Below are positions 1-52,654 of a stretch of DNA of 52,654 nucleotides, piece after piece. How positions within the stretch are numbered: the first letter of the stretch is position 1; each line of letters opens with the position of its first letter. Under the pieces are notes generated by a model, which saw only the letters and a list, made by a program, of their open reading frames with translations, did not search any database and was not told the origin of the DNA. A program made the position numbers and the translations under genes. The stretch is from an uncultured Lachnospiraceae bacterium (GTDB lineage: Bacteria > Bacillota > Clostridia > Lachnospirales > Lachnospiraceae): assembly GCA_902767015.1 (NCBI GenBank), contig CACXFV010000140.1, positions 1 to 52,654 of the forward strand, in the 5' to 3' direction.

Positions 1-112
<112 letters not shown>

Positions 113-190
113 TCAAAACCAGCTAAAATATAAGATATTCTCGAAAATAATCCCGATATTCCATCACCTACCCCTATCATGAACAGAAAT

Positions 191-226
191 ATACACCAAA
201 AGACAACTTTCGGACTTTTGGTGTAT
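191..226 (-). terminator. Stem-loop, probable terminator of the ferritin-like gene
   Basis: Perfect 12-bp arms at 191-202 and 215-226 around a 12-nt loop, about 155 bases past the stop of the gene ending at 382. The minus-strand continuation is only moderately T-rich; the plus strand carries TATTCCTTTT after the stem, so it could also end a plus-strand transcript coming from outside the window. I see nothing else in 113-381. Confidence 0.6.
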
Positions 227-381
227 TCCTTTTAATGAACCAAATATCGTTCTACCATTAAAATCTGTGACATTCTGTGAACATAAAGCCATCTCTCAAT
301 ATGTCTCTGCTGCAATCCTTCTCTGTTATAACCCTTCTCTGGTATAATCCTTGTCTTCTGCAATCAATTTTCTGCCATATT

Positions 382-1692
382 TTATCTCTTATAACAATCT
401 ATCGTTTTACCCGCTACTGTTGATGATACCGGTGTTCCCTTCGGATTTCTGGCAAGCGTAGTGTTATCACACATTCTGTTTCGCAATACCATAAGTGGAT
501 TCGGTGCCAGTTCATATCGGTAGTCCTTTCCTCTGTTTCTGATATACTGTTCAATCACCCTGTGGCTAGCCACACTATTGACATCATTATTCACAATATT
601 CTGATAATAGTAGAAATCTGCATTAGGCGGCAGTTCAAATAAAGATACTACTTTTTCCTCCTTCTGCGTATTTCCGGTTGTCGTCTTAATAATATTTCTC
701 ACATATTCTATATTAGGAGATAACTGCAAAATATCCGGAAATTCCCCGCAAGGAATCACCTGTTGCCAATCCTTATTTTCATATTTTTGCAATAATTCCT
801 TCGCCTTGTGAAGATGGGCAATCTCCTGAACAAGACATTCCTCCCATATTTTCTTAATTCGATTATCAGTCTCTGTCATGGCACAGGAATAATACAGATA
901 ACATTCTGTATATTCATGCATCAGCAAATCCTCTAACCATGTGGCTCTTGTATCTTTCAGACTCTCATATTGGCTGACATGCTCTTCCTCAATCATACCG
1001 ATTTCCTGATACAGTCTTCTTCCAATGTCTGACTTGCAGTACAACGGTGCCACATTCATATAATAATTCATCGTCTGCTGTTCCGCCGCTGTTATGATAT
1101 TAACATGAAGCTTTGTCTTGATATCCGCCGTTTTATTATCAATATAATCAAAGATACTGTCGTTTGGATGTCTGTGCTCTGAGATGGTTGGTCTTGCCGG
1201 CATAATCTCTGTATAGCCACCCACCAGTTTTTCAGGATACACATTATATTCCAGATTCAACAGATTAGAATACCTGTACAGATGATCAAAATCCTCTAAC
1301 AGAGCAAAATTGAGTGCATTCCTCACGTTACAGTCCGGTTCTTTTTGTGCCAGCACAGCGGTAAGGTCAACAGCAAGCTGTTCATATCCTATCGTATGCT
1401 CCAATATCGTCTCATCTTTAGGCTTTAAGCATGAAATCCTTTTCTGTTGCTGCTGCTCACTTCTCCTTACCATGGCAAGTTCACGGCGAAGCTCATTATT
1501 GGTACAATGTCTCGAAAAATTTCTTGAAAACCACTGTGCTTCAAATTCCGTTCCATTCATCAGAATAATTCTTGTCTTTGTATAGGCATCCACCGTATTT
1601 TTATTATATGGCTGCGGATACATCATATTCCAATCCATATAAATCTTATCGATTGGCATAGGTTTTTCTTCAAATGGATTAAAACTCTGCAT
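382..1692 (-). CDS. Ferritin-like di-iron-type protein, uncharacterised
   Basis: A 436-residue soluble protein without signal peptide that I cannot assign to a named family. The middle part looks helical and has the metal-ligand pattern of the ferritin-like superfamily: E204, E235-x-x-H238, E260/E263 and E290-x-x-H293. An earlier helix pair has E104 and D134-x-x-H137. This is the E / ExxH / E / ExxH order of rubrerythrin-type four-helix bundles, but the spacing is not that of a classical rubrerythrin and there is no rubredoxin CxxC centre. Start: ATG with AAGGAG upstream; the start codon lies in the arm of a stem-loop (separate entry). It follows prfA by 74 bases in the same direction. A role in iron or oxidative-stress chemistry is inference only. 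Confidence 0.6.
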   Translation of the reverse strand: MQSFNPFEEKPMPIDKIYMDWNMMYPQPYNKNTVDAYTKTRIILMNGTEFEAQWFSRNFSRHCTNNELRRELAMVRRSEQQQQKRISCLKPKDETILEHTIGYEQLAVDLTAVLAQKEPDCNVRNALNFALLEDFDHLYRYSNLLNLEYNVYPEKLVGGYTEIMPARPTISEHRHPNDSIFDYIDNKTADIKTKLHVNIITAAEQQTMNYYMNVAPLYCKSDIGRRLYQEIGMIEEEHVSQYESLKDTRATWLEDLLMHEYTECYLYYSCAMTETDNRIKKIWEECLVQEIAHLHKAKELLQKYENKDWQQVIPCGEFPDILQLSPNIEYVRNIIKTTTGNTQKEEKVVSLFELPPNADFYYYQNIVNNDVNSVASHRVIEQYIRNRGKDYRYELAPNPLMVLRNRMCDNTTLARNPKGTPVSSTVAGKTIDCYKR

Positions 1693-1736
1693 AAATACTC
1701 TCCTTGTATAGTTTTACCATATTATTTTATGCAGAG
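1685..1736 (-). promoter_or_regulatory. Inverted repeat sequestering the start codon of the ferritin-like gene
   Basis: Perfect 11-bp arms CTCTGCATAAA (1685-1695) and TTTATGCAGAG (1726-1736). On the minus-strand mRNA the 3' arm contains the ATG (1690-1692) and the loop contains the AAGGAG ribosome binding site. It could be a translational control hairpin or a DNA operator; which one cannot be decided from sequence. Confidence 0.5.
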
Positions 1737-1766
1737 AAACAATTTTGGTTCAGCACTTCGCAGGAA

Positions 1767-2843
1767 TCAGGCACTTTCATCAAGCTTACTGAGTTTAGCT
1801 GCCTGGTCTGCCGAGATACAGGCATCTAATATCTCCTGTATGTCCCCATTCATAATTTTATCCAGTTTATACAGGGTAAGACCAATTCTGTGATCTGTCA
1901 CTCTTCCCTGTGGAAAATTATACGTTCTAATCTTCTCTGAGCGGTCGCCGGTACCTATCTGACTTCTTCGCTGCTCCGCCTCCGCATCATGTGCCTTCTG
2001 ACATTCAATATCATACAGCTTTGACCGCAATAAAGCAAATGCCTTCGCTTTATTCTGAAGCTGAGACTTCTCCGTCTGACTATAGACAACAATCCCCGTA
2101 GGATAATGTGTGAGTCGAACTGCCGAATCCGTGGTGTTGACACATTGTCCGCCATTGCCTGATGCACGCATGACATCTATACGTATATCCTTCTCATCAA
2201 TCTGTACATCCACCTCTTCTGCTTCCGGAATTACCGCAACCGTAATCGTCGAGGTATGAATTCTTCCTCCCGATTCCGTCTCCGGTACCCTCTGCACTCT
2301 GTGTACTCCGGATTCATATTTCAGCACTGAATATGCTCCGTTTCCCGTCACCATAAATGTGACATTTTTCATGCCGCCAATTCCTATCTCCTCGCATTCC
2401 ATCAGCTCGACCTTCCACCTCTTCGTCTCGGCATAATGAACATACATACGATATATCTCAGCTGCAAACAACGCCGCTTCATCGCCGCCTGCACCTGCTC
2501 TGATCTCTACAATTACATTCTTGTCATCATTAGGATCCTTCGGCAGAAGCAATATCTTAATCTCTCTTTCCAACTCTTCAATGCGCGCCTTTGCGTCATT
2601 CAATTCCTCTTTCGCAAGTTCACGCATCTCCTCATCACTCTCCTCATCGAGAATCATCAGACTCTCATCAATCGTCTCCTTCTTAGACTTGTACTCTTTA
2701 TAGGCCTCTACGATAGGTGTTAAATCAGACTGCTCTTTCATAAGCTTTCTGAATCTTATCTGGTCATTAGCGATAGATGGATCATTCAATTCGAGCATCA
2801 ATTCCTCGTATCTTCTCAAAAGATCATCTAATTTATCAAACAT
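1767..2843 (-). CDS. prfA: Peptide chain release factor 1
   Basis: Class I release factor that reads UAA/UAG in the ribosomal A site and triggers peptidyl-tRNA hydrolysis. The 358-residue length is normal for RF1. The tripeptide anticodon region reads [14 protein letters not shown] (PxT motif, here PET, which separates RF1 from the SPF of RF2), and the catalytic GGQ occurs as [17 protein letters not shown] about residue 230. Its glutamine is the expected target of PrmC, encoded just upstream with a 36-base gap, so the two are probably co-transcribed. Start is ATG at 2843 preceded by AGGAGG seven bases upstream. Most family members have GAGGQH; the GNGGQC seen here keeps GGQ but varies the neighbours. 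Confidence 0.97.
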
Positions 2844-2879
2844 TTCTTTACCTCCTAGTATATCGAATATTAAGCTTCT

Positions 2880-3755
2880 TTACTTTTTACGCGCAATCAC
2901 TACTCTGTCCTTACCTGTTAAATCCTTGATAATCTGAATATCCTTATACCAGTTTTTGAACAAAATCTCTTCCACTGCCTCTGCCTGATCATATCCGATC
3001 TCAAAAATCAGACAGCCATCCTTCTTTAAATACTTATTGCTCTGTGAACTTATCCCTCTATAGAATTTAAGCCCATCCTCATCGCCATCCAATGCCATTC
3101 TCGGCTCAAAATTCTTTACCTCCGGCATCAGTGTGTCAATAACCTTAGAGTTAATATATGGCGGATTTGACACAATCATATCATACTTCTCATAATATCC
3201 CACTTTATCCTTGGCAAAATCCTCATATAAATCACTTCTGATAAATTTAATTTTATCAATATGATTCAAAACCGCATTTTCCTTGGCAATTTCCAATGCC
3301 TTTTCAGACAAATCCACCGCCGTCATATTAACATCACTACATGCCTTCGCTATGCTGATGGCGATACAGCCACTCCCGGTACACATATCCATAACCTCTA
3401 ATTGTGTCCCTTCCTTTCTGTAATCACTATCTAATATTCGCAATGCAGTCTCGACAAGCGTCTCTGTATCCTGTCTCGGAATAAGGACATTCTCATTTAC
3501 TTTAAAGGTAAGTCCCATAAATTCCCACTCGCCAATAATATACTGAAGCGGATAACGTGATTTTCTTTTTTCTATTGCTTCAAAATATGCCGTTTCCATG
3601 TCTTTCGGTACTTCTTCAAGCATTTTTGTAAAATAATCCACCTTAGAGACACAGCATATCTTCTCCAAAAGAATCCATGCATCATTATCAGCATTAGCAA
3701 TACCTGATTTGAATAATTTAATTTGTCCCTGCTTTACCATCTCTGTGTATTTCAT
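2880..3755 (-). CDS. prmC: Release factor glutamine methyltransferase
   Basis: SAM-dependent N5-glutamine methyltransferase (HemK/PrmC) that methylates the GGQ glutamine of release factors. Shown by an N-terminal helical domain, the SAM-binding DMCTGSGCIAISIA motif and the catalytic NPPY (VSNPPYINSKV) that binds the target amide. The start is set at 3755 because AAGGAG lies nine bases upstream; the open frame continues to a TTG at 3788, but that start has no proper ribosome binding site. The protein is 291 residues, normal for the family. A consensus promoter lies just upstream (3827-3855), so prmC-prfA has its own transcription start besides possible read-through from the DUF1385 gene. Confidence 0.95.
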   Translation of the reverse strand: MKYTEMVKQGQIKLFKSGIANADNDAWILLEKICCVSKVDYFTKMLEEVPKDMETAYFEAIEKRKSRYPLQYIIGEWEFMGLTFKVNENVLIPRQDTETLVETALRILDSDYRKEGTQLEVMDMCTGSGCIAISIAKACSDVNMTAVDLSEKALEIAKENAVLNHIDKIKFIRSDLYEDFAKDKVGYYEKYDMIVSNPPYINSKVIDTLMPEVKNFEPRMALDGDEDGLKFYRGISSQSNKYLKKDGCLIFEIGYDQAEAVEEILFKNWYKDIQIIKDLTGKDRVVIARKK

Positions 3756-3826
3756 AGATACCTGCTCCTTCATTCCCCCAGAACTCAACTTCGTGTGACT
3801 ATGAATGCGTTTTAGGTTAAATTGAT

Positions 3827-3855
3827 TTTATATTCACTCTTTTAGGAGGTGTCAA
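3827..3855 (-). promoter_or_regulatory. Sigma-A promoter for prmC-prfA
   Basis: On the minus strand TTGACA (3850-3855), a 17-base spacer and TATAAA (3827-3832), about 70 bases before the prmC start. The 3' end of the upstream gene has a small hairpin with ACTGTT/AACAGT arms. Confidence 0.75.
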
Positions 3856-3885
3856 TCAGCCACTGCTCCTTACTGTTACAAACAG

Positions 3886-4872
3886 TTACTTATCCTCATC
3901 ATAATGCTCCAGATAATCTCTCCAGTCAAAAACCGCCTCTACCGCTTTAATGGCAACCTCCGCCATCTCGGCATCAGGCTCCTTTGTGGTAAGATGCTGA
4001 AGAGCCAGTCCCGGTGCACTCACAATTTTGACAAAAAGTCCTTCATGACTGCCTGCAAATCTCAGAACTTCGTACGAAACACCTGCAATCACCGGTATCA
4101 GTAATAGTCTGACTACTACCTTAATGAGCGGATTCTGTACCGGTATCAGCATAAAAAACAGAATACTGATTGCCATCACTAAAAACAGAAAGCTTGTTCC
4201 GCATCTTTTGTGAAGTCTTGAACTTTTCAGTACATTCTCGACATTGAGTTCATTACCATGCTCTATACAATTTATGCACTTATGCTCTGCCCCATGATAC
4301 ATAAATGTTCTCTGGATATCCTCCATTCTGGATATCAGAACAATGTAACATATAAATATCAGCAGCCTTAAAGCACTTTCAATTAATGCAGTAACCGTAT
4401 AGGACTTAATATCAAATCTACTCTTAAAAAAATCCGATACGAGGCTCGGCAGCACTACAAACAGTCCCAAAGCAAGTACCACCGAAAAAATAACCGTTAC
4501 TGTCATTATAGCACTTTCTGACTTCTCTTTAAATGTATTATCTGCATTTTTCTCAACTTTTTTTATATCCTGATTATTAGGAATATCGTTCTCACTTACC
4601 TTAGCTTTGCCCTCTCCCTGCTCTGCCTCCTCATAAAACTGTGAAGAATACATAAGTGTGGACATCCCAATAATCAATGAATCCAGAAAGTTAAAAACCC
4701 CCCTGATAAAAGGAAGCTTCAATAACTTCTTTCCATCTGTAAGAGACTTATAATCTTTGACACAAACTTCTATTTCCTGATCCGGTTTTCTAACGGCAAT
4801 GGCATACTTGTCCTGATTCTTCATCATGATGCCCTCCAATACCGCCTGACCGCCTATTCCTGAACTTTTCAC
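3886..4872 (-). CDS. DUF1385 (YqhQ-like) membrane protein
   Basis: A 328-residue integral membrane protein of the DUF1385 family, function unknown. The N-terminus GIGGQAVLEGIMMK is the family signature. Hydrophobic segments lie at about residues 120-145, 160-180 and in a long pair at about 225-265. A conserved MYHGAEHKCINCIEHG with His and Cys residues sits in the middle, and RLHKRCGTSF follows. A charged insert (about residues 80-115) separates the N-terminal domain from the first membrane helix. The start codon is GTG at 4872 with GGGAGGT upstream. Position between rpmE and prmC is common in Clostridia. A strong terminator between rpmE and this gene suggests separate transcription. Confidence 0.88.
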   Translation of the reverse strand: MKSSGIGGQAVLEGIMMKNQDKYAIAVRKPDQEIEVCVKDYKSLTDGKKLLKLPFIRGVFNFLDSLIIGMSTLMYSSQFYEEAEQGEGKAKVSENDIPNNQDIKKVEKNADNTFKEKSESAIMTVTVIFSVVLALGLFVVLPSLVSDFFKSRFDIKSYTVTALIESALRLLIFICYIVLISRMEDIQRTFMYHGAEHKCINCIEHGNELNVENVLKSSRLHKRCGTSFLFLVMAISILFFMLIPVQNPLIKVVVRLLLIPVIAGVSYEVLRFAGSHEGLFVKIVSAPGLALQHLTTKEPDAEMAEVAIKAVEAVFDWRDYLEHYDEDK

Positions 4873-4953
4873 AGGTAATACCTCCCTTTAAAGCACACAC
4901 TGACAAATTCACCTGCTTCGATAGCAATAAGAAAATCTCCCTATTCTAAAGAA

Positions 4954-5004
4954 AGGCTGTCACAAACGGTTCCATCCTAAAACGGAACCTGCAAGTGACA
5001 GCCT
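4954..5004 (-). terminator. Intrinsic terminator after rpmE
   Basis: Arms AGGCTGTCAC (4954-4963) and GTGACAGCCT (4995-5004) are perfect, with an inner GGTTCC/GGAACC pair. The minus-strand transcript then reads TTTCTTTAG. It ends the rpmE transcript 14 bases after the stop codon. Confidence 0.85.
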
Positions 5005-5017
5005 CTCTCATTCAGCC

Positions 5018-5227
5018 CTATTTATTTTCTGCAATACCATACTTACGATTGAACTTATCTATTCTACCTCTTGCAGCAGTAGCTTTCTGCTGACCTGTAT
5101 AGAACGGATGACACTTTGAACAGATTTCAACGTGGATATCCTCCTTAGTAGAGCCTGTTACAAATTCATTACCACAGTTACAAACAACCTTTGCCTGATA
5201 ATATGACGGATGTATTCCTTCTTTCAT
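5018..5227 (-). CDS. rpmE: 50S ribosomal protein L31, zinc-binding form
   Basis: A 69-residue L31 of the large ribosomal subunit. The zinc-type (C+) form is shown by CNC at residues 16-18 and CSKC at about 37-40, the four cysteines that bind zinc; the paralogue without cysteines (YtjA type) would lack them. The start is ATG with AGAGGTG upstream. It has its own consensus promoter inside the 3' end of rho and a leader with a 12-bp perfect palindrome, so regulation separate from rho is likely. Confidence 0.97.
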
Positions 5228-5251
5228 TTCAATTCACCTCTTTACAAATTT

Positions 5252-5280
5252 ATGATATGCTAATGGCAATTGCCAATCAT
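5252..5280 (-). promoter_or_regulatory. Palindromic element in the rpmE leader
   Basis: TGGCAATTGCCA (5264-5275) is a perfect 12-bp palindrome flanked by ATGAT (5252-5256) and ATCAT (5276-5280). It lies between the promoter and the ribosome binding site of rpmE, where autoregulatory L31 leader structures are known in Firmicutes. It could be an RNA leader or a protein operator. Confidence 0.4.
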
Positions 5281-5300
5281 ATTCTAAAAATAGCTTTCTA

Positions 5301-5329
5301 ATTGTATCACACAAAATTTGTTAATGCAA
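5301..5329 (-). promoter_or_regulatory. Sigma-A promoter for rpmE
   Basis: Minus strand TTGCAT (5324-5329), a 17-base spacer and TACAAT (5301-5306). The -35 box lies within the last codons of rho. Confidence 0.7.
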
Positions 5330-6937
5330 GCTTTTTTTTATGACTTGGACAAATTCCCTGTTATTGACTGTTCTTGCAAACATATCAATAATTTTTTCTA
5401 CCGCTTCCTCCGGTCTCATTCCATTTGTGGCCTTTCTAATTAAGTAGACAGCCTCTGCCTCTTCCTTTGATAAAAGTAAATCCTCACGCCTTGTACCTGA
5501 TTTAACAATATCCATCGCCGGAAAAACACGTCTTTCCTGAAGTTTTCTGTCAAGAACCAGCTCCATATTACCTGTCCCCTTAAATTCCTCATAGACAACA
5601 TCATCCATCTTACTGCCTGTATCCACCAGCGCTGTTGCAAGAATCGTCAGACTTCCTCCCTCTCTCATATTTCTCGCAGCACCAAAAAAGCGTTTCGGCA
5701 TATGTAGTGCTGCCGGATCAAGACCGCCTGACAATGTTCTTCCTGATGGCGGAATGGTCATATTATATGCTCTTGCAAGCCTCGTAATGCTGTCTAAGAG
5801 AATAATCACATCTTTTTTCAATTCCACAAGTCTCTTTGCTCTTTCAATCACCATCTCAGATACCCGCTTATGGTGTTCCGGCAATTCGTCAAAAGTGGAA
5901 TATATGACCTCAACATTATTTCCCTGAATCGCCTCTTTGATATCCGTAACTTCTTCCGGTCTTTCATCAATCAGAAGTATAATCATATGCATATCCGGAT
6001 TATTAATCTGAATTGATTTTGCAATCTGCTTCAAAAGTGTCGTCTTACCTGCCTTTGGCGGTGAAACGATCATTCCCCTCTGTCCCTTTCCTATGGGTGA
6101 TATCAGATCCAGAATTCTCATTGCCATATCTTCTCTGCTGGTTTCCATCCTCAGCCTCTTGTTTGGAAATATGGGTGTCAGATCTTCAAAGTTAGGTCTG
6201 TTAAGCGCCTTTTCCAAAGGTATGTCATTAATTTTGTTTAAATGCGTCATTGCACCAAATTTCTCATTGATATTTTTCTGGCGCATATCACCATTCAGTA
6301 TATCACCTGTTTTTAGCCGGAATCTTCTAATCTGTGACGGCGATACATACACATCATTTTCTCCCGGAAGAAAATTCTCACATCTGATAAAGCCATATCC
6401 ATCAGGCATGACTTCTAATATGCCATTTGCCACCATGACTTCTTCTTTTACTTCCGGTTCCGGATTTTCTTCAATCACAAATTCTTCTCTGGTCTCGCTT
6501 GTTTTTTTGATATCATATTCCTTCTTTGTCTCCTGCATTCTCCTGACAGACTGATTCTGCCTAGGATTCACCTTATTAATACCATTTTCCGCATTGCGAT
6601 TTAATTTACTTTCAGTATCCCTTTTTTTCTCGTCTTCTGATTCCTCTCTACTGTCTGTCTTTCTTCTCAGCTCCTGCTCAGAAATATTCTCTGTATTATT
6701 TTCTCCCTTGTCAGATGACTTTTTCGGTCTTCCCCGCCTGGACTTGTCCGCGCTCTTCGCCGTTTCCTTTTCCTGCTCTGCCGAAGCATCATCCTTTTCC
6801 TTTGCCGAGCTTGTACCCATTTCTATAATTTTTTCAATCAACTCGGTCTTTCTTAACTTCATAATCCCTTTTATCCCCTGCTGTTTTGCAATCTCCCTTA
6901 ATTCAACAACCGGTAATGTTTCTAATTTTTCTCGCAT
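5321..6937 (-). CDS. rho: Transcription termination factor Rho
   Basis: Hexameric RNA-dependent ATPase that ends transcription. Domains in order: Rho N-terminal SAP-like domain (about 1-45, LREIAKQQGIKGIMKLRK), a low-complexity charged linker of more than 100 residues rich in Lys, Glu and Ser (about 46-165), an RNA-binding cold-shock domain (ILEVMPDGYGFIRCENFLPG), and the RecA-type ATPase with Walker A SPPKAGKTTLLK, Walker B DVIILLDSITRLARAYN and Q/R-loop region. At 538 residues it is about 120 longer than E. coli Rho because of the linker, a feature common in Clostridia and Actinobacteria. The start ATG at 6937 has AAGGAG 13 bases upstream. Confidence 0.97.
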   Translation of the reverse strand: MREKLETLPVVELREIAKQQGIKGIMKLRKTELIEKIIEMGTSSAKEKDDASAEQEKETAKSADKSRRGRPKKSSDKGENNTENISEQELRRKTDSREESEDEKKRDTESKLNRNAENGINKVNPRQNQSVRRMQETKKEYDIKKTSETREEFVIEENPEPEVKEEVMVANGILEVMPDGYGFIRCENFLPGENDVYVSPSQIRRFRLKTGDILNGDMRQKNINEKFGAMTHLNKINDIPLEKALNRPNFEDLTPIFPNKRLRMETSREDMAMRILDLISPIGKGQRGMIVSPPKAGKTTLLKQIAKSIQINNPDMHMIILLIDERPEEVTDIKEAIQGNNVEVIYSTFDELPEHHKRVSEMVIERAKRLVELKKDVIILLDSITRLARAYNMTIPPSGRTLSGGLDPAALHMPKRFFGAARNMREGGSLTILATALVDTGSKMDDVVYEEFKGTGNMELVLDRKLQERRVFPAMDIVKSGTRREDLLLSKEEAEAVYLIRKATNGMRPEEAVEKIIDMFARTVNNREFVQVIKKSLH

Positions 6938-7164
6938 TTAATTCTCATTGCTCCTTTTTAATAATTTAGCGATTTTGTAAAACACAAAATAAAATACCCC
7001 TGACTAATCCATAAATGCACATTACTATTAATAATAAATAATTCTTTTGATACTGAAAATAATACTGGGAAATTTCTGATATCAGTCATGTCATAGCTCA
7101 AAAGCTGCCTGCAGGCTTTCTGGTAAATTGATGTTCATGAGCCGAGCGCCTGTCTATGAGCAAA

Positions 7165-7231
7165 TCCGCTATGCAACAGCGGTTTCCACGAAGCGGAAAG
7201 TATTTTGAGAATGGCGCATCTGAACTGTTAC
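7165..7231 (+). repeat. Dispersed palindromic repeat, copy A
   Basis: Contains CCGCT/AGCGG and TTTCC/GGAAA hairpins followed by the core TTTTGAGAATGGCG and CTGAACTGTTAC. The 21 bases at 7173-7193 match those of copy B (21733-21753, inverted) without a mismatch. The core is shared with copy C near 41073-41100. Confidence 0.7.
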
Positions 7232-7320
7232 ATTATACTATATATTTTTCAAAAATGATAGTGTAAAATTAAAAATATTATGTTATTATGTATCTATTCA
7301 GCATCTCAAGTATGAAAATG

Positions 7321-7352
7321 AGCATTCTGTGAATGCTACATTCTCAGAATGT
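7321..7352. repeat. Two adjacent short palindromes
   Basis: AGCATTC-TGT-GAATGCT (7321-7337) directly followed by ACATTCT-C-AGAATGT (7338-7352). They lie 26 bases before the -35 box of the radical SAM gene. They could be an operator pair or the remains of a repeat element. Confidence 0.5.
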
Positions 7353-7377
7353 GGGTGTTCAAAGGCGCTAAAGTGTC

Positions 7378-7406
7378 TTGTCCGCCTGAGATAATTACGT
7401 TATTAT
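7378..7406 (+). promoter_or_regulatory. Sigma-A promoter for the radical SAM gene
   Basis: TTGTCC (7378-7383), a 17-base spacer and TATTAT (7401-7406). A transcript would begin near 7413, which makes the ATG at 7413 leaderless and favours the ATG at 7440 with its GAAAGGA ribosome binding site. Confidence 0.6.
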
Positions 7407-7439
7407 GAAATAATGGTTACGAAAGGATTTCTAAAGTAT

Positions 7440-8375
7440 ATGTCAGGTCAAACCGAAGCAATATATACCCTTAACCGCTATTACAGAGAACGCTTTGGCA
7501 CAAAGGTATACAAGTTGTCTCTCCACGGAGGCATGTCCTGTCCCAACAGAGACGGAAAGCTGGGTACCCGTGGCTGTATCTTCTGCAGTCGCGGTGGTTC
7601 AGGTGATTTTTCTGCCAGCCCTTCTCTGTCCATACCTGAACAGTTAGACGCAGCAAAAAAACTTGTATCACACAAGATAGTTAATGGAAAATATATCGCC
7701 TATTTTCAAGCGTTTACCAATACTTATGCATCTGTGGACTATCTCAGAAAGATTTATTATGAGGCAATCTCCCCAGAAGATATCGTCGGTCTTTCCATCG
7801 CCACCAGACCCGACTGCATTGATGCAGATATTCTCCGGTTACTTGAGGAAATAAATCATAGCAAACCTGTTTTTGTGGAATTAGGACTTCAGACAATTCA
7901 CGAACGCAGCGCCGAATTTATCAGGCGTGGTTATCCATTACCGTTGTTTGATGATGCCGTAAAAAAGCTGGCAGCAATCCATCTCAACATTGTTGTTCAC
8001 CTGATACTGGGACTTCCCAATGAAACGCCCTGCGATATGACAGCTTCCATAAAGCATATTAACACACTTCCTGTCAGTGGTGTTAAATTGCAACTGCTGC
8101 ATATTCTGAAGGGAACGGATCTGGCAGATTACTATTTGAATAAAGATAATTGCTTTACTGCTTTATCACTTGAAGAATACACGAAACTTCTGGCACAATG
8201 TATTGAAGAGCTCCGCCCCGATATCGTCATTCACAGACTGACAGGTGACGGAAACAAAAAAGAACTGCTCGCACCCCTTTGGAGTGCCGATAAAAAACAT
8301 GTTTTGAATTATATTAACAGCTATTTTAAAGAACACCATATTATTCAGGGAGGTACATACAATAATGGTACTTGA
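7440..8375 (+). CDS. TIGR01212-family radical SAM protein
   Basis: A radical SAM enzyme of the TIGR01212 (YhcC/YtqA-like) family, elongator-protein-3-like; its substrate is not known to me. The cluster-binding cysteines lie in CPNRDGKLGTRGCIFC, with the spaced C-x12-C-x2-C pattern typical of this family instead of CxxxCxxC. The TIM-barrel core follows, with GLSIATRPDC, VELGLQTIHE and HLILGLPNET. The start is placed at 7440 because GAAAGGA lies 12 bases upstream; an in-frame ATG at 7413 has no ribosome binding site. The 3' end overlaps the DUF4364 gene by 11 bases, so the two are coupled. Length of 311 residues is normal. Confidence 0.88.
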   Translation: MSGQTEAIYTLNRYYRERFGTKVYKLSLHGGMSCPNRDGKLGTRGCIFCSRGGSGDFSASPSLSIPEQLDAAKKLVSHKIVNGKYIAYFQAFTNTYASVDYLRKIYYEAISPEDIVGLSIATRPDCIDADILRLLEEINHSKPVFVELGLQTIHERSAEFIRRGYPLPLFDDAVKKLAAIHLNIVVHLILGLPNETPCDMTASIKHINTLPVSGVKLQLLHILKGTDLADYYLNKDNCFTALSLEEYTKLLAQCIEELRPDIVIHRLTGDGNKKELLAPLWSADKKHVLNYINSYFKEHHIIQGGTYNNGT

Positions 8376-8895
8376 ATCATCAACACTATATAAATTAATG
8401 ATATTATACATGCTCAATAAAGTTAATTTTCCTCTTACCAATGCACAGCTGACGGAATTTTTCTCCGAGAAAAATTATTCGAGCTACCTCAACTACTTTA
8501 CATTGCAGCAGATTATCAATGAACTAATCGATTCTCATTTAATCAGTCTCGAGACTGTCCGGAACACCTCCTACTATCATATCACTTCAGAGGGCGGGGA
8601 AACGCTTGGCTTTTTTGTCAATAAAATTCCCGGCGCCATTGTCGATGATATGGATATCTATCTTATGGAAAACAAATATGAGCTTCGAAATGAAGTCGGA
8701 ACCATTGCCGATTATTATAAGTCCTCCACCACCAGTGACTATATTGTTCACTGTCAGGTAAAAGAGGGACTAGGCACTTTAATTGAATTAAATCTCTCCG
8801 TTCCAACAAAAGAACAGGCATCCGCCATGTGTAACCAATGGAAGGATGCCAGTCAGGAAATATATAAATTTGTTATGAAATCACTGATGAAATAG
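8365..8895 (+). CDS. DUF4364 family protein, winged-helix-like
   Basis: A 176-residue protein of the DUF4364 family, common in Lachnospiraceae. The first 85 residues form a predicted winged helix (ALTNAQLTEFF-like region, then LQQIINELIDSHLISLE and TSYYHIT), as in PadR-like DNA-binding proteins. The C-terminal half is a beta-rich domain of unknown role. It starts inside the end of the radical SAM gene with GGAGGT ten bases upstream. At its 3' end it overlaps the convergent ysxC gene by 23 bases. Regulatory function is inference from the fold. Confidence 0.8.
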   Translation: MVLESSTLYKLMILYMLNKVNFPLTNAQLTEFFSEKNYSSYLNYFTLQQIINELIDSHLISLETVRNTSYYHITSEGGETLGFFVNKIPGAIVDDMDIYLMENKYELRNEVGTIADYYKSSTTSDYIVHCQVKEGLGTLIELNLSVPTKEQASAMCNQWKDASQEIYKFVMKSLMK

Positions 8896-9457
8896 TATCA
8901 AGTATCTCATCACGTCCCTGTTTTGTCGTTGCCGAAAATGGTATTACCATTGTATCAGCTTTTACTTCTAATGCCGTCTTTATCATTTTAATATGTTTCG
9001 GCACCTGCGATTTACTGATTTTATCAAGCTTTGTCGCAATGATGACCGGATTGTAGCCATGGTAAACAATCCAGTCATACATATTCTTATCATTTAATTT
9101 TGGTTCATGTCTTATATCAATGAGCAGCAGCACCGCTTTTAACTGCTCAGAGGTCTTAAGATATCTTTCAATCATATCGCCCCATTTTTTCTGCACCTCT
9201 TTGGATACTTTTGCATAACCATAACCCGGCAGATCAACAAAATAAAGTTCTCTGTTAACATTATAAAAATTAATCGTCTGTGTCTTTCCCGGTTGTGAAG
9301 AGGTTCTTGCAAGAGAATTTCTTCCTAAAAGTCCATTAATCAGTGAAGACTTTCCCACATTAGACTTTCCCGCAAAAGCAACCTCCGGAAGCAGATTCCT
9401 CGGAAGTTTACTTGTAATGCCACATACCGTTTCAAGCTCTACATTTCTGATTATCAT
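8873..9457 (-). CDS. ysxC: Ribosome biogenesis GTPase YsxC/EngB
   Basis: A 194-residue TrmE-Era-EngA-EngB-Septin GTPase needed for late 50S subunit assembly. Motifs: G1 GKSNVGKSS (about 30-38), G2 in [15 protein letters not shown]3 DLPGYG and G4 TKLDK. The ATG overlaps the clpX stop by four bases (ATGA type), showing translational coupling; it is the last gene of tig-clpP-clpX-ysxC. Its stop lies inside the end of the convergent DUF4364 gene. Confidence 0.95.
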
Positions 9458-10722
9458 ACAAACCTCTTTTTAGCACCCAGTTTCTTAATCTCCTTCTCAT
9501 CGATTCTCTCGACCTCAGGCTCTGCTTTGTCGACAATGACAGCCTTTGTGATGGTACACTTGTCAATACTCTCATCCGACGGAATGGTATACATGATATC
9601 CATCAGCGCTGATTCCATAATGGAACGAAGTCCTCTTGCACCTGTCTTTCTCTCTATCGCCTTATCTGCAATTACCTCAACAGCCTCATCTGTAAACGTA
9701 AGCTTAACATTGTCTAATTCAAAGAGCTTCTCATACTGCTTGATCAATGCATTTTTTGGTTCTTTTAGTATTTTCACTAAAGACTCCTTATCTAATGACG
9801 CAAGGGCCACTGTTACAGGTACTCGGCCTATAAACTCAGGAATCAGTCCGAACTTAACTAAATCCTGCGGCATTACCTTCGGAAACAGCTCGTCAATACT
9901 GTCTTCCTTTCTCTCTGAAAGCTCTGTATTAAAGCCAATCGACTTCTTATCCAGTCTTGCCTCAATAATCTTCTCCAATCCGTCAAAGGCACCACCACAA
10001 AGAAACAGTATATTCGTTGTATCAATCTGTATCATTTCCTGATTAGGATGCTTTCTTCCTCCCTGCGGCGGCACAGAGGCAATTGTTCCTTCTAATATCT
10101 TAAGAAGCGCCTGCTGCACACCCTCGCCGGAAACATCTCTTGTGATAGATACATTTTCCGACTTTTTTGTAATCTTATCTATCTCATCAATATAAATAAT
10201 GCCATATTGTGCTTTTGCAACATTATAATCAGCTGCCTGAATAATCTTCAAAAGAATATTCTCAACATCCTCACCAACATATCCCGCCTCTGTGAGGGTT
10301 GTTGCATCGGCGATTGCAAACGGAACATTTAAAATCTTGGCAAGTGTCTGTGCGAGATAGGTCTTACCGGAACCGGTCGGTCCAAGCATCAGTATATTGC
10401 TCTTTTGTACTTCGACACCTAAATCATTGCTTCTGAGAACACGCTTATAATGGTTATATACAGCCACAGACAAAACCTTCTTTGCCTCTTCCTGACCGAT
10501 TACATACTCATCCAGAAACTCCTTAATCTCTTTAGGCTTATACAGATTAATCTCAAACTCCGACTTCTCCGATTCATACTCAAGCTCTTCTTCCATTATA
10601 TCATTACAAACTTCAAGACACTCGTCGCAGATAAACACACCTGCCGGTCCTGCCAAAAGCTTTCTCACCTTTGATTCCGGCTTACCACAGAAAGAGCATC
10701 TACATTCTTCATTTCTTGCCAT
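9454..10722 (-). CDS. clpX: ATP-dependent Clp protease ATP-binding subunit ClpX
   Basis: AAA+ unfoldase that delivers substrates to ClpP. The N-terminal zinc-binding domain has C9-x2-C12 and C32-x2-C35. The AAA+ module follows with Walker [13 protein letters not shown], Walker [11 protein letters not shown], sensor and arginine-finger regions, and the ClpP-docking IGF-type loop (here KSIGFNTE). The start is placed at 10722 because TTGGAG lies six bases upstream; the frame extends to a TTG at 10740 without a ribosome binding site. It is 422 residues, normal for ClpX. clpP ends 18 bases upstream. Confidence 0.97.
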
Positions 10723-10740
10723 CTTGCACTCCAATCCCAA

Positions 10741-11322
10741 TTAACGATTCTCAATAACCTTATCAATCAGACCATATTCTACAGCCTGATAAGCATCCAT
10801 ATAATTATCCCTCTCTGTATCTACCTCTATTACCTCTAATGGCTTGCCGGTATTCTTAGAGAGTATCTCATTTAACTTGGCACGTGTCTTTAATATGTGG
10901 TCAGCAACAATTTTAATCTCTGTTGCCTGTCCCTTTGCACCGCCAAGGGGCTGATGTATCATAATCTCTGCATTCGGAAGTGCCAGTCTCTTGCCTTTTG
11001 CGCCGCCCGAAAGCAGAAACGCACCCATGCTGGCAGCCATACCGATACAGATGGTAGAAACATCACATTTAATATAATTCATGGTATCATATATGGCGAA
11101 GCCCGCTGTTACCGAACCTCCCGGACTGTTAATGTATAGATGGATATCCTTTGAAGGATCCTCTGACTCCAAAAACAATAACTGGGCAACAACAAGGCTC
11201 GCTGTCGTCTCGTTTACCTCTTCTCCAAGAAATATAATTCTATCCTTTAAAAGACGTGAGTAAATATCATACGATCTCTCGCCTTTTCCTGTCTGCTCAA
11301 TGACATAAGGTACTAAACTCAT
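10741..11322 (-). CDS. clpP: ATP-dependent Clp protease proteolytic subunit ClpP
   Basis: A 193-residue serine protease that forms the tetradecameric barrel used with ClpX. The catalytic triad is visible: S98 in [12 protein letters not shown]123 in MIHQPLGG and D172 in TERDNYM. The substrate-pocket SPGGS motif is at about 66-70. The start is ATG with AGGAGG upstream. It lies 33 bases after tig and 18 before clpX, giving the common tig-clpP-clpX order; no lon is present between clpX and ysxC. Confidence 0.98.
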
Positions 11323-11355
11323 ACCAAAACCTCCTATACAAAATCACTGCTGAAA

Positions 11356-12642
11356 TTATACCTCTTTTGCTCTTTCAGCCACAAATTCAACTGCCTTCTT
11401 TACCTGAATATCCTTTTTGATATTCTCTTTATCTTTATCCGAAAGTAACTCTTTTAACTTGTCAGCCTCCATGTTATAAGCCTCTGCCATATCATTAAGC
11501 TGCGCATCATATTCCTCATCCGTAACTTCAAAATTCTCCTGTACAGCTATCTGCTCAAGAACGAGTCTGCTCTGGATGTTCTTTAATGCCTGCGGTCTCA
11601 TCTGCTCATTCAGCTGCTCTGCAGTCATTCCCGTATATTGGAAATACTGCTCCGGTGACAATCCCTGTGATGTCAGTCTTCTGGCAAAATCCTGTGCCAT
11701 CTGTCTTACCTGTGCATCAATCATAGCCTCCGGTATCTCCATCTGCGCATTCTCGATTACCTTTTCAATCACGGTATCCTTCTTGGTATCTTCTGCTTCC
11801 TTCGTCTTCTTTTCTTCCAAGTTCTTTCTGATACTGTCTTTATATTCGTCTACAGTTGAAAACTCTGATACATCTTCAACAAAATCATCATCAAGCTCCG
11901 GAAGTTCCTTCTTCTTGATACTCTTTACCGTGACTTTGAACATTGCAGGCTTACCCTGTAATTCCTCTGCATGGTATTCCTCCGGGAAAGTTACGTTTAC
12001 TTCTGTCTCTTCTCCTATATTCTTTCCTATCAGCTGCTGCTCAAATGTATCAATAAAGGAATGTGAACCGATGGTAAGAGGATAATCTGTTCCCTTTCCG
12101 CCTTCAAATGCCACACCGTCAACAAAGCCTTCAAAATCAATGACTGTCATGTCGCCATCTTCTACAGCTCTGTCCTCTACCGTAATAACTCTGCCATTCT
12201 GCTCTCTCTCTTTATCAATTTCTGCCATAATTTCTTCTTCTGAAACCGATGTATCTGCCTTTGTAATCTCAATATCCGTGTACTGTCCCAGTGTCACCTC
12301 TGGTCTTACTGCAACCTCTGCCGTAAAGATAAACTCTTTACCTGACTCTATCTGAACAACTTCAATCTTCGGCTGCGAAACAATCTCTAACTCACTTTCC
12401 TCCGCTGCCTTCTCATAGGCTGTCGGAATCATATCATTAACGGCATCCTCATAGAAAACACCCTCACCATACATCTTCTCTATCATCTTGCGAGGTACTT
12501 TTCCCTTTCTGAAGCCTGGAATACTGATTCTTGATTTCTGCTTATGGTAAGCCCTTTCTATCGCTTTCTCAACTTCCTCTGCTTCGACGTTAATCGTAAG
12601 CTTTGCCATATTCTTTTCGAGCTTTTCAACTTGTAAACTCAT
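11356..12642 (-). CDS. tig: Trigger factor
   Basis: Ribosome-associated chaperone and peptidyl-prolyl isomerase, 428 residues. The N-terminal ribosome-binding domain holds the signature GFRKGKVPRKMIEK, followed by an FKBP-type PPIase domain (about 150-240, VIDFEGFVDGVAFEGGKG) and a long helical C-terminal domain. The start is set at 12642 with GGAGG eight bases upstream; an in-frame ATG at 12657 overlaps that ribosome binding site and is unlikely. First gene of the tig-clpP-clpX-ysxC operon, driven by the promoter at 12828-12856. Confidence 0.97.
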   Translation of the reverse strand: MSLQVEKLEKNMAKLTINVEAEEVEKAIERAYHKQKSRISIPGFRKGKVPRKMIEKMYGEGVFYEDAVNDMIPTAYEKAAEESELEIVSQPKIEVVQIESGKEFIFTAEVAVRPEVTLGQYTDIEITKADTSVSEEEIMAEIDKEREQNGRVITVEDRAVEDGDMTVIDFEGFVDGVAFEGGKGTDYPLTIGSHSFIDTFEQQLIGKNIGEETEVNVTFPEEYHAEELQGKPAMFKVTVKSIKKKELPELDDDFVEDVSEFSTVDEYKDSIRKNLEEKKTKEAEDTKKDTVIEKVIENAQMEIPEAMIDAQVRQMAQDFARRLTSQGLSPEQYFQYTGMTAEQLNEQMRPQALKNIQSRLVLEQIAVQENFEVTDEEYDAQLNDMAEAYNMEADKLKELLSDKDKENIKKDIQVKKAVEFVAERAKEV

Positions 12643-12827
12643 TAAAACTTCCTCCATTCTGCCACTTTATATTGTAGCTTGCTTATTTATATACGAACAA
12701 GCACCTAATTCTTATCCGCAATATTTTTCTTAAAAGCCTTTTATCTTAATATCCGAGGTATCCGAAACATCCTATATATCTCAAATCATTCAAATATTTC
12801 CAATAAAATGCAATATGACATCGTAGT

Positions 12828-12856
12828 ATTATATCACAACAAATTAATTTAGTCTA
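12828..12856 (-). promoter_or_regulatory. Sigma-A promoter for tig-clpP-clpX-ysxC
   Basis: TATAAT (12828-12833) with a 17-base spacer to TAGACT (12851-12856, 4 of 6 matches to TTGACA). The -35 box overlaps the stop codon of the upstream lipoprotein gene. The leader would be about 180 nt; I see no clear CtsR-type or HrcA-type operator in it. Confidence 0.55.
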
Positions 12857-13835
12857 TCTTTTTTTCTACAGTTTCCAGTGTTCTTTCTGCACCGGTGTTA
12901 AAAACAATGACCAATTTCGACACTTCATAAGTGTGTCCGCCTCTTTTCACCGTAGACACATCGGTTCTGGTCTCCGTAATATATTTATTCGTCGTACAGC
13001 TTACTGTCACAACATCCCCCGACAGCAATTCTATCACAGCATTCTCAATATTCTTCGTCTTATATACCGTATTATTCTTACCTGTGATTAACTCTCTTGT
13101 CTCCTTCGTCTGCTGGCTGCTTCCACCATTTCCGCCGCCCCCCCCCTGTTGTCCTGAGTTATTTTTTTCAGACTGATTATTCTGACCACCGGCACTCTGA
13201 CCATTTTGTCCGTTCCCATTCTGTCCGCTCTGGCTGTCTCCGTTCTGACCGCCCCGGTTGTCTTCCGGCTGCTCACCTGCACTGCCATTATTTCCCTGAC
13301 TACCTTGGTCTTCCTCCTTTTGACCGGCGGCGCCGTCATCACCTGCCTGTTCTCCTACAGGTGATACATTGTTTTGCTGTTCATTGGCGGAACCTTCTCC
13401 TGCCGGTGCATCTCCCTCCTGTTCATCAGCATTATTTTCCGGGGTCTCACCGGTAATTGTCACCTTTACATTCGAACTGTAGGTACCATTATCCGTCTTG
13501 ACCGTATATCCCACATGATAGGTTCCCGGCGTATCGTACTTTACATTGGAGGCATTGACATCTACACTGTACGCTCCTCCATTGTCAATAACATCTATCT
13601 TTGAGGTATAATCGATATCTTCTCCCACACCTGCCTTAATGTTATCAATTTCTATCACTGCATCCTTCCCCGACAGATCTATTTTTCCCGTGGCAGTTCC
13701 CGGAACGTCTCCATAGGAAATCTTCTTTTTTTTGCCACAGCCGCCTATACACAGTATGGAAAATACCAGAAAAAACGCTATGGCAATATAGTATAATACT
13801 TCTGCCAATGCACGTTCACGGCAACTTTCTCTCAT
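12849..13835 (-). CDS. Lipoprotein with bacterial Ig-like domain and Gln/Gly/Asn-rich linker
   Basis: A 328-residue cell-surface lipoprotein of unknown function. A hydrophobic segment (about 13-31) ends in the lipobox IGGC with the lipidated Cys at about 33, followed by Lys residues. Residues 45-130 look like an Ig-like beta domain (VNASNVKYDTPGTYHVGYTV is a typical bacterial Ig ending). Then a low-complexity stretch of more than 100 residues rich in Gln, Gly, Asn and Ser, and a short beta-rich C-terminal domain with VKRGGHTYEVSK. The start at 13835 has GGTGA upstream and lies four bases after the DJ-1 stop; longer in-frame starts would overlap that gene. No other gene family matches that I recognise. 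Confidence 0.75.
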   Translation of the reverse strand: MRESCRERALAEVLYYIAIAFFLVFSILCIGGCGKKKKISYGDVPGTATGKIDLSGKDAVIEIDNIKAGVGEDIDYTSKIDVIDNGGAYSVDVNASNVKYDTPGTYHVGYTVKTDNGTYSSNVKVTITGETPENNADEQEGDAPAGEGSANEQQNNVSPVGEQAGDDGAAGQKEEDQGSQGNNGSAGEQPEDNRGGQNGDSQSGQNGNGQNGQSAGGQNNQSEKNNSGQQGGGGGNGGSSQQTKETRELITGKNNTVYKTKNIENAVIELLSGDVVTVSCTTNKYITETRTDVSTVKRGGHTYEVSKLVIVFNTGAERTLETVEKKID

Positions 13836-13839
13836 ACTT

Positions 13840-14391
13840 TCACCGGCTAAATTGTATCTTCTCTGCAATTTCATCCGCCTTTTCCTTTCCCTCAAGCAAT
13901 GCTACCAGCTCAAGACCAAATTCTATTGCAACACCCATTCCTTTTGCAGTAGTGATGTTACCGTCTGTTACCACCTTTGCGCCATCACACGCAGCCCCTG
14001 TCAATTTCTCCTCATATCCCGGATAGCATGTAGCTTTCTTGCCATCAAGTATGCCCAGTCCGCCATAGATACTCGGTGCCGCACAAATCGCTGTCAGCCT
14101 CTTACCCTTATGATGAAATTCGATAATCTTTTTCCTAAGCCCTTCATGGGCCTCAAGATTTGGCGTACCCGGTATCCCTCCCGGCAGAAACAGTACATCT
14201 GCTCTCTCAAAATCCGCTTCTTCAAAAAGAATATCCGCCTTCACCTCTATCTTATGGGCACCCGTCACCTCATATTTATCACTGATGGACACTGTCTTTA
14301 TGTCAATATCTGCCCTCCTCAAGATATCCACCACTGTCAGTGCCTCAATTTCCTCAAAACCTTCTGCCAAAAATGCGTAAACCAGACTCAT
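13840..14391 (-). CDS. DJ-1/PfpI family protein
   Basis: A 183-residue member of the DJ-1/ThiJ/PfpI superfamily, DJ-1 subfamily (protein or small-aldehyde deglycase, glyoxalase III-type chemistry, or chaperone; the physiological role is unclear). The nucleophile elbow is visible as AICAAPSIYG with the reactive Cys at about 105, the supporting Glu in AEGFEEIEA and the loop FLPGGIPG. Start ATG with GGAGG seven bases upstream. It is divergent to the CYTH gene and is followed four bases later by the lipoprotein gene, so the two are probably co-transcribed. A minus-strand TATAAT at 14437-14442 could be its -10 box, but I see no good -35. Confidence 0.9.
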   Translation of the reverse strand: MSLVYAFLAEGFEEIEALTVVDILRRADIDIKTVSISDKYEVTGAHKIEVKADILFEEADFERADVLFLPGGIPGTPNLEAHEGLRKKIIEFHHKGKRLTAICAAPSIYGGLGILDGKKATCYPGYEEKLTGAACDGAKVVTDGNITTAKGMGVAIEFGLELVALLEGKEKADEIAEKIQFSR

Positions 14392-14481
14392 AGTTCTGCC
14401 TCCTTCTCCTACAATTCATTTTTCAAGAATGTCTACATTATAACATAGTTTTTTATTTTTTTACAGTATTACTTGTTACTA

Positions 14482-14511
14482 TTGCCATCACAGCCCGCTG
14501 TATGATAAAAT
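14482..14511 (+). promoter_or_regulatory. Possible promoter for the CYTH-GH13 gene pair
   Basis: TTGCCA (14482-14487), an 18-base spacer and TAAAAT (14506-14511), 46 bases before the CYTH start codon. The spacer includes a small GCCCGC-rich stretch. Confidence 0.45.
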
Positions 14512-14556
14512 ATTTGTGACAGCAATAAAAAGCAGATAGCAGAAACGAGGCATTTT

Positions 14557-15039
14557 ATGGAAAATACTACTAATAATAAAGAAATTGAACGCAAGTTTTT
14601 GATAAAAGAGCTGCCTGTGCTTTCCAACATAGAATATCATATGATTGAGCAGGCATATCTTTGCACCTCACCTATAGTGCGTGTCCGCAGAGAGGACAAT
14701 TCCTATTATATGACTTATAAAGCAAAAGGCTTTCTGGAACGCGAGGAGTATAATCTTCCTCTTGACGCCCAAAGCTACAGTCATTTATCCGCTAAAGCCG
14801 ACGGCAATGTGATTACCAAAAAAAGATATCTCATTCCTTATTCTTCCTATATGATAGAGCTTGACATTTTTGAAGGCATATTTCAGGGGTTAATTCTCGC
14901 AGAGGTAGAATTTCGGAGTACTGTAGAGGCGGATGCCTTTGTGCCGCCTGACTGGTTCGGTGATGAAGTGACTTATGACAAACGCTATCACAACAGTTAT
15001 TTAAGCATGAAGGGGAGCAGCTTTTATGAAAATTCTTAG
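14557..15039 (+). CDS. CYTH domain protein
   Basis: A 160-residue stand-alone CYTH domain (CyaB/thiamine triphosphatase superfamily). The defining ExExK motif is E9-I-E11-R-K13 (EIERKFL). Further basic and acidic residues of the triphosphate tunnel are visible: VRVRRE, YKAKG, KKRYLIPY and the acidic strand LAEVEF. Members hydrolyse inorganic triphosphate, thiamine triphosphate or make cAMP; short bacterial forms like this one are usually triphosphatases, so that is my inference. It lies 27 bases before the GH13 gene and is probably co-transcribed. Confidence 0.87.
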   Translation: MENTTNNKEIERKFLIKELPVLSNIEYHMIEQAYLCTSPIVRVRREDNSYYMTYKAKGFLEREEYNLPLDAQSYSHLSAKADGNVITKKRYLIPYSSYMIELDIFEGIFQGLILAEVEFRSTVEADAFVPPDWFGDEVTYDKRYHNSYLSMKGSSFYENS

Positions 15040-15066
15040 AAAGACAAACGAAAGGACGGTAATCTT

Positions 15067-16842
15067 ATGAATTTATCCGCTATTTATCACCGCAGTCTTG
15101 ACAATTACTGTTATTGTCTTAATGATGACACCATTATCATTTCTATCAGAACCGGATATGATGTGGATAAAGTCACATTATTTCACTCTGATCCGTTTCA
15201 AGCCGGACTCATGGGTGGAAATCACCGGCTTAAAGGCACCAAACTCATTATGAAAGAAGTCAAAGAACTTGAAAATCATCTCATCTGGTCAGCCAGTGTC
15301 AAACCTGAATTTAAGCGTCTCGCCTACTACTTTCTTATCGAAAGCGGTTCAGAGCAGTATTATATGTACGAAGACAATTTTTACACCGTTGATGCTGCTA
15401 AATCCTATAAGGGCAGACAGCAGATGTTTACCTTTCCTTGGATGAATCCCTCTGATATCATCCGAACACCGAAGTGGGTAAATGATACTGTCTGGTATCA
15501 GATTTTTGTCGAACGCTTCTGCAACGGAAATCCCGCCATTAATCCTAAAAATGTAAAGCCGTGGCGTGCCCCTGATAAGTCTGTTCATTACAACGACTAT
15601 TTTGGTGGTGATATTCCCGGCATTACCAACAAGATGGATTATCTGAGTGAATTAGGAATCACCGGACTTTATCTTACCCCGGTGTGCAAAGGACGAAGCA
15701 ATCACAAATATGACACCATAAGCTATACCAAACTGGATCCTCATTTTGGTACAGATGAGGATATGGCAGAAATGGTAAGATGTGCTCACGATCATGGCAT
15801 ACGTGTCATGATGGATGGCGTATTCAATCACTGCGGCGAGTTTTTCAAGCCATGGCAAGATGTATTAAAGAAGGGACCTGACTCAAAATACTTCGATTGG
15901 TTTTTAATCAATAAGTGGCCATTTTCGACGATTGGAACGAATGCTAAAAATGGTAATTACTACTCCTTTGCCTTTGTTGATATGATGCCTAAGTTAAACA
16001 CCAACAATCCGAAGGTAATTCGCTATATTCTCAAGGTACTTACCTCATGGATTACCAAATATGATATTGACGGCATCCGTCTCGACGTCGCCAGTGAAAT
16101 ATCCCACAACTTGTGCCAACAGATTCATTCCACATTAAAAGCACTCAAACCGGATTTTTACATTCTCGGTGAGGTATGGCACGATTCCATGCCATGGCTG
16201 CGCGGTAATGAATTTGATTCTGTGATGAACTATGTATTTACCGACAGTATCAATGACTTTTGGATGTATGACAATAAAACGGCAAAGGATTTTGAGCATG
16301 CCATCAACAGATGCTTTTCTATGTATCCTCAGCAAATCAACAGTGTTCTCTTTAATCTGCTTGATTCCCACGATACCATTCGGCTAATTACCAAATTAAA
16401 GAGTCTGTCCAAATTTTACCAGCAACTCAGTGTCCTATTTACAATGCCCGGAACCGTCTGTATATACTATGGTACAGAGATTGCAATAGAGGGTGGTCAC
16501 GATCCTGACTGCCGCCGTTGTATGCCATGGGATCTCATTGCCAAAGGTGAATACTATGACAAGATTTCCGTGGTCAAGAAGCTTATCGCTCTCAGAAAGC
16601 AGTTTCCTGCACTGCGCAGCAACCACTATCAATTTACCCACATTTCTCACAATCCCCGCGTTATCAGTTACATGCGTGAAGATAATGCCGGCAATAAAAT
16701 CATGGTGGTAATCAACTGCAGCAACGAGGACATTGATTTAAATATCAAAAAGAAGCATATTCTTTTTTCAATTGACTATCATGACAAGGTTCTTGCCTCT
16801 GATGGTGTTGCCATATACCAATTAACAACCGGCCGTTCATGA
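15067..16842 (+). CDS. GH13 alpha-glycosidase (cyclomaltodextrinase/neopullulanase type)
   Basis: A 591-residue glycoside hydrolase family 13 enzyme acting on alpha-1,4/1,6-glucans. The N-terminal 120 residues form a CBM34-like beta domain as in the cyclomaltodextrinase/neopullulanase/maltogenic amylase subfamily. The barrel has all four conserved regions: GVFNH with D250 and H255, the nucleophile D340 in GIRLDVASE, the acid/base E369 in ILGEVWH and the stabiliser D436 in LLDSHDTIR. No signal peptide, so it should act in the cytosol on imported maltodextrins. A terminator follows about 40 bases after the stop. Confidence 0.92.
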   Translation: MNLSAIYHRSLDNYCYCLNDDTIIISIRTGYDVDKVTLFHSDPFQAGLMGGNHRLKGTKLIMKEVKELENHLIWSASVKPEFKRLAYYFLIESGSEQYYMYEDNFYTVDAAKSYKGRQQMFTFPWMNPSDIIRTPKWVNDTVWYQIFVERFCNGNPAINPKNVKPWRAPDKSVHYNDYFGGDIPGITNKMDYLSELGITGLYLTPVCKGRSNHKYDTISYTKLDPHFGTDEDMAEMVRCAHDHGIRVMMDGVFNHCGEFFKPWQDVLKKGPDSKYFDWFLINKWPFSTIGTNAKNGNYYSFAFVDMMPKLNTNNPKVIRYILKVLTSWITKYDIDGIRLDVASEISHNLCQQIHSTLKALKPDFYILGEVWHDSMPWLRGNEFDSVMNYVFTDSINDFWMYDNKTAKDFEHAINRCFSMYPQQINSVLFNLLDSHDTIRLITKLKSLSKFYQQLSVLFTMPGTVCIYYGTEIAIEGGHDPDCRRCMPWDLIAKGEYYDKISVVKKLIALRKQFPALRSNHYQFTHISHNPRVISYMREDNAGNKIMVVINCSNEDIDLNIKKKHILFSIDYHDKVLASDGVAIYQLTTGRS

Positions 16843-16883
16843 GTCGAATATCTGCTTATATTCTTTCTATTCCTCCCTCTCAC

Positions 16884-16917
16884 AAAAAGAAGTGTGCCTT
16901 ACGACACACTTCTTTTT
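16884..16917. terminator. Bidirectional intrinsic terminator
   Basis: Arms AAAAAGAAGTGTG (16884-16896) and CACACTTCTTTTT (16905-16917) with an 8-nt loop. A-run and T-run make it work for both the GH13 gene (plus) and the GGDEF-EAL gene (minus). Confidence 0.9.
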
Positions 16918-16950
16918 ACTCTCTTCGCGCAACTTTCCCTTATTCTAACA

Positions 16951-19209
16951 CTACGCTTTCAGTGCCACCGGCTCCGCAACTGGCTTCTTTTTCTTCATCT
17001 TGAGCCTGTATTCACTTTCCTGAATCGGTTTTGAGAAATAATAACCCTGTATCTCATCACAAAAGATATCTCTCAAAAATTCAAACTGCTCCTTCGTCTC
17101 CACACCTTCAGCGACAATTTTCATATTCAGTAATTGTCCAAGCGAAACAATGGTAGAGACAACAATATCACCTTTCGACTCACCTATATCATCCACAAAG
17201 CTCTTATCCAGCTTTAATATATCTATCGGAACATTCTTCAACATACTAAGTGAGGAATATCCTGTTCCAAAATCGTCCATCAGAATCTTAAACCCTATTC
17301 CGTGAAGTTCATCAATAATCTTATTAATCGTACTAATCTTCGAGAACAAGGTAGTCTCTGTAAGCTCTAGCTGTACATATTTCGGAGGAATATCATACTT
17401 TTCAAGAATTGCTTTATATTCCTCAATAAACTTGGTATTATACAACTGCAACTGTGACAGATTGACAGAAACAGGAACCGCCTCATATCCTTCCTCCAAC
17501 CATTTCTTCATATCACGACAGACATGTTCAAACATATACTTATCCAGTTCTATGATAAAACCATTATTCTCAAATATCGGAATAAATTCATTCGGAAATA
17601 CCATTCCTCCCGCATTGGAATACCATCTGACAAGCGCCTCAGCCCCCGCCAGTTCACAGGTAGCAGAATCATATTTAGGCTGGTAATACACCTTAAACTC
17701 CTCATCCTTCAGAGCCTTCTCCATCATGCTCTCAATTTCCTGCTCTCTTAGAATCCTGTTCTTCATATTCTCATCATAGACCGCATAAATCATATTATGC
17801 TTGCCTTTAATGGCTTTCTTCGTCATAGTTGCCATATCAAGAGCCATATCAACCCGCATATTGTTATTCTCAATCACATATATTCCCATTGACAAGTATA
17901 TCTCGTAGTTCTTACCATTATCCTTATTCTTATTCTTACCTACTGCAGACTTCGCAAGGTCTTTTAGCCTCGCAATCAGTTTTTCCATGCTGTCTGCCTT
18001 CAGCAACAATACAAATTCATCACCTCTGTGATGGGCAAATACTTCGTCTTTTTCGATAATCTTCTCTATCTCCCCTGAGAGGTATTTGATAACTTCATTA
18101 CCCTCATCATAACCGAAAATATCATTGATATACTTGAAACGATCAACATCTATCGTAACGATGGCATACTTGCTGTTAATATTCTGCAGATATTTTCTCG
18201 CCAGAAGTTCAAACTTTGCATATGTATTGCCACCTGTCAGCTCATCAACATAGGCAATCCTCTCAATAGACCTCTTATTTTTCTCTTTGAGAAACATAAT
18301 CAGAAATACCGTTGCCAGATACAATATCAAAAAAGATGCAATCAGTACATAGGACTTAAACATAGTCTTATCGCGAAAATCCGACATGGCATTCTTCGAA
18401 ATCATCGTAATCAGATGCCAATCGTTAAAATCAAAATGTGCCGCATAAAATATCTTTTTATCATTGTTATATTCAAGTTCTGCAAAATCCGTATAACCGT
18501 ACTTATAATTTCCCTCAATCTTTCCAATGGACTTATCATGTCCGGATGAATACAGATAATCCATAAGTCTCGCATTGACGGAACTGGCAGAGGCAAACAT
18601 ATTATCTACAATAATATTACCGTTCTTATCCACGATACAACTCTGACCAATCAGTAAACCGTTGGATATATTCATCACTCTCTTAAGAGCACTTACACTC
18701 TCATAACCGAATATAACTCCCACTACCTTATCGTCTTTCTCAATAGGTCTGCTAAATACAAGATACTCTCCCCTGGTTCCTCCATCAGCTATTATATTTG
18801 ACAAATATCTACTGCCCTCAAGTGCAGCCTGATAATACTCCTTCTCAGCTATATCATAACTGTCACCATCCAGCATATAAGCCTTCCCATGCAAGTCCGC
18901 TATACCAACCTTTTCAAAATCCTTACCTATGTTAATAATCTGAAGCCTGGCAATACATTTTTGATAATCTAATTCGCTATCATCCATCATAAAATCCACA
19001 AGATAATTAAGCCGCTCAAACCTGCCCTCAATCATACTGTTGACGCTTTCCTTAATCTGTCCTGTTTCACGCTTGAGAACACTCTTCGTCTCTGAATTGT
19101 ACTGTCCTTCCAAAAATTTTAAATAAAGGAAACAACCCGCAAGAACGCATACCGTAAATATAAAAATCAAATGTATAGCGGAGGGGTTGAACTTTCGTTC
19201 TTTTTTCAT
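16951..19209 (-). CDS. Membrane GGDEF-EAL protein (cyclic-di-GMP metabolism)
   Basis: A 752-residue signalling protein. A first membrane helix (about 12-30) and a second (about 285-305) bracket an extracellular Cache-like sensor domain. The cytoplasmic part has a GGDEF domain (about 325-480) and an EAL domain (about 495-740). The EAL domain looks active: AEALVRW, ELTET, DDFGTGYSSL, LKLDKSFV, VAEGVET and YYFSKP are all present. The GGDEF signature is HHRGDEF, so its first Gly is replaced by Arg, and cyclase activity is uncertain; a net phosphodiesterase is the simplest reading. Start ATG with AAGGAGA upstream and a strong promoter at 19305-19333. Confidence 0.93.
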   Translation of the reverse strand: MKKERKFNPSAIHLIFIFTVCVLAGCFLYLKFLEGQYNSETKSVLKRETGQIKESVNSMIEGRFERLNYLVDFMMDDSELDYQKCIARLQIINIGKDFEKVGIADLHGKAYMLDGDSYDIAEKEYYQAALEGSRYLSNIIADGGTRGEYLVFSRPIEKDDKVVGVIFGYESVSALKRVMNISNGLLIGQSCIVDKNGNIIVDNMFASASSVNARLMDYLYSSGHDKSIGKIEGNYKYGYTDFAELEYNNDKKIFYAAHFDFNDWHLITMISKNAMSDFRDKTMFKSYVLIASFLILYLATVFLIMFLKEKNKRSIERIAYVDELTGGNTYAKFELLARKYLQNINSKYAIVTIDVDRFKYINDIFGYDEGNEVIKYLSGEIEKIIEKDEVFAHHRGDEFVLLLKADSMEKLIARLKDLAKSAVGKNKNKDNGKNYEIYLSMGIYVIENNNMRVDMALDMATMTKKAIKGKHNMIYAVYDENMKNRILREQEIESMMEKALKDEEFKVYYQPKYDSATCELAGAEALVRWYSNAGGMVFPNEFIPIFENNGFIIELDKYMFEHVCRDMKKWLEEGYEAVPVSVNLSQLQLYNTKFIEEYKAILEKYDIPPKYVQLELTETTLFSKISTINKIIDELHGIGFKILMDDFGTGYSSLSMLKNVPIDILKLDKSFVDDIGESKGDIVVSTIVSLGQLLNMKIVAEGVETKEQFEFLRDIFCDEIQGYYFSKPIQESEYRLKMKKKKPVAEPVALKA

Positions 19210-19304
19210 AATTATCAGTCTCCTTCGCCATTTTCACCAAATCAATACACAATCATTTAATATTTTATTTCAAATTGCACTCCATTTGACATTATCTTAA
19301 GTAG

Positions 19305-19333
19305 ATTATACAATATTTTGGAATTTTTATCAA
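19305..19333 (-). promoter_or_regulatory. Sigma-A promoter for the GGDEF-EAL gene
   Basis: Minus strand TTGATA (19328-19333), a 17-base spacer and TATAAT (19305-19310). The leader is about 90 nt and has no recognisable c-di-GMP riboswitch. Confidence 0.75.
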
Positions 19334-19401
19334 CAATTTTTAGACTGTAAGTTAATTTTTTGTACATATATTACAAGACATTGCAAAAAGTTTAGTTAAA
19401 A

Positions 19402-19454
19402 AACAAACCTTCTCCTACCCAAAAAGGTAAATCCTACCTTTTGAATAGGAGAAG
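19402..19454 (-). terminator. Intrinsic terminator after proS
   Basis: Outer arms CTTCTCCTA (19409-19417) and TAGGAGAAG (19446-19454) with an inner AAAAGGTA/TACCTTTT stem; the minus-strand transcript then reads GTTTGTTTTTT. It lies about 100 bases after the proS stop. Apart from this and the GGDEF promoter I see nothing in 19210-19557. Confidence 0.75.
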
Positions 19455-19557
19455 CTTTATGTAATATTCCTCTATCAATGAGCATAATAGTGGTATACAG
19501 TTCTGTTTTCGCCCGACAAAACGGTTGATATTAATAGTGTTTCAATGTCGCTATGAC

Positions 19558-21132
19558 TTAATATGCCTTTCCCCAATATACCATTGCCTTTGCCGGTTTC
19601 CCACAGCACACACATACCTCTGACAAAGTTTCCTGTTGGAATGGCATGCATCTTGCTGTTGCCGTAGTTTCCTCCTTTATCTTGTCTTCACAAGCCTGAT
19701 TGCCACACCACATAGCTTTGATAAATCCCGGTTTTTCCTCTACTGCTTTTTTAAACTCTTCATAATTTAACGCTACAGAGGTATGGTTATCCCTATGGAT
19801 TCTTGCTCTTTCCAGCATTTCCCGCTGCATTGTTCCAAGAAGTTCTTCTACCTTATCCGCAATGTCATCAATGGCTACCGTCATCTTTTCGCCGGTATCC
19901 CTTCTTGCAATAATTGCCTGATTTGCCTCTATATCCTTTGGTCCTATCTCAACGCGGAGAGGTATCCCTCTCATCTCCTGTTCTGAGCGTTTCCATCCCG
20001 GACTCTTATCACTGTCATCAACCTTTACCCTGAAATGGGAGAGCATATCTCTCATCTCAAACGCTTTTTCAAGGACTCCCTCTTTTTTCTGCATGATTGG
20101 TACCACCTCTACCTGTATCGGTGCCACCATCGGTGGTAAAACAAGACCACTGTTGTCACCATGCACCATAATAACTGCACCTATCAGTCTTGTGGTCATC
20201 CCCCATGAAGTCTGGTACACATACTTAAGTTTGTTATCCCTGTCTGTATACTGGATGTCAAATGCTTTTGCAAATCCATCTCCAAAATTATGACTGGTGC
20301 CCGACTGTAATGCCTTGCCATCATGCATTAATGCTTCAATCGTGTAGGTTGCCTCTGCTCCTGCAAATTTTTCTTTATCTGTTTTTCTTCCTCTGATCAC
20401 CGGAATCGCCAGCACCTCCTCGCAAAAATCCGCATATACATTCAACATCTGCTGGGTTCTCTCTTCTGCTTCCTCTGCTGTCGCATGAGCAGTGTGTCCC
20501 TCCTGCCATAAAAATTCTCTTGAGCGCAGAAATGGTCTTGTCTCCTTCTCCCACCGCACAACAGAACACCACTGGTTATAGACCTTCGGCAAATCTCTGT
20601 AGGACTGAACTTCATCCTTATAGAAATCACAGAACAGTGTCTCTGAAGTAGGTCTGACACATAACCTCTCCTGCAGCTGATTCGAGCCACCCATGGTTAC
20701 CCATGCTGCTTCCGGCGCAAATCCTTCTACATGGTCTTTTTCCTTTTCAAGAAGACTTTCTGGAATAAACATTGGCATATAGACATTCTCAACACCCGTC
20801 TCTTTAAACCTTCTGTCCAGTTCTCTCTGTATGTTCTCCCAGATAGCATAACCGGCCGGTTTAAAAATCATACAACCCTTTACACTCGAATAGCCCATGA
20901 GCTCTGCTTTTTTTACCACATCCGTGTACCATTGGGCAAAATCCTCCTCCATGGAGGTAATTGCCTCTACAAGCTTCTTTTGTCCGCCTGCTTTTTCATT
21001 CTGCTGCTGATTTACCAATGATTCCTTTTCATTTTTATCCCCCTGCATATCGCAGGTTTTACCTGCGATACTGCTACCGATAGGTAGGTTTGAAAGTTTA
21101 CTTTCAAACTTGACACTCTGATTATCTGCCAT
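19558..21132 (-). CDS. proS: Prolyl-tRNA synthetase, archaeal/eukaryote-type
   Basis: Class II synthetase that charges tRNA-Pro, 524 residues. It is the short archaeal/eukaryote-type form without the bacterial editing insertion: class II motif 2 [22 protein letters not shown], then [11 protein letters not shown] (motif 3 region), an anticodon-binding domain and a C-terminal zinc-like domain ([15 protein letters not shown]) ending in a Tyr. Start ATG 21132 with AGGAG ten bases upstream. Odd: the family normally begins within a few residues of [18 protein letters not shown], but here about 48 extra residues precede it, and their DNA contains three perfect hairpins in a row (21048-21109). A T-box leader controls it. 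Confidence 0.95.
21048..21109. repeat. Triple palindrome inside the 5' coding end of proS
   Basis: Three consecutive inverted repeats: TATCGCAGGT-TTT-ACCTGCGATA (21048-21070), CTACC-GATA-GGTAG (21074-21087) and GTTTGAAAG-TTTA-CTTTCAAAC (21088-21109). All arms are perfect. They are read in frame as part of an N-terminal extension absent from typical ProRS. This resembles the in-frame palindromic elements known from Rickettsia, but I do not recognise the sequence. Confidence 0.75.
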
Positions 21133-21245
21133 AATTTCTTTTCTCCTTTTCTGATATCCTATTTTCATTGATACTTTGACTTCTATGCACATTCTGAACG
21201 CTAAAGCTGGTCTGGCATCACTATTTTTTAAAATGTCATCCGAAT

Positions 21246-21560
21246 TAAAAATCGCCCTAAGTCATTCCTTTGAACGACTTAGGGCGAAGCTGCTATCCGT
21301 GTTACCACCTAAATTCAGAATAATTCTGCACTCTGTAAGTAAAATCCATACCGCATATAGCAGTATAGTCTTCCTACTTTACCCTTAACGCAGGCAGGAC
21401 GTTGAACCTTAATGAGCAGTCACCTCTATATATCTGTATAACAGAAATCTCCGCCGTTGGGCTCAAAGCTCGGGAACCGGTTCAGCAATATTCCGATAAA
21501 AGCTCGCACCTTCCGCTTTCTCTCTGCAATCCTCCTACAGCCTACTATCTTCCTTCATAG
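21246..21560 (-). ncRNA. T-box leader of proS
   Basis: tRNA-sensing antitermination leader. The T-box sequence AGGTGGTAACACGGA is at 21296-21310 on the minus strand and pairs with the acceptor end of uncharged tRNA. The competing terminator has long arms beginning TCGCCCTAAGTC and ends in TTTTT (21246-21287). The stem I elements AGAGAG and GGTGCGAG are visible at about 21502-21530. The likely specifier is CCG (21478-21480) within GAACCGG, a proline codon, consistent with the gene downstream. Exact 5' end uncertain. Confidence 0.9.
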
Positions 21561-21653
21561 CTTCTTATAAAATTTTCTTATAATAAATTAACATAAAGGC
21601 GGACATTCGTCAAGAATTATTCCACTTATATTTTTTATACAAGGTAACTATTC

Positions 21654-21765
21654 GTTACTATTCAGCCACGCCATTCACAAAATATCTTCCACGAAGTGGA
21701 ATGCACAAAGCATATTACACAAGCGGAATGCACTTCGTGGAAACCGCTGTTGCACAGCGTTTTTT
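21654..21765 (-). repeat. Dispersed palindromic repeat, copy B
   Basis: Minus-strand copy of the family seen at 7165 and 40999. It holds the 21-base match to copy A (21733-21753), two TTCCACGAAGTGGAA-type palindromic segments and the core GTGAATGGCGTGGCTGAATAGTAAC at its 3' side. Its left part forms the 3' end of the DUF4173-like gene and provides that gene's stop codon. Between it and the T-box (21561-21653) I see only AT-rich sequence with a TTGACG that may belong to the proS promoter. Confidence 0.7.
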
Positions 21766-23124
21766 CTCAATCATATATATTTTCACCACCCGCTTAGCTG
21801 CTTTATAGGCTTGGTATCTCGACCAGTTAAACTTTCTGATATCTCCTTTATATTTGCTTTCATATTTTTCGACAATCTCAATGCAATAAATCGTCATATC
21901 TCCCTTATGCGGATAATCTGTGGCAATATTCGAGTCAATCAATGTCTCCGCACCATCCATTGACAAATGGTAAAACAGGTAGGTGGCATCACTATGCTCT
22001 TCTCCAAACCGTTCTATATTATAATTCATAATAATATAATCCGGCCTCATAAAAGCAAGAATCAAAAACATGACTGTCACAATCGTTAATCCATACTCAA
22101 ATAATTTTATATTGTCATTAAAAATAAACCATGTCACAAATACCATCAATATCGCTATAACTGCTAATGCCCACAACACAACCACTCTCATAAACGTAAG
22201 ATGGTAATAATGAATATACAGAACCATTGTGTAAGCCGATGAAACCGTCATAATATAAGTACAAAAAGAAATTATCGTCAATAACGCTTTTAATGCACTA
22301 TTTTCCTCAAATCGAATCCTGCACAGAATTACCATAAATATATTGATGACGCATACGACCAGTAACTGAAAAAAACCTGTTCTCGCGTATTTGGCATATG
22401 TGTAACCTGACGGCAGTATGCTGTCGCTGCGACTCAACAATCCTATCAGTTGAATAATACAAAATACGACATAGACCACCGAAAAGATTCCGATAAAGGT
22501 AATCTCCGTCACTGCACTCGCTTTTTCATTATTCGTTTCAACAACATTAATCCTTTTTATAATCAGTATTTTCCCACAGGCATATGTAATAAAATAAGCC
22601 ATGATAAAGATAAACGTGAACTTAATCGCATCCCAGACGTTATCTATTCCAAACAATAAGTCCGAGACCAGCTCCCGAAACACCGCATCCGCACTAACTA
22701 ACAATATCAGTACTATGAATAGACAGGGAAGTGCGATAATTACTCCGGTTACGATATGACTTGCATATTGCTTTTTTTCCCTTTCTCCTGTATAGGATGG
22801 ATTTCCCATATTATTTCCATTCACTCCGGATGGTATATTTCCCACACCGGTTCCATTCATTCCATATGGCGGCATATTTCCGTTATTCCGATACATTCCA
22901 TTCATTCCATACGGTGACGCATACCCACGATTCCGATACATATTATTCTTTTTTGATGTTCCAATATCAGAAAGCGGGGAAAATATATTTGTAAGTGCCT
23001 GTTCAAAAAATTGCAGATAAACTACTATGTTCCATAGAAAATTGATTTTATCAATTCCATAGGCAATATGAATCGACCACTTAACAAGTACTGCAAGAAA
23101 CAAAAGTCTTCCAAGCCTTATCAT
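21715..23124 (-). CDS. DUF4173/DUF4153-like membrane protein, main part of a frameshifted gene
   Basis: A 469-residue polytopic membrane protein with about nine hydrophobic segments, resembling the DUF4173/DUF4153 family (TYAKYARTGFFQL is the most conserved stretch). Function unknown. Residues about 60-110 form a cytoplasmic insert with repeats of MYRNRG/PYGMNG and NGNN. The reading frame continues upstream of this ATG to about 23194 (ILLILLSVIPAYTDNHH), where it joins the frame of the 23132-23368 fragment, so one base insertion in an A-triplet (23195-23197) seems to have split one gene. The last 13 residues (CATAVSTKCIPLV) are encoded by palindromic repeat copy B. A sequencing error is possible. 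Confidence 0.7.
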   Translation of the reverse strand: MIRLGRLLFLAVLVKWSIHIAYGIDKINFLWNIVVYLQFFEQALTNIFSPLSDIGTSKKNNMYRNRGYASPYGMNGMYRNNGNMPPYGMNGTGVGNIPSGVNGNNMGNPSYTGEREKKQYASHIVTGVIIALPCLFIVLILLVSADAVFRELVSDLLFGIDNVWDAIKFTFIFIMAYFITYACGKILIIKRINVVETNNEKASAVTEITFIGIFSVVYVVFCIIQLIGLLSRSDSILPSGYTYAKYARTGFFQLLVVCVINIFMVILCRIRFEENSALKALLTIISFCTYIMTVSSAYTMVLYIHYYHLTFMRVVVLWALAVIAILMVFVTWFIFNDNIKLFEYGLTIVTVMFLILAFMRPDYIIMNYNIERFGEEHSDATYLFYHLSMDGAETLIDSNIATDYPHKGDMTIYCIEIVEKYESKYKGDIRKFNWSRYQAYKAAKRVVKIYMIEKKRCATAVSTKCIPLV

Positions 23125-23131
23125 ATGATGA

Positions 23132-23368
23132 TTATCGGTATATGCCGGAATAACACTTAACAGAATCAGCAGTATACCATATATAATCCCAATGTTTCAG
23201 CTTTCTCTTTTTTTTATGAACAATTACCCGTGCAAGAACTGATGTGATAAAGATACCAAACACTGTACATGCAATTCCCGTAGAATTGTTATAAAAACAA
23301 ATCGCATACGCCAATGCCACAATAGCGCTTACTAATATCAAAAAATTCTTTTTACACTTTTCCATCAT
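23132..23368 (-). pseudogene. N-terminal fragment of the DUF4173-like gene (frameshifted)
   Basis: Encodes 78 residues with two hydrophobic segments (about 9-25 and 31-48) followed by a basic KKKRKLK stretch. In frame +1 the translation continues as NIGIIYGILLILLS into the next gene, which restores a transmembrane protein of about 550 residues, the usual family size. The shift maps to the AAA at 23195-23197 (minus strand CTGAAACATT; removal of one A joins the frames). The start has AAGGTGAAGT upstream; minus-strand TATAAT at 23394-23399 may be its -10 box. Confidence 0.6.
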
Positions 23369-23453
23369 ACTTCACCTTCCCTATTATAATAATATTATAC
23401 CACATTTACTCCTTGAAGTATTGACTTATTTCATTATTTCCGCTACATTACAA

Positions 23454-23498
23454 AAAACTAACTTACCGTCTCTTTTCAATTCCCGATAAGTTAGTTTT
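23454..23498 (-). terminator. Intrinsic terminator after ddh
   Basis: Arms AAAACTAACTTA (23454-23465) and TAAGTTAGTTTT (23487-23498); the minus-strand transcript continues AGTTTTTTG. It lies 14 bases after the ddh stop. Confidence 0.85.
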
Positions 23499-23512
23499 AT
23501 CAACTTGTTCTC

Positions 23513-24493
23513 CTACAGCATATGTGCCCTCAACACTTCGGCTGACAATGGGCTCAGATAAGCAGGTGCAATATCAAATACAGTCTTGCATCCGGTCACA
23601 CCCTCACTGTGCAGTCTGTTGATGGCTCTCGCATAGGCAAGAATGACCGATGATGTAAATTCCGGATTGGAATCCAGTTTTAGGCTATACTCAATCACAT
23701 GGTTATGTTCATTATTCCAACCTGTAACACCAGTTCTGAACACAAATCCCCCATGTGGAATACCACTGTGGTTTGCCTTCAATTCCTCCTCTGATATAAA
23801 ATGAACAGTGGTATCATAGTCAGAAAAATAATTCGGCATATTCTTAATCGTCTCTTCAATCTTTGCCTTATCAGTTCCCTCCTCTGCTACCACAAAACAC
23901 TCTCTTGTATGCTTCTGTCTGGTGCTAAGTTCAGGATTTTCACAATTTCTTACCGCTTCCAGTGCACTGTCAATTGGTATCGTATACTGTTTGCCATCCC
24001 TGACACCCTCTACACGTCTGATGGCATCCGAATGTCCCTGACTGACTCCCTTTCCCCAAAACGTATAATCATTGCCCTGTGGCAAAATAGCATTCGCATA
24101 TAATCTGTTCAGAGAGAACATTCCCGGATCCCAACCGCAGGAAATCAGTGCAATGTGTCCATTTTCTTTTGCTGTCTTGTCTACATTTGCAAAATGCTCC
24201 GGTATTCTCGCATGTGTATCAAAGCTGTCAATAACGTTAAAATACTTTGCATATTCCGGTGTCTGCTCCGGTAAATCAGTCGCACTTCCGCCACACAGCA
24301 CAAGCACATCTATCTCATCCTTATGCTCCGTAATCTCCGATACAGGATATACTTTCACACCCTCTGTCAAAATCTTGACATCCTCTGGATTTCTCCTTGT
24401 AAATACTGCCACCAACTCAACATCCTGATTCTGCTTTACAGCACACTCAATACCTCTTCCGAGATTGCCATATCCCAATATTCCTATTTTCAT
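23513..24493 (-). CDS. ddh: meso-Diaminopimelate dehydrogenase
   Basis: NADPH-dependent enzyme (EC 1.4.1.16) that makes meso-diaminopimelate in one step from tetrahydrodipicolinate and ammonia, for lysine and peptidoglycan synthesis. The N-terminal Rossmann motif is GILGYGNLGRG; the substrate and dimer regions include SCGWDPGMFSLNR, WGKGVSQGHSDAIRRV and HGGFVFRTG. The start is set at 24493 because this ATG begins at the family-typical position, six bases after the stop of a small basic ORF, with AGG/AAAGGA in front; the frame is open to another ATG at 24517, which has a weak AAAAGG site. Length about 326 residues, normal. Confidence 0.95.
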   Translation of the reverse strand: MKIGILGYGNLGRGIECAVKQNQDVELVAVFTRRNPEDVKILTEGVKVYPVSEITEHKDEIDVLVLCGGSATDLPEQTPEYAKYFNVIDSFDTHARIPEHFANVDKTAKENGHIALISCGWDPGMFSLNRLYANAILPQGNDYTFWGKGVSQGHSDAIRRVEGVRDGKQYTIPIDSALEAVRNCENPELSTRQKHTRECFVVAEEGTDKAKIEETIKNMPNYFSDYDTTVHFISEEELKANHSGIPHGGFVFRTGVTGWNNEHNHVIEYSLKLDSNPEFTSSVILAYARAINRLHSEGVTGCKTVFDIAPAYLSPLSAEVLRAHML

Positions 24494-24498
24494 TCCTT

Positions 24499-24660
24499 TT
24501 ACCTGTGCAGTTTCCATGCCTTTTGTTTCAGACGCTTCTTATGCCTTTTACGTTTCACATGCTTTACAGCGCTCACAGCTCTCCTCTGTCCGGCATAACT
24601 GCAGTTGTCCTTTCCTTTTAATTCATACGATATATTTGATGTCAACAGTTTCTGATTCAT
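24499..24660 (-). CDS. Small Lys/Arg-rich ORF in the ddh leader
   Basis: A 53-codon ORF between the ddh promoter and ddh. Eleven Lys and six Arg among 53 residues, most in the last 30 (for example HVKRKRHKKRLKQK), with one Cys and one Trp. The stop codon lies six bases before the preferred ddh ATG, the arrangement expected of a coupled leader peptide. Upstream of its ATG only a weak GG is seen, which lowers confidence. It could be a lysine-sensing leader peptide, a small basic protein, or chance. Confidence 0.4.
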   Translation of the reverse strand: MNQKLLTSNISYELKGKDNCSYAGQRRAVSAVKHVKRKRHKKRLKQKAWKLHR

Positions 24661-24704
24661 CTTATACCGGGCATTCGTCTTTCAATTAGAACGAACTAAC
24701 TACT

Positions 24705-24732
24705 ATTATACCAAATTATTGCCAATGTGCAA
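24705..24732 (-). promoter_or_regulatory. Sigma-A promoter for ddh
   Basis: Minus strand TTGCAC (24727-24732), a 16-base spacer and TATAAT (24705-24710). The transcript would have a leader of about 200 nt that contains the small basic ORF; I see no lysine riboswitch signature in it. Confidence 0.7.
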
Positions 24733-24740
24733 TTATTTTT

Positions 24741-26426
24741 TTATTCCTTCAAGCTGGTCACAACTCCCATGAAAATAGGAAGCTTATTCTGATAATCAAC
24801 AATGGCATAGATAAATGGTCTGTCTATATCAACGACCTTTTTCTCCGTAGAAGCAGCACTACCCGCGCGCACCTCCGCTGCCGTTGACGCTGCGGCATCC
24901 GTCCCTTGTTCATCGACATCCATATACGTATTTTGAAAAACTTTCCCAATATAAGGCAAAATGGCGCTGTCATTTACAAACAATTCCGAAAAATCTGCCT
25001 TTTCCGCCAAAAAAGCATTTTCCATCCCCATTTTTTTCAGTGCCTCACTAAAATCATATTTTCCTGTCACACTGAACTTAGGAATTGTAGCCTCCACCAC
25101 TATACCATAATTGTCCTGCATCATACTCAAAAAATGTTCTCCCGTCAGAGAAGCAATGTAATCAAAAATATCGACCTCCTCATTAGGAAGTATCGCAACA
25201 AAAAGATACCCCGATGTGTAGGGTTTGCAAAAACCGGTGGCATATTCATCCTCAATATAATACATCTCAACCGAGTGCATAAAATTGCCGCTTTCTTTTT
25301 CTCCGCGATAAGCATTAAATTCTCCCGCTACCGCATTCAGATACGGGTCTAACCACCGTCCGCTGAATAATACCGTATTGACCAGATATAGCACAGCTTC
25401 ATCACCGATTTCATCAATCATATTCCGGATGTAGCCATCCGTATTCTCACTAATCCAGTAATTGATATCCTCCTTTGTTGTCTCATCAAAAGGTGCTTCA
25501 AATACAGATGAATAATACCAATTTTTCACATCACTTAAAAATGTTTCTTTTACCTTGGCATCCTCATTATTCCGTATCCAGATGGAATCCGCCAGCTTAA
25601 TTCTGGATTTTTCATCATATTTGAGTTGATTCGTATAGGTGTTCAGATTCCGGTTGAGCTCTTCTATCTGCTGCCCTCCACCGAGAACCTTTTCCATCTG
25701 CTGCCGTGTATCCCCCGCTGCACCGTTGGCCGCCATCGATAGCACAAGCTGTGCAGAAAGTGGTGAAATACATATATTCTTCTTAACTTTTGCACATTCC
25801 TTAAATAACGCTATCGCAAAATCAGCACTGCTCTCCACAAATTCCTGTGACACCTCTGTTGTGAACTGCTGTGCATCCGGTGCATCATGTCTCTTCTCTG
25901 TTTCCGACTCCGGCAGCGTCTCAATATTTCTACTATCGCCTGTCGTCATCTCTGAGCCATCTGTCCCTACCTCTGTTTCCGCTTTGCCGATGGTTTCGTT
26001 TACCTCATTTGCACGAAATAATCCTGTAAGGTCAGTGGCATTACCTGACCACAACAACTTCTGTATACCATCCTCATTGTTATTTTTAATAATCATCATA
26101 CCCGGTTTCTCGCCATCTTCTCCCTCATAAGCTGTTTCGTGTTCAAGCTTCTTAAGCCTTCTCTCCTCATCACGTTCCCCCTGCTGCCTGTGGGCACAGA
26201 AGACCGACGCGGCACCTGCCATTAACAGCAGCAATACCACTGCAAATGCCGGTATAAAGCTTTTTCTATATCTGTAACCATTCTTTTCTTCTGCAGCCTT
26301 TTTTCTACTTTTTCTTTTCTTTCCATCCATCCTTTTGTCATCATAGGACAGTGCCTCTTCCACCAAATCCTCCTCTATATGATTGATTGCCTCAAAGAGC
26401 TTCTTGCCTTTTTCCTTCTGTTTCAT
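24741..26426 (-). CDS. Membrane-anchored serpin with anti-sigma-like cytoplasmic tail
   Basis: A 561-residue type II membrane protein. Residues 1-55 are a charged cytoplasmic tail (KKLFEAINHIEEDLVEEAL) like the N-termini of proteins paired with this class of sigma factor; 56-78 form one membrane helix; 79-195 are a Thr/Glu-rich extracellular linker; 195-561 are a full serpin. Serpin signs: NICISPLSAQLVLSMAANGA, LADSIWIRN, LVNTVLFSGRW, and the hinge DEQGTDAAASTAAEV (E506 as P17, G508 P15, T509 P14, small residues P12-P9), typical of inhibitory serpins. P1 is probably G522 or a neighbouring Ala/Ser, which suggests elastase- or subtilisin-like targets. The ATG overlaps the sigma factor stop by four bases. 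Confidence 0.88.
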   Translation of the reverse strand: MKQKEKGKKLFEAINHIEEDLVEEALSYDDKRMDGKKRKSRKKAAEEKNGYRYRKSFIPAFAVVLLLLMAGAASVFCAHRQQGERDEERRLKKLEHETAYEGEDGEKPGMMIIKNNNEDGIQKLLWSGNATDLTGLFRANEVNETIGKAETEVGTDGSEMTTGDSRNIETLPESETEKRHDAPDAQQFTTEVSQEFVESSADFAIALFKECAKVKKNICISPLSAQLVLSMAANGAAGDTRQQMEKVLGGGQQIEELNRNLNTYTNQLKYDEKSRIKLADSIWIRNNEDAKVKETFLSDVKNWYYSSVFEAPFDETTKEDINYWISENTDGYIRNMIDEIGDEAVLYLVNTVLFSGRWLDPYLNAVAGEFNAYRGEKESGNFMHSVEMYYIEDEYATGFCKPYTSGYLFVAILPNEEVDIFDYIASLTGEHFLSMMQDNYGIVVEATIPKFSVTGKYDFSEALKKMGMENAFLAEKADFSELFVNDSAILPYIGKVFQNTYMDVDEQGTDAAASTAAEVRAGSAASTEKKVVDIDRPFIYAIVDYQNKLPIFMGVVTSLKE

Positions 26427-26986
26427 ACGACAATTCCCCTTTCGCCAAGAAATTTTTTTAATTTTTTTCTGATTCTCGAAAGACGCATGGCAGCATTTCT
26501 TTCCGAAACGCCATATTCTACAGCAATATCTTTCACAGGGCACAATAGCCAGTACCTTTTCACAAACATGGTTCTGTCTTCATATTTAATCTCACGAAGA
26601 AATACTTCGATAGCCTCCGTCAATGCCTTCAGCTCTATCTCTGACTCCACAGTATTGCCATCAGTCACACATTCCTCCAACTCCTCTATGGATAGTTCGT
26701 ATTCCCATACTCCGCCCCGCTTTTGTGCCTGATGATAATGAAGGCGTTTGAGAGAAAGATTTTTTACAATTTTTAACAGATATGCACGTAGAGGTTTTGG
26801 GCGCTGTGGCGGAATCTTATTCCATATTCCGTAATAGGCATCATTGACACACTCACTGGCATCTTCGGTATTGTGTAATATATGATAAGACACCTGATGA
26901 CAAAGTTTTCCGTATTTCCCATCAAGCTCAGCAATGGCATTTTCTGACCTTTCAAAGAAAAGCTCTATAATCCTTTCGTCCTCCAT
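26423..26986 (-). CDS. ECF-type RNA polymerase sigma factor
   Basis: A 187-residue sigma-70 family factor of the ECF type. Region 2 runs over about 18-90 (NTEDASECVNDAYYGIWN, then LRAYLLKIVKNLSLKRL) and region 4 over about 125-180 (RTMFVKRYWLLCPVKDIAVEYGVSERNAAMRLSRIRKKLK), the latter being the -35-binding helix-turn-helix. The linker contains the KRGGVWEYEL and ELEECV signatures common in gut-Clostridia members of this class. The start is placed at 26986 (GGAAGG nine bases upstream); an in-frame ATG at 27004 precedes that site. It is coupled to the serpin gene by an ATGA overlap, the usual sigma/anti-sigma arrangement. A TTATCTG/CAGATAA hairpin lies at 27023-27043 in its leader. Confidence 0.9.
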   Translation of the reverse strand: MEDERIIELFFERSENAIAELDGKYGKLCHQVSYHILHNTEDASECVNDAYYGIWNKIPPQRPKPLRAYLLKIVKNLSLKRLHYHQAQKRGGVWEYELSIEELEECVTDGNTVESEIELKALTEAIEVFLREIKYEDRTMFVKRYWLLCPVKDIAVEYGVSERNAAMRLSRIRKKLKKFLGERGIVV

Positions 26987-27175
26987 AACCTTTTCCCTTC
27001 CCATTTTTATCAGTTCACTTTCTTATCTGCTATTTACAGATAATATTCCTTAGTCACTATTAACATATAACATCGCTCAGGCATTTCATTCATGAATTCT
27101 TGTCTTCACCTATACTACTACCCTTTTTTCTCATAATACAACATTCATCAAAAAACTTCTCCCAATAGCAACGAT

Positions 27176-27217
27176 AAAAAAGAGCACCAGAAACATATTT
27201 TCTGAAATGCTCTCTTT
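27176..27217 (-). terminator. Intrinsic terminator after the FakA-C-like gene
   Basis: Minus-strand stem GAGAGCATTTCAGAAA with TTTCTGGTGCTC followed by TTTTTTA. It lies 74 bases after the stop of the gene ending at 27291. The rest of 27005-27290 shows no gene. Confidence 0.75.
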
Positions 27218-27290
27218 ACCCAATTTAACACTGTGCATCTATGCATGTCCGCAGCCGGCAACGTTCCTGTTACGCCACGCCAATTCTCCG

Positions 27291-27584
27291 TCAACCATGC
27301 AATCCTGACGACTGTCTGATCATATCCTCTACCACAATATCGTAAATTTCTCCTACGGAATTACAATACTCCAGAACCTTCCACGGTTCGTTTGTATGAA
27401 AATGAATCTTTACCAAATCTTCATCGCCGGTGGCAATTAATGAATTGCCCTCAATATGTCCCGTAATATAATCTGCAATCTCATCCTCATCAAGATTCTC
27501 ATCCCTGCGGTCTATGAGAAGCTGTGTATCGTAACGGTATGCAAACTGATCATCCTCTGCGTCAATACTATGAATTTCTTCCAT
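27291..27584 (-). CDS. Stand-alone FakA/YloV C-terminal-type domain
   Basis: A 97-residue protein matching the last domain of fatty-acid kinase FakA (YloV, DAK2-fusion family): DTQLLI near the start, then HIEGNSLIATGDEDLVKIHFHTNEPWKVLEYCNS with the typical GDSL/ELVKVHVHTN pattern, and a final GEIYDIVVEDM. The ATP-binding kinase domain is absent. Start ATG 27584 with AGGAGG eight bases upstream; a longer open frame to 27743 has no ribosome binding site. It is divergent to the HTH gene. It may act as a lone protein-protein or metal/lipid interaction module; this is inference. Confidence 0.8.
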   Translation of the reverse strand: MEEIHSIDAEDDQFAYRYDTQLLIDRRDENLDEDEIADYITGHIEGNSLIATGDEDLVKIHFHTNEPWKVLEYCNSVGEIYDIVVEDMIRQSSGLHG

Positions 27585-27791
27585 TGTCTTTTCCTCCTGA
27601 TTTTTTATGTTTACCCGAATATTATAACATAAAACAGACATATTGCATCTACTTTTTACAATATGTTGAAAAGTAACCTCTCCCCCATGAACATAATCCC
27701 CTGTTATTATATTTTGCAAAAAAAGAATAGAATTATCCCCCAAAATAGAGTATGATAGAAGGCATAGAATATGCAGACAGAGGGAATCATC

Positions 27792-29534
27792 ATGACTTTC
27801 AGTGAAAATTTAAAGGAATATATAAAAACACTTGATATAACCTATACCCAATTAGCAAAGGCGTCAGGACTTAGTGTCAGTGCCATATCTCACTATGTCA
27901 AAGGTCAACGCAAGCCCCACTATAACGGCGAACAGATAGAAAAAATCATCCATGGTTTTCTTTCTCTTGCCAAAGAAAAGGATATTCACATCACCGAGGA
28001 GGAGTTGCGCCTATCTTTGCAGAAAAGTATCACCAACGGACTAAATGTGGAATATAGTACTTATCTTGAAAACTTAAACAGGCTTTTAAAAGCGCTTAAT
28101 GTCAAAAGTAATCTTTTGGCAAAGTCACTGTCCTATGATCCGTCTCACATTTCCAAAATACTTTCCGGCAAACGTCATCCCGGAAACCTTCCCGGCTTTA
28201 CCCTGCAGGTATCAACCTATATTGCGGGTCACTATTTGAAGGCACCTGAGATTTCCACCATTGCCAGATTGATTGGCTGCGACGAAAAGGCAATTTCCAA
28301 CGTAAGAATAATGCGTGATGCCATCATCACTTGGCTCAGCTCCACCCCTTACAACAGGGATAACGATCCCATCGCACACTTTCTTGAGAAAATGGACACT
28401 TTTAATCTGGACGATTTTATACAGTCAATTCATTTTGACAGCATCAAACTGCCCTCTGTACCATTTCAATTGCCAACGACCAAAACCTATACCGGTATCA
28501 AGGAAATGATGGAAAGTGAGCTTGATTTTATTAAAGCTACGGTTCTTTCCAAGTCCATGAGTGATTGCATTTTGTACAGTGATATGCCTCTGGAAGAAAT
28601 GGCAAAAGACCCTGATTTCCCTAAAAAATGGATGTTTGGCAGAGCGATGATGCTCAAAAAAGGACTTCATTTGAATATCATTCATGATGTCAACCGTCCT
28701 TTTAATGAAATGATGTTAGGGCTTGAAGGACATATCCCGATGTATATGACCGGACAGATATCTCCTTATTATCTTGCCTCTTCCCAAAATGATGTATTCA
28801 CACATCTGCTGAATGTATCCGGCGCTGCTGCTTTGGAGGGCTATGCCATTGCCGGACATCAGAGTTCGGGAAGATATATACTTTTCAAATCAAAAGAGGA
28901 TATTAACCATTACCGTATACGGGCAGAGCAGCTTTTGCAAAAAGCTATGCCTCTCATGGATATTTATCGCAGTGACAGAAAGCAGGATTTTGCTGCACAT
29001 ATGAGGAAACTATGGAAATCGGGTAACCGCCAGATTGTGCACTGCAGTCTTCCTATTTATACAATATCGGAAGATTTACTCGACGCAATCCTTGCACAAA
29101 ACAACGTACCTATCACAAACATGCAACAAATCAGGAACTACCGTGGGGAATATCTTACTGCCATGCAACATTTATTGACCAATCATGATGTCACTTTGGT
29201 TGTACCGGAGCTGACACAAGAGCAATTTAAGAAAATGCCTCTCTATCTCGCACTTTCTGAACTGTTCTACGAAGCAGATATCCCTTACAGCTATGAAACG
29301 TACCTTGCTCACTTAGAGCAGACAAAAAGCTTTGCAAGGCAATACGCAAATCTCACATTAGAATTGGATGCAATGCCTACTTTTCGTAATATTTCTTATT
29401 CTATTATTAATGAAAGTCAGGTGATTGTATCAAAAAATAAATATCCAACCATTCATTTTGTGATTCATCACCCCAAAATGGTGTTGGCATTTCAGAATTT
29501 CATCCCACCTCTCAGGGATGATATACATGATTAA
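27792..29534 (+). CDS. Large double-HTH (XRE-type) regulator
   Basis: A 580-residue protein with two Cro/C1-type helix-turn-helix domains, at about 17-42 (QLAKASGLSVSAISHYVKG) and 105-130 (LLAKSLSYDPSHISKILSG). About 440 residues of unassigned, largely alpha/beta sequence follow, with no membrane segment; it may bind a ligand or protein. The start at 27792 has GAGGG seven bases upstream; an ATG at 27771 lacks a site. It is divergent to the FakA-C-like gene with about 200 bases between. Probably a transcription regulator; target unknown. Confidence 0.75.
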   Translation: MTFSENLKEYIKTLDITYTQLAKASGLSVSAISHYVKGQRKPHYNGEQIEKIIHGFLSLAKEKDIHITEEELRLSLQKSITNGLNVEYSTYLENLNRLLKALNVKSNLLAKSLSYDPSHISKILSGKRHPGNLPGFTLQVSTYIAGHYLKAPEISTIARLIGCDEKAISNVRIMRDAIITWLSSTPYNRDNDPIAHFLEKMDTFNLDDFIQSIHFDSIKLPSVPFQLPTTKTYTGIKEMMESELDFIKATVLSKSMSDCILYSDMPLEEMAKDPDFPKKWMFGRAMMLKKGLHLNIIHDVNRPFNEMMLGLEGHIPMYMTGQISPYYLASSQNDVFTHLLNVSGAAALEGYAIAGHQSSGRYILFKSKEDINHYRIRAEQLLQKAMPLMDIYRSDRKQDFAAHMRKLWKSGNRQIVHCSLPIYTISEDLLDAILAQNNVPITNMQQIRNYRGEYLTAMQHLLTNHDVTLVVPELTQEQFKKMPLYLALSELFYEADIPYSYETYLAHLEQTKSFARQYANLTLELDAMPTFRNISYSIINESQVIVSKNKYPTIHFVIHHPKMVLAFQNFIPPLRDDIHD

Positions 29535-29607
29535 GGCCTGCCACGCAAAACAACTCGACGCATCACACCGACATGTGTTCTAATTTACACTATCTGTTAT
29601 ATAAAAC

Positions 29608-29649
29608 GGCGAAAGGCACCAATACTACAAAGTATCCGTGTCTTTCGCC
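29608..29649 (-). terminator. Intrinsic terminator after tRNA-Leu
   Basis: Arms GGCGAAAG (29608-29615) and CTTTCGCC (29642-29649) with an inner ATACT/AGTAT stem; the minus-strand transcript then reads GTTTTATA. It lies just past the tRNA 3' end. Confidence 0.75.
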
Positions 29650-29655
29650 ATCTAA

Positions 29656-29737
29656 TGCGGGTGACAGGACTTGAACCTGCACACCTCGCGGTACAAGAAC
29701 CTAAATCTTGCGTGTCTGCCAATTCCACCACACCCGC
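29656..29737 (-). tRNA. tRNA-Leu (anticodon UAG)
   Basis: Acceptor stem GCGGGTG/CACCCGC with discriminator A, a leucine-type D-arm, the anticodon arm CAAGA-TTTAGGT-TCTTG (anticodon TAG) and a long variable arm, then a normal T-arm (GGTTCAAGTCC). CCA is not encoded. A consensus promoter lies 40 bases upstream and a terminator downstream, so it is a single-gene unit. Confidence 0.95.
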
Positions 29738-29776
29738 ATTTCAAAAAGGATGAAAATGATATTTTCTACAGAGGTT

Positions 29777-29805
29777 ATTATATCCGATATATGAAGGTTT
29801 GTCAA
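29777..29805 (-). promoter_or_regulatory. Sigma-A promoter for tRNA-Leu
   Basis: Full consensus on the minus strand: TTGACA (29800-29805), a 17-base spacer and TATAAT (29777-29782). It abuts the stop codon of the PAP2 gene. Confidence 0.9.
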
Positions 29806-30309
29806 TCAGTTCAAAATGAAATAAAAACCTATTATCCCACATAAAACACCAATCGCCAGTCCGGCTATAACATCTTTTATATAATGCACTCCCGCTATAG
29901 GACGCAAAATTCCTATGGACACCGCCACTGCCAGCATGCCTATACCAAACGCAGTGTTCACATACAATGCCGCCATTGCTATGACACCCGCCGAAACCAT
30001 ATGCCTGCTCGGAAATGACTGTCCCCTTTTATTCTTAATAATAAGAGGCTCAATTGCCATCTCCTCATAAGGCCGTTTCGCATTGACTATCTTTCTAAAG
30101 ATAGTGCATATGACAAAGGTAACTGCCGGCACCAAGATTATTCCGGCAATCTCCTTCGTGGCACCATACAGAATTTCATATATAACGGAAGCCGCATATC
30201 CTAATGCAGTGACGTATGGTAACAGCCTATAGGCAAAAACAAACAGCTTTAATCTTACATCGCTTTTTCTAAACCACGTACTAATCTTATTATATAATTG
30301 TTCATTCAT
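29806..30309 (-). CDS. PAP2-family membrane phosphatase
   Basis: A 167-residue membrane protein with about five hydrophobic segments. The three PAP2 motifs are present in modified form: NAKRPYEE, SFPSRHMVSAG (PSRH where PSGH is usual) and RPIAGVHYIKDVIAG with the catalytic-type His and Asp. The family dephosphorylates undecaprenyl pyrophosphate, phosphatidic acid or phosphatidylglycerophosphate; which one cannot be told. The start ATG has AGGAAGT upstream. It precedes tRNA-Leu on the same strand. Confidence 0.85.
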   Translation of the reverse strand: MNEQLYNKISTWFRKSDVRLKLFVFAYRLLPYVTALGYAASVIYEILYGATKEIAGIILVPAVTFVICTIFRKIVNAKRPYEEMAIEPLIIKNKRGQSFPSRHMVSAGVIAMAALYVNTAFGIGMLAVAVSIGILRPIAGVHYIKDVIAGLAIGVLCGIIGFYFILN

Positions 30310-30447
30310 AGATACTTCCTGCTTAGTGTAGCTTTTCTTATAATAATAATCATTTTATGCGATGTTGTCAACAAACCCGACAGCACTATTCGCAGGTAAT
30401 CCTATTTACGTTACTATTGGCAGGAATCGGTGGAATAGTCACCTATT

Positions 30448-31131
30448 TTATAAAACACACCTATAGATGCACAAAAAGTGAAGAATGGTTCCGGCAAGTA
30501 CAAAGAAATGCCATACTGAATGCATATATTTTACCTTGCTTCCGATTCCGAATATAATCGCTCCCACTGTATAGGCGATTCCTCCTGCCACCAGCAACTT
30601 TATGCCACCTGCCGGCACTGCCTGTGAAAGAGGCTTGAATGCCAATACAATAACCCATCCCATTGACAGATAGCATACCATCGACAGCTTTGTAAATCGT
30701 TCCATATCAATGGCATTTAATATAATCCCTACTGCTGCTGTTGCCCATATAACATCAAATAGTTTCCATCCCACTGTGCTTCTCAAAGAAACCAGGGTAA
30801 AAGGAGTGTAAGTTCCGGCAATCAGCAAAAAAATCGTACAATGGTCAAAAATCCTCATGACACGCTTTGCATTATTCGGTTTAAAGCTGTGATACAGGCA
30901 CGACATCGTATATAAAATAATCACGGCAAATCCAAATATCCAACTGCTTACAATACCATATACATTGTGATGTCTTGTGGATATGCTGACGCACAGGCAC
31001 AATGCCGCTATTCCCAGACCAGCACCTATCCCATGAGATATTGCGTTAATCAGTTCTTCTCCCAATGTATACTCCGGTATAGAAATCTTTCTCTCAAGGT
31101 ATGTCTTTTGCGTATTAATACTATATTCCAT
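30448..31131 (-). CDS. Hemolysin III family (PAQR) membrane protein
   Basis: A 227-residue seven-helix membrane protein of the PAQR/hemolysin III family. Conserved metal-ligand-type motifs are visible: NAISHGIGAGLG near the N-terminus, MSCLYHSF in the second helix pair, and SVWHFFVLAGTILHF in the last helix, i.e. the His and Ser/Asp set that binds zinc in adiponectin receptors. Despite the name there is little reason to expect a toxin; a hydrolase or stress role is more likely. Start ATG with AAAGGAGG. Its promoter is overlaid by a 21-bp inverted repeat (31154-31200). Confidence 0.9.
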   Translation of the reverse strand: MEYSINTQKTYLERKISIPEYTLGEELINAISHGIGAGLGIAALCLCVSISTRHHNVYGIVSSWIFGFAVIILYTMSCLYHSFKPNNAKRVMRIFDHCTIFLLIAGTYTPFTLVSLRSTVGWKLFDVIWATAAVGIILNAIDMERFTKLSMVCYLSMGWVIVLAFKPLSQAVPAGGIKLLVAGGIAYTVGAIIFGIGSKVKYMHSVWHFFVLAGTILHFLCIYRCVL

Positions 31132-31153
31132 AACAAACCTCCTTTTTCAAATG

Positions 31154-31213
31154 CAAAAGCTATATAACGTAGTTTTAATAACTACATTATATAGCTTTTG
31201 TGCTATTTGTCAA
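31154..31213 (-). promoter_or_regulatory. Promoter overlapped by a 21-bp inverted repeat (hemolysin III gene)
   Basis: Minus strand TTGACA (31208-31213), a 16-base spacer and TATAAT (31186-31191). The arms CAAAAGCTATATAA-type (31154-31174 and 31180-31200) pair at 20 of 21 positions around a 5-nt centre. One arm contains the -10 box and the other covers the start of the transcript. This is the layout of a repressor operator; the transcript could also form a 5' hairpin. An ACTTCAATT/AATTGAAGT inverted repeat lies at 31223-31261. Confidence 0.75.
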
Positions 31214-31315
31214 GGCTTTTTTACTTCAATTACTAGAGTACAGCATTCCCAGAATTGAAGTACTGAATAGTTACCACAAGATTCCTATTCACAGCCAACC
31301 TCATAAAGTAAAGCA

Positions 31316-32956
31316 TTATAACTTTAGTGATTGCTTCGCCGATTCATAATCCTCAAACAGAATTGTCTTAAATCCCAATTCGCCCGCTGCTCTTAAATTG
31401 ACCTCTCTGTCATCAAGAAATACACATCTTTCCGGATTCAGGGAATATTTTTTTATCAGCAGCTCATAGATATCTTTATCCGGCTTCTTCATTTTTACTT
31501 CAAAGGATAATATTCCGCCATCCATTTTCTTAATAAAACCAAGTTCCTCTTCGCATTCATGGTATAGTTTTTCACTTATATTTGACAAGTATAACACCCT
31601 GTAGCCTTTACTTTTTAATTTTTCGATAAAACCATCTGTATAATAATAGCGTCTGACAATACCATTCAGATTTTTAAATGCCCTTCTTATCTCCCTTTCA
31701 AGTTTGGGACTTCTCTCTATAAATTGATTAAGCACCTCTTTTTCGCTCATCATTCCCTTGTCATATTCGTTCCAGATATCATTTTCGACAACGGCATCCA
31801 TCACTGCCTGTATTTTTTCTTCCCTAATACCGACTTTTTTTAAATATTCACGGGGAATAAATTCCGCCAGTACCATGCCAATATCCAAAATAACCGTATC
31901 TATCTTTCTTTTCATTAATTTACCCTTTGTCCTCCTTCCCACATCCATCAGCATGTCTTTTGTATGAGCCCACTTTTCTGCCAGCAGTTCTCTGTTTCTG
32001 ACATAAAAGAGACTCCCTTTGCCAATTACGGCAATGACTACCAACACAGCTTCTACTAAAAATATCAAAAATATTACAGCGCATACCTGCAAAATCGCTC
32101 TCTGTTTATTTTCCCAGAAAGGATATACGATTGCCTTTTTTCTCATTACATTATTGCCGATTTTCTTTATTTCCCGTAAAAGATTGCCATAGGAAAATCT
32201 TCCGGAAATTACAGATATCTCCGATGCGTCCTCCACATCAGCCAGATGTTTTTTGACAATTTTATATGCATAACCCTTTGTGAGATTAGGCATAATAACC
32301 TCATAATTCGTTATCTCTATAGGACTGCTTTTTTCCAACGCACTGTACGACATATAGACTACAGTCTTATGATTGCCTGCTGCACTGTTAAATATTCCAC
32401 TTTCCCGTTTTATCACGCCGCATATCTGAAATGGCATATTATTGATGTAAACTGTCATACCAATGATATCCGCACTTCCAAATAACTGCCATGCCAAATC
32501 TTCATCAATTACAATCAAATCATTCATCAGATTTTCATCTGAAAAAAAGGAGCCTGAGACAAGTCGGAAAGGATGCATTTTAAAAAAATCCCCGCCTACA
32601 CCATACGCTGTAAATTCCATCGGTGTTGCATCTGTGTGGACAGATACGCTCCCCCTGGCACTGTAACAATCCACCCAGGAAACTGTACCATTTTTGCTTT
32701 CCAAAACATCATCCTGTCTTAAATCCGCCTCTATCTCACTTCTCAACCGCATCACATTCTCCGGGCTAAACTCCGCCTCTTTCGAAAAAAATACACTGAT
32801 ATGTGAATATCTTTTTCCTGCTGCCCAGCTTCGATAAGCATCCTTATAGGTATCTTTTGCGCTTAACTGTTGAATCAGTATAAGCGGCGTCAAAAGAAGC
32901 ACTATGATAATCAAAGGTTTTATGAATTTCTTTAATTTGCCTGAATACTCTTTCAA
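31316..32956 (-). CDS. MacB-type periplasmic domain fused to a HAD phosphatase
   Basis: A 546-residue protein with an unusual layout: membrane helix (about 13-30), an extracytoplasmic domain like the MacB/FtsX periplasmic core (about 31-285; GGDFFKMHPFRLVSGSFF, AWQLFGSADIIGMTVYI and FQICGVIKRE are typical), a second helix (about 287-311), then a cytoplasmic HAD-IA phosphatase (about 350-546). HAD motifs: I DIGMVL with D358 (second position Gly, as in YihX-type enzymes), II YLSNIS, III K490/K491, IV FLDDREVN. The last two membrane helices of an FtsX-type permease are missing. An internal ATG (residue 348) has AAAGGG seven bases before it, so the HAD part may once have been, or may still be, translated alone. 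Last gene of the transporter operon. Confidence 0.8.
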   Translation of the reverse strand: MKEYSGKLKKFIKPLIIIVLLLTPLILIQQLSAKDTYKDAYRSWAAGKRYSHISVFFSKEAEFSPENVMRLRSEIEADLRQDDVLESKNGTVSWVDCYSARGSVSVHTDATPMEFTAYGVGGDFFKMHPFRLVSGSFFSDENLMNDLIVIDEDLAWQLFGSADIIGMTVYINNMPFQICGVIKRESGIFNSAAGNHKTVVYMSYSALEKSSPIEITNYEVIMPNLTKGYAYKIVKKHLADVEDASEISVISGRFSYGNLLREIKKIGNNVMRKKAIVYPFWENKQRAILQVCAVIFLIFLVEAVLVVIAVIGKGSLFYVRNRELLAEKWAHTKDMLMDVGRRTKGKLMKRKIDTVILDIGMVLAEFIPREYLKKVGIREEKIQAVMDAVVENDIWNEYDKGMMSEKEVLNQFIERSPKLEREIRRAFKNLNGIVRRYYYTDGFIEKLKSKGYRVLYLSNISEKLYHECEEELGFIKKMDGGILSFEVKMKKPDKDIYELLIKKYSLNPERCVFLDDREVNLRAAGELGFKTILFEDYESAKQSLKL

Positions 32957-32987
32957 AATTTACCTCATTTCTGTAATGCCTTTACAT

Positions 32988-34526
32988 TTATTTGGCAAGT
33001 CTCACATAATCACCCGGTTTGACCATTTTATTGGCATTTGTAATAACATATTCACTGCCTTCTACGGCTGCCTTAAGAGCGCTCTTTGAATCATCCGACA
33101 AAAGCACCTCCACATTAACTCTGGTTGCCACATATCGATTCCCCAAAGGGCTTGATTTTTCTCTGATTACCAGTATAAATTTACCATTTGAATCTTCTCT
33201 CACTGCATTATTCGGCACAACATAATCATATCTTGTACTCTTTTCCCCCACTGCTACCGTCAGATTTTGCCCCACCTCTACATCTCCATCAATGGCAAAA
33301 ATCAATTTTTTATTTCTTGAAGGATTTTCCGGATCCACCTTAATCTCACTAAGTGTCACTGTTAAATCACTAAAATACCATGCATCCGAAACGGTTGCCG
33401 TATCTCCTTTTTTTACCTTGGCAGCCTGCTCCTTTGTGACACTAAAGCTCAGGGAATATCCATTGGCTTCATCCTGCAGTGTAAGCAACGGAATCTCTGC
33501 CTGTGCCACTTCCCCTTTCTTGATATCCACCGATATGACTTTGCCTGCCACCTTTGCCGTAATCTCATTTCCGACGCTTTGCTGTGTCAGCTTCTCCAGT
33601 TCTTTTTCCTTCTCCCTGATGGCTTCATACTGTGACTTGATGGAATTGACCGTATTAATCTCTGCAATATAGTCATCATGTGCCTCTGTCGCCTCTGTCA
33701 GCTCTTCATTAGCTTTAGCAAGCTCTAAAGTGATGCTTTCCCTGCTCTCCTCAAGCTGACTTTCCAACTCTTCTTTTACCTGTGATTTCTGCTCATAACG
33801 GCTCTTTGCCTCATGATAGGCATCCAAAGCCGCCTTTGCCTGCTCCACCTGTTCTGTTCTGTCATTCTCATAAAGCTCCCTCACTTCACTTTCTTCCATG
33901 CCAAAGGATTCCCAGCTTGTCTGCGCCTGCGAAAGCTCCTTTCCTGCTTCCTCCGCTTCCTTAGAGGCTCTCTTAACCGCCGCTGACTGCTCACTCGTTC
34001 CATCACTCAGGGCATCTGACTGTTTCTGCAGATTTTTTACCTTCTCGGATACCTGCTTCATGGTGGCACTTAAAGTACTAAGCTTTGCTGTGGCATCAGC
34101 TTTATCGATTCCTCCGTTTTCCGCCCGTGATACAATATGATTGTCAATCTCATTAATCATAATGTTGTTATCATAGGCTTCTTTTAACTCTTTAAGCTCA
34201 CTGGCAGCCGCCTCCCGTTCTGTGCTCACACCCTCCTTTAGTTTAATAAGCACATCGCCCGGTTTGACTTCATCGCCGGCCTTTACCAGAACCTCCTCTA
34301 CTTCTCTGCTTTCTGACACTTTGATTTCAACCGGGTCTCCCGCCTCGACTGTTCCCGTTCCTCTCACCTTCGCTGAAACAGAGTCGGACACAATCTGCTC
34401 TGTAGAGACCTGTGCCAACGAATGGTTCATGATTGTATTAGAAAAAAATGTTAAAAACAGCATCATCGCAAAAAAGAGCACCGTTATCCTTTTTATCCAT
34501 TTTTTTCTCCCAGACTGTCTCTCCAT
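32988..34526 (-). CDS. HlyD/MacA-like membrane fusion (adaptor) protein
   Basis: A 512-residue periplasmic adaptor-type protein. An N-terminal membrane anchor (about 13-32) is followed by a split lipoyl-like barrel (GTGTVEAGDPVEIKVSES and VKAGDEVKPGDVLIKL, later GKVISVDIKKGEVAQAEIP), a long coiled coil in between (about 105-330) and a beta-barrel C-terminal part with VVPNNAVRED. Such adaptors normally partner a MacB-type ATPase-permease or an ABC exporter. Here it stands between CUT1 permeases and a MacB-domain/HAD protein. Start ATG with AGGGAT upstream; 31 bases separate it from the next gene. Confidence 0.9.
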   Translation of the reverse strand: MERQSGRKKWIKRITVLFFAMMLFLTFFSNTIMNHSLAQVSTEQIVSDSVSAKVRGTGTVEAGDPVEIKVSESREVEEVLVKAGDEVKPGDVLIKLKEGVSTEREAAASELKELKEAYDNNIMINEIDNHIVSRAENGGIDKADATAKLSTLSATMKQVSEKVKNLQKQSDALSDGTSEQSAAVKRASKEAEEAGKELSQAQTSWESFGMEESEVRELYENDRTEQVEQAKAALDAYHEAKSRYEQKSQVKEELESQLEESRESITLELAKANEELTEATEAHDDYIAEINTVNSIKSQYEAIREKEKELEKLTQQSVGNEITAKVAGKVISVDIKKGEVAQAEIPLLTLQDEANGYSLSFSVTKEQAAKVKKGDTATVSDAWYFSDLTVTLSEIKVDPENPSRNKKLIFAIDGDVEVGQNLTVAVGEKSTRYDYVVPNNAVREDSNGKFILVIREKSSPLGNRYVATRVNVEVLLSDDSKSALKAAVEGSEYVITNANKMVKPGDYVRLAK

Positions 34527-34568
34527 AAATTACTATCCCTGCCTTTCTTCTTATCCCGATTCATACGA

Positions 34569-35597
34569 TTATCCCTTAATACCACTTTGGGAGGTAATAC
34601 CATCCACCAGATATTCTTCTCCATATAAAAACACCAGCAGACTAGGTATCATATAGATTACCGCCACTGCAAATGCCAACCCTATCTCGCCATTATTGAT
34701 TCTTGACAAAAATATGGATAACGGATATTTTTCTTCATCCGACAAAAGAATTAACGGTTGCTCCACCATATTCCAATAATCAATGAACACCAGTATGCCC
34801 ACTGAAAATAACGCACTTTTACACATTGGCATACAGATTCTTGTAAATATCCTCCATTCTCCTGCACCGTCTACTTTTGCCGCCTCTATAATTCCCGGTG
34901 ATATTCTTCTCATATATTTTGTGAGCAGATACACACTAAACGGAGAAAAAAATCCCGGCAGAAGAATGGACCACCTTGAGCCCAATATGTGAAGCCATTT
35001 TGCCACAAGATAGTTTGGCACAAGCGTTACCTGATAGGGCATTAATGTGAGAATCACATAGATAAAAAAGACAATCTCTCTTTTTTTTCCTCTAAATCTT
35101 GTAAAGCCATAGGCTGCAAGGGAGGCTATCATCAACTGGACAACCACAATCGGAACCACATACAAAATGGAATTCCAGAACTTCAGGAGATACTTCGGAC
35201 TCTTTAACAGTACTGTCGCATACTGACTAAAGGATACCTTATCAGGAATAAACTTCAAATTAACTTTTTCTGAAATAAACTTATGACCGCCTGTCTTTCC
35301 TGTCTCAAACACTTTTCCATAATTAGCCGTTATCTCCGTCTCCGTCATGAAGGAATTACATATTGTGAGAAATATCGGTATCACAAAAAACACAGCAAAT
35401 ATAAGGGCAATTAAAAACCTAATGGCAATTCCGGTAAACCTTTTTATCTTTCGCTTTCCCTTACTGCTTTTCCTTTGATTTTTATCCTTTTTCCTAACTT
35501 CTCCTGCCACTTTCTCCGTCGCTTCTTCTGCCACTTTCTCTTTCGTTTCCTCTGCCGCTTTCTCTGTCACTTTCTCTATTACTGCCATATTCTCCAT
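34569..35597 (-). CDS. CUT1-type ABC sugar permease (MalG-like)
   Basis: A 342-residue binding-protein-dependent permease with about six membrane helices. The EAA loop that contacts the ATPase is EAAKVDGAGEWRIFTRICMP. The first 50 residues are an unusual charged tail with imperfect repeats of the type EKVAEEATEKVAGEV and then KKDKNQRKSSKGKRK; MalG proteins usually start close to the first helix. The ATG shares one base with the stop of the upstream permease gene, with GGAG five bases upstream, so the two are coupled. Probably partners the MalF-like protein and an ATPase encoded elsewhere (MsmK type). Confidence 0.9.
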   Translation of the reverse strand: MENMAVIEKVTEKAAEETKEKVAEEATEKVAGEVRKKDKNQRKSSKGKRKIKRFTGIAIRFLIALIFAVFFVIPIFLTICNSFMTETEITANYGKVFETGKTGGHKFISEKVNLKFIPDKVSFSQYATVLLKSPKYLLKFWNSILYVVPIVVVQLMIASLAAYGFTRFRGKKREIVFFIYVILTLMPYQVTLVPNYLVAKWLHILGSRWSILLPGFFSPFSVYLLTKYMRRISPGIIEAAKVDGAGEWRIFTRICMPMCKSALFSVGILVFIDYWNMVEQPLILLSDEEKYPLSIFLSRINNGEIGLAFAVAVIYMIPSLLVFLYGEEYLVDGITSQSGIKG

Positions 35598-36511
35598 CAG
35601 GTCTCCACATCCTTTCCATACCGGTTTTCAATCACAAACATGATGCCGATAATGACCACCATGATATCAAACATAATGACCGCCGCCGCCGACATCTTCT
35701 GGTAGTCTAAGGAAGCAAAGGTATTATTCATAAAATGCTGTAATATATACAGGCTTTCATACGGATAATCCCCTGTCAGAAGATATACCTCCCGAAACAC
35801 CTTAAAAGAATTGATAATAGAGAGAATTGTCACAAATACAATGGTGGGCGAAAGATACCGCAACTTAATTTTCCAAAATATTTTAAAGGAAGACGAACAG
35901 TCAAGCCGCGCCACTTCAACAAGATTTTTAGGAACACTGGTAAGTCCCGCCATAAACAGCACCATGTTATATCCCAGGTTTTTCCATAAGAATAGTATCA
36001 CAATAATAATGGGTGCATATTTTGACTTAAACCAGTCTATCTTATCAGCTCCAAATATTCTTATAAAATCGTTCATCACACCATTGTAATGGAACAAAAC
36101 CTGAAAAATCAGCACTACGGAGGCCACCGGCACCATCAGTGGTGATAAAAATATACTTCTCAATCTACTCTTATACGGCATATTAGATAACATCAGATTT
36201 GCCATGAGCAGGGACAAAATTACGGCAAGTGGTACGGCAATTCCCGTGAACTTTAATGTATTCATGGCTGCAAGCCGAAACGCACCATTGTGAAATACTT
36301 TGACATAGTTTTCCTGATATACAAAACGATTATTGACCACGTTTTCTATCAAGGAATATCTAATCACAACAAAAAACGGAATAATAAAGAACACCATAAC
36401 ACCGATAATGCTGGGCAGCATAAAGGCATCCACTTTCAGCCTGCTTTTAAAATAGCGTTTCGACCTCGGTGTTTTGAATCTCTTTGTCTTATTTTTTATT
36501 TCTTTTCTCAT
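35597..36511 (-). CDS. CUT1-type ABC sugar permease (MalF/UgpA-like)
   Basis: A 304-residue permease with about six membrane helices, the partner of the MalG-like protein. The EAA-type loop is present but divergent (EVARLDCSSSFKIFWKIKLRYLSP: the usual Ala-Asp-Gly is Arg-Leu-Asp). The start is placed at 36511, where GGAGG lies four bases upstream; the frame is open to 36556. A perfect stem-loop (36558-36594) lies between the binding-protein gene and this one. Confidence 0.9.
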   Translation of the reverse strand: MRKEIKNKTKRFKTPRSKRYFKSRLKVDAFMLPSIIGVMVFFIIPFFVVIRYSLIENVVNNRFVYQENYVKVFHNGAFRLAAMNTLKFTGIAVPLAVILSLLMANLMLSNMPYKSRLRSIFLSPLMVPVASVVLIFQVLFHYNGVMNDFIRIFGADKIDWFKSKYAPIIIVILFLWKNLGYNMVLFMAGLTSVPKNLVEVARLDCSSSFKIFWKIKLRYLSPTIVFVTILSIINSFKVFREVYLLTGDYPYESLYILQHFMNNTFASLDYQKMSAAAVIMFDIMVVIIGIMFVIENRYGKDVET

Positions 36512-36557
36512 AAACCCTCCTGATTTCGGGATGTTTCTGTCATAAATTCCTTTCAAC

Positions 36558-36594
36558 TAAACAAAGTGAACCTTTTTGATGTCCACTTTGTTTA
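36558..36594 (-). terminator. Intercistronic stem-loop after the solute-binding gene
   Basis: Perfect 11-bp arms TAAACAAAGTG (36558-36568) and CACTTTGTTTA (36584-36594). No T-run follows on the minus strand. Position suggests a partial terminator or an mRNA 3' stabiliser that raises binding-protein yield over permease, as in the malE-malF gap. Confidence 0.55.
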
Positions 36595-36601
36595 ATATCA
36601 T

Positions 36602-39106
36602 TTATTTATTCTCTTTGACATAGACAGATGCCCTGCTCTGAATGACCTCTGCCACCTCTGTCGCTGATTTTTCCCCTTTAAAGAAAGCATCTGTCTCTTC
36701 TGTAACCATATTAAATATTTCTTCGTCATAAGAGGAAATTGTATCCGCTCTGTCAATGAGTTCCTTAATCTCCTCTATATCCTCATCAGTCGGATTTCCA
36801 ATATAGAAGCTGATATCTCCAATGCCATATTCTGAGTAATACTTCGTTCCATCCGGTGCTGTCGTGAGTTCACGATTTTGTGTTTCTTCAAACAGCTTGT
36901 CAAGAGCATCCTTTCTGACCGGAAATTCCCACATATCCCTCGTCTGCTCCTCAAACGTATAAAACTGTTTGATAAACTCCCACGCCACATCCTTATGCTT
37001 TGACTTGGCACCGATGGCAAGCAATCCGCTCATAGTCTCAATGCCGATTCCATTTCCTTTACTTCCCGGATAGCCCTTTACGGTAACAGGTTCATCAAAT
37101 ACCAGCTTCTCTACAAGATATTCATCCACACTGTCCATCCTTAATCTGTCTAACATCACCTTATTATTTCTGATTTTAACATATGTACTCTGCTCATTTA
37201 TCCAGTCCTCTTCTTCATAATCCGCATACATTTCCTCTGAAGACTGGTAATTTTTGCACAACTCCAACAGACTGATAAAGTCATTGTTATTAAAATCACA
37301 GGTGCCGGCATTCCAATCAATATACTCACCGATTCCCCTGCTAAGCATCATATCTAAAAGCATATCACTCGTAAGAGAGTCCAGCACTTCTACACCCTCC
37401 GGCAAACTCTTTACATAATCGACAAACTCTGAAATTGTCCATGTGGTATCGGTTCCAACCTTGCTTGAAGCCCCTATCAATGCATTAATCATATAATATT
37501 CAGGAAGAACATAAATTTTTCCATTTACCTTATAAGCACTTACAATGCTTTCTACAAAATCTGACTCACTGATATCGGCATCTTTTTCCAAAAACGGTGT
37601 CCAATCTTCAAATGCTCCCTTGCTGGCAAGATTCTGCCAGTTATAATCTACACAAATAATATCCATATTTGTTCCTGCGGCTATATCGGCATTAAATCTG
37701 TTTAACGCGTTTTTGAAAGCATCGTCATCATCAGAGGTCATATCAACATATTCATCAATGACTATCTTGTATTTTTCATTGGTTTTATTAAAATTCAAAA
37801 CCTTCTGCTTCACATTATCGTCTAAATACAATGTTGCCAGATGTACTTCTTCTTTTTTAACAGTATCCTCCTTCGCCTGTTTAGTGAGAAGATTAATCTC
37901 TGTTATCTGGGTTTCGTAACTTGATAACACAACACAGTAAGAATTTTCATCAACAGCAATTACATATCTCACGTCATCCGGATTCAGATCACTGTCGATA
38001 AATTTCAGTATCTTTGTGATTGTTCCATTCTCACAATCACAATTAAACAGAAAACCATCTGAATTAATGAGAACAGTATTATCGCGTCCGGAATAGATTC
38101 CACTCATATTATAGAATTTGCTGTCATCCGCCAGCCTCTTTCCCAGTTTTCCACTCTCTATATCAACCGGATACAATTCCTCTCCGTTTTCTCCCCATGC
38201 CTGAAGAAGCAGCATGCCATTATTAAGCTTTAAGAGTTCTCCGCCATATAAATTATCCAAATGAATCTGTTTCGACTCATTTCCCTCCGAATCGGTTACA
38301 ACAATGCTGCATTCATTGTTGTCGGAATTTCCCTTCAGACTCACCACATTTCCATCACCATCGGACACCTCTGAATAAATCATCTCTTCACTCGCATCAT
38401 CGTAATCGATTGTCTTTATTTCTCCCTCACTTTTAGATACGAGTTCTAAATCAGGAGTGTAGATATAGGTAGTCTCTTTTGACTGGTACTCATAGTCATC
38501 CTTATCGGCTATATCTACATTTTCCTCTTTGCCAGAGACATCTCCTTCATCTGAAGTCTCTCCCCTATTAGCGGCATCCTCTGCCGATGTATTCTCTCCA
38601 TCATCAGCAGAATCCCCTGCTGCCTCGGCATTTTCTGCAGCAATGCCATCATCATTTGCCGTTTCCACATCTCGTGATGTCGAAGACTCAGAGGCATACA
38701 ACTCCTCCTTTGATATTGACTCACCTGTTTTAGGGTCTATCACTATGTGCTCACTATACACCACTTCAATATTGCCTTCTTTGTTAAAATGAAACCGGTC
38801 AACATACCCTTCAATACTATTATCAAACGCTACAGAATTACTCTGTTTTGAATTGATATCGTATTTGATAATTCCCGACTCATATTGTTCCTCTCCGCCA
38901 TCTTCACTATATTTCCCATAATTGCAGTAAATACTTTCCTCATTTGCAATAACGTCATTCACTGTATACTCAAATGATGTCTCCAGTGATGTCTTATAGT
39001 AATCAAGCTGATCTTTTGCTGCACTTTTTTTCTTGCCACAGCCTGCGGCCGAGATACACATGGCTCCCGCTAATGCTGCTGCCAGCATTCTTTTTATCTT
39101 TTTCAT
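36602..39106 (-). CDS. Large solute-binding lipoprotein with N-terminal extension
   Basis: An 834-residue secreted lipoprotein: signal peptide with lipobox ISAAGC (Cys23). Residues about 30-415 are a beta-rich, propeller-like region containing an acidic Glu/Asp/Ser insert (about 137-207). From about 421 to the end it is an extracellular solute-binding domain family 1 protein (VHLATLYLDDNVKQKVLNF, DIICVDYNWQNLASKG, SGLLAIGAKSKHKDVAWEFI). Ordinary binding proteins of this family are 400-550 residues. The start is taken at 39106 (GAGG upstream; ATGATG allows either of two codons). It is the first gene of the operon, with the promoter at 39206-39233. Confidence 0.85.
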   Translation of the reverse strand: MKKIKRMLAAALAGAMCISAAGCGKKKSAAKDQLDYYKTSLETSFEYTVNDVIANEESIYCNYGKYSEDGGEEQYESGIIKYDINSKQSNSVAFDNSIEGYVDRFHFNKEGNIEVVYSEHIVIDPKTGESISKEELYASESSTSRDVETANDDGIAAENAEAAGDSADDGENTSAEDAANRGETSDEGDVSGKEENVDIADKDDYEYQSKETTYIYTPDLELVSKSEGEIKTIDYDDASEEMIYSEVSDGDGNVVSLKGNSDNNECSIVVTDSEGNESKQIHLDNLYGGELLKLNNGMLLLQAWGENGEELYPVDIESGKLGKRLADDSKFYNMSGIYSGRDNTVLINSDGFLFNCDCENGTITKILKFIDSDLNPDDVRYVIAVDENSYCVVLSSYETQITEINLLTKQAKEDTVKKEEVHLATLYLDDNVKQKVLNFNKTNEKYKIVIDEYVDMTSDDDDAFKNALNRFNADIAAGTNMDIICVDYNWQNLASKGAFEDWTPFLEKDADISESDFVESIVSAYKVNGKIYVLPEYYMINALIGASSKVGTDTTWTISEFVDYVKSLPEGVEVLDSLTSDMLLDMMLSRGIGEYIDWNAGTCDFNNNDFISLLELCKNYQSSEEMYADYEEEDWINEQSTYVKIRNNKVMLDRLRMDSVDEYLVEKLVFDEPVTVKGYPGSKGNGIGIETMSGLLAIGAKSKHKDVAWEFIKQFYTFEEQTRDMWEFPVRKDALDKLFEETQNRELTTAPDGTKYYSEYGIGDISFYIGNPTDEDIEEIKELIDRADTISSYDEEIFNMVTEETDAFFKGEKSATEVAEVIQSRASVYVKENK

Positions 39107-39205
39107 CATTTTCCTCATTTCTGCACTGCTCTTTGCGCATATCAAGTTCGTGGCAGCAGTGCGCAGACACCACCAACTTACACTGCATCAACCCTTTATT
39201 ATACT

Positions 39206-39233
39206 GTTATATCATAAAAATTCTGTTAGTCAA
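39206..39233 (-). promoter_or_regulatory. Sigma-A promoter of the transporter operon
   Basis: Minus strand TTGACT (39228-39233), a 16-base spacer and TATAAC (39206-39211). The leader includes a GCACTGCT/AGCAGTGC hairpin (39123-39162) just before the ribosome binding site. Confidence 0.65.
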
Positions 39234-39250
39234 TTCCTTCCGGCCAATTC

Positions 39251-40777
39251 TTACATTTCTTTTACATTTCCGGAGTTGCTATCCATATTCATTTTCTCCA
39301 AAATGCGCAGCAGATACTTCCATACCCTGCCTACACTTTCAATATCCAATCTCTCCTTAGGCGTATGAATATCTTTAATATTCGGTCCAAAAGAAACACA
39401 GTCAAGTTCCTGAATCTTTCCTGCAAACAGTCCACACTCCACGCCGGCATGAATCGCCTGAATGACCGGCTTCTCTCCATATTGCTCCAGATATGTTTCC
39501 ACCATTAACTCTCTGAGCCTTGAAGCTTCTTTATATTCCCACGCCGGATACTCTCCTGTACAGGTAACAGAACCGCCAAGTACATTCATAAGACACTGAA
39601 GTCTGTCCACCAGCTCCTCTTTTTCACTCTTTACACTGCTTCTTACAGAATAACTAAACTGTACTTCTGTCTCTCCGTCTTCCTTTTTATCCGTGGTTAA
39701 AATCCCGAGATTCAAGGATGTCTGAACCAGCCCCTCTATGTCTCTGCTCATTTTCACAATACCACACGGAAGATTGACAAGTGCCGTTATTACTCTGTTC
39801 GTGGTAATGTCGTCAAACACCTGGTTGTCTGCATACGTTTCCACTTCTCCTGCCTTTTCTGACACAAGCCGGATATTCTTATCTGATATCCGATACTCAT
39901 TTTTCAGGATATCATTGTACTCCTTTAATATTTCTGAAATGATGTCAATATCCTCCTCTCTACAGGATATCACCGCATGTGCCTCTCTCGGTATGGCATT
40001 GTCCTTAAGTCCTCCCCGTATATCGACAATGCAAAAAGATACTTTTTTGCTGACGGCATATAACACTCTTCCCAACACCTGATTCGCATTGGCATGACCT
40101 TTGTCAATCTCTGTTCCGGAATGTCCACCCTCAAGTCCTGTGACACTTAGCATCAAAATACTTTCAGAAATATTCCTCCGGGTGTTTTCTTTCTTAAATT
40201 GAACCGGTATATGACAGGTAGCCGTGACACCTCCTGCACAACTGACCAGCAGATAGCCTTCCTCCTCAGAGTCGATATTCAGCATCCTATCCGACTGAAG
40301 GCAATTACAGTCCAGGGCGACTGCCCCCAGCATGCCAATTTCTTCATCAACCGTAAATACTGCCTCTATCGGCGGATGAGGAATATCCTTTGAATCCAGA
40401 ATTGCCAGTGCATATGCTATGGCTATTCCGTCATCGCCACCTAACGTGGTTCCCTTCGCATACACATAACCATCCTTAATTCCTAACGCTAAACCATCTT
40501 TTGCAAAATCTATATCACAGTCTTTTTCTTTCTCGCAGACCATATCAAGATGTCCTTGCAGAATTACCGGCTTCACATTCTCATATCCGGTCGTTCCCGG
40601 CTTAAAAATGATGACATTATTATACTGATCCTGACGACAGGATAAACCATGTTCCTTTGCAAAATTCACGCAATAATCACTGATTCGCTTTGTATCAGCA
40701 GAGCCATGGGGAATGGCACATAATTCCTCAAAATAGCTGAATACAGGTTTCGGTTCGAGCTCACCCAAAATTCTCAT
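39251..40777 (-). CDS. pepD: Aminoacyl-histidine dipeptidase
   Basis: A 508-residue cytosolic metallopeptidase of family M20C (beta-Ala-His/Xaa-His dipeptidase). Zinc and catalytic residues are visible: H-x-D in LQGHLDMVCE, GGDDGIAIA, the EE pair in TVDEEIGMLGA, the second D in NIDSEEEG, and the C-terminal HAGVECGLF. Typical PepD length. Start ATG with GGAGG upstream. Its promoter (40925-40953) sits in a palindromic region. Confidence 0.95.
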   Translation of the reverse strand: MRILGELEPKPVFSYFEELCAIPHGSADTKRISDYCVNFAKEHGLSCRQDQYNNVIIFKPGTTGYENVKPVILQGHLDMVCEKEKDCDIDFAKDGLALGIKDGYVYAKGTTLGGDDGIAIAYALAILDSKDIPHPPIEAVFTVDEEIGMLGAVALDCNCLQSDRMLNIDSEEEGYLLVSCAGGVTATCHIPVQFKKENTRRNISESILMLSVTGLEGGHSGTEIDKGHANANQVLGRVLYAVSKKVSFCIVDIRGGLKDNAIPREAHAVISCREEDIDIISEILKEYNDILKNEYRISDKNIRLVSEKAGEVETYADNQVFDDITTNRVITALVNLPCGIVKMSRDIEGLVQTSLNLGILTTDKKEDGETEVQFSYSVRSSVKSEKEELVDRLQCLMNVLGGSVTCTGEYPAWEYKEASRLRELMVETYLEQYGEKPVIQAIHAGVECGLFAGKIQELDCVSFGPNIKDIHTPKERLDIESVGRVWKYLLRILEKMNMDSNSGNVKEM

Positions 40778-40924
40778 AACATCTAAATCCTCCTATTATT
40801 ACATTTTCTTATATAAATACTATCATTTAAAAGTTACAATCCGGTTACCAAACTATGCTTCCTGATGACTGTTTTCTATTATTTACTATCATTATCTACT
40901 TTGCATTATCAAGTAGTAATCATA

Positions 40925-40953
40925 AATACAGCACAGTCACCCTCTTTTGTCAA
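40925..40953 (-). promoter_or_regulatory. Promoter with overlapping palindrome, probably for pepD
   Basis: Minus strand TTGACA (40948-40953), a 17-base spacer and TGTATT (40925-40930). The arms GCACAGT (40931-40937) and ACTGTGC (40957-40963) lie on either side of the spacer and -35 box, an operator-like layout. A further CTACTT/AAGTAG pair lies downstream in the leader, which is about 130 nt. Confidence 0.5.
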
Positions 40954-40998
40954 GCAACTGTGCTTCATTCGTCTTCCTTGGTGGTTACTTTCAGGTAT

Positions 40999-41100
40999 CA
41001 GCGGTTCCGCATTGTGTATGCCACTGCATACATTCCACTTCGCAGCCGCTCATTTTCCTTCCGATAAGTTATGTTGTGAATGGCGTGACTGAACTGTCAC
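40999..41100 (+). repeat. Dispersed palindromic repeat, copy C
   Basis: Begins CAGCGGTTCCGC like copies A and B, contains a GTATGC/GCATAC hairpin and CATTCCACTTCG, and ends with the core TTGTGAATGGCGTGACTGAAC at 41073-41093 followed by TGTCAC. It lies between the pepD promoter and tRNA-Gln. Confidence 0.65.
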
Positions 41101-41109
41101 TACTTTTAA

Positions 41110-41181
41110 CTGGGCCAGCTGGATTCGAACCAGCGAATGCAGGAGTCAAAGTCCTGTGCCTTACCGCTTGGCGATGACCCA
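41110..41181 (-). tRNA. tRNA-Gln (anticodon UUG)
   Basis: Acceptor TGGGTCA/TGGCCCA, discriminator G, anticodon arm CAGGA-CTTTGAC-TCCTG (anticodon TTG) and T-arm GGTTCGAATCC. It lies behind an intrinsic terminator in the tRNA operon. Confidence 0.95.
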
Positions 41182-41200
41182 ATATCCTTAACACAGATAA

Positions 41201-41242
41201 TAAAAAAGTTAGCAACTACCACTATCTGCGGTACTTCCTAAC
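41201..41242 (-). terminator. Terminator inside the tRNA operon, between tRNA-His and tRNA-Gln
   Basis: Minus-strand GTTAGGAAGTACC and GGTAGTTGCTAAC arms (41230-41242 and 41208-41220) followed by TTTTTTATT. It is placed so that tRNA-Gln needs read-through or a promoter of its own. Confidence 0.75.
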
Positions 41243-41248
41243 AATAAG

Positions 41249-41323
41249 GGTGGATAAAGGGATTCGAACCCTTGGCCTCCAGAGCCACAATCTGGCGCGC
41301 TAACCAGCTGCGCTATACCCACC
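41249..41323 (-). tRNA. tRNA-His (anticodon GUG)
   Basis: Acceptor GTGGGTA/TATCCAC with the extra encoded G-1 opposite C73, the identity mark of tRNA-His; anticodon arm CCAGA-TTGTGGC-TCTGG (anticodon GTG). Confidence 0.96.
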
Positions 41324-41390
41324 ATAATAATCCGAGCCAATAACCTGTATGCTATGAATATACACCGTCATTATTAAACTCAAGAAAAAA

Positions 41391-41464
<74 letters not shown>

Positions 41465-41491
41465 ATAACATACATTGAACTGCAATGTAAA

Positions 41492-41562
41492 AGCGGGTGA
41501 TGGGAATCGAACCCACGTATCTAGCTTGGAAGGCTAGTGTTCTACCATTGAACTACACCCGC
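41492..41562 (-). tRNA. tRNA-Gly (anticodon UCC)
   Basis: Acceptor GCGGGTG/CACCCGC, discriminator T, anticodon arm CTAGC-CTTCCAA-GCTAG (anticodon TCC), T-arm GGTTCGATTCC. Confidence 0.96.
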
Positions 41563-41569
41563 ATATCAA

Positions 41570-41644
41570 TCGGGGTGACAGGATTCGAACCTGCGACCTC
41601 TTGATCCCAAATCAAGCGCTCTAGCCAAGCTGAGCCACACCCCG
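41570..41644 (-). tRNA. tRNA-Pro (anticodon UGG)
   Basis: Acceptor CGGGGTG/CACCCCG, discriminator A, anticodon arm CTTGA-TTTGGGA-TCAAG (anticodon TGG). It is the first gene of the operon and a candidate ligand for the proS T-box (specifier CCG). Confidence 0.96.
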
Positions 41645-41675
41645 CCGATTGATACTCATCAACAACGCAAGAACT

Positions 41676-41704
41676 ATTATACTTGAAGTATCAATCTTTG
41701 TCAA
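41676..41704 (-). promoter_or_regulatory. Consensus promoter of the tRNA operon
   Basis: Full match on the minus strand: TTGACA (41699-41704), a 17-base spacer and TATAAT (41676-41681), 32 bases before tRNA-Pro. Confidence 0.93.
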
Positions 41705-41731
41705 CTACTTTTTTTCAAAAAACAGTTGCTA

Positions 41732-43408
41732 TTATCCTGCAAATACAATTCCTTCGAATATCTCCTCAATATACACACCGTCTATGTAGCACATTCCCTC
41801 ATTCCGTTCAATATCAACCCTTGCTACCCTGCCATCTTCTAATAGTAAGTCTGCATACTTGCTATTATCCGTCCTAAAATACTTAACCTTTGTACCCTCC
41901 TTGAGCGTCTCACTTCCCCTCTGTTTTCCTGTCGCTTCATCTACGATTACAACATCCAATGGCTTTTTCAGCGTCAATTCATGATAGTATCCAAAATCAT
42001 ACCAATCCTGCCTTGCAGCCGGCATACCATTTTGATTCACATAATAATTTTTATATCCGGTAGCAGTACTCAACACTTCCGTTAGAGTGTCCAATATAAA
42101 GCTTTCCGGATTATTAAATACCAGCTCTCCCCATTCCCCGTCTTCCTCTACGTAATGCCATCCACAGTAAACCATATCCTGCTTCTCTGCTCGGGTATGA
42201 TTCAGATTATATATTGATAACTGACCATAATCATTCACAAATCCATTTTCTATGTATAGATAATTCTTTCCATCCGTGTTATGTACAAATACAGGCTCGA
42301 CACTAAGTCCGTCAATATCGTCTTCAAACCATTGATTATTGATACCTATGGACTGCTGATCATAATTATCATATTCATCCTTATAAGCCATAACATGCAG
42401 TTTGTCTAATTTTCCATCACCATCTAAATCATAAAAGAAGTCACTTCCATTGTATAATTCTACACAATACGCTTCCGGATGCTCCCTGTACTGCTCTTTA
42501 ATCAACTCCGGGTATTCATTATAGGTCAGTGTCACAACCTGCATACCTGAGGCGAACGGCGCAATTTCATAAGGATTGAAAAATATCGTAAGACCATTAT
42601 AGTCGAGTACCCAGGAAGGCTCATAGTCGCTGACATCAAACATTTCCTTAATGTCCAAATCTTCATACAGTGATGTATCTTTCCAGAATATGTCCAGCTG
42701 TTCTTCTATCAGCTCCGGCAATCGGCTCCTATCTGTCACCACATCAGAAAGTATCAGTCTTTCACCTGTTTTGACATCATAATTGATTCCCGAACAATAA
42801 TAGAAGCCATGCGCTCCTCCCTGATACATACTTCCATGACTCACAAAACTCAACACATTGGTATCTGCCCGGCGCACTACTATATCCTCTTCTATGTAAT
42901 ATTCTGAAAAATAATCCGATGAATTTGATAATTCTTCTCTGGCCTCCGAAATCGAAGATTGGTATTCTTCCTCCATTGACTCTTTATTTTCTTTGTTATA
43001 ATCTTTTAATGCCTTTGAAAGCTCTTTGTAGTCTTTTGCATCCTGCGCGTTCAGACTGATGGTAGCATATTTAAGACTGGCAATAATTCTGTAATCATCA
43101 CTATACTCACTCTCATAATCAGTCGCTGTCCTTACCGATAACAGCCTGCTTTCGGCACCGCTATTCTTCTGATTTTTATCCGTACTTCCATCTGCTTCTT
43201 TTGTTTCCTTTTCTTTCTTCGTTTCAGACTCCGTATCCTTTTCGGATTCAGATACCTTCTCTTCTCCTGTACCTTTCTCCTCATTTTTCACGGATACCGA
43301 CCTTCCACATGAGCAAAAACATACTGTCGCTGCCATCATCAAAACTAACAATAATTTTCTTCGCTTCATCTCTTGTACCATCATTTCACTGTACATTTCC
43401 ATGTACAT
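41732..43408 (-). CDS. RsiV-like (DUF3298) lipoprotein
   Basis: A 558-residue predicted lipoprotein: signal segment and lipobox-like CFCSC (Cys about 34), then a Lys/Glu-rich linker (about 40-90). The folded part begins with a DUF4163/DUF3298-type module (about 100-315): FVSHGSMYQGGAHGFYYCSGINYDVKTGERL and FFNPYEIAPFASGMQVVTL carry the family signature seen in the lysozyme-binding anti-sigma factor RsiV. The C-terminal half has an FG-GAP-like DLDGDGKLDKLHV and an SH3-like end. No sigma factor gene adjoins it, so a direct anti-sigma role is not supported here. Start ATG 43408 with AAAGGA eight bases upstream. Confidence 0.82.
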   Translation of the reverse strand: MYMEMYSEMMVQEMKRRKLLLVLMMAATVCFCSCGRSVSVKNEEKGTGEEKVSESEKDTESETKKEKETKEADGSTDKNQKNSGAESRLLSVRTATDYESEYSDDYRIIASLKYATISLNAQDAKDYKELSKALKDYNKENKESMEEEYQSSISEAREELSNSSDYFSEYYIEEDIVVRRADTNVLSFVSHGSMYQGGAHGFYYCSGINYDVKTGERLILSDVVTDRSRLPELIEEQLDIFWKDTSLYEDLDIKEMFDVSDYEPSWVLDYNGLTIFFNPYEIAPFASGMQVVTLTYNEYPELIKEQYREHPEAYCVELYNGSDFFYDLDGDGKLDKLHVMAYKDEYDNYDQQSIGINNQWFEDDIDGLSVEPVFVHNTDGKNYLYIENGFVNDYGQLSIYNLNHTRAEKQDMVYCGWHYVEEDGEWGELVFNNPESFILDTLTEVLSTATGYKNYYVNQNGMPAARQDWYDFGYYHELTLKKPLDVVIVDEATGKQRGSETLKEGTKVKYFRTDNSKYADLLLEDGRVARVDIERNEGMCYIDGVYIEEIFEGIVFAG

Positions 43409-43513
43409 GAAACATTTCCTTTCTTCAACATTATCTATCTTTTCATCGGTTATTCAATGTTACTATATAATTTCTCCGGGATTGTCCGCTCATAATCGAA
43501 CTGTTATGAAATA

Positions 43514-43993
43514 TCATAAATACTTTATCTCATATACCGGCGTTTCCTCTTCCTCCAATGTCATCACTATGTAACTGGGATGTCCGCCCTCCTGTCTGGG
43601 ATAAGTAAGACTGCCGGGATTGAGTAATGTTATCTCCTCCCGAATATCTATCAGCGGCTTATGTGTATGCCCGAACATCACAATATCCATCCCCTGTGCA
43701 ACGGCTTCCGCCGTAATAGTCTCATAGCCAAGAGAAACATAATAATTATGTCCATGGGTAAGCAATACCTTATACTTTCCTATATTAATCTTGAGTTCTC
43801 TGTTGAGCATACTAAAATAGTCGTTGTTACCTGCCACCATATAACATGGACATGTAACAATGGAGCGTATGTAATCTTCCGAGCCCTCCACATCTCCCAG
43901 ATGTATCAGCATATCAATATTCTGCTCTATTCCAAGTACCTTCTCCAAATTTTCCTCACGCCTGTGTGTGTCACTAACGATTAATATCTTCAA
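43514..43993 (-). CDS. YfcE/MJ0936-family metallophosphodiesterase
   Basis: A 160-residue calcineurin-like phosphodiesterase with the full metal-binding set: SDTHRR, HLGDVEGS, AGNNDYF, THGHNYY and FGHTHKP. The start is TTG at 43993, with GGAGG nine bases upstream, two bases after the rdgB stop; a longer frame to 44038 would overlap rdgB. The physiological substrate of this family is not established. Co-transcribed with rdgB. Confidence 0.9.
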   Translation of the reverse strand: MKILIVSDTHRREENLEKVLGIEQNIDMLIHLGDVEGSEDYIRSIVTCPCYMVAGNNDYFSMLNRELKINIGKYKVLLTHGHNYYVSLGYETITAEAVAQGMDIVMFGHTHKPLIDIREEITLLNPGSLTYPRQEGGHPSYIVMTLEEEETPVYEIKYL

Positions 43994-43995
43994 TG

Positions 43996-44619
43996 TTAAA
44001 TTCCTCCATGTGGTAATTCTTCCTGCAATTTTTCCCACATTCTCCTAATAGCAATCCCTCTATGGCTAATCTCATTTTTAAACTCCGGCTCCATCTCGCC
44101 TGTCGTCTTGCCATATTCCGGCACATATAGAATCGGATCATAGCCAAATCCGTTTTCCCCTTTTTCCTCGTATCCTATCTCCCCCTCTATCGTTCCATAA
44201 GTAGTAAGAACTCTTCCGTCAGGAAAGCAGGCTGCAATACTGCACACAAACCGTGCACTCCTCTCTTTCCCCACAGCATCGTGAAGCCTGTCAATAATAG
44301 ACTGATTCTTCACACTGTAGGGCGTATCTTCTCCCATATATCTGGCAGAGTACACACCCGGCTCTTTATTGATATAATCCACCTCTAGCCCCGAATCATC
44401 AGCCAATGTCAGACAGCCGGTCAGTTCCATAATTGCCTTTGCCTTTATAATGGCATTCTCCTCAAAGGTCGTTCCATCTTCAACAATATCTGCGGAAATA
44501 CCGGCCTCCTTCAGTGAAACAATCGGAATCGGACAATCCTTCATAATCATTCTGATTTCATTCATTTTTCCCTGATTGGTGGTTGCAAAAATAATCTTTT
44601 CTATCTGCGTGCTGCTCAT
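43996..44619 (-). CDS. rdgB: XTP/dITP diphosphatase (HAM1/RdgB)
   Basis: House-cleaning enzyme that hydrolyses non-canonical purine nucleoside triphosphates (XTP, dITP) to the monophosphates. Motifs: FATTNQGKMNEI at the N-terminus, TFEENAIIKAKA, ADDSGLEVD, GENGFGYDPILYVPE and SHRGIAIRRM. 207 residues, normal. Start ATG with AGAGGAT upstream. It precedes the phosphodiesterase gene by two bases. Confidence 0.96.
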   Translation of the reverse strand: MSSTQIEKIIFATTNQGKMNEIRMIMKDCPIPIVSLKEAGISADIVEDGTTFEENAIIKAKAIMELTGCLTLADDSGLEVDYINKEPGVYSARYMGEDTPYSVKNQSIIDRLHDAVGKERSARFVCSIAACFPDGRVLTTYGTIEGEIGYEEKGENGFGYDPILYVPEYGKTTGEMEPEFKNEISHRGIAIRRMWEKLQEELPHGGI

Positions 44620-44727
44620 TTTATTATCCTCTTTCTTATATGATTACATTACTATTCACAGGCATCTCCACCTGCACTTCCCAGGCACAGTGCTTCGCAC
44701 CTTTATTACCGCTTTTATTATTAGTAT

Positions 44728-45903
44728 CTAATATTTTTCCATTTCTGTCAATGCTTTCATAATTCCGTTATAGATTCCCAGTGCAATTCTGTCCTGCCCC
44801 GGCTGAGAGGTAAGAATCTTAAGGTCACTGCTATTGGACATAAACCCTACCTCCAACAGTGCTACGGGGACTGCCGAGTGCCTTACGATATGAATATCAT
44901 TTCCCGCCACAATTCCTCTGTTATATGTACCACATGCTTTTGTGAGTTCCTCACACATAATCTCACTCAATCTCATAGAATTAAATGCCGCTTCATCCTT
45001 CGTATTATATAATACACTACTTCCATTGGATTCACGTTCCTCGTACCAGTTAGCGTGTATGCTGATAAATAATGCCGGCATAATTTCGTTAGCAAAATCA
45101 ACTCTTTGCTCTACCGTCGGATACGAATCATCCAGCCGCGTATAGTACACCGCCATATTCTCATTTACAAACAATTCGCGCAATTTCATGCATATCTGTA
45201 AATCAATATCCTTTTCGTAGACTTCCCCTTCCACTGCCCCTACATCATAACCGCCATGTCCGGCGTCAATCACCAGGACAGGACACACTAATTCCGCCGG
45301 TGAAAAAAAATCACACACCAGCCGGTTATTTTCAAACTCAGAATAACAGTCCATCACGCCATTCATAAGAATGCTTACCGTAATCATGGATTCAGATACC
45401 TTATAATCAACACTGCTAATGCCATCTGCCTCATTGATATTCTTCGAATAATCATAATTCCCCATTCCTTTTGGAAATTGTACTGCTATACTTTTATGAA
45501 TCAAATCCTTCTTTATGGTGATATTCGATTCACTGACACCCCCCGGAACATAAAGCACCAGCCTTCCCTTCGATATCTCGGCAACATCTGTCTTTTTAAC
45601 AAAATTTTGAAGTCCCGCTTCCAACATCAGCATAGCATTGGTATGCTGATTCGTGTCCTCCTTGTGAATACTGCCGCTCTTTTTACTGTTCTTTGATTGA
45701 TGAAATGTCCTGACCACCCTGTCTTTTACTCCATCAACGGTATTTTCTATACCTTTCACAATTCTCTTATAATTGATATCTAAAAAATTTATTTTAACAC
45801 CTTTAGATGTTAAAATAGAAATCATCAAAAACAAACAACCTACAATTACATATGCCCCCATGATTCCCGTTTCACTGTATTTTTTCATCTGATTCTCCAG
45901 CAA
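44728..45903 (-). CDS. N-acetylmuramoyl-L-alanine amidase (Amidase_3), membrane-anchored
   Basis: A 391-residue exported cell-wall hydrolase. One membrane helix near the N-terminus (about 15-33) anchors it; a basic linker and a small AMIN-like beta domain (about 95-200) follow. The catalytic domain (about 210-390) has the Amidase_3 zinc ligands and acid: VIDAGHGG, the Glu in GEVYEKDI, the His in ISIHANW and the catalytic Glu in ALLEVGFMSN. It cleaves the bond between MurNAc and the stem peptide. The stop lies 108 bases before rdgB; the protease gene lies 28 bases upstream. Confidence 0.92.
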   Translation of the reverse strand: MLENQMKKYSETGIMGAYVIVGCLFLMISILTSKGVKINFLDINYKRIVKGIENTVDGVKDRVVRTFHQSKNSKKSGSIHKEDTNQHTNAMLMLEAGLQNFVKKTDVAEISKGRLVLYVPGGVSESNITIKKDLIHKSIAVQFPKGMGNYDYSKNINEADGISSVDYKVSESMITVSILMNGVMDCYSEFENNRLVCDFFSPAELVCPVLVIDAGHGGYDVGAVEGEVYEKDIDLQICMKLRELFVNENMAVYYTRLDDSYPTVEQRVDFANEIMPALFISIHANWYEERESNGSSVLYNTKDEAAFNSMRLSEIMCEELTKACGTYNRGIVAGNDIHIVRHSAVPVALLEVGFMSNSSDLKILTSQPGQDRIALGIYNGIMKALTEMEKY

Positions 45904-45931
45904 TACCTATGATTTTTATTTATAGTTATAT

Positions 45932-47638
45932 CTATCTGACATTATCCGTATATACCTTCAGGCATACATTACAGGCATTACTCTTTTCTGTGCTATCCCA
46001 GTTAACCCCCTTTAGACTCACATAACCTTCTCCGTCATCTACCACTACAGTCTCCGTCTGTTTGTCGTAGGCATACTCAACCGCAATGGGTCTGTTACTG
46101 TTTGGTGTTGTGATTCTCACAATAATGGCAAATTTTTTTCCCGCCTCAATCCTGACCGGATTGCTTAAATTAATCGTATAATATCCGCTGTTTTTAAGCT
46201 TTCCTGTCTCCACAGGATCCGAACGCCTGCTTAACGAAGTCACATCCTTGAAATCTTCGCATATATAGATACTGTACTCCGTGTCTATTCCCGTTGCGTA
46301 AAATCCCACAGCCTTTATTTCCTCGCTGCTCTGTGTGGTATACACATTGGCAAAATAAGCAGATTCCTCGTCATACCCTAATTTCCCTACACAGCCACAC
46401 AAATCAGACTGATATATATTGTCATAATTATCTGCACTTTCAACTTTTGTGTATACAACATTGTGAACACCAATATTCGTATCATAATAGGAGATATAAA
46501 AATTGCCTTTATCTCCAAAATCATCTCCCCAACTGTTTCTGCATATGAAAGCACCATCACCTTCTACATCTAATGTAAAATTATCCTTGGAATAATTGTC
46601 ATCCCAACCAATAATCACAATATCATGATTTGGTTTTTCATCACCGATATAACAGTAGGCATTCGCCTTTGCACTGTAATAGCGGGTATCTTTACTCTTA
46701 TTGAGTACAGAGGCATAAAACGAGCTCTGAACCCCTCCATACTTAAAAATCATTCTCTTGATTGTTTCAAAATCTTTCGACTCTATAACCTGTATCTCCT
46801 GGACATGCTTCACCGCTTCCAATTCTCTATCGGTAATTCCATCTCCGTACGGATCATCACTCTCTAACACCGGTCCCTGCCATGCCAGAAGATATGCCAT
46901 CGCCATAGAATAATCGCCTCCCTCTGACTGCTCCAGATTAAAGGAATTACACATAGACATATGGTCAACAGAATAAATCTGCTTCTCCTGCGGCATCAGC
47001 GTAGAAGAAAGTGCCGTAAGAGCGGCGAATGCCCAACAGGTTCCAAGATTTCCCTGGTTACTCACCCTCGGCGCCCTGCCTACCTCTTCATAATTATACT
47101 TATAAGGTACCACCCTTTTTTCTGCATCCGTACTGACAATGTTAGCCTGATTCGTTGTAATATCAAAACTATACTGATATCCAAAAGTGTCACAGAGCAG
47201 ATTGACCGGCAGGTAGATATCGCCATTATAAAACATATAACCTAAATTGGGCATCTGTTCTCCATTAATCTCACATAAGCCAATATCCGCATTAATATTG
47301 ATAGAACTGCTTCCCTTTTCAATCAAGATCTGCCCTATGTCATATCTGCTCACCGCGCAGTCAAACCCTTCCTTAATCTGACTCACCGGAATCATTAACA
47401 CCAGCGTATCGCTCATAAAAATCCCACTGGTGTTTGATTTCATCTGCTTTGAATCGATATTTGCCACAATATTCGATTTATTAATGACATAGGCCTCCAC
47501 GGAATTCCATTCCTTGGCATTTAATACATACTGATTATTCTTTACCACATAATCTCTTTGTACTACTTTTATATATGACAGTCCGCCTGCCATAACCAAC
47601 AATATTAAAACTATGTATAATAAATAATTTTTTTTCAC
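45932..47638 (-). CDS. Exported papain-like cysteine protease (C1A) with lectin-like C-terminus
   Basis: A 568-residue protein with an N-terminal membrane/signal segment (about 4-22). Residues about 60-165 resemble a copper-amine-oxidase-N/stalk domain (GDIYLPVNLLCDTFGYQYSF). The papain domain runs from about 180 to 430 with Cys in NQGNLGTCWAFAA, His in PNHDIVIIGWDD and Asn in CRNSWGDDFGDKGNF. A beta-rich, lectin-like domain follows (IKAVGFYATGIDTEYSIYI, later RIEAGKKFAIIVRI). Probably cell-surface proteolysis. The start ATG lies 35 bases after the methyltransferase stop; the amidase gene follows within 28 bases, suggesting a joint wall/surface function. Confidence 0.9.
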   Translation of the reverse strand: MKKNYLLYIVLILLVMAGGLSYIKVVQRDYVVKNNQYVLNAKEWNSVEAYVINKSNIVANIDSKQMKSNTSGIFMSDTLVLMIPVSQIKEGFDCAVSRYDIGQILIEKGSSSININADIGLCEINGEQMPNLGYMFYNGDIYLPVNLLCDTFGYQYSFDITTNQANIVSTDAEKRVVPYKYNYEEVGRAPRVSNQGNLGTCWAFAALTALSSTLMPQEKQIYSVDHMSMCNSFNLEQSEGGDYSMAMAYLLAWQGPVLESDDPYGDGITDRELEAVKHVQEIQVIESKDFETIKRMIFKYGGVQSSFYASVLNKSKDTRYYSAKANAYCYIGDEKPNHDIVIIGWDDNYSKDNFTLDVEGDGAFICRNSWGDDFGDKGNFYISYYDTNIGVHNVVYTKVESADNYDNIYQSDLCGCVGKLGYDEESAYFANVYTTQSSEEIKAVGFYATGIDTEYSIYICEDFKDVTSLSRRSDPVETGKLKNSGYYTINLSNPVRIEAGKKFAIIVRITTPNSNRPIAVEYAYDKQTETVVVDDGEGYVSLKGVNWDSTEKSNACNVCLKVYTDNVR

Positions 47639-47673
47639 TTATGTCGCCATCCCCACATTTTCATTGACCGTCA

Positions 47674-48840
47674 CTATTTTGTATCCGGCACTTTATTTTT
47701 TCTTTTTGGAGGTTTAGGACCTATAAACTGATAGAAATATGTTTTTAACATACCATTATAGATTTTCCTATTCTTCGTAGCCGTTACCCCCATACTTTCC
47801 TGCGCCTTATCATAAGACGTAATCACATAAGCTGACCATGAATCCAACTTTTGATAAAGATTGCCAAGCGCCCCGTAAATCTGCGGCAGATTCTCTCTCT
47901 CCTCCAGTCTCTCACCATAAGGAGGGTTTGTTATAATAAATCCATATTTTTTCGCATGACTTACCATGTCCACGGATTTCTGTTGAAAATGAATCAGCTT
48001 CTCAACACCTGCATTGGCTGCATTTTCTCTAGCCGCCTTAATAATCTGTCCGTCAATATCACTTCCCTGTATATCTGTACGGACATCGCTTTTTACCAGT
48101 GACCTTGCCTCATCATATCCTTCATACCAGCTTCTTTTAGGTATCACATTATACCAGTTTTGTGCCGTAAAATCCCTGTTCATCCCCGGTGCCATGCCTG
48201 CTGCCATCATTGCCGCTTCTATGGCAAATGTCCCGCTTCCGCAAAACGGATCTAATAATATACGGTCTGCATGCCATGGTGTCAGCATAATAAGTGCAGC
48301 GGCAAGTGTCTCCGTAATAGGTGCCTTTGATGTAAGCTTACGATACCCTCTTTTATGAAGTGATTCCCCTGATGTGTCAATCGCAATGGTGACCTCATCC
48401 TTGTTTAAAAATACACGAATCGGATATTCTTCACCGTTCTCTTCAAACCATTCCACTCCATAGTCTGCTTTCAGCCTGTCCACAATCGCCTTCTTGACAA
48501 TTCTCTGGATATCTGTTGTACTGAACAGTTTACTCTTTACCGAACTGGCCTTTGTCACCCAGAATTTTGCTTCCTTCGGAAGAATCCTCTTCCATTCCAA
48601 TGCCTTTGTTTTTTCAAACAGTTCGTCAAAAGTATATGCCTTAAATCTACCCACTTGCAACATTACTCTCTCTGCTGTTCTCAAAAAAATATTGGCTCTG
48701 CATATCGCCAAGGCATCTCCCGCAAAAGTGATTCTTCCGTCTTCAACTCTTAAAATATCATATCCCAAATCCGTTATTTCCCTCTTTAGTACCGCTTCAA
48801 GTCCAAAATGGCATGGCGCTACCAATTCATATCTATCCAT
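47674..48840 (-). CDS. THUMP-domain class I RNA methyltransferase (RlmL N-terminal/YpsC type)
   Basis: A 388-residue methyltransferase of the UPF0020 family, related to the N2-guanine 23S rRNA methyltransferase half of RlmL. A ferredoxin-like region and THUMP domain (about 45-155) precede the Rossmann domain: LLDPFCGSGTFAIEAA (SAM binding), GSDIDGQIIKAARENA and the catalytic IITNPPYGERLE. The start is put at 48840, where GGAG lies six bases upstream; the longer frame to 48930 would overlap the rhodanese gene. First gene of the probable methyltransferase-protease-amidase-rdgB-yfcE string. Confidence 0.92.
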   Translation of the reverse strand: MDRYELVAPCHFGLEAVLKREITDLGYDILRVEDGRITFAGDALAICRANIFLRTAERVMLQVGRFKAYTFDELFEKTKALEWKRILPKEAKFWVTKASSVKSKLFSTTDIQRIVKKAIVDRLKADYGVEWFEENGEEYPIRVFLNKDEVTIAIDTSGESLHKRGYRKLTSKAPITETLAAALIMLTPWHADRILLDPFCGSGTFAIEAAMMAAGMAPGMNRDFTAQNWYNVIPKRSWYEGYDEARSLVKSDVRTDIQGSDIDGQIIKAARENAANAGVEKLIHFQQKSVDMVSHAKKYGFIITNPPYGERLEERENLPQIYGALGNLYQKLDSWSAYVITSYDKAQESMGVTATKNRKIYNGMLKTYFYQFIGPKPPKRKNKVPDTK

Positions 48841-48907
48841 AATGGTCTCCATTCCTGAGTAATTTGTTACTAATACTATATTATATTTTACCGTATTTTC
48901 TGTCAAT

Positions 48908-49294
48908 CTATTTTCCAAATTTCTGCACATAACCTGTCATCCCGCCTGACAGGCTATATATATTCACCTGCTGTCTTCCTTTATTCCCTTTGTTTACTCC
49001 CATCTGAGGTTGCTTACCGGTCTTTACACCATATTGAAACAATCGTTTTGTCGCATAAACGCTGCTTCCTCCTCTTTCGCAGTATAGAATAATATCCTTT
49101 CCTGATTGCAAAAGCTTATCATACTGTCCCATGTTCATAAATGTGTCGTATTCAATATTGACTGCACCCGGTATATGCCCCGCATTATACTGATATTTTT
49201 CCCGCAAGTCAATCATCAGATATTGATGCAGATAACCGGAATCTATCATTTTCTTTAACTCTGTTGCAGTAATTGATTTACTGATATATTGCAT
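48908..49294 (-). CDS. Rhodanese-like protein
   Basis: A 128-residue single rhodanese domain. The active-site loop is CERGGSS (Cys about 72) after DIILYCERGGSS, with DLREKYQYNAGHIPGAVNIEY in front. Cys is present, so a persulfide can form; the loop length of six fits sulfurtransferases. A basic GNKGRQQ insert separates the last helix from the GGMTGY end. Start ATG with a purine-rich AAATATGAGGTAT upstream. Confidence 0.88.
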   Translation of the reverse strand: MQYISKSITATELKKMIDSGYLHQYLMIDLREKYQYNAGHIPGAVNIEYDTFMNMGQYDKLLQSGKDIILYCERGGSSVYATKRLFQYGVKTGKQPQMGVNKGNKGRQQVNIYSLSGGMTGYVQKFGK

Positions 49295-49334
49295 AAATAT
49301 ACCTCATATTTCCCTTTTACTTCATAATATGCAA

Positions 49335-49363
49335 AAAAAGTCCATACGTAGCATGGACTTTTT
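49335..49363. terminator. Bidirectional-type terminator
   Basis: Arms AAAAAGTCCAT (49335-49345) and ATGGACTTTTT (49353-49363). It ends the transcript of the small NSYS-repeat gene before the rhodanese gene. Confidence 0.85.
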
Positions 49364-49426
49364 CGCATATCAAAAATATAACTAACTGTTACTGCTGTTT
49401 ACCGGCTGATTACTTTAAATGGGCTC

Positions 49427-49624
49427 TTATCTGCAATCTTTAGAGCTGTCGTCTGCGGAATCGGAATAGGAATTCTTATAAGAGGATTTGCTTCCTGTGT
49501 CAATGTGTGTATCATCCTTCGAGTCCTTTGCTGACTTTGCATTGCTATAAGAATTGCTGTACGAGTTACTGTAGGAATTGCTGTAGGAATTTTTGCTTGA
49601 ATTTTTTGAATTGCTGTTTTTCAT
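49427..49624 (-). CDS. Small Asn/Ser/Tyr-rich repeat protein
   Basis: A 65-residue protein that I cannot assign. After MKNSNSKNSS come four NSYS tetrapeptides in a row (about 13-28), then a Lys/Ser/Asp-rich stretch, a second KNSYSDS unit and a final Cys-Arg. No hydrophobic segment. The ribosome binding site GGAGG six bases before the ATG is strong and a perfect terminator follows 64 bases after the stop, so I consider it a real gene. The repeat is reflected in near-identical 12-base DNA units. It could be a spore or surface-associated small protein; this is speculation. Confidence 0.75.
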   Translation of the reverse strand: MKNSNSKNSSKNSYSNSYSNSYSNSYSNAKSAKDSKDDTHIDTGSKSSYKNSYSDSADDSSKDCR

Positions 49625-49760
49625 GATATACCTCCAAATTCGATAATTATTTATTACAACCATATTATCTGCATTTGGCCATTTTTTATTCGCAAAAATC
49701 CCTAAATCATTTGGTGAAAATTTCCAAATTTCGTTTTCTTCTGTCTTTTGTTATTCACTG

Positions 49761-52625
49761 CTATTCCTTAATCAGCTTTTCCAAGGTTTCAAACAGTATA
49801 TCAGGCTCCACCGGCTTGCTTAAATGGGCATTCAGACCTGCCTGAAGGCTCTGCTGTACATCCTCATCAAAAGCATTTGCAGTAAGGGCAATGATAGGAA
49901 TCGTGGCAGCATCGGCACGTGCCGAAGAACGTATCATTTTTGACGCTGTAAGCTCGTCCATCTCCGGCATGCGCATATCCATAAGTATTGCGTCATAATA
50001 TCCTTCCGGCTTGGACTCATACAAATCAACCGCCTCTTTGCCGTTTGCAGCACGGTCTGATTCCATTTCACGCATTGCCAATACATGCATCATAATCTCC
50101 GCATTAATCTCCATATCCTCTGCCAACAAAATATGCCGCCCCTTCAAGTCAACCTTTTTCATTGTCTCAGAAGCTTCCTGTTTCTTCTTTTTCAACACAC
50201 TCTTAAACTCATTCAGCAGATTCTCAGCGAAAAGCGGCTTTGCAATAAAGCTGTCCACTCCGGCTGTAGTTGCTTCTTCATAGATATCATCCCAGTTATA
50301 GGCGGTCAGAATAATGACTGCCGTATCTGTCCCGAGCACGGAGCGGATCTGTCTGGTGGTCTCCACACCATCCATTTCCGGCATCTTCCAATCCACGATA
50401 ATCAGGTTATATGGCTCCTGCCTTGCACGAGACAATTTTACCATCTCTATCGCTTCATTCCCTGACTGCGCCACCTCTGCCGCTATCCCTACCTGCGACA
50501 TAATAAGCTTGGCCTGTTCACAGGCAAGGGGATCGTCGTCTACCACAAGCACTTTCATATCCTGCGGATGGATATCCATTTCATCATTTTCAGCCGACGA
50601 GGTTCTGTCGGATTCCACCAGTGTAACACTTACGGTAAAAGTCGTTCCGACATTTTTTTCGCTGTCAACGCTGATTTCTCCATTCATCATCTCAACAATA
50701 CTTTTTGTAATTGCCATTCCAAGCCCTGAACTGCCGTATTTATTCGTCGCTCCCGAATCCTCCTGACTGAATGATTCGAAAATCTTTGGTAAATACTCTT
50801 TACTCATGCCAATCCCGGTATCACTAATCTTAAAGATAAGCACGGATCTGCCGTCAAAGCTACCGGCCTTTTCCGCTGTAAGTTCAACCTTTCCGCCCTC
50901 CGAAGTAAACTTTACGGCATTACCAAGAATATTGATGAGCACCTGACGAAGTTTCATACTGTCTCCGATATAGTAGTCGTTTAACTGTCCTATAATGCGG
51001 CAGTTATAGTCGAGTCCCTTTTCCTGGCACTGTCCGCTGAATATGACATTAATCTGCTCTATCAGCTTCGAGAATGCAAACTCCTCGTTCTTTAATGACA
51101 TACGACCTGACTCAATCCTTGACATATCCAGAATGTCATTGATAAGACTCAATAAATGCTGTGCACTGTTTCCAATCTTTTCAAGATAATCTCTGGTAGT
51201 ATCCGGGATATTCTCCTCATGCAATGCAAGCGCATCAAGTCCAATGATAGCATTCATCGGCGTGCGAATCTCATGGCTCATGCTGGATAAAAAAGTGGTC
51301 TTTGCTTTGCTTGCATCCTCCGCAATCTTTAGAGCATCGGAAAGTGCCTGATTTTTAGCCAGTGAATCCCGCATTTCTTCATCAATATCCGTAAAACCGA
51401 CACCGACAGCGTGTATGACACTGTCTCTGTCATTCTCTTCACTGTTCACATTTGCCATACGAAGCATCTCATAGCTTTCATTACCGCCTTTATTAACCAG
51501 ATATCGAAAAGCAATGATAATGTTCTTCTTAAGTTCCTTGCGGATGTTCTCTGTCTTAATAAATTCAAGGAACTGCTCGCGATAATCTTCTGTCACATAT
51601 TCATTTGCGTATTTGGTAAATCCTTCCGAGAAAACAAATACATCATTCTTTGCCACTTCATCATCAGAGGCACCATTTCTGTAACACGTAGCATAATCTG
51701 TATCAAGATCAACATAATATACACTTCTGTAGTCTGATGCCAGTGCTGTTATCATGCTATCAAGCTGAGCCCGCTTCTTTTCCTGTTCCAGAAGTTCATC
51801 CTGCAGAGCAATTCTCTCCTCCAGCTCCTGCTGCATTACTTCCGATGTCTCTTTTTCAAGCGCAAGCCTTGTCGCCTTCCTTGTCTGAATCAACATCATT
51901 ACGAATACACCTGCAAGCACTAATGCGGTAAGCAGCGACATAAACAAGCTTCTCCTTACAATCCCGTCCGATATGGTATCAATCTGGGCACTGATCACAC
52001 TCTCCCTGATCAGATATGTAAGCATCCAGTTCGTACGGTGCACGGGCACATAGTACATAGTCTCTTTGATATTATCATAGGTAAAGGAAACCACGCCTAT
52101 ATGTCCGTCAGAGAAATCACTGCGGATTGTATCGATGCTGTATCCGGCTTCAAAAGCAGCACTGTCAAGGGCTGTGAGCAGGTTATCCTCACTGGCAAGC
52201 CCGCCGAGTACCGCATTCGTCAACGAATACCCATCTGATGTATAAATGTTGCAGAATGTCGTATTGTTGGAACCGGATTGCAGTGAAATATTTGAAAGCA
52301 TCTGCTCCATATCTATTTCCATAAAACATACCACAAGCTTATGCCCCTCATACGGCAGACAATCCGTTGGCATTGCAATCACGACCTTGACATTTTCTCC
52401 ATTAACATTTTTGACGGATATTTCCGGTTCGGAAAGAGACTGATAATCAAAAGTATACTGGTCGATATCCGTCCTCGTACCTCTTGAGGTGTAAATCATC
52501 CCTGTCTCATCCACAAACGCAAACTTTTCCAATCCGTACAGCTGTTTCATACGAAGCTGATACGCCTGGAGACTCTCCGTGGAGCTTAAGTCGTCCGAAG
52601 TCAAAAGACCGATGGCAACATCCAT
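49761..52625 (-). CDS. Hybrid sensor histidine kinase with two receiver domains (5' end apparently frameshifted)
   Basis: A 954-residue readable part. Order: extracellular Cache-like sensor (about 1-215), membrane helix (about 225-247), coiled coil (about 255-290), a PAS-like region (about 295-420), HisKA with the phospho-acceptor in SSMSHEIRTPMNAIIG, HATPase with GIGMSKEYLPKIFESF and SSGLGMAI, receiver 1 (VLVVDDDP, IIVDWKMPEMDG) and receiver 2 (ILLAEDMEIN, ILMDMRMPEMD). There is no N-terminal membrane helix before the Cache domain. Directly upstream in frame is a TAA (52643-52645), while the neighbouring frame reads STLSDYIK up to about 52630; one missing base there would restore a longer protein whose start lies outside the window. 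Confidence 0.85.
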   Translation of the reverse strand: MDVAIGLLTSDDLSSTESLQAYQLRMKQLYGLEKFAFVDETGMIYTSRGTRTDIDQYTFDYQSLSEPEISVKNVNGENVKVVIAMPTDCLPYEGHKLVVCFMEIDMEQMLSNISLQSGSNNTTFCNIYTSDGYSLTNAVLGGLASEDNLLTALDSAAFEAGYSIDTIRSDFSDGHIGVVSFTYDNIKETMYYVPVHRTNWMLTYLIRESVISAQIDTISDGIVRRSLFMSLLTALVLAGVFVMMLIQTRKATRLALEKETSEVMQQELEERIALQDELLEQEKKRAQLDSMITALASDYRSVYYVDLDTDYATCYRNGASDDEVAKNDVFVFSEGFTKYANEYVTEDYREQFLEFIKTENIRKELKKNIIIAFRYLVNKGGNESYEMLRMANVNSEENDRDSVIHAVGVGFTDIDEEMRDSLAKNQALSDALKIAEDASKAKTTFLSSMSHEIRTPMNAIIGLDALALHEENIPDTTRDYLEKIGNSAQHLLSLINDILDMSRIESGRMSLKNEEFAFSKLIEQINVIFSGQCQEKGLDYNCRIIGQLNDYYIGDSMKLRQVLINILGNAVKFTSEGGKVELTAEKAGSFDGRSVLIFKISDTGIGMSKEYLPKIFESFSQEDSGATNKYGSSGLGMAITKSIVEMMNGEISVDSEKNVGTTFTVSVTLVESDRTSSAENDEMDIHPQDMKVLVVDDDPLACEQAKLIMSQVGIAAEVAQSGNEAIEMVKLSRARQEPYNLIIVDWKMPEMDGVETTRQIRSVLGTDTAVIILTAYNWDDIYEEATTAGVDSFIAKPLFAENLLNEFKSVLKKKKQEASETMKKVDLKGRHILLAEDMEINAEIMMHVLAMREMESDRAANGKEAVDLYESKPEGYYDAILMDMRMPEMDELTASKMIRSSARADAATIPIIALTANAFDEDVQQSLQAGLNAHLSKPVEPDILFETLEKLIKE

Positions 52626-52654
52626 GTCACTTGATATAGTCGCTTAAGGTGGAA

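Follow-up and report, generated by a model that had tools for sequence, protein, structure and literature searches.

Parts of two reports (PMC9044953 and PMC6066255) describe RsiV as a membrane anti-sigma factor that binds a host enzyme, whereupon signal peptidase makes a cut near the membrane and the site-2 protease RasP then frees the sigma factor. This lysozyme receptor of B. subtilis and C. difficile resembles the locus described here in pairing an ECF sigma factor with a membrane anti-sigma factor, a putative one in our case. In place of the RsiV ectodomain, our protein has a serpin; a profile built from its own group recognizes its tail, and its target would be a protease, which could leave an irreversible mark. 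The cytoplasmic tail of RsiV is short. In the SigI/RsgI system, the sigma and anti-sigma families differ from those of our pair. Parts of three reports on this system in Clostridium thermocellum (PMC3413522, PMC12484212 and PMC3990059) describe one anti-sigma family with many interchangeable extracellular sensors; these bind polysaccharide, no serpin sensor is named there, and no serpin anti-sigma factor occurs in those parts or in the corresponding part of PMC10059941. Among the papers listed on serpins or protease inhibitor domains together with ECF, sigma or anti-sigma factors, titles and beginnings of abstracts likewise contained no serpin anti-sigma factor, and the main ECF classification (Casas-Pastor 2021) might mention serpins.

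In Bifidobacterium breve, also a gut bacterium, protease induces a serpin through SerRK with serpin-dependent feedback (PMC8012564 and PMC7822027, in part). SerRK/SerU is a two-component system in which the serpin is a separate protein, unlike the arrangement reported here. For the short anti-sigma factor CnrY, part of PMC7406223 describes two helices that wrap the ECF sigma factor CnrH, with the first helix on region 4. By this description it can be likened to the tail of our protein. The CnrY/CnrH pair senses metal. Serpins are familiar as inhibitors, with carriers as a second known role in eukaryotes. They change shape irreversibly when their reactive loop is cleaved, as stated in part of PMC5127057, and in tengpin the native state is stabilized by an N-terminal tail that docks onto a patch close to strand s1A (parts of PMC8233489 and PMC5297747). 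Tengpin (PDB 2pee and 2pef) is the solved serpin nearest by sequence to the one described here (E about 1e-83). We know of no sigma-binding tail in tengpin.

The window, by which we mean the whole analyzed stretch of 52,654 nucleotides from an uncultured Lachnospiraceae bacterium, carries an ECF-type sigma gene directly followed by the gene of a predicted membrane-anchored serpin (Table 1), and the ATGA overlap of the two genes that the original prediction described was confirmed at base level (26426-26423). The sigma protein passes the ECF profile TIGR02937 with 65.4 bits (cut-off 42.9) and was matched in regions 2 and 4 and unmatched in region 3, as expected of an ECF factor. The predicted architecture of its neighbor also held: residues 1-55 form a charged, basic tail (18 K/R and 12 D/E), and the best six 19-residue hydrophobic windows all start at residues 56-61, which marks one strong hydrophobic stretch; the linker is present, with a length of about 120 residues here as opposed to the 115 given at first. 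Within the tail, residues 9-27 have a helical hydrophobic moment of 0.43 compared to a shuffle mean of 0.20 (fraction 0.019). The serpin, a member of inhibitor family I4, is complete, with a PF00079 match of 267 bits over residues 199-558 that covers profile positions 2-369 of 370, i.e., the full-length fold, and a Pfam scan of the 561-aa protein (E up to 1) returned Serpin as the sole match, with no RsiV-type ectodomain. The tail was matched by no Pfam or NCBIfam family above cut-off. From this anatomy we infer that the tail lies inside the cell and the serpin outside. The sequence SVFCA at the end of the membrane helix is at most suggestive of a site-1 cleavage site.

Table 1. Features of the sigma factor/membrane serpin gene pair in the window
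Feature	Position	Strand	Basis
ECF sigma factor gene, 187 aa	26423..26986	minus	sigma regions 2 and 4
ATGA overlap, sigma stop and serpin-protein start	26423..26426	minus	
Putative membrane anti-sigma/serpin fusion gene, 561 aa	24741..26426	minus	sequence; PF00079 match
Putative sigma-binding element: conserved helix of the tail, residues 6-25 (KGKKLFEAINHIEEDLVEEA)	26352..26411	minus	tail profile 17.4 bits; helical moment
Predicted single transmembrane helix, residues ~56-77	26196..26261	minus	hydropathy 2.16-2.49, windows starting 56-61
Linker, residues ~78-197, predicted extracellular	25836..26195	minus	sequence; possible role in site-1 cleavage
Serpin domain, residues 199-558	24753..25832	minus	PF00079; closest solved chain tengpin
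Reactive centre loop and inhibitory hinge, residues 506-535	24822..24911	minus	hinge; P1 probably ~G522, counted from hinge

No serpin besides the window protein was matched in this draft genome, and of nine genomes of the genus it alone has a serpin match. A pattern search for close named relatives of the protein gave 57 matches with no true relative among them. More distant relatives were collected by a serpin search of 397 genomes of the family Lachnospiraceae (match in 140), from which we took the 30 best-match loci (loci are designated L with a number) and listed ones with a frame of about 448 aa or more, plus some shorter; the size criterion was room in the open frame for a tail, a helix and a serpin together, and most shorter frames did not enter the set. 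Counts from this family set are lower bounds among the matches listed. The set comprises 131 distinct serpin ORFs, of which 129 were used for the tree and statistics after removal of two fragments or duplicates. A loose lipobox pattern matched 84 of the 131 ORFs, a figure that is too high because the pattern also matches the helix of some fused proteins. A search with a profile of the fused proteins was performed across 392 genomes of the order (match in 178), with 20 regions taken from the matches listed. Named loci were the best 80 of 277, from records titled Lachnospiraceae, Oscillospiraceae, Ruminococcus and other, mostly clostridial, names.

At least 26 proteins combine a tail of the window type with a serpin, which rules out an oddity of one genome: 17 in the family set, so that the sigma/serpin pair proved to be recurrent elsewhere in Lachnospiraceae, eight in the order set (L273-L280, where the pair of L279 is additional to that of L136) and L227. 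Scores below 4 bits with the tail profile described below were obtained for L085, L274 and L278, which were included on visual inspection and position. Directly behind a sigma gene lie 23 of the 26 (the sigma of L085 is partial), the exceptions being L102, in which a serpin gene lies between, L138, in which the sigma frame is broken, and L274, in which the sigma gene is deleted and the tail decayed. The original prediction had named as counter-evidence serpins with this tail but never next to a sigma gene; among the 26, only L274 lacks a sigma gene altogether, and that of L138 alone is broken. No start codon could be placed for the first part of the L071 sigma. Fused proteins form a minority among serpins: the 129 serpins of the family set include 17 fusions of the window type and two of other types; in the named loci (best 80 of 277), L227 is the single fusion of the window type, with L216 and L231 as fusions of other types; and the 20 order regions hold eight of the window type, one of another type (L281) and 11 without a recognized fused protein. 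In L282 and L283, a serpin sits on a membrane helix with no sigma gene found nearby.

The same kind of tail was found beside related sigma genes where the ectodomain is something else. Nine sister sigma genes were found in the genus besides the window's own (L051-L059). At a distance of -11 to +63 bases behind eight of these comes a membrane protein that combines a similar tail with an ectodomain unmatched by the serpin query; behind the ninth (L053) lies a 66-aa protein whose version of the tail is weak. Two weaker matches in the genus were L060, which belongs to another sigma type, and L061. L060 was considered as a natural sigma/anti-sigma fusion and rejected as a different sigma-like protein.

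A tail profile was trained on 16 non-serpin proteins, eight from the genus (L053 was left out) and eight from other loci of the family, all of the latter adjoining a separate serpin gene, and was scored on the first 230 residues of the 129 family serpins with 5,160 shuffles as control. Although trained without any serpin protein, it scored the window tail at 17.4 bits against 7.3 for the best shuffle. Sixteen of the 129 serpins exceeded every shuffle; the next was L085 at 2.6 bits, in which the motif is clear by eye, followed by a score of 0.8. Position directly behind a sigma gene of at least 50 bits was found for 14 of the 16 profile-positive serpins (the exceptions being L102 and L138) versus 2 of the 113 profile-negative ones, namely L085 and the tail-less first serpin of L102 (Fisher’s exact test, p = 7e-15, relatedness ignored). 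The gene before the tailed serpin of L085 combines an XRE-type helix-turn-helix (HTH_3, 1.5e-16) with sigma region 4 (Sigma70_r4, 4.4e-13). For this pair to work, the tail would have to act in the absence of region 2, which agrees with the position of the first CnrY helix on region 4.

Distances between sigma, tail and serpin were compared by Mantel tests. In 14 fused pairs, sigma and tail were correlated with r = 0.59 (p = 0.0002) and sigma and serpin with r = 0.35 (p = 0.003), whereas tail and serpin gave r = 0.07 (p = 0.28), though they form one polypeptide; in 34 pairs, the sigma and tail correlation was 0.39 (p = 0.0002). The pair set does not include L040, L053, L071, L085, L138 and L273-L280, and tail distances are noisy, the tail having only about 20-30 residues. 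Shared ancestry adds to these correlations, yet it would favor that of tail and serpin most. Judged from these distances, tail divergence tracks the sigma gene rather than the fused serpin.

A natural deletion points in the same direction. L273 and L274 occupy orthologous positions within one genus (recA-like gene, recX-like gene, both named from sequence, and fused serpin), and the stretch 1951-2473 of L273, which makes up 523 bases of the 570-base sigma ORF, is absent from L274, with flanking DNA that aligns on both sides. The two fused proteins are 77% identical overall, with 43% (9/21) in the tail, 72% in the next 100 residues and 80% in the rest, and the tail profile gives L274 0.9 bits compared to 23.2 for L273. 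In six pairs with the sigma gene kept, of which three share members, the tail was better conserved than the serpin part in three (L276/L277, 76 vs 60%; L119/L121, 72 vs 51%; L119/L131, 72 vs 50%), slightly less conserved in two (52 vs 59 and 57%) and poorly conserved in one (L120/L126, 35 vs 62%). L274 is thus a single case, suggestive of tail decay where the sigma gene is lost. The anti-sigma-like tail of the original prediction is well supported as an anti-sigma element by the eight of nine sister sigma genes, the co-divergence with sigma and the decay in L274.

Serpins also occur on other tails. Three other tail types, at L009 and L088 (the same place as L216), L231 and L281, are fused to serpins directly behind, and overlapping, other ECF sigma genes; the window-tail profile picks up none of the three, and their mutual unrelatedness was judged by eye. 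When the 129 serpin domains, 17 of them tailed, were placed on a tree by a quick method (LG+G4), the tail label required at least 11 state changes, 7 of the 11 being forced by starred branches, although the stars of a quick tree are less trustworthy. Even so, clustering of the label exceeds that in 500 shuffles (mean 16.3 changes), and the tree does not distinguish gain of the tail from its loss. Elsewhere the same parts are encoded as separate genes, in rows of a sigma gene, a membrane protein that has the tail and helix and is about 150-520 residues long, and a mostly lipoprotein-like serpin, and in L227, L276, L277 and L278 the sigma gene and the fused serpin are followed by a further lipoprotein-like serpin.

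Of the named serpin loci (best 80 of 277), 24 of 80 have a same-strand ECF gene in the 2 kb upstream and none has one there on the other strand, with 5 and 0 within 2 kb downstream; for the 55 named loci with a full 2 kb on both sides, the counts are 15 and 0 upstream and 5 and 0 downstream. Chance adjacency is ruled out by this strand bias (24/80 vs 0) taken with the contrast of 14/16 vs 2/113 above. Based on recurrence, the tail profile, co-divergence, the other tails and the gene rows, a membrane anti-sigma factor with a serpin as its sensor is a well-supported reading of the sequences, and the modules, their pairing and the link of tail and sigma are each supported.

In inhibitory serpins, the hinge has G at P15, T or S at P14 and small residues at P12-P9. 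The window serpin follows this rule (G508 T509 D A A A S), its hinge E506-Q-G508-T509-D-A511-A-A513-S-T515 being canonical, in accordance with the inhibitory residues G508, T509 and A511-A513 of the original prediction. P1, counted from the hinge, falls near G522 among small residues, which suggests elastase- or subtilisin-like target enzymes. The other fused serpins vary: P14 is C, V or A in 12 of the 17 of the family set and T also in L099, L071, L085 and L102, and the second fused serpin of L279 has lost the hinge. Some members may therefore sense without inhibiting, and protease trapping by fused serpins may not be universal. The reactive loops of sensor and operon-mate serpins (L102, L227, L276, L277 and L278), compared by eye, are only partly alike, and a common protease target for the two was dropped as allowing no conclusion.

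On balance, we favor the reading that the pair consists of an ECF sigma factor and a transmembrane anti-sigma factor with a serpin sensor, from which protease attack frees sigma. At rest, the amphipathic helix of the tail would hold sigma at the membrane from inside the cell. A serine protease, either host elastase-like or a rival’s subtilisin-like enzyme, would then cut the reactive loop of the serpin, and the cut loop would insert into sheet A, usually with the protease trapped. This one-way change, possibly through a pull on the N-terminal linker, would expose the protein to site-1 cleavage near the membrane, after which a site-2 protease would act and free sigma; the linker enters the serpin at its N-terminus, so loop insertion could be felt by it, and the genome has one M50 site-2 protease (208.8 bits). 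The freed sigma would drive its own operon, whereby spent serpin would be replaced, and probably also further serpins or surface-defence genes. The proposed release of sigma by protease attack fits the anatomy and the known precedents, and the feedback in B. breve gives the restocking of spent serpin a precedent in another phylum. The original prediction held that this would be a new type of signaling; with RsiV and RsgI as models, the arrangement is more aptly described as a known signaling type with a sensor that would be new.

Control of the sigma operon by its own product was approached through the DNA upstream of sigma genes. In the window, consensus sigma-70 promoters (7 vs 7.2 in shuffles) and terminators (2 vs 1.4 in shuffles) showed no excess, and dyad counts 5' of sigma genes brought out nothing but A+T-rich words. 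A motif learned from 16 upstream regions, all from non-fused relatives, reached a leave-one-out total of 194 compared to 147-158 in four shuffled sets; on held-out regions it gave p < 0.05 in only 3 of 17 (L102, L126 and L142; L201, L040 and L071 were left out of this test), with p = 0.18 at the window sigma gene. The motif fails to generalize, so autoregulation of the sigma operon is kept only as a proposed step of the model.

The serpin might instead be cargo or an effector under sigma control, with the release of sigma set by the protein level or by a different signal, one received at the membrane or linker. We regard this as rather unlikely, even though the serpin is often a separate downstream gene behind a separate anti-sigma-like gene, which makes the serpin as a sigma target the wider pattern, and one fused serpin (the second protein of L279) is without a hinge; repeated fusion, with 11 label changes (7 forced) and four tail types by eye, speaks against it, as do the sister proteins, in which the tail carries other ectodomains, as sensors do. 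Mere co-transcription of sigma and serpin, with a tail that is no anti-sigma element, would agree with the failure of the tail to match Pfam or NCBIfam above cut-off, but it is hard to reconcile with the sister tails, the co-divergence of sigma and tail, the decay in L274 and the tail profile result, and we give it very little credence.

Other explanations leave the tail its role and change that of the serpin. It could shield the stalk by blocking proteases that would cut the anti-sigma factor, so that sigma is freed only when the copies are spent and the stalk, rather than a rearrangement of the serpin, carries the signal; serpins are single-use inhibitors (PMC5127057, in part), several members have long linkers, and extra free serpins in the operon would raise the threshold, yet some members have short linkers, and we consider such a shield improbable. 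A serpin fold that works as a ligand receptor without trapping, like the hormone-carrying serpins, with a ligand or cofactor as the trigger for sigma, seems quite remote to us. It would account for C, V or A at P14 in 12 of the 17 fused serpins of the family set and for the hinge loss in L279, but the window hinge GTDAAAST is canonical and T stands at P14 in L099, L071, L085 and L102. Moreover, V at P14 is known in an inhibitory human serpin, C1-inhibitor.

The favored reading, a serpin sensor from which protease attack frees sigma, can be carried further, to a serpin that acts as a one-shot membrane receptor in which loop cutting is turned into transcription through an anti-sigma tail, so that inhibitory events are counted and spent copies replaced, and which several sigma/anti-sigma lineages acquired separately through fusion of different tails to serpins; we hold this broader proposal tentatively, as a little short of an even chance. 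If true, it would represent a new use of the irreversible shape change of serpins, as the sensing half of a bacterial transmembrane switch, and would provide a natural scaffold for protease-responsive gene switches. A tail module left unnamed by the Pfam scans would gain a testable function. For gut clostridia, the switch would be a direct sensor of proteases, such as host elastase and the subtilisins of rivals, and would explain how a single-use inhibitor is restocked.

At the L138 locus, the sigma frame is interrupted upstream of the serpin, which carries a tail (the short N-terminal segment, a putative anti-sigma element) of the window type, and this break may be an assembly error or a pseudogene. 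The corresponding gene at L085 is an unusual sigma/repressor hybrid that lacks sigma region 2 but could still be bound by the anti-sigma tail. Where the sigma/fused-serpin pair occurs in tandem (L279), the inhibitory hinge is gone from the second serpin (912-2489), which is possibly a sensor-only serpin.

Features of the window and of related loci (coordinates count within each locus)
Locus	Position	Strand	Feature	Context
Window	27291-27743	-	150-aa ORF, FakA match	Upstream of sigma gene
L085	1457-1927	-	XRE-type HTH (HTH_3) + sigma region 4 gene	Precedes tailed serpin
L138	1579-1779	-	Broken sigma gene, 66-aa piece	Precedes tailed serpin
L274	2500-2544		Sigma gene cleanly deleted	Between recX-like gene and fused serpin
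L279	912-2489 and 3321-4958	-	Sigma/fused-serpin pairs (n=2)	Tandem
L009	697-2856	-	Fused serpin	Another ECF type
L282	2636-4024	+	Membrane-helix serpin	Short N-terminus

The FakA (fatty acid kinase) match in the window is limited to the middle domain, and the ORF looks like a piece of a longer gene.

Runs of at least two adjacent serpin genes recur in Lachnospiraceae (L010, L026, L062, L064, L083, L096, L103 and L104). The fused serpin of L009 has ~300 additional residues C-terminal to the serpin, which we take to resemble BspA-type leucine-rich repeats. In L282 and L283, from another family of the same order, the serpin is anchored by a membrane helix that follows a short N-terminal stretch; neither locus was found to have a sigma gene close by.

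At L274, the tail of the fused serpin has decayed alongside the sigma deletion, and the two together constitute a natural experiment.
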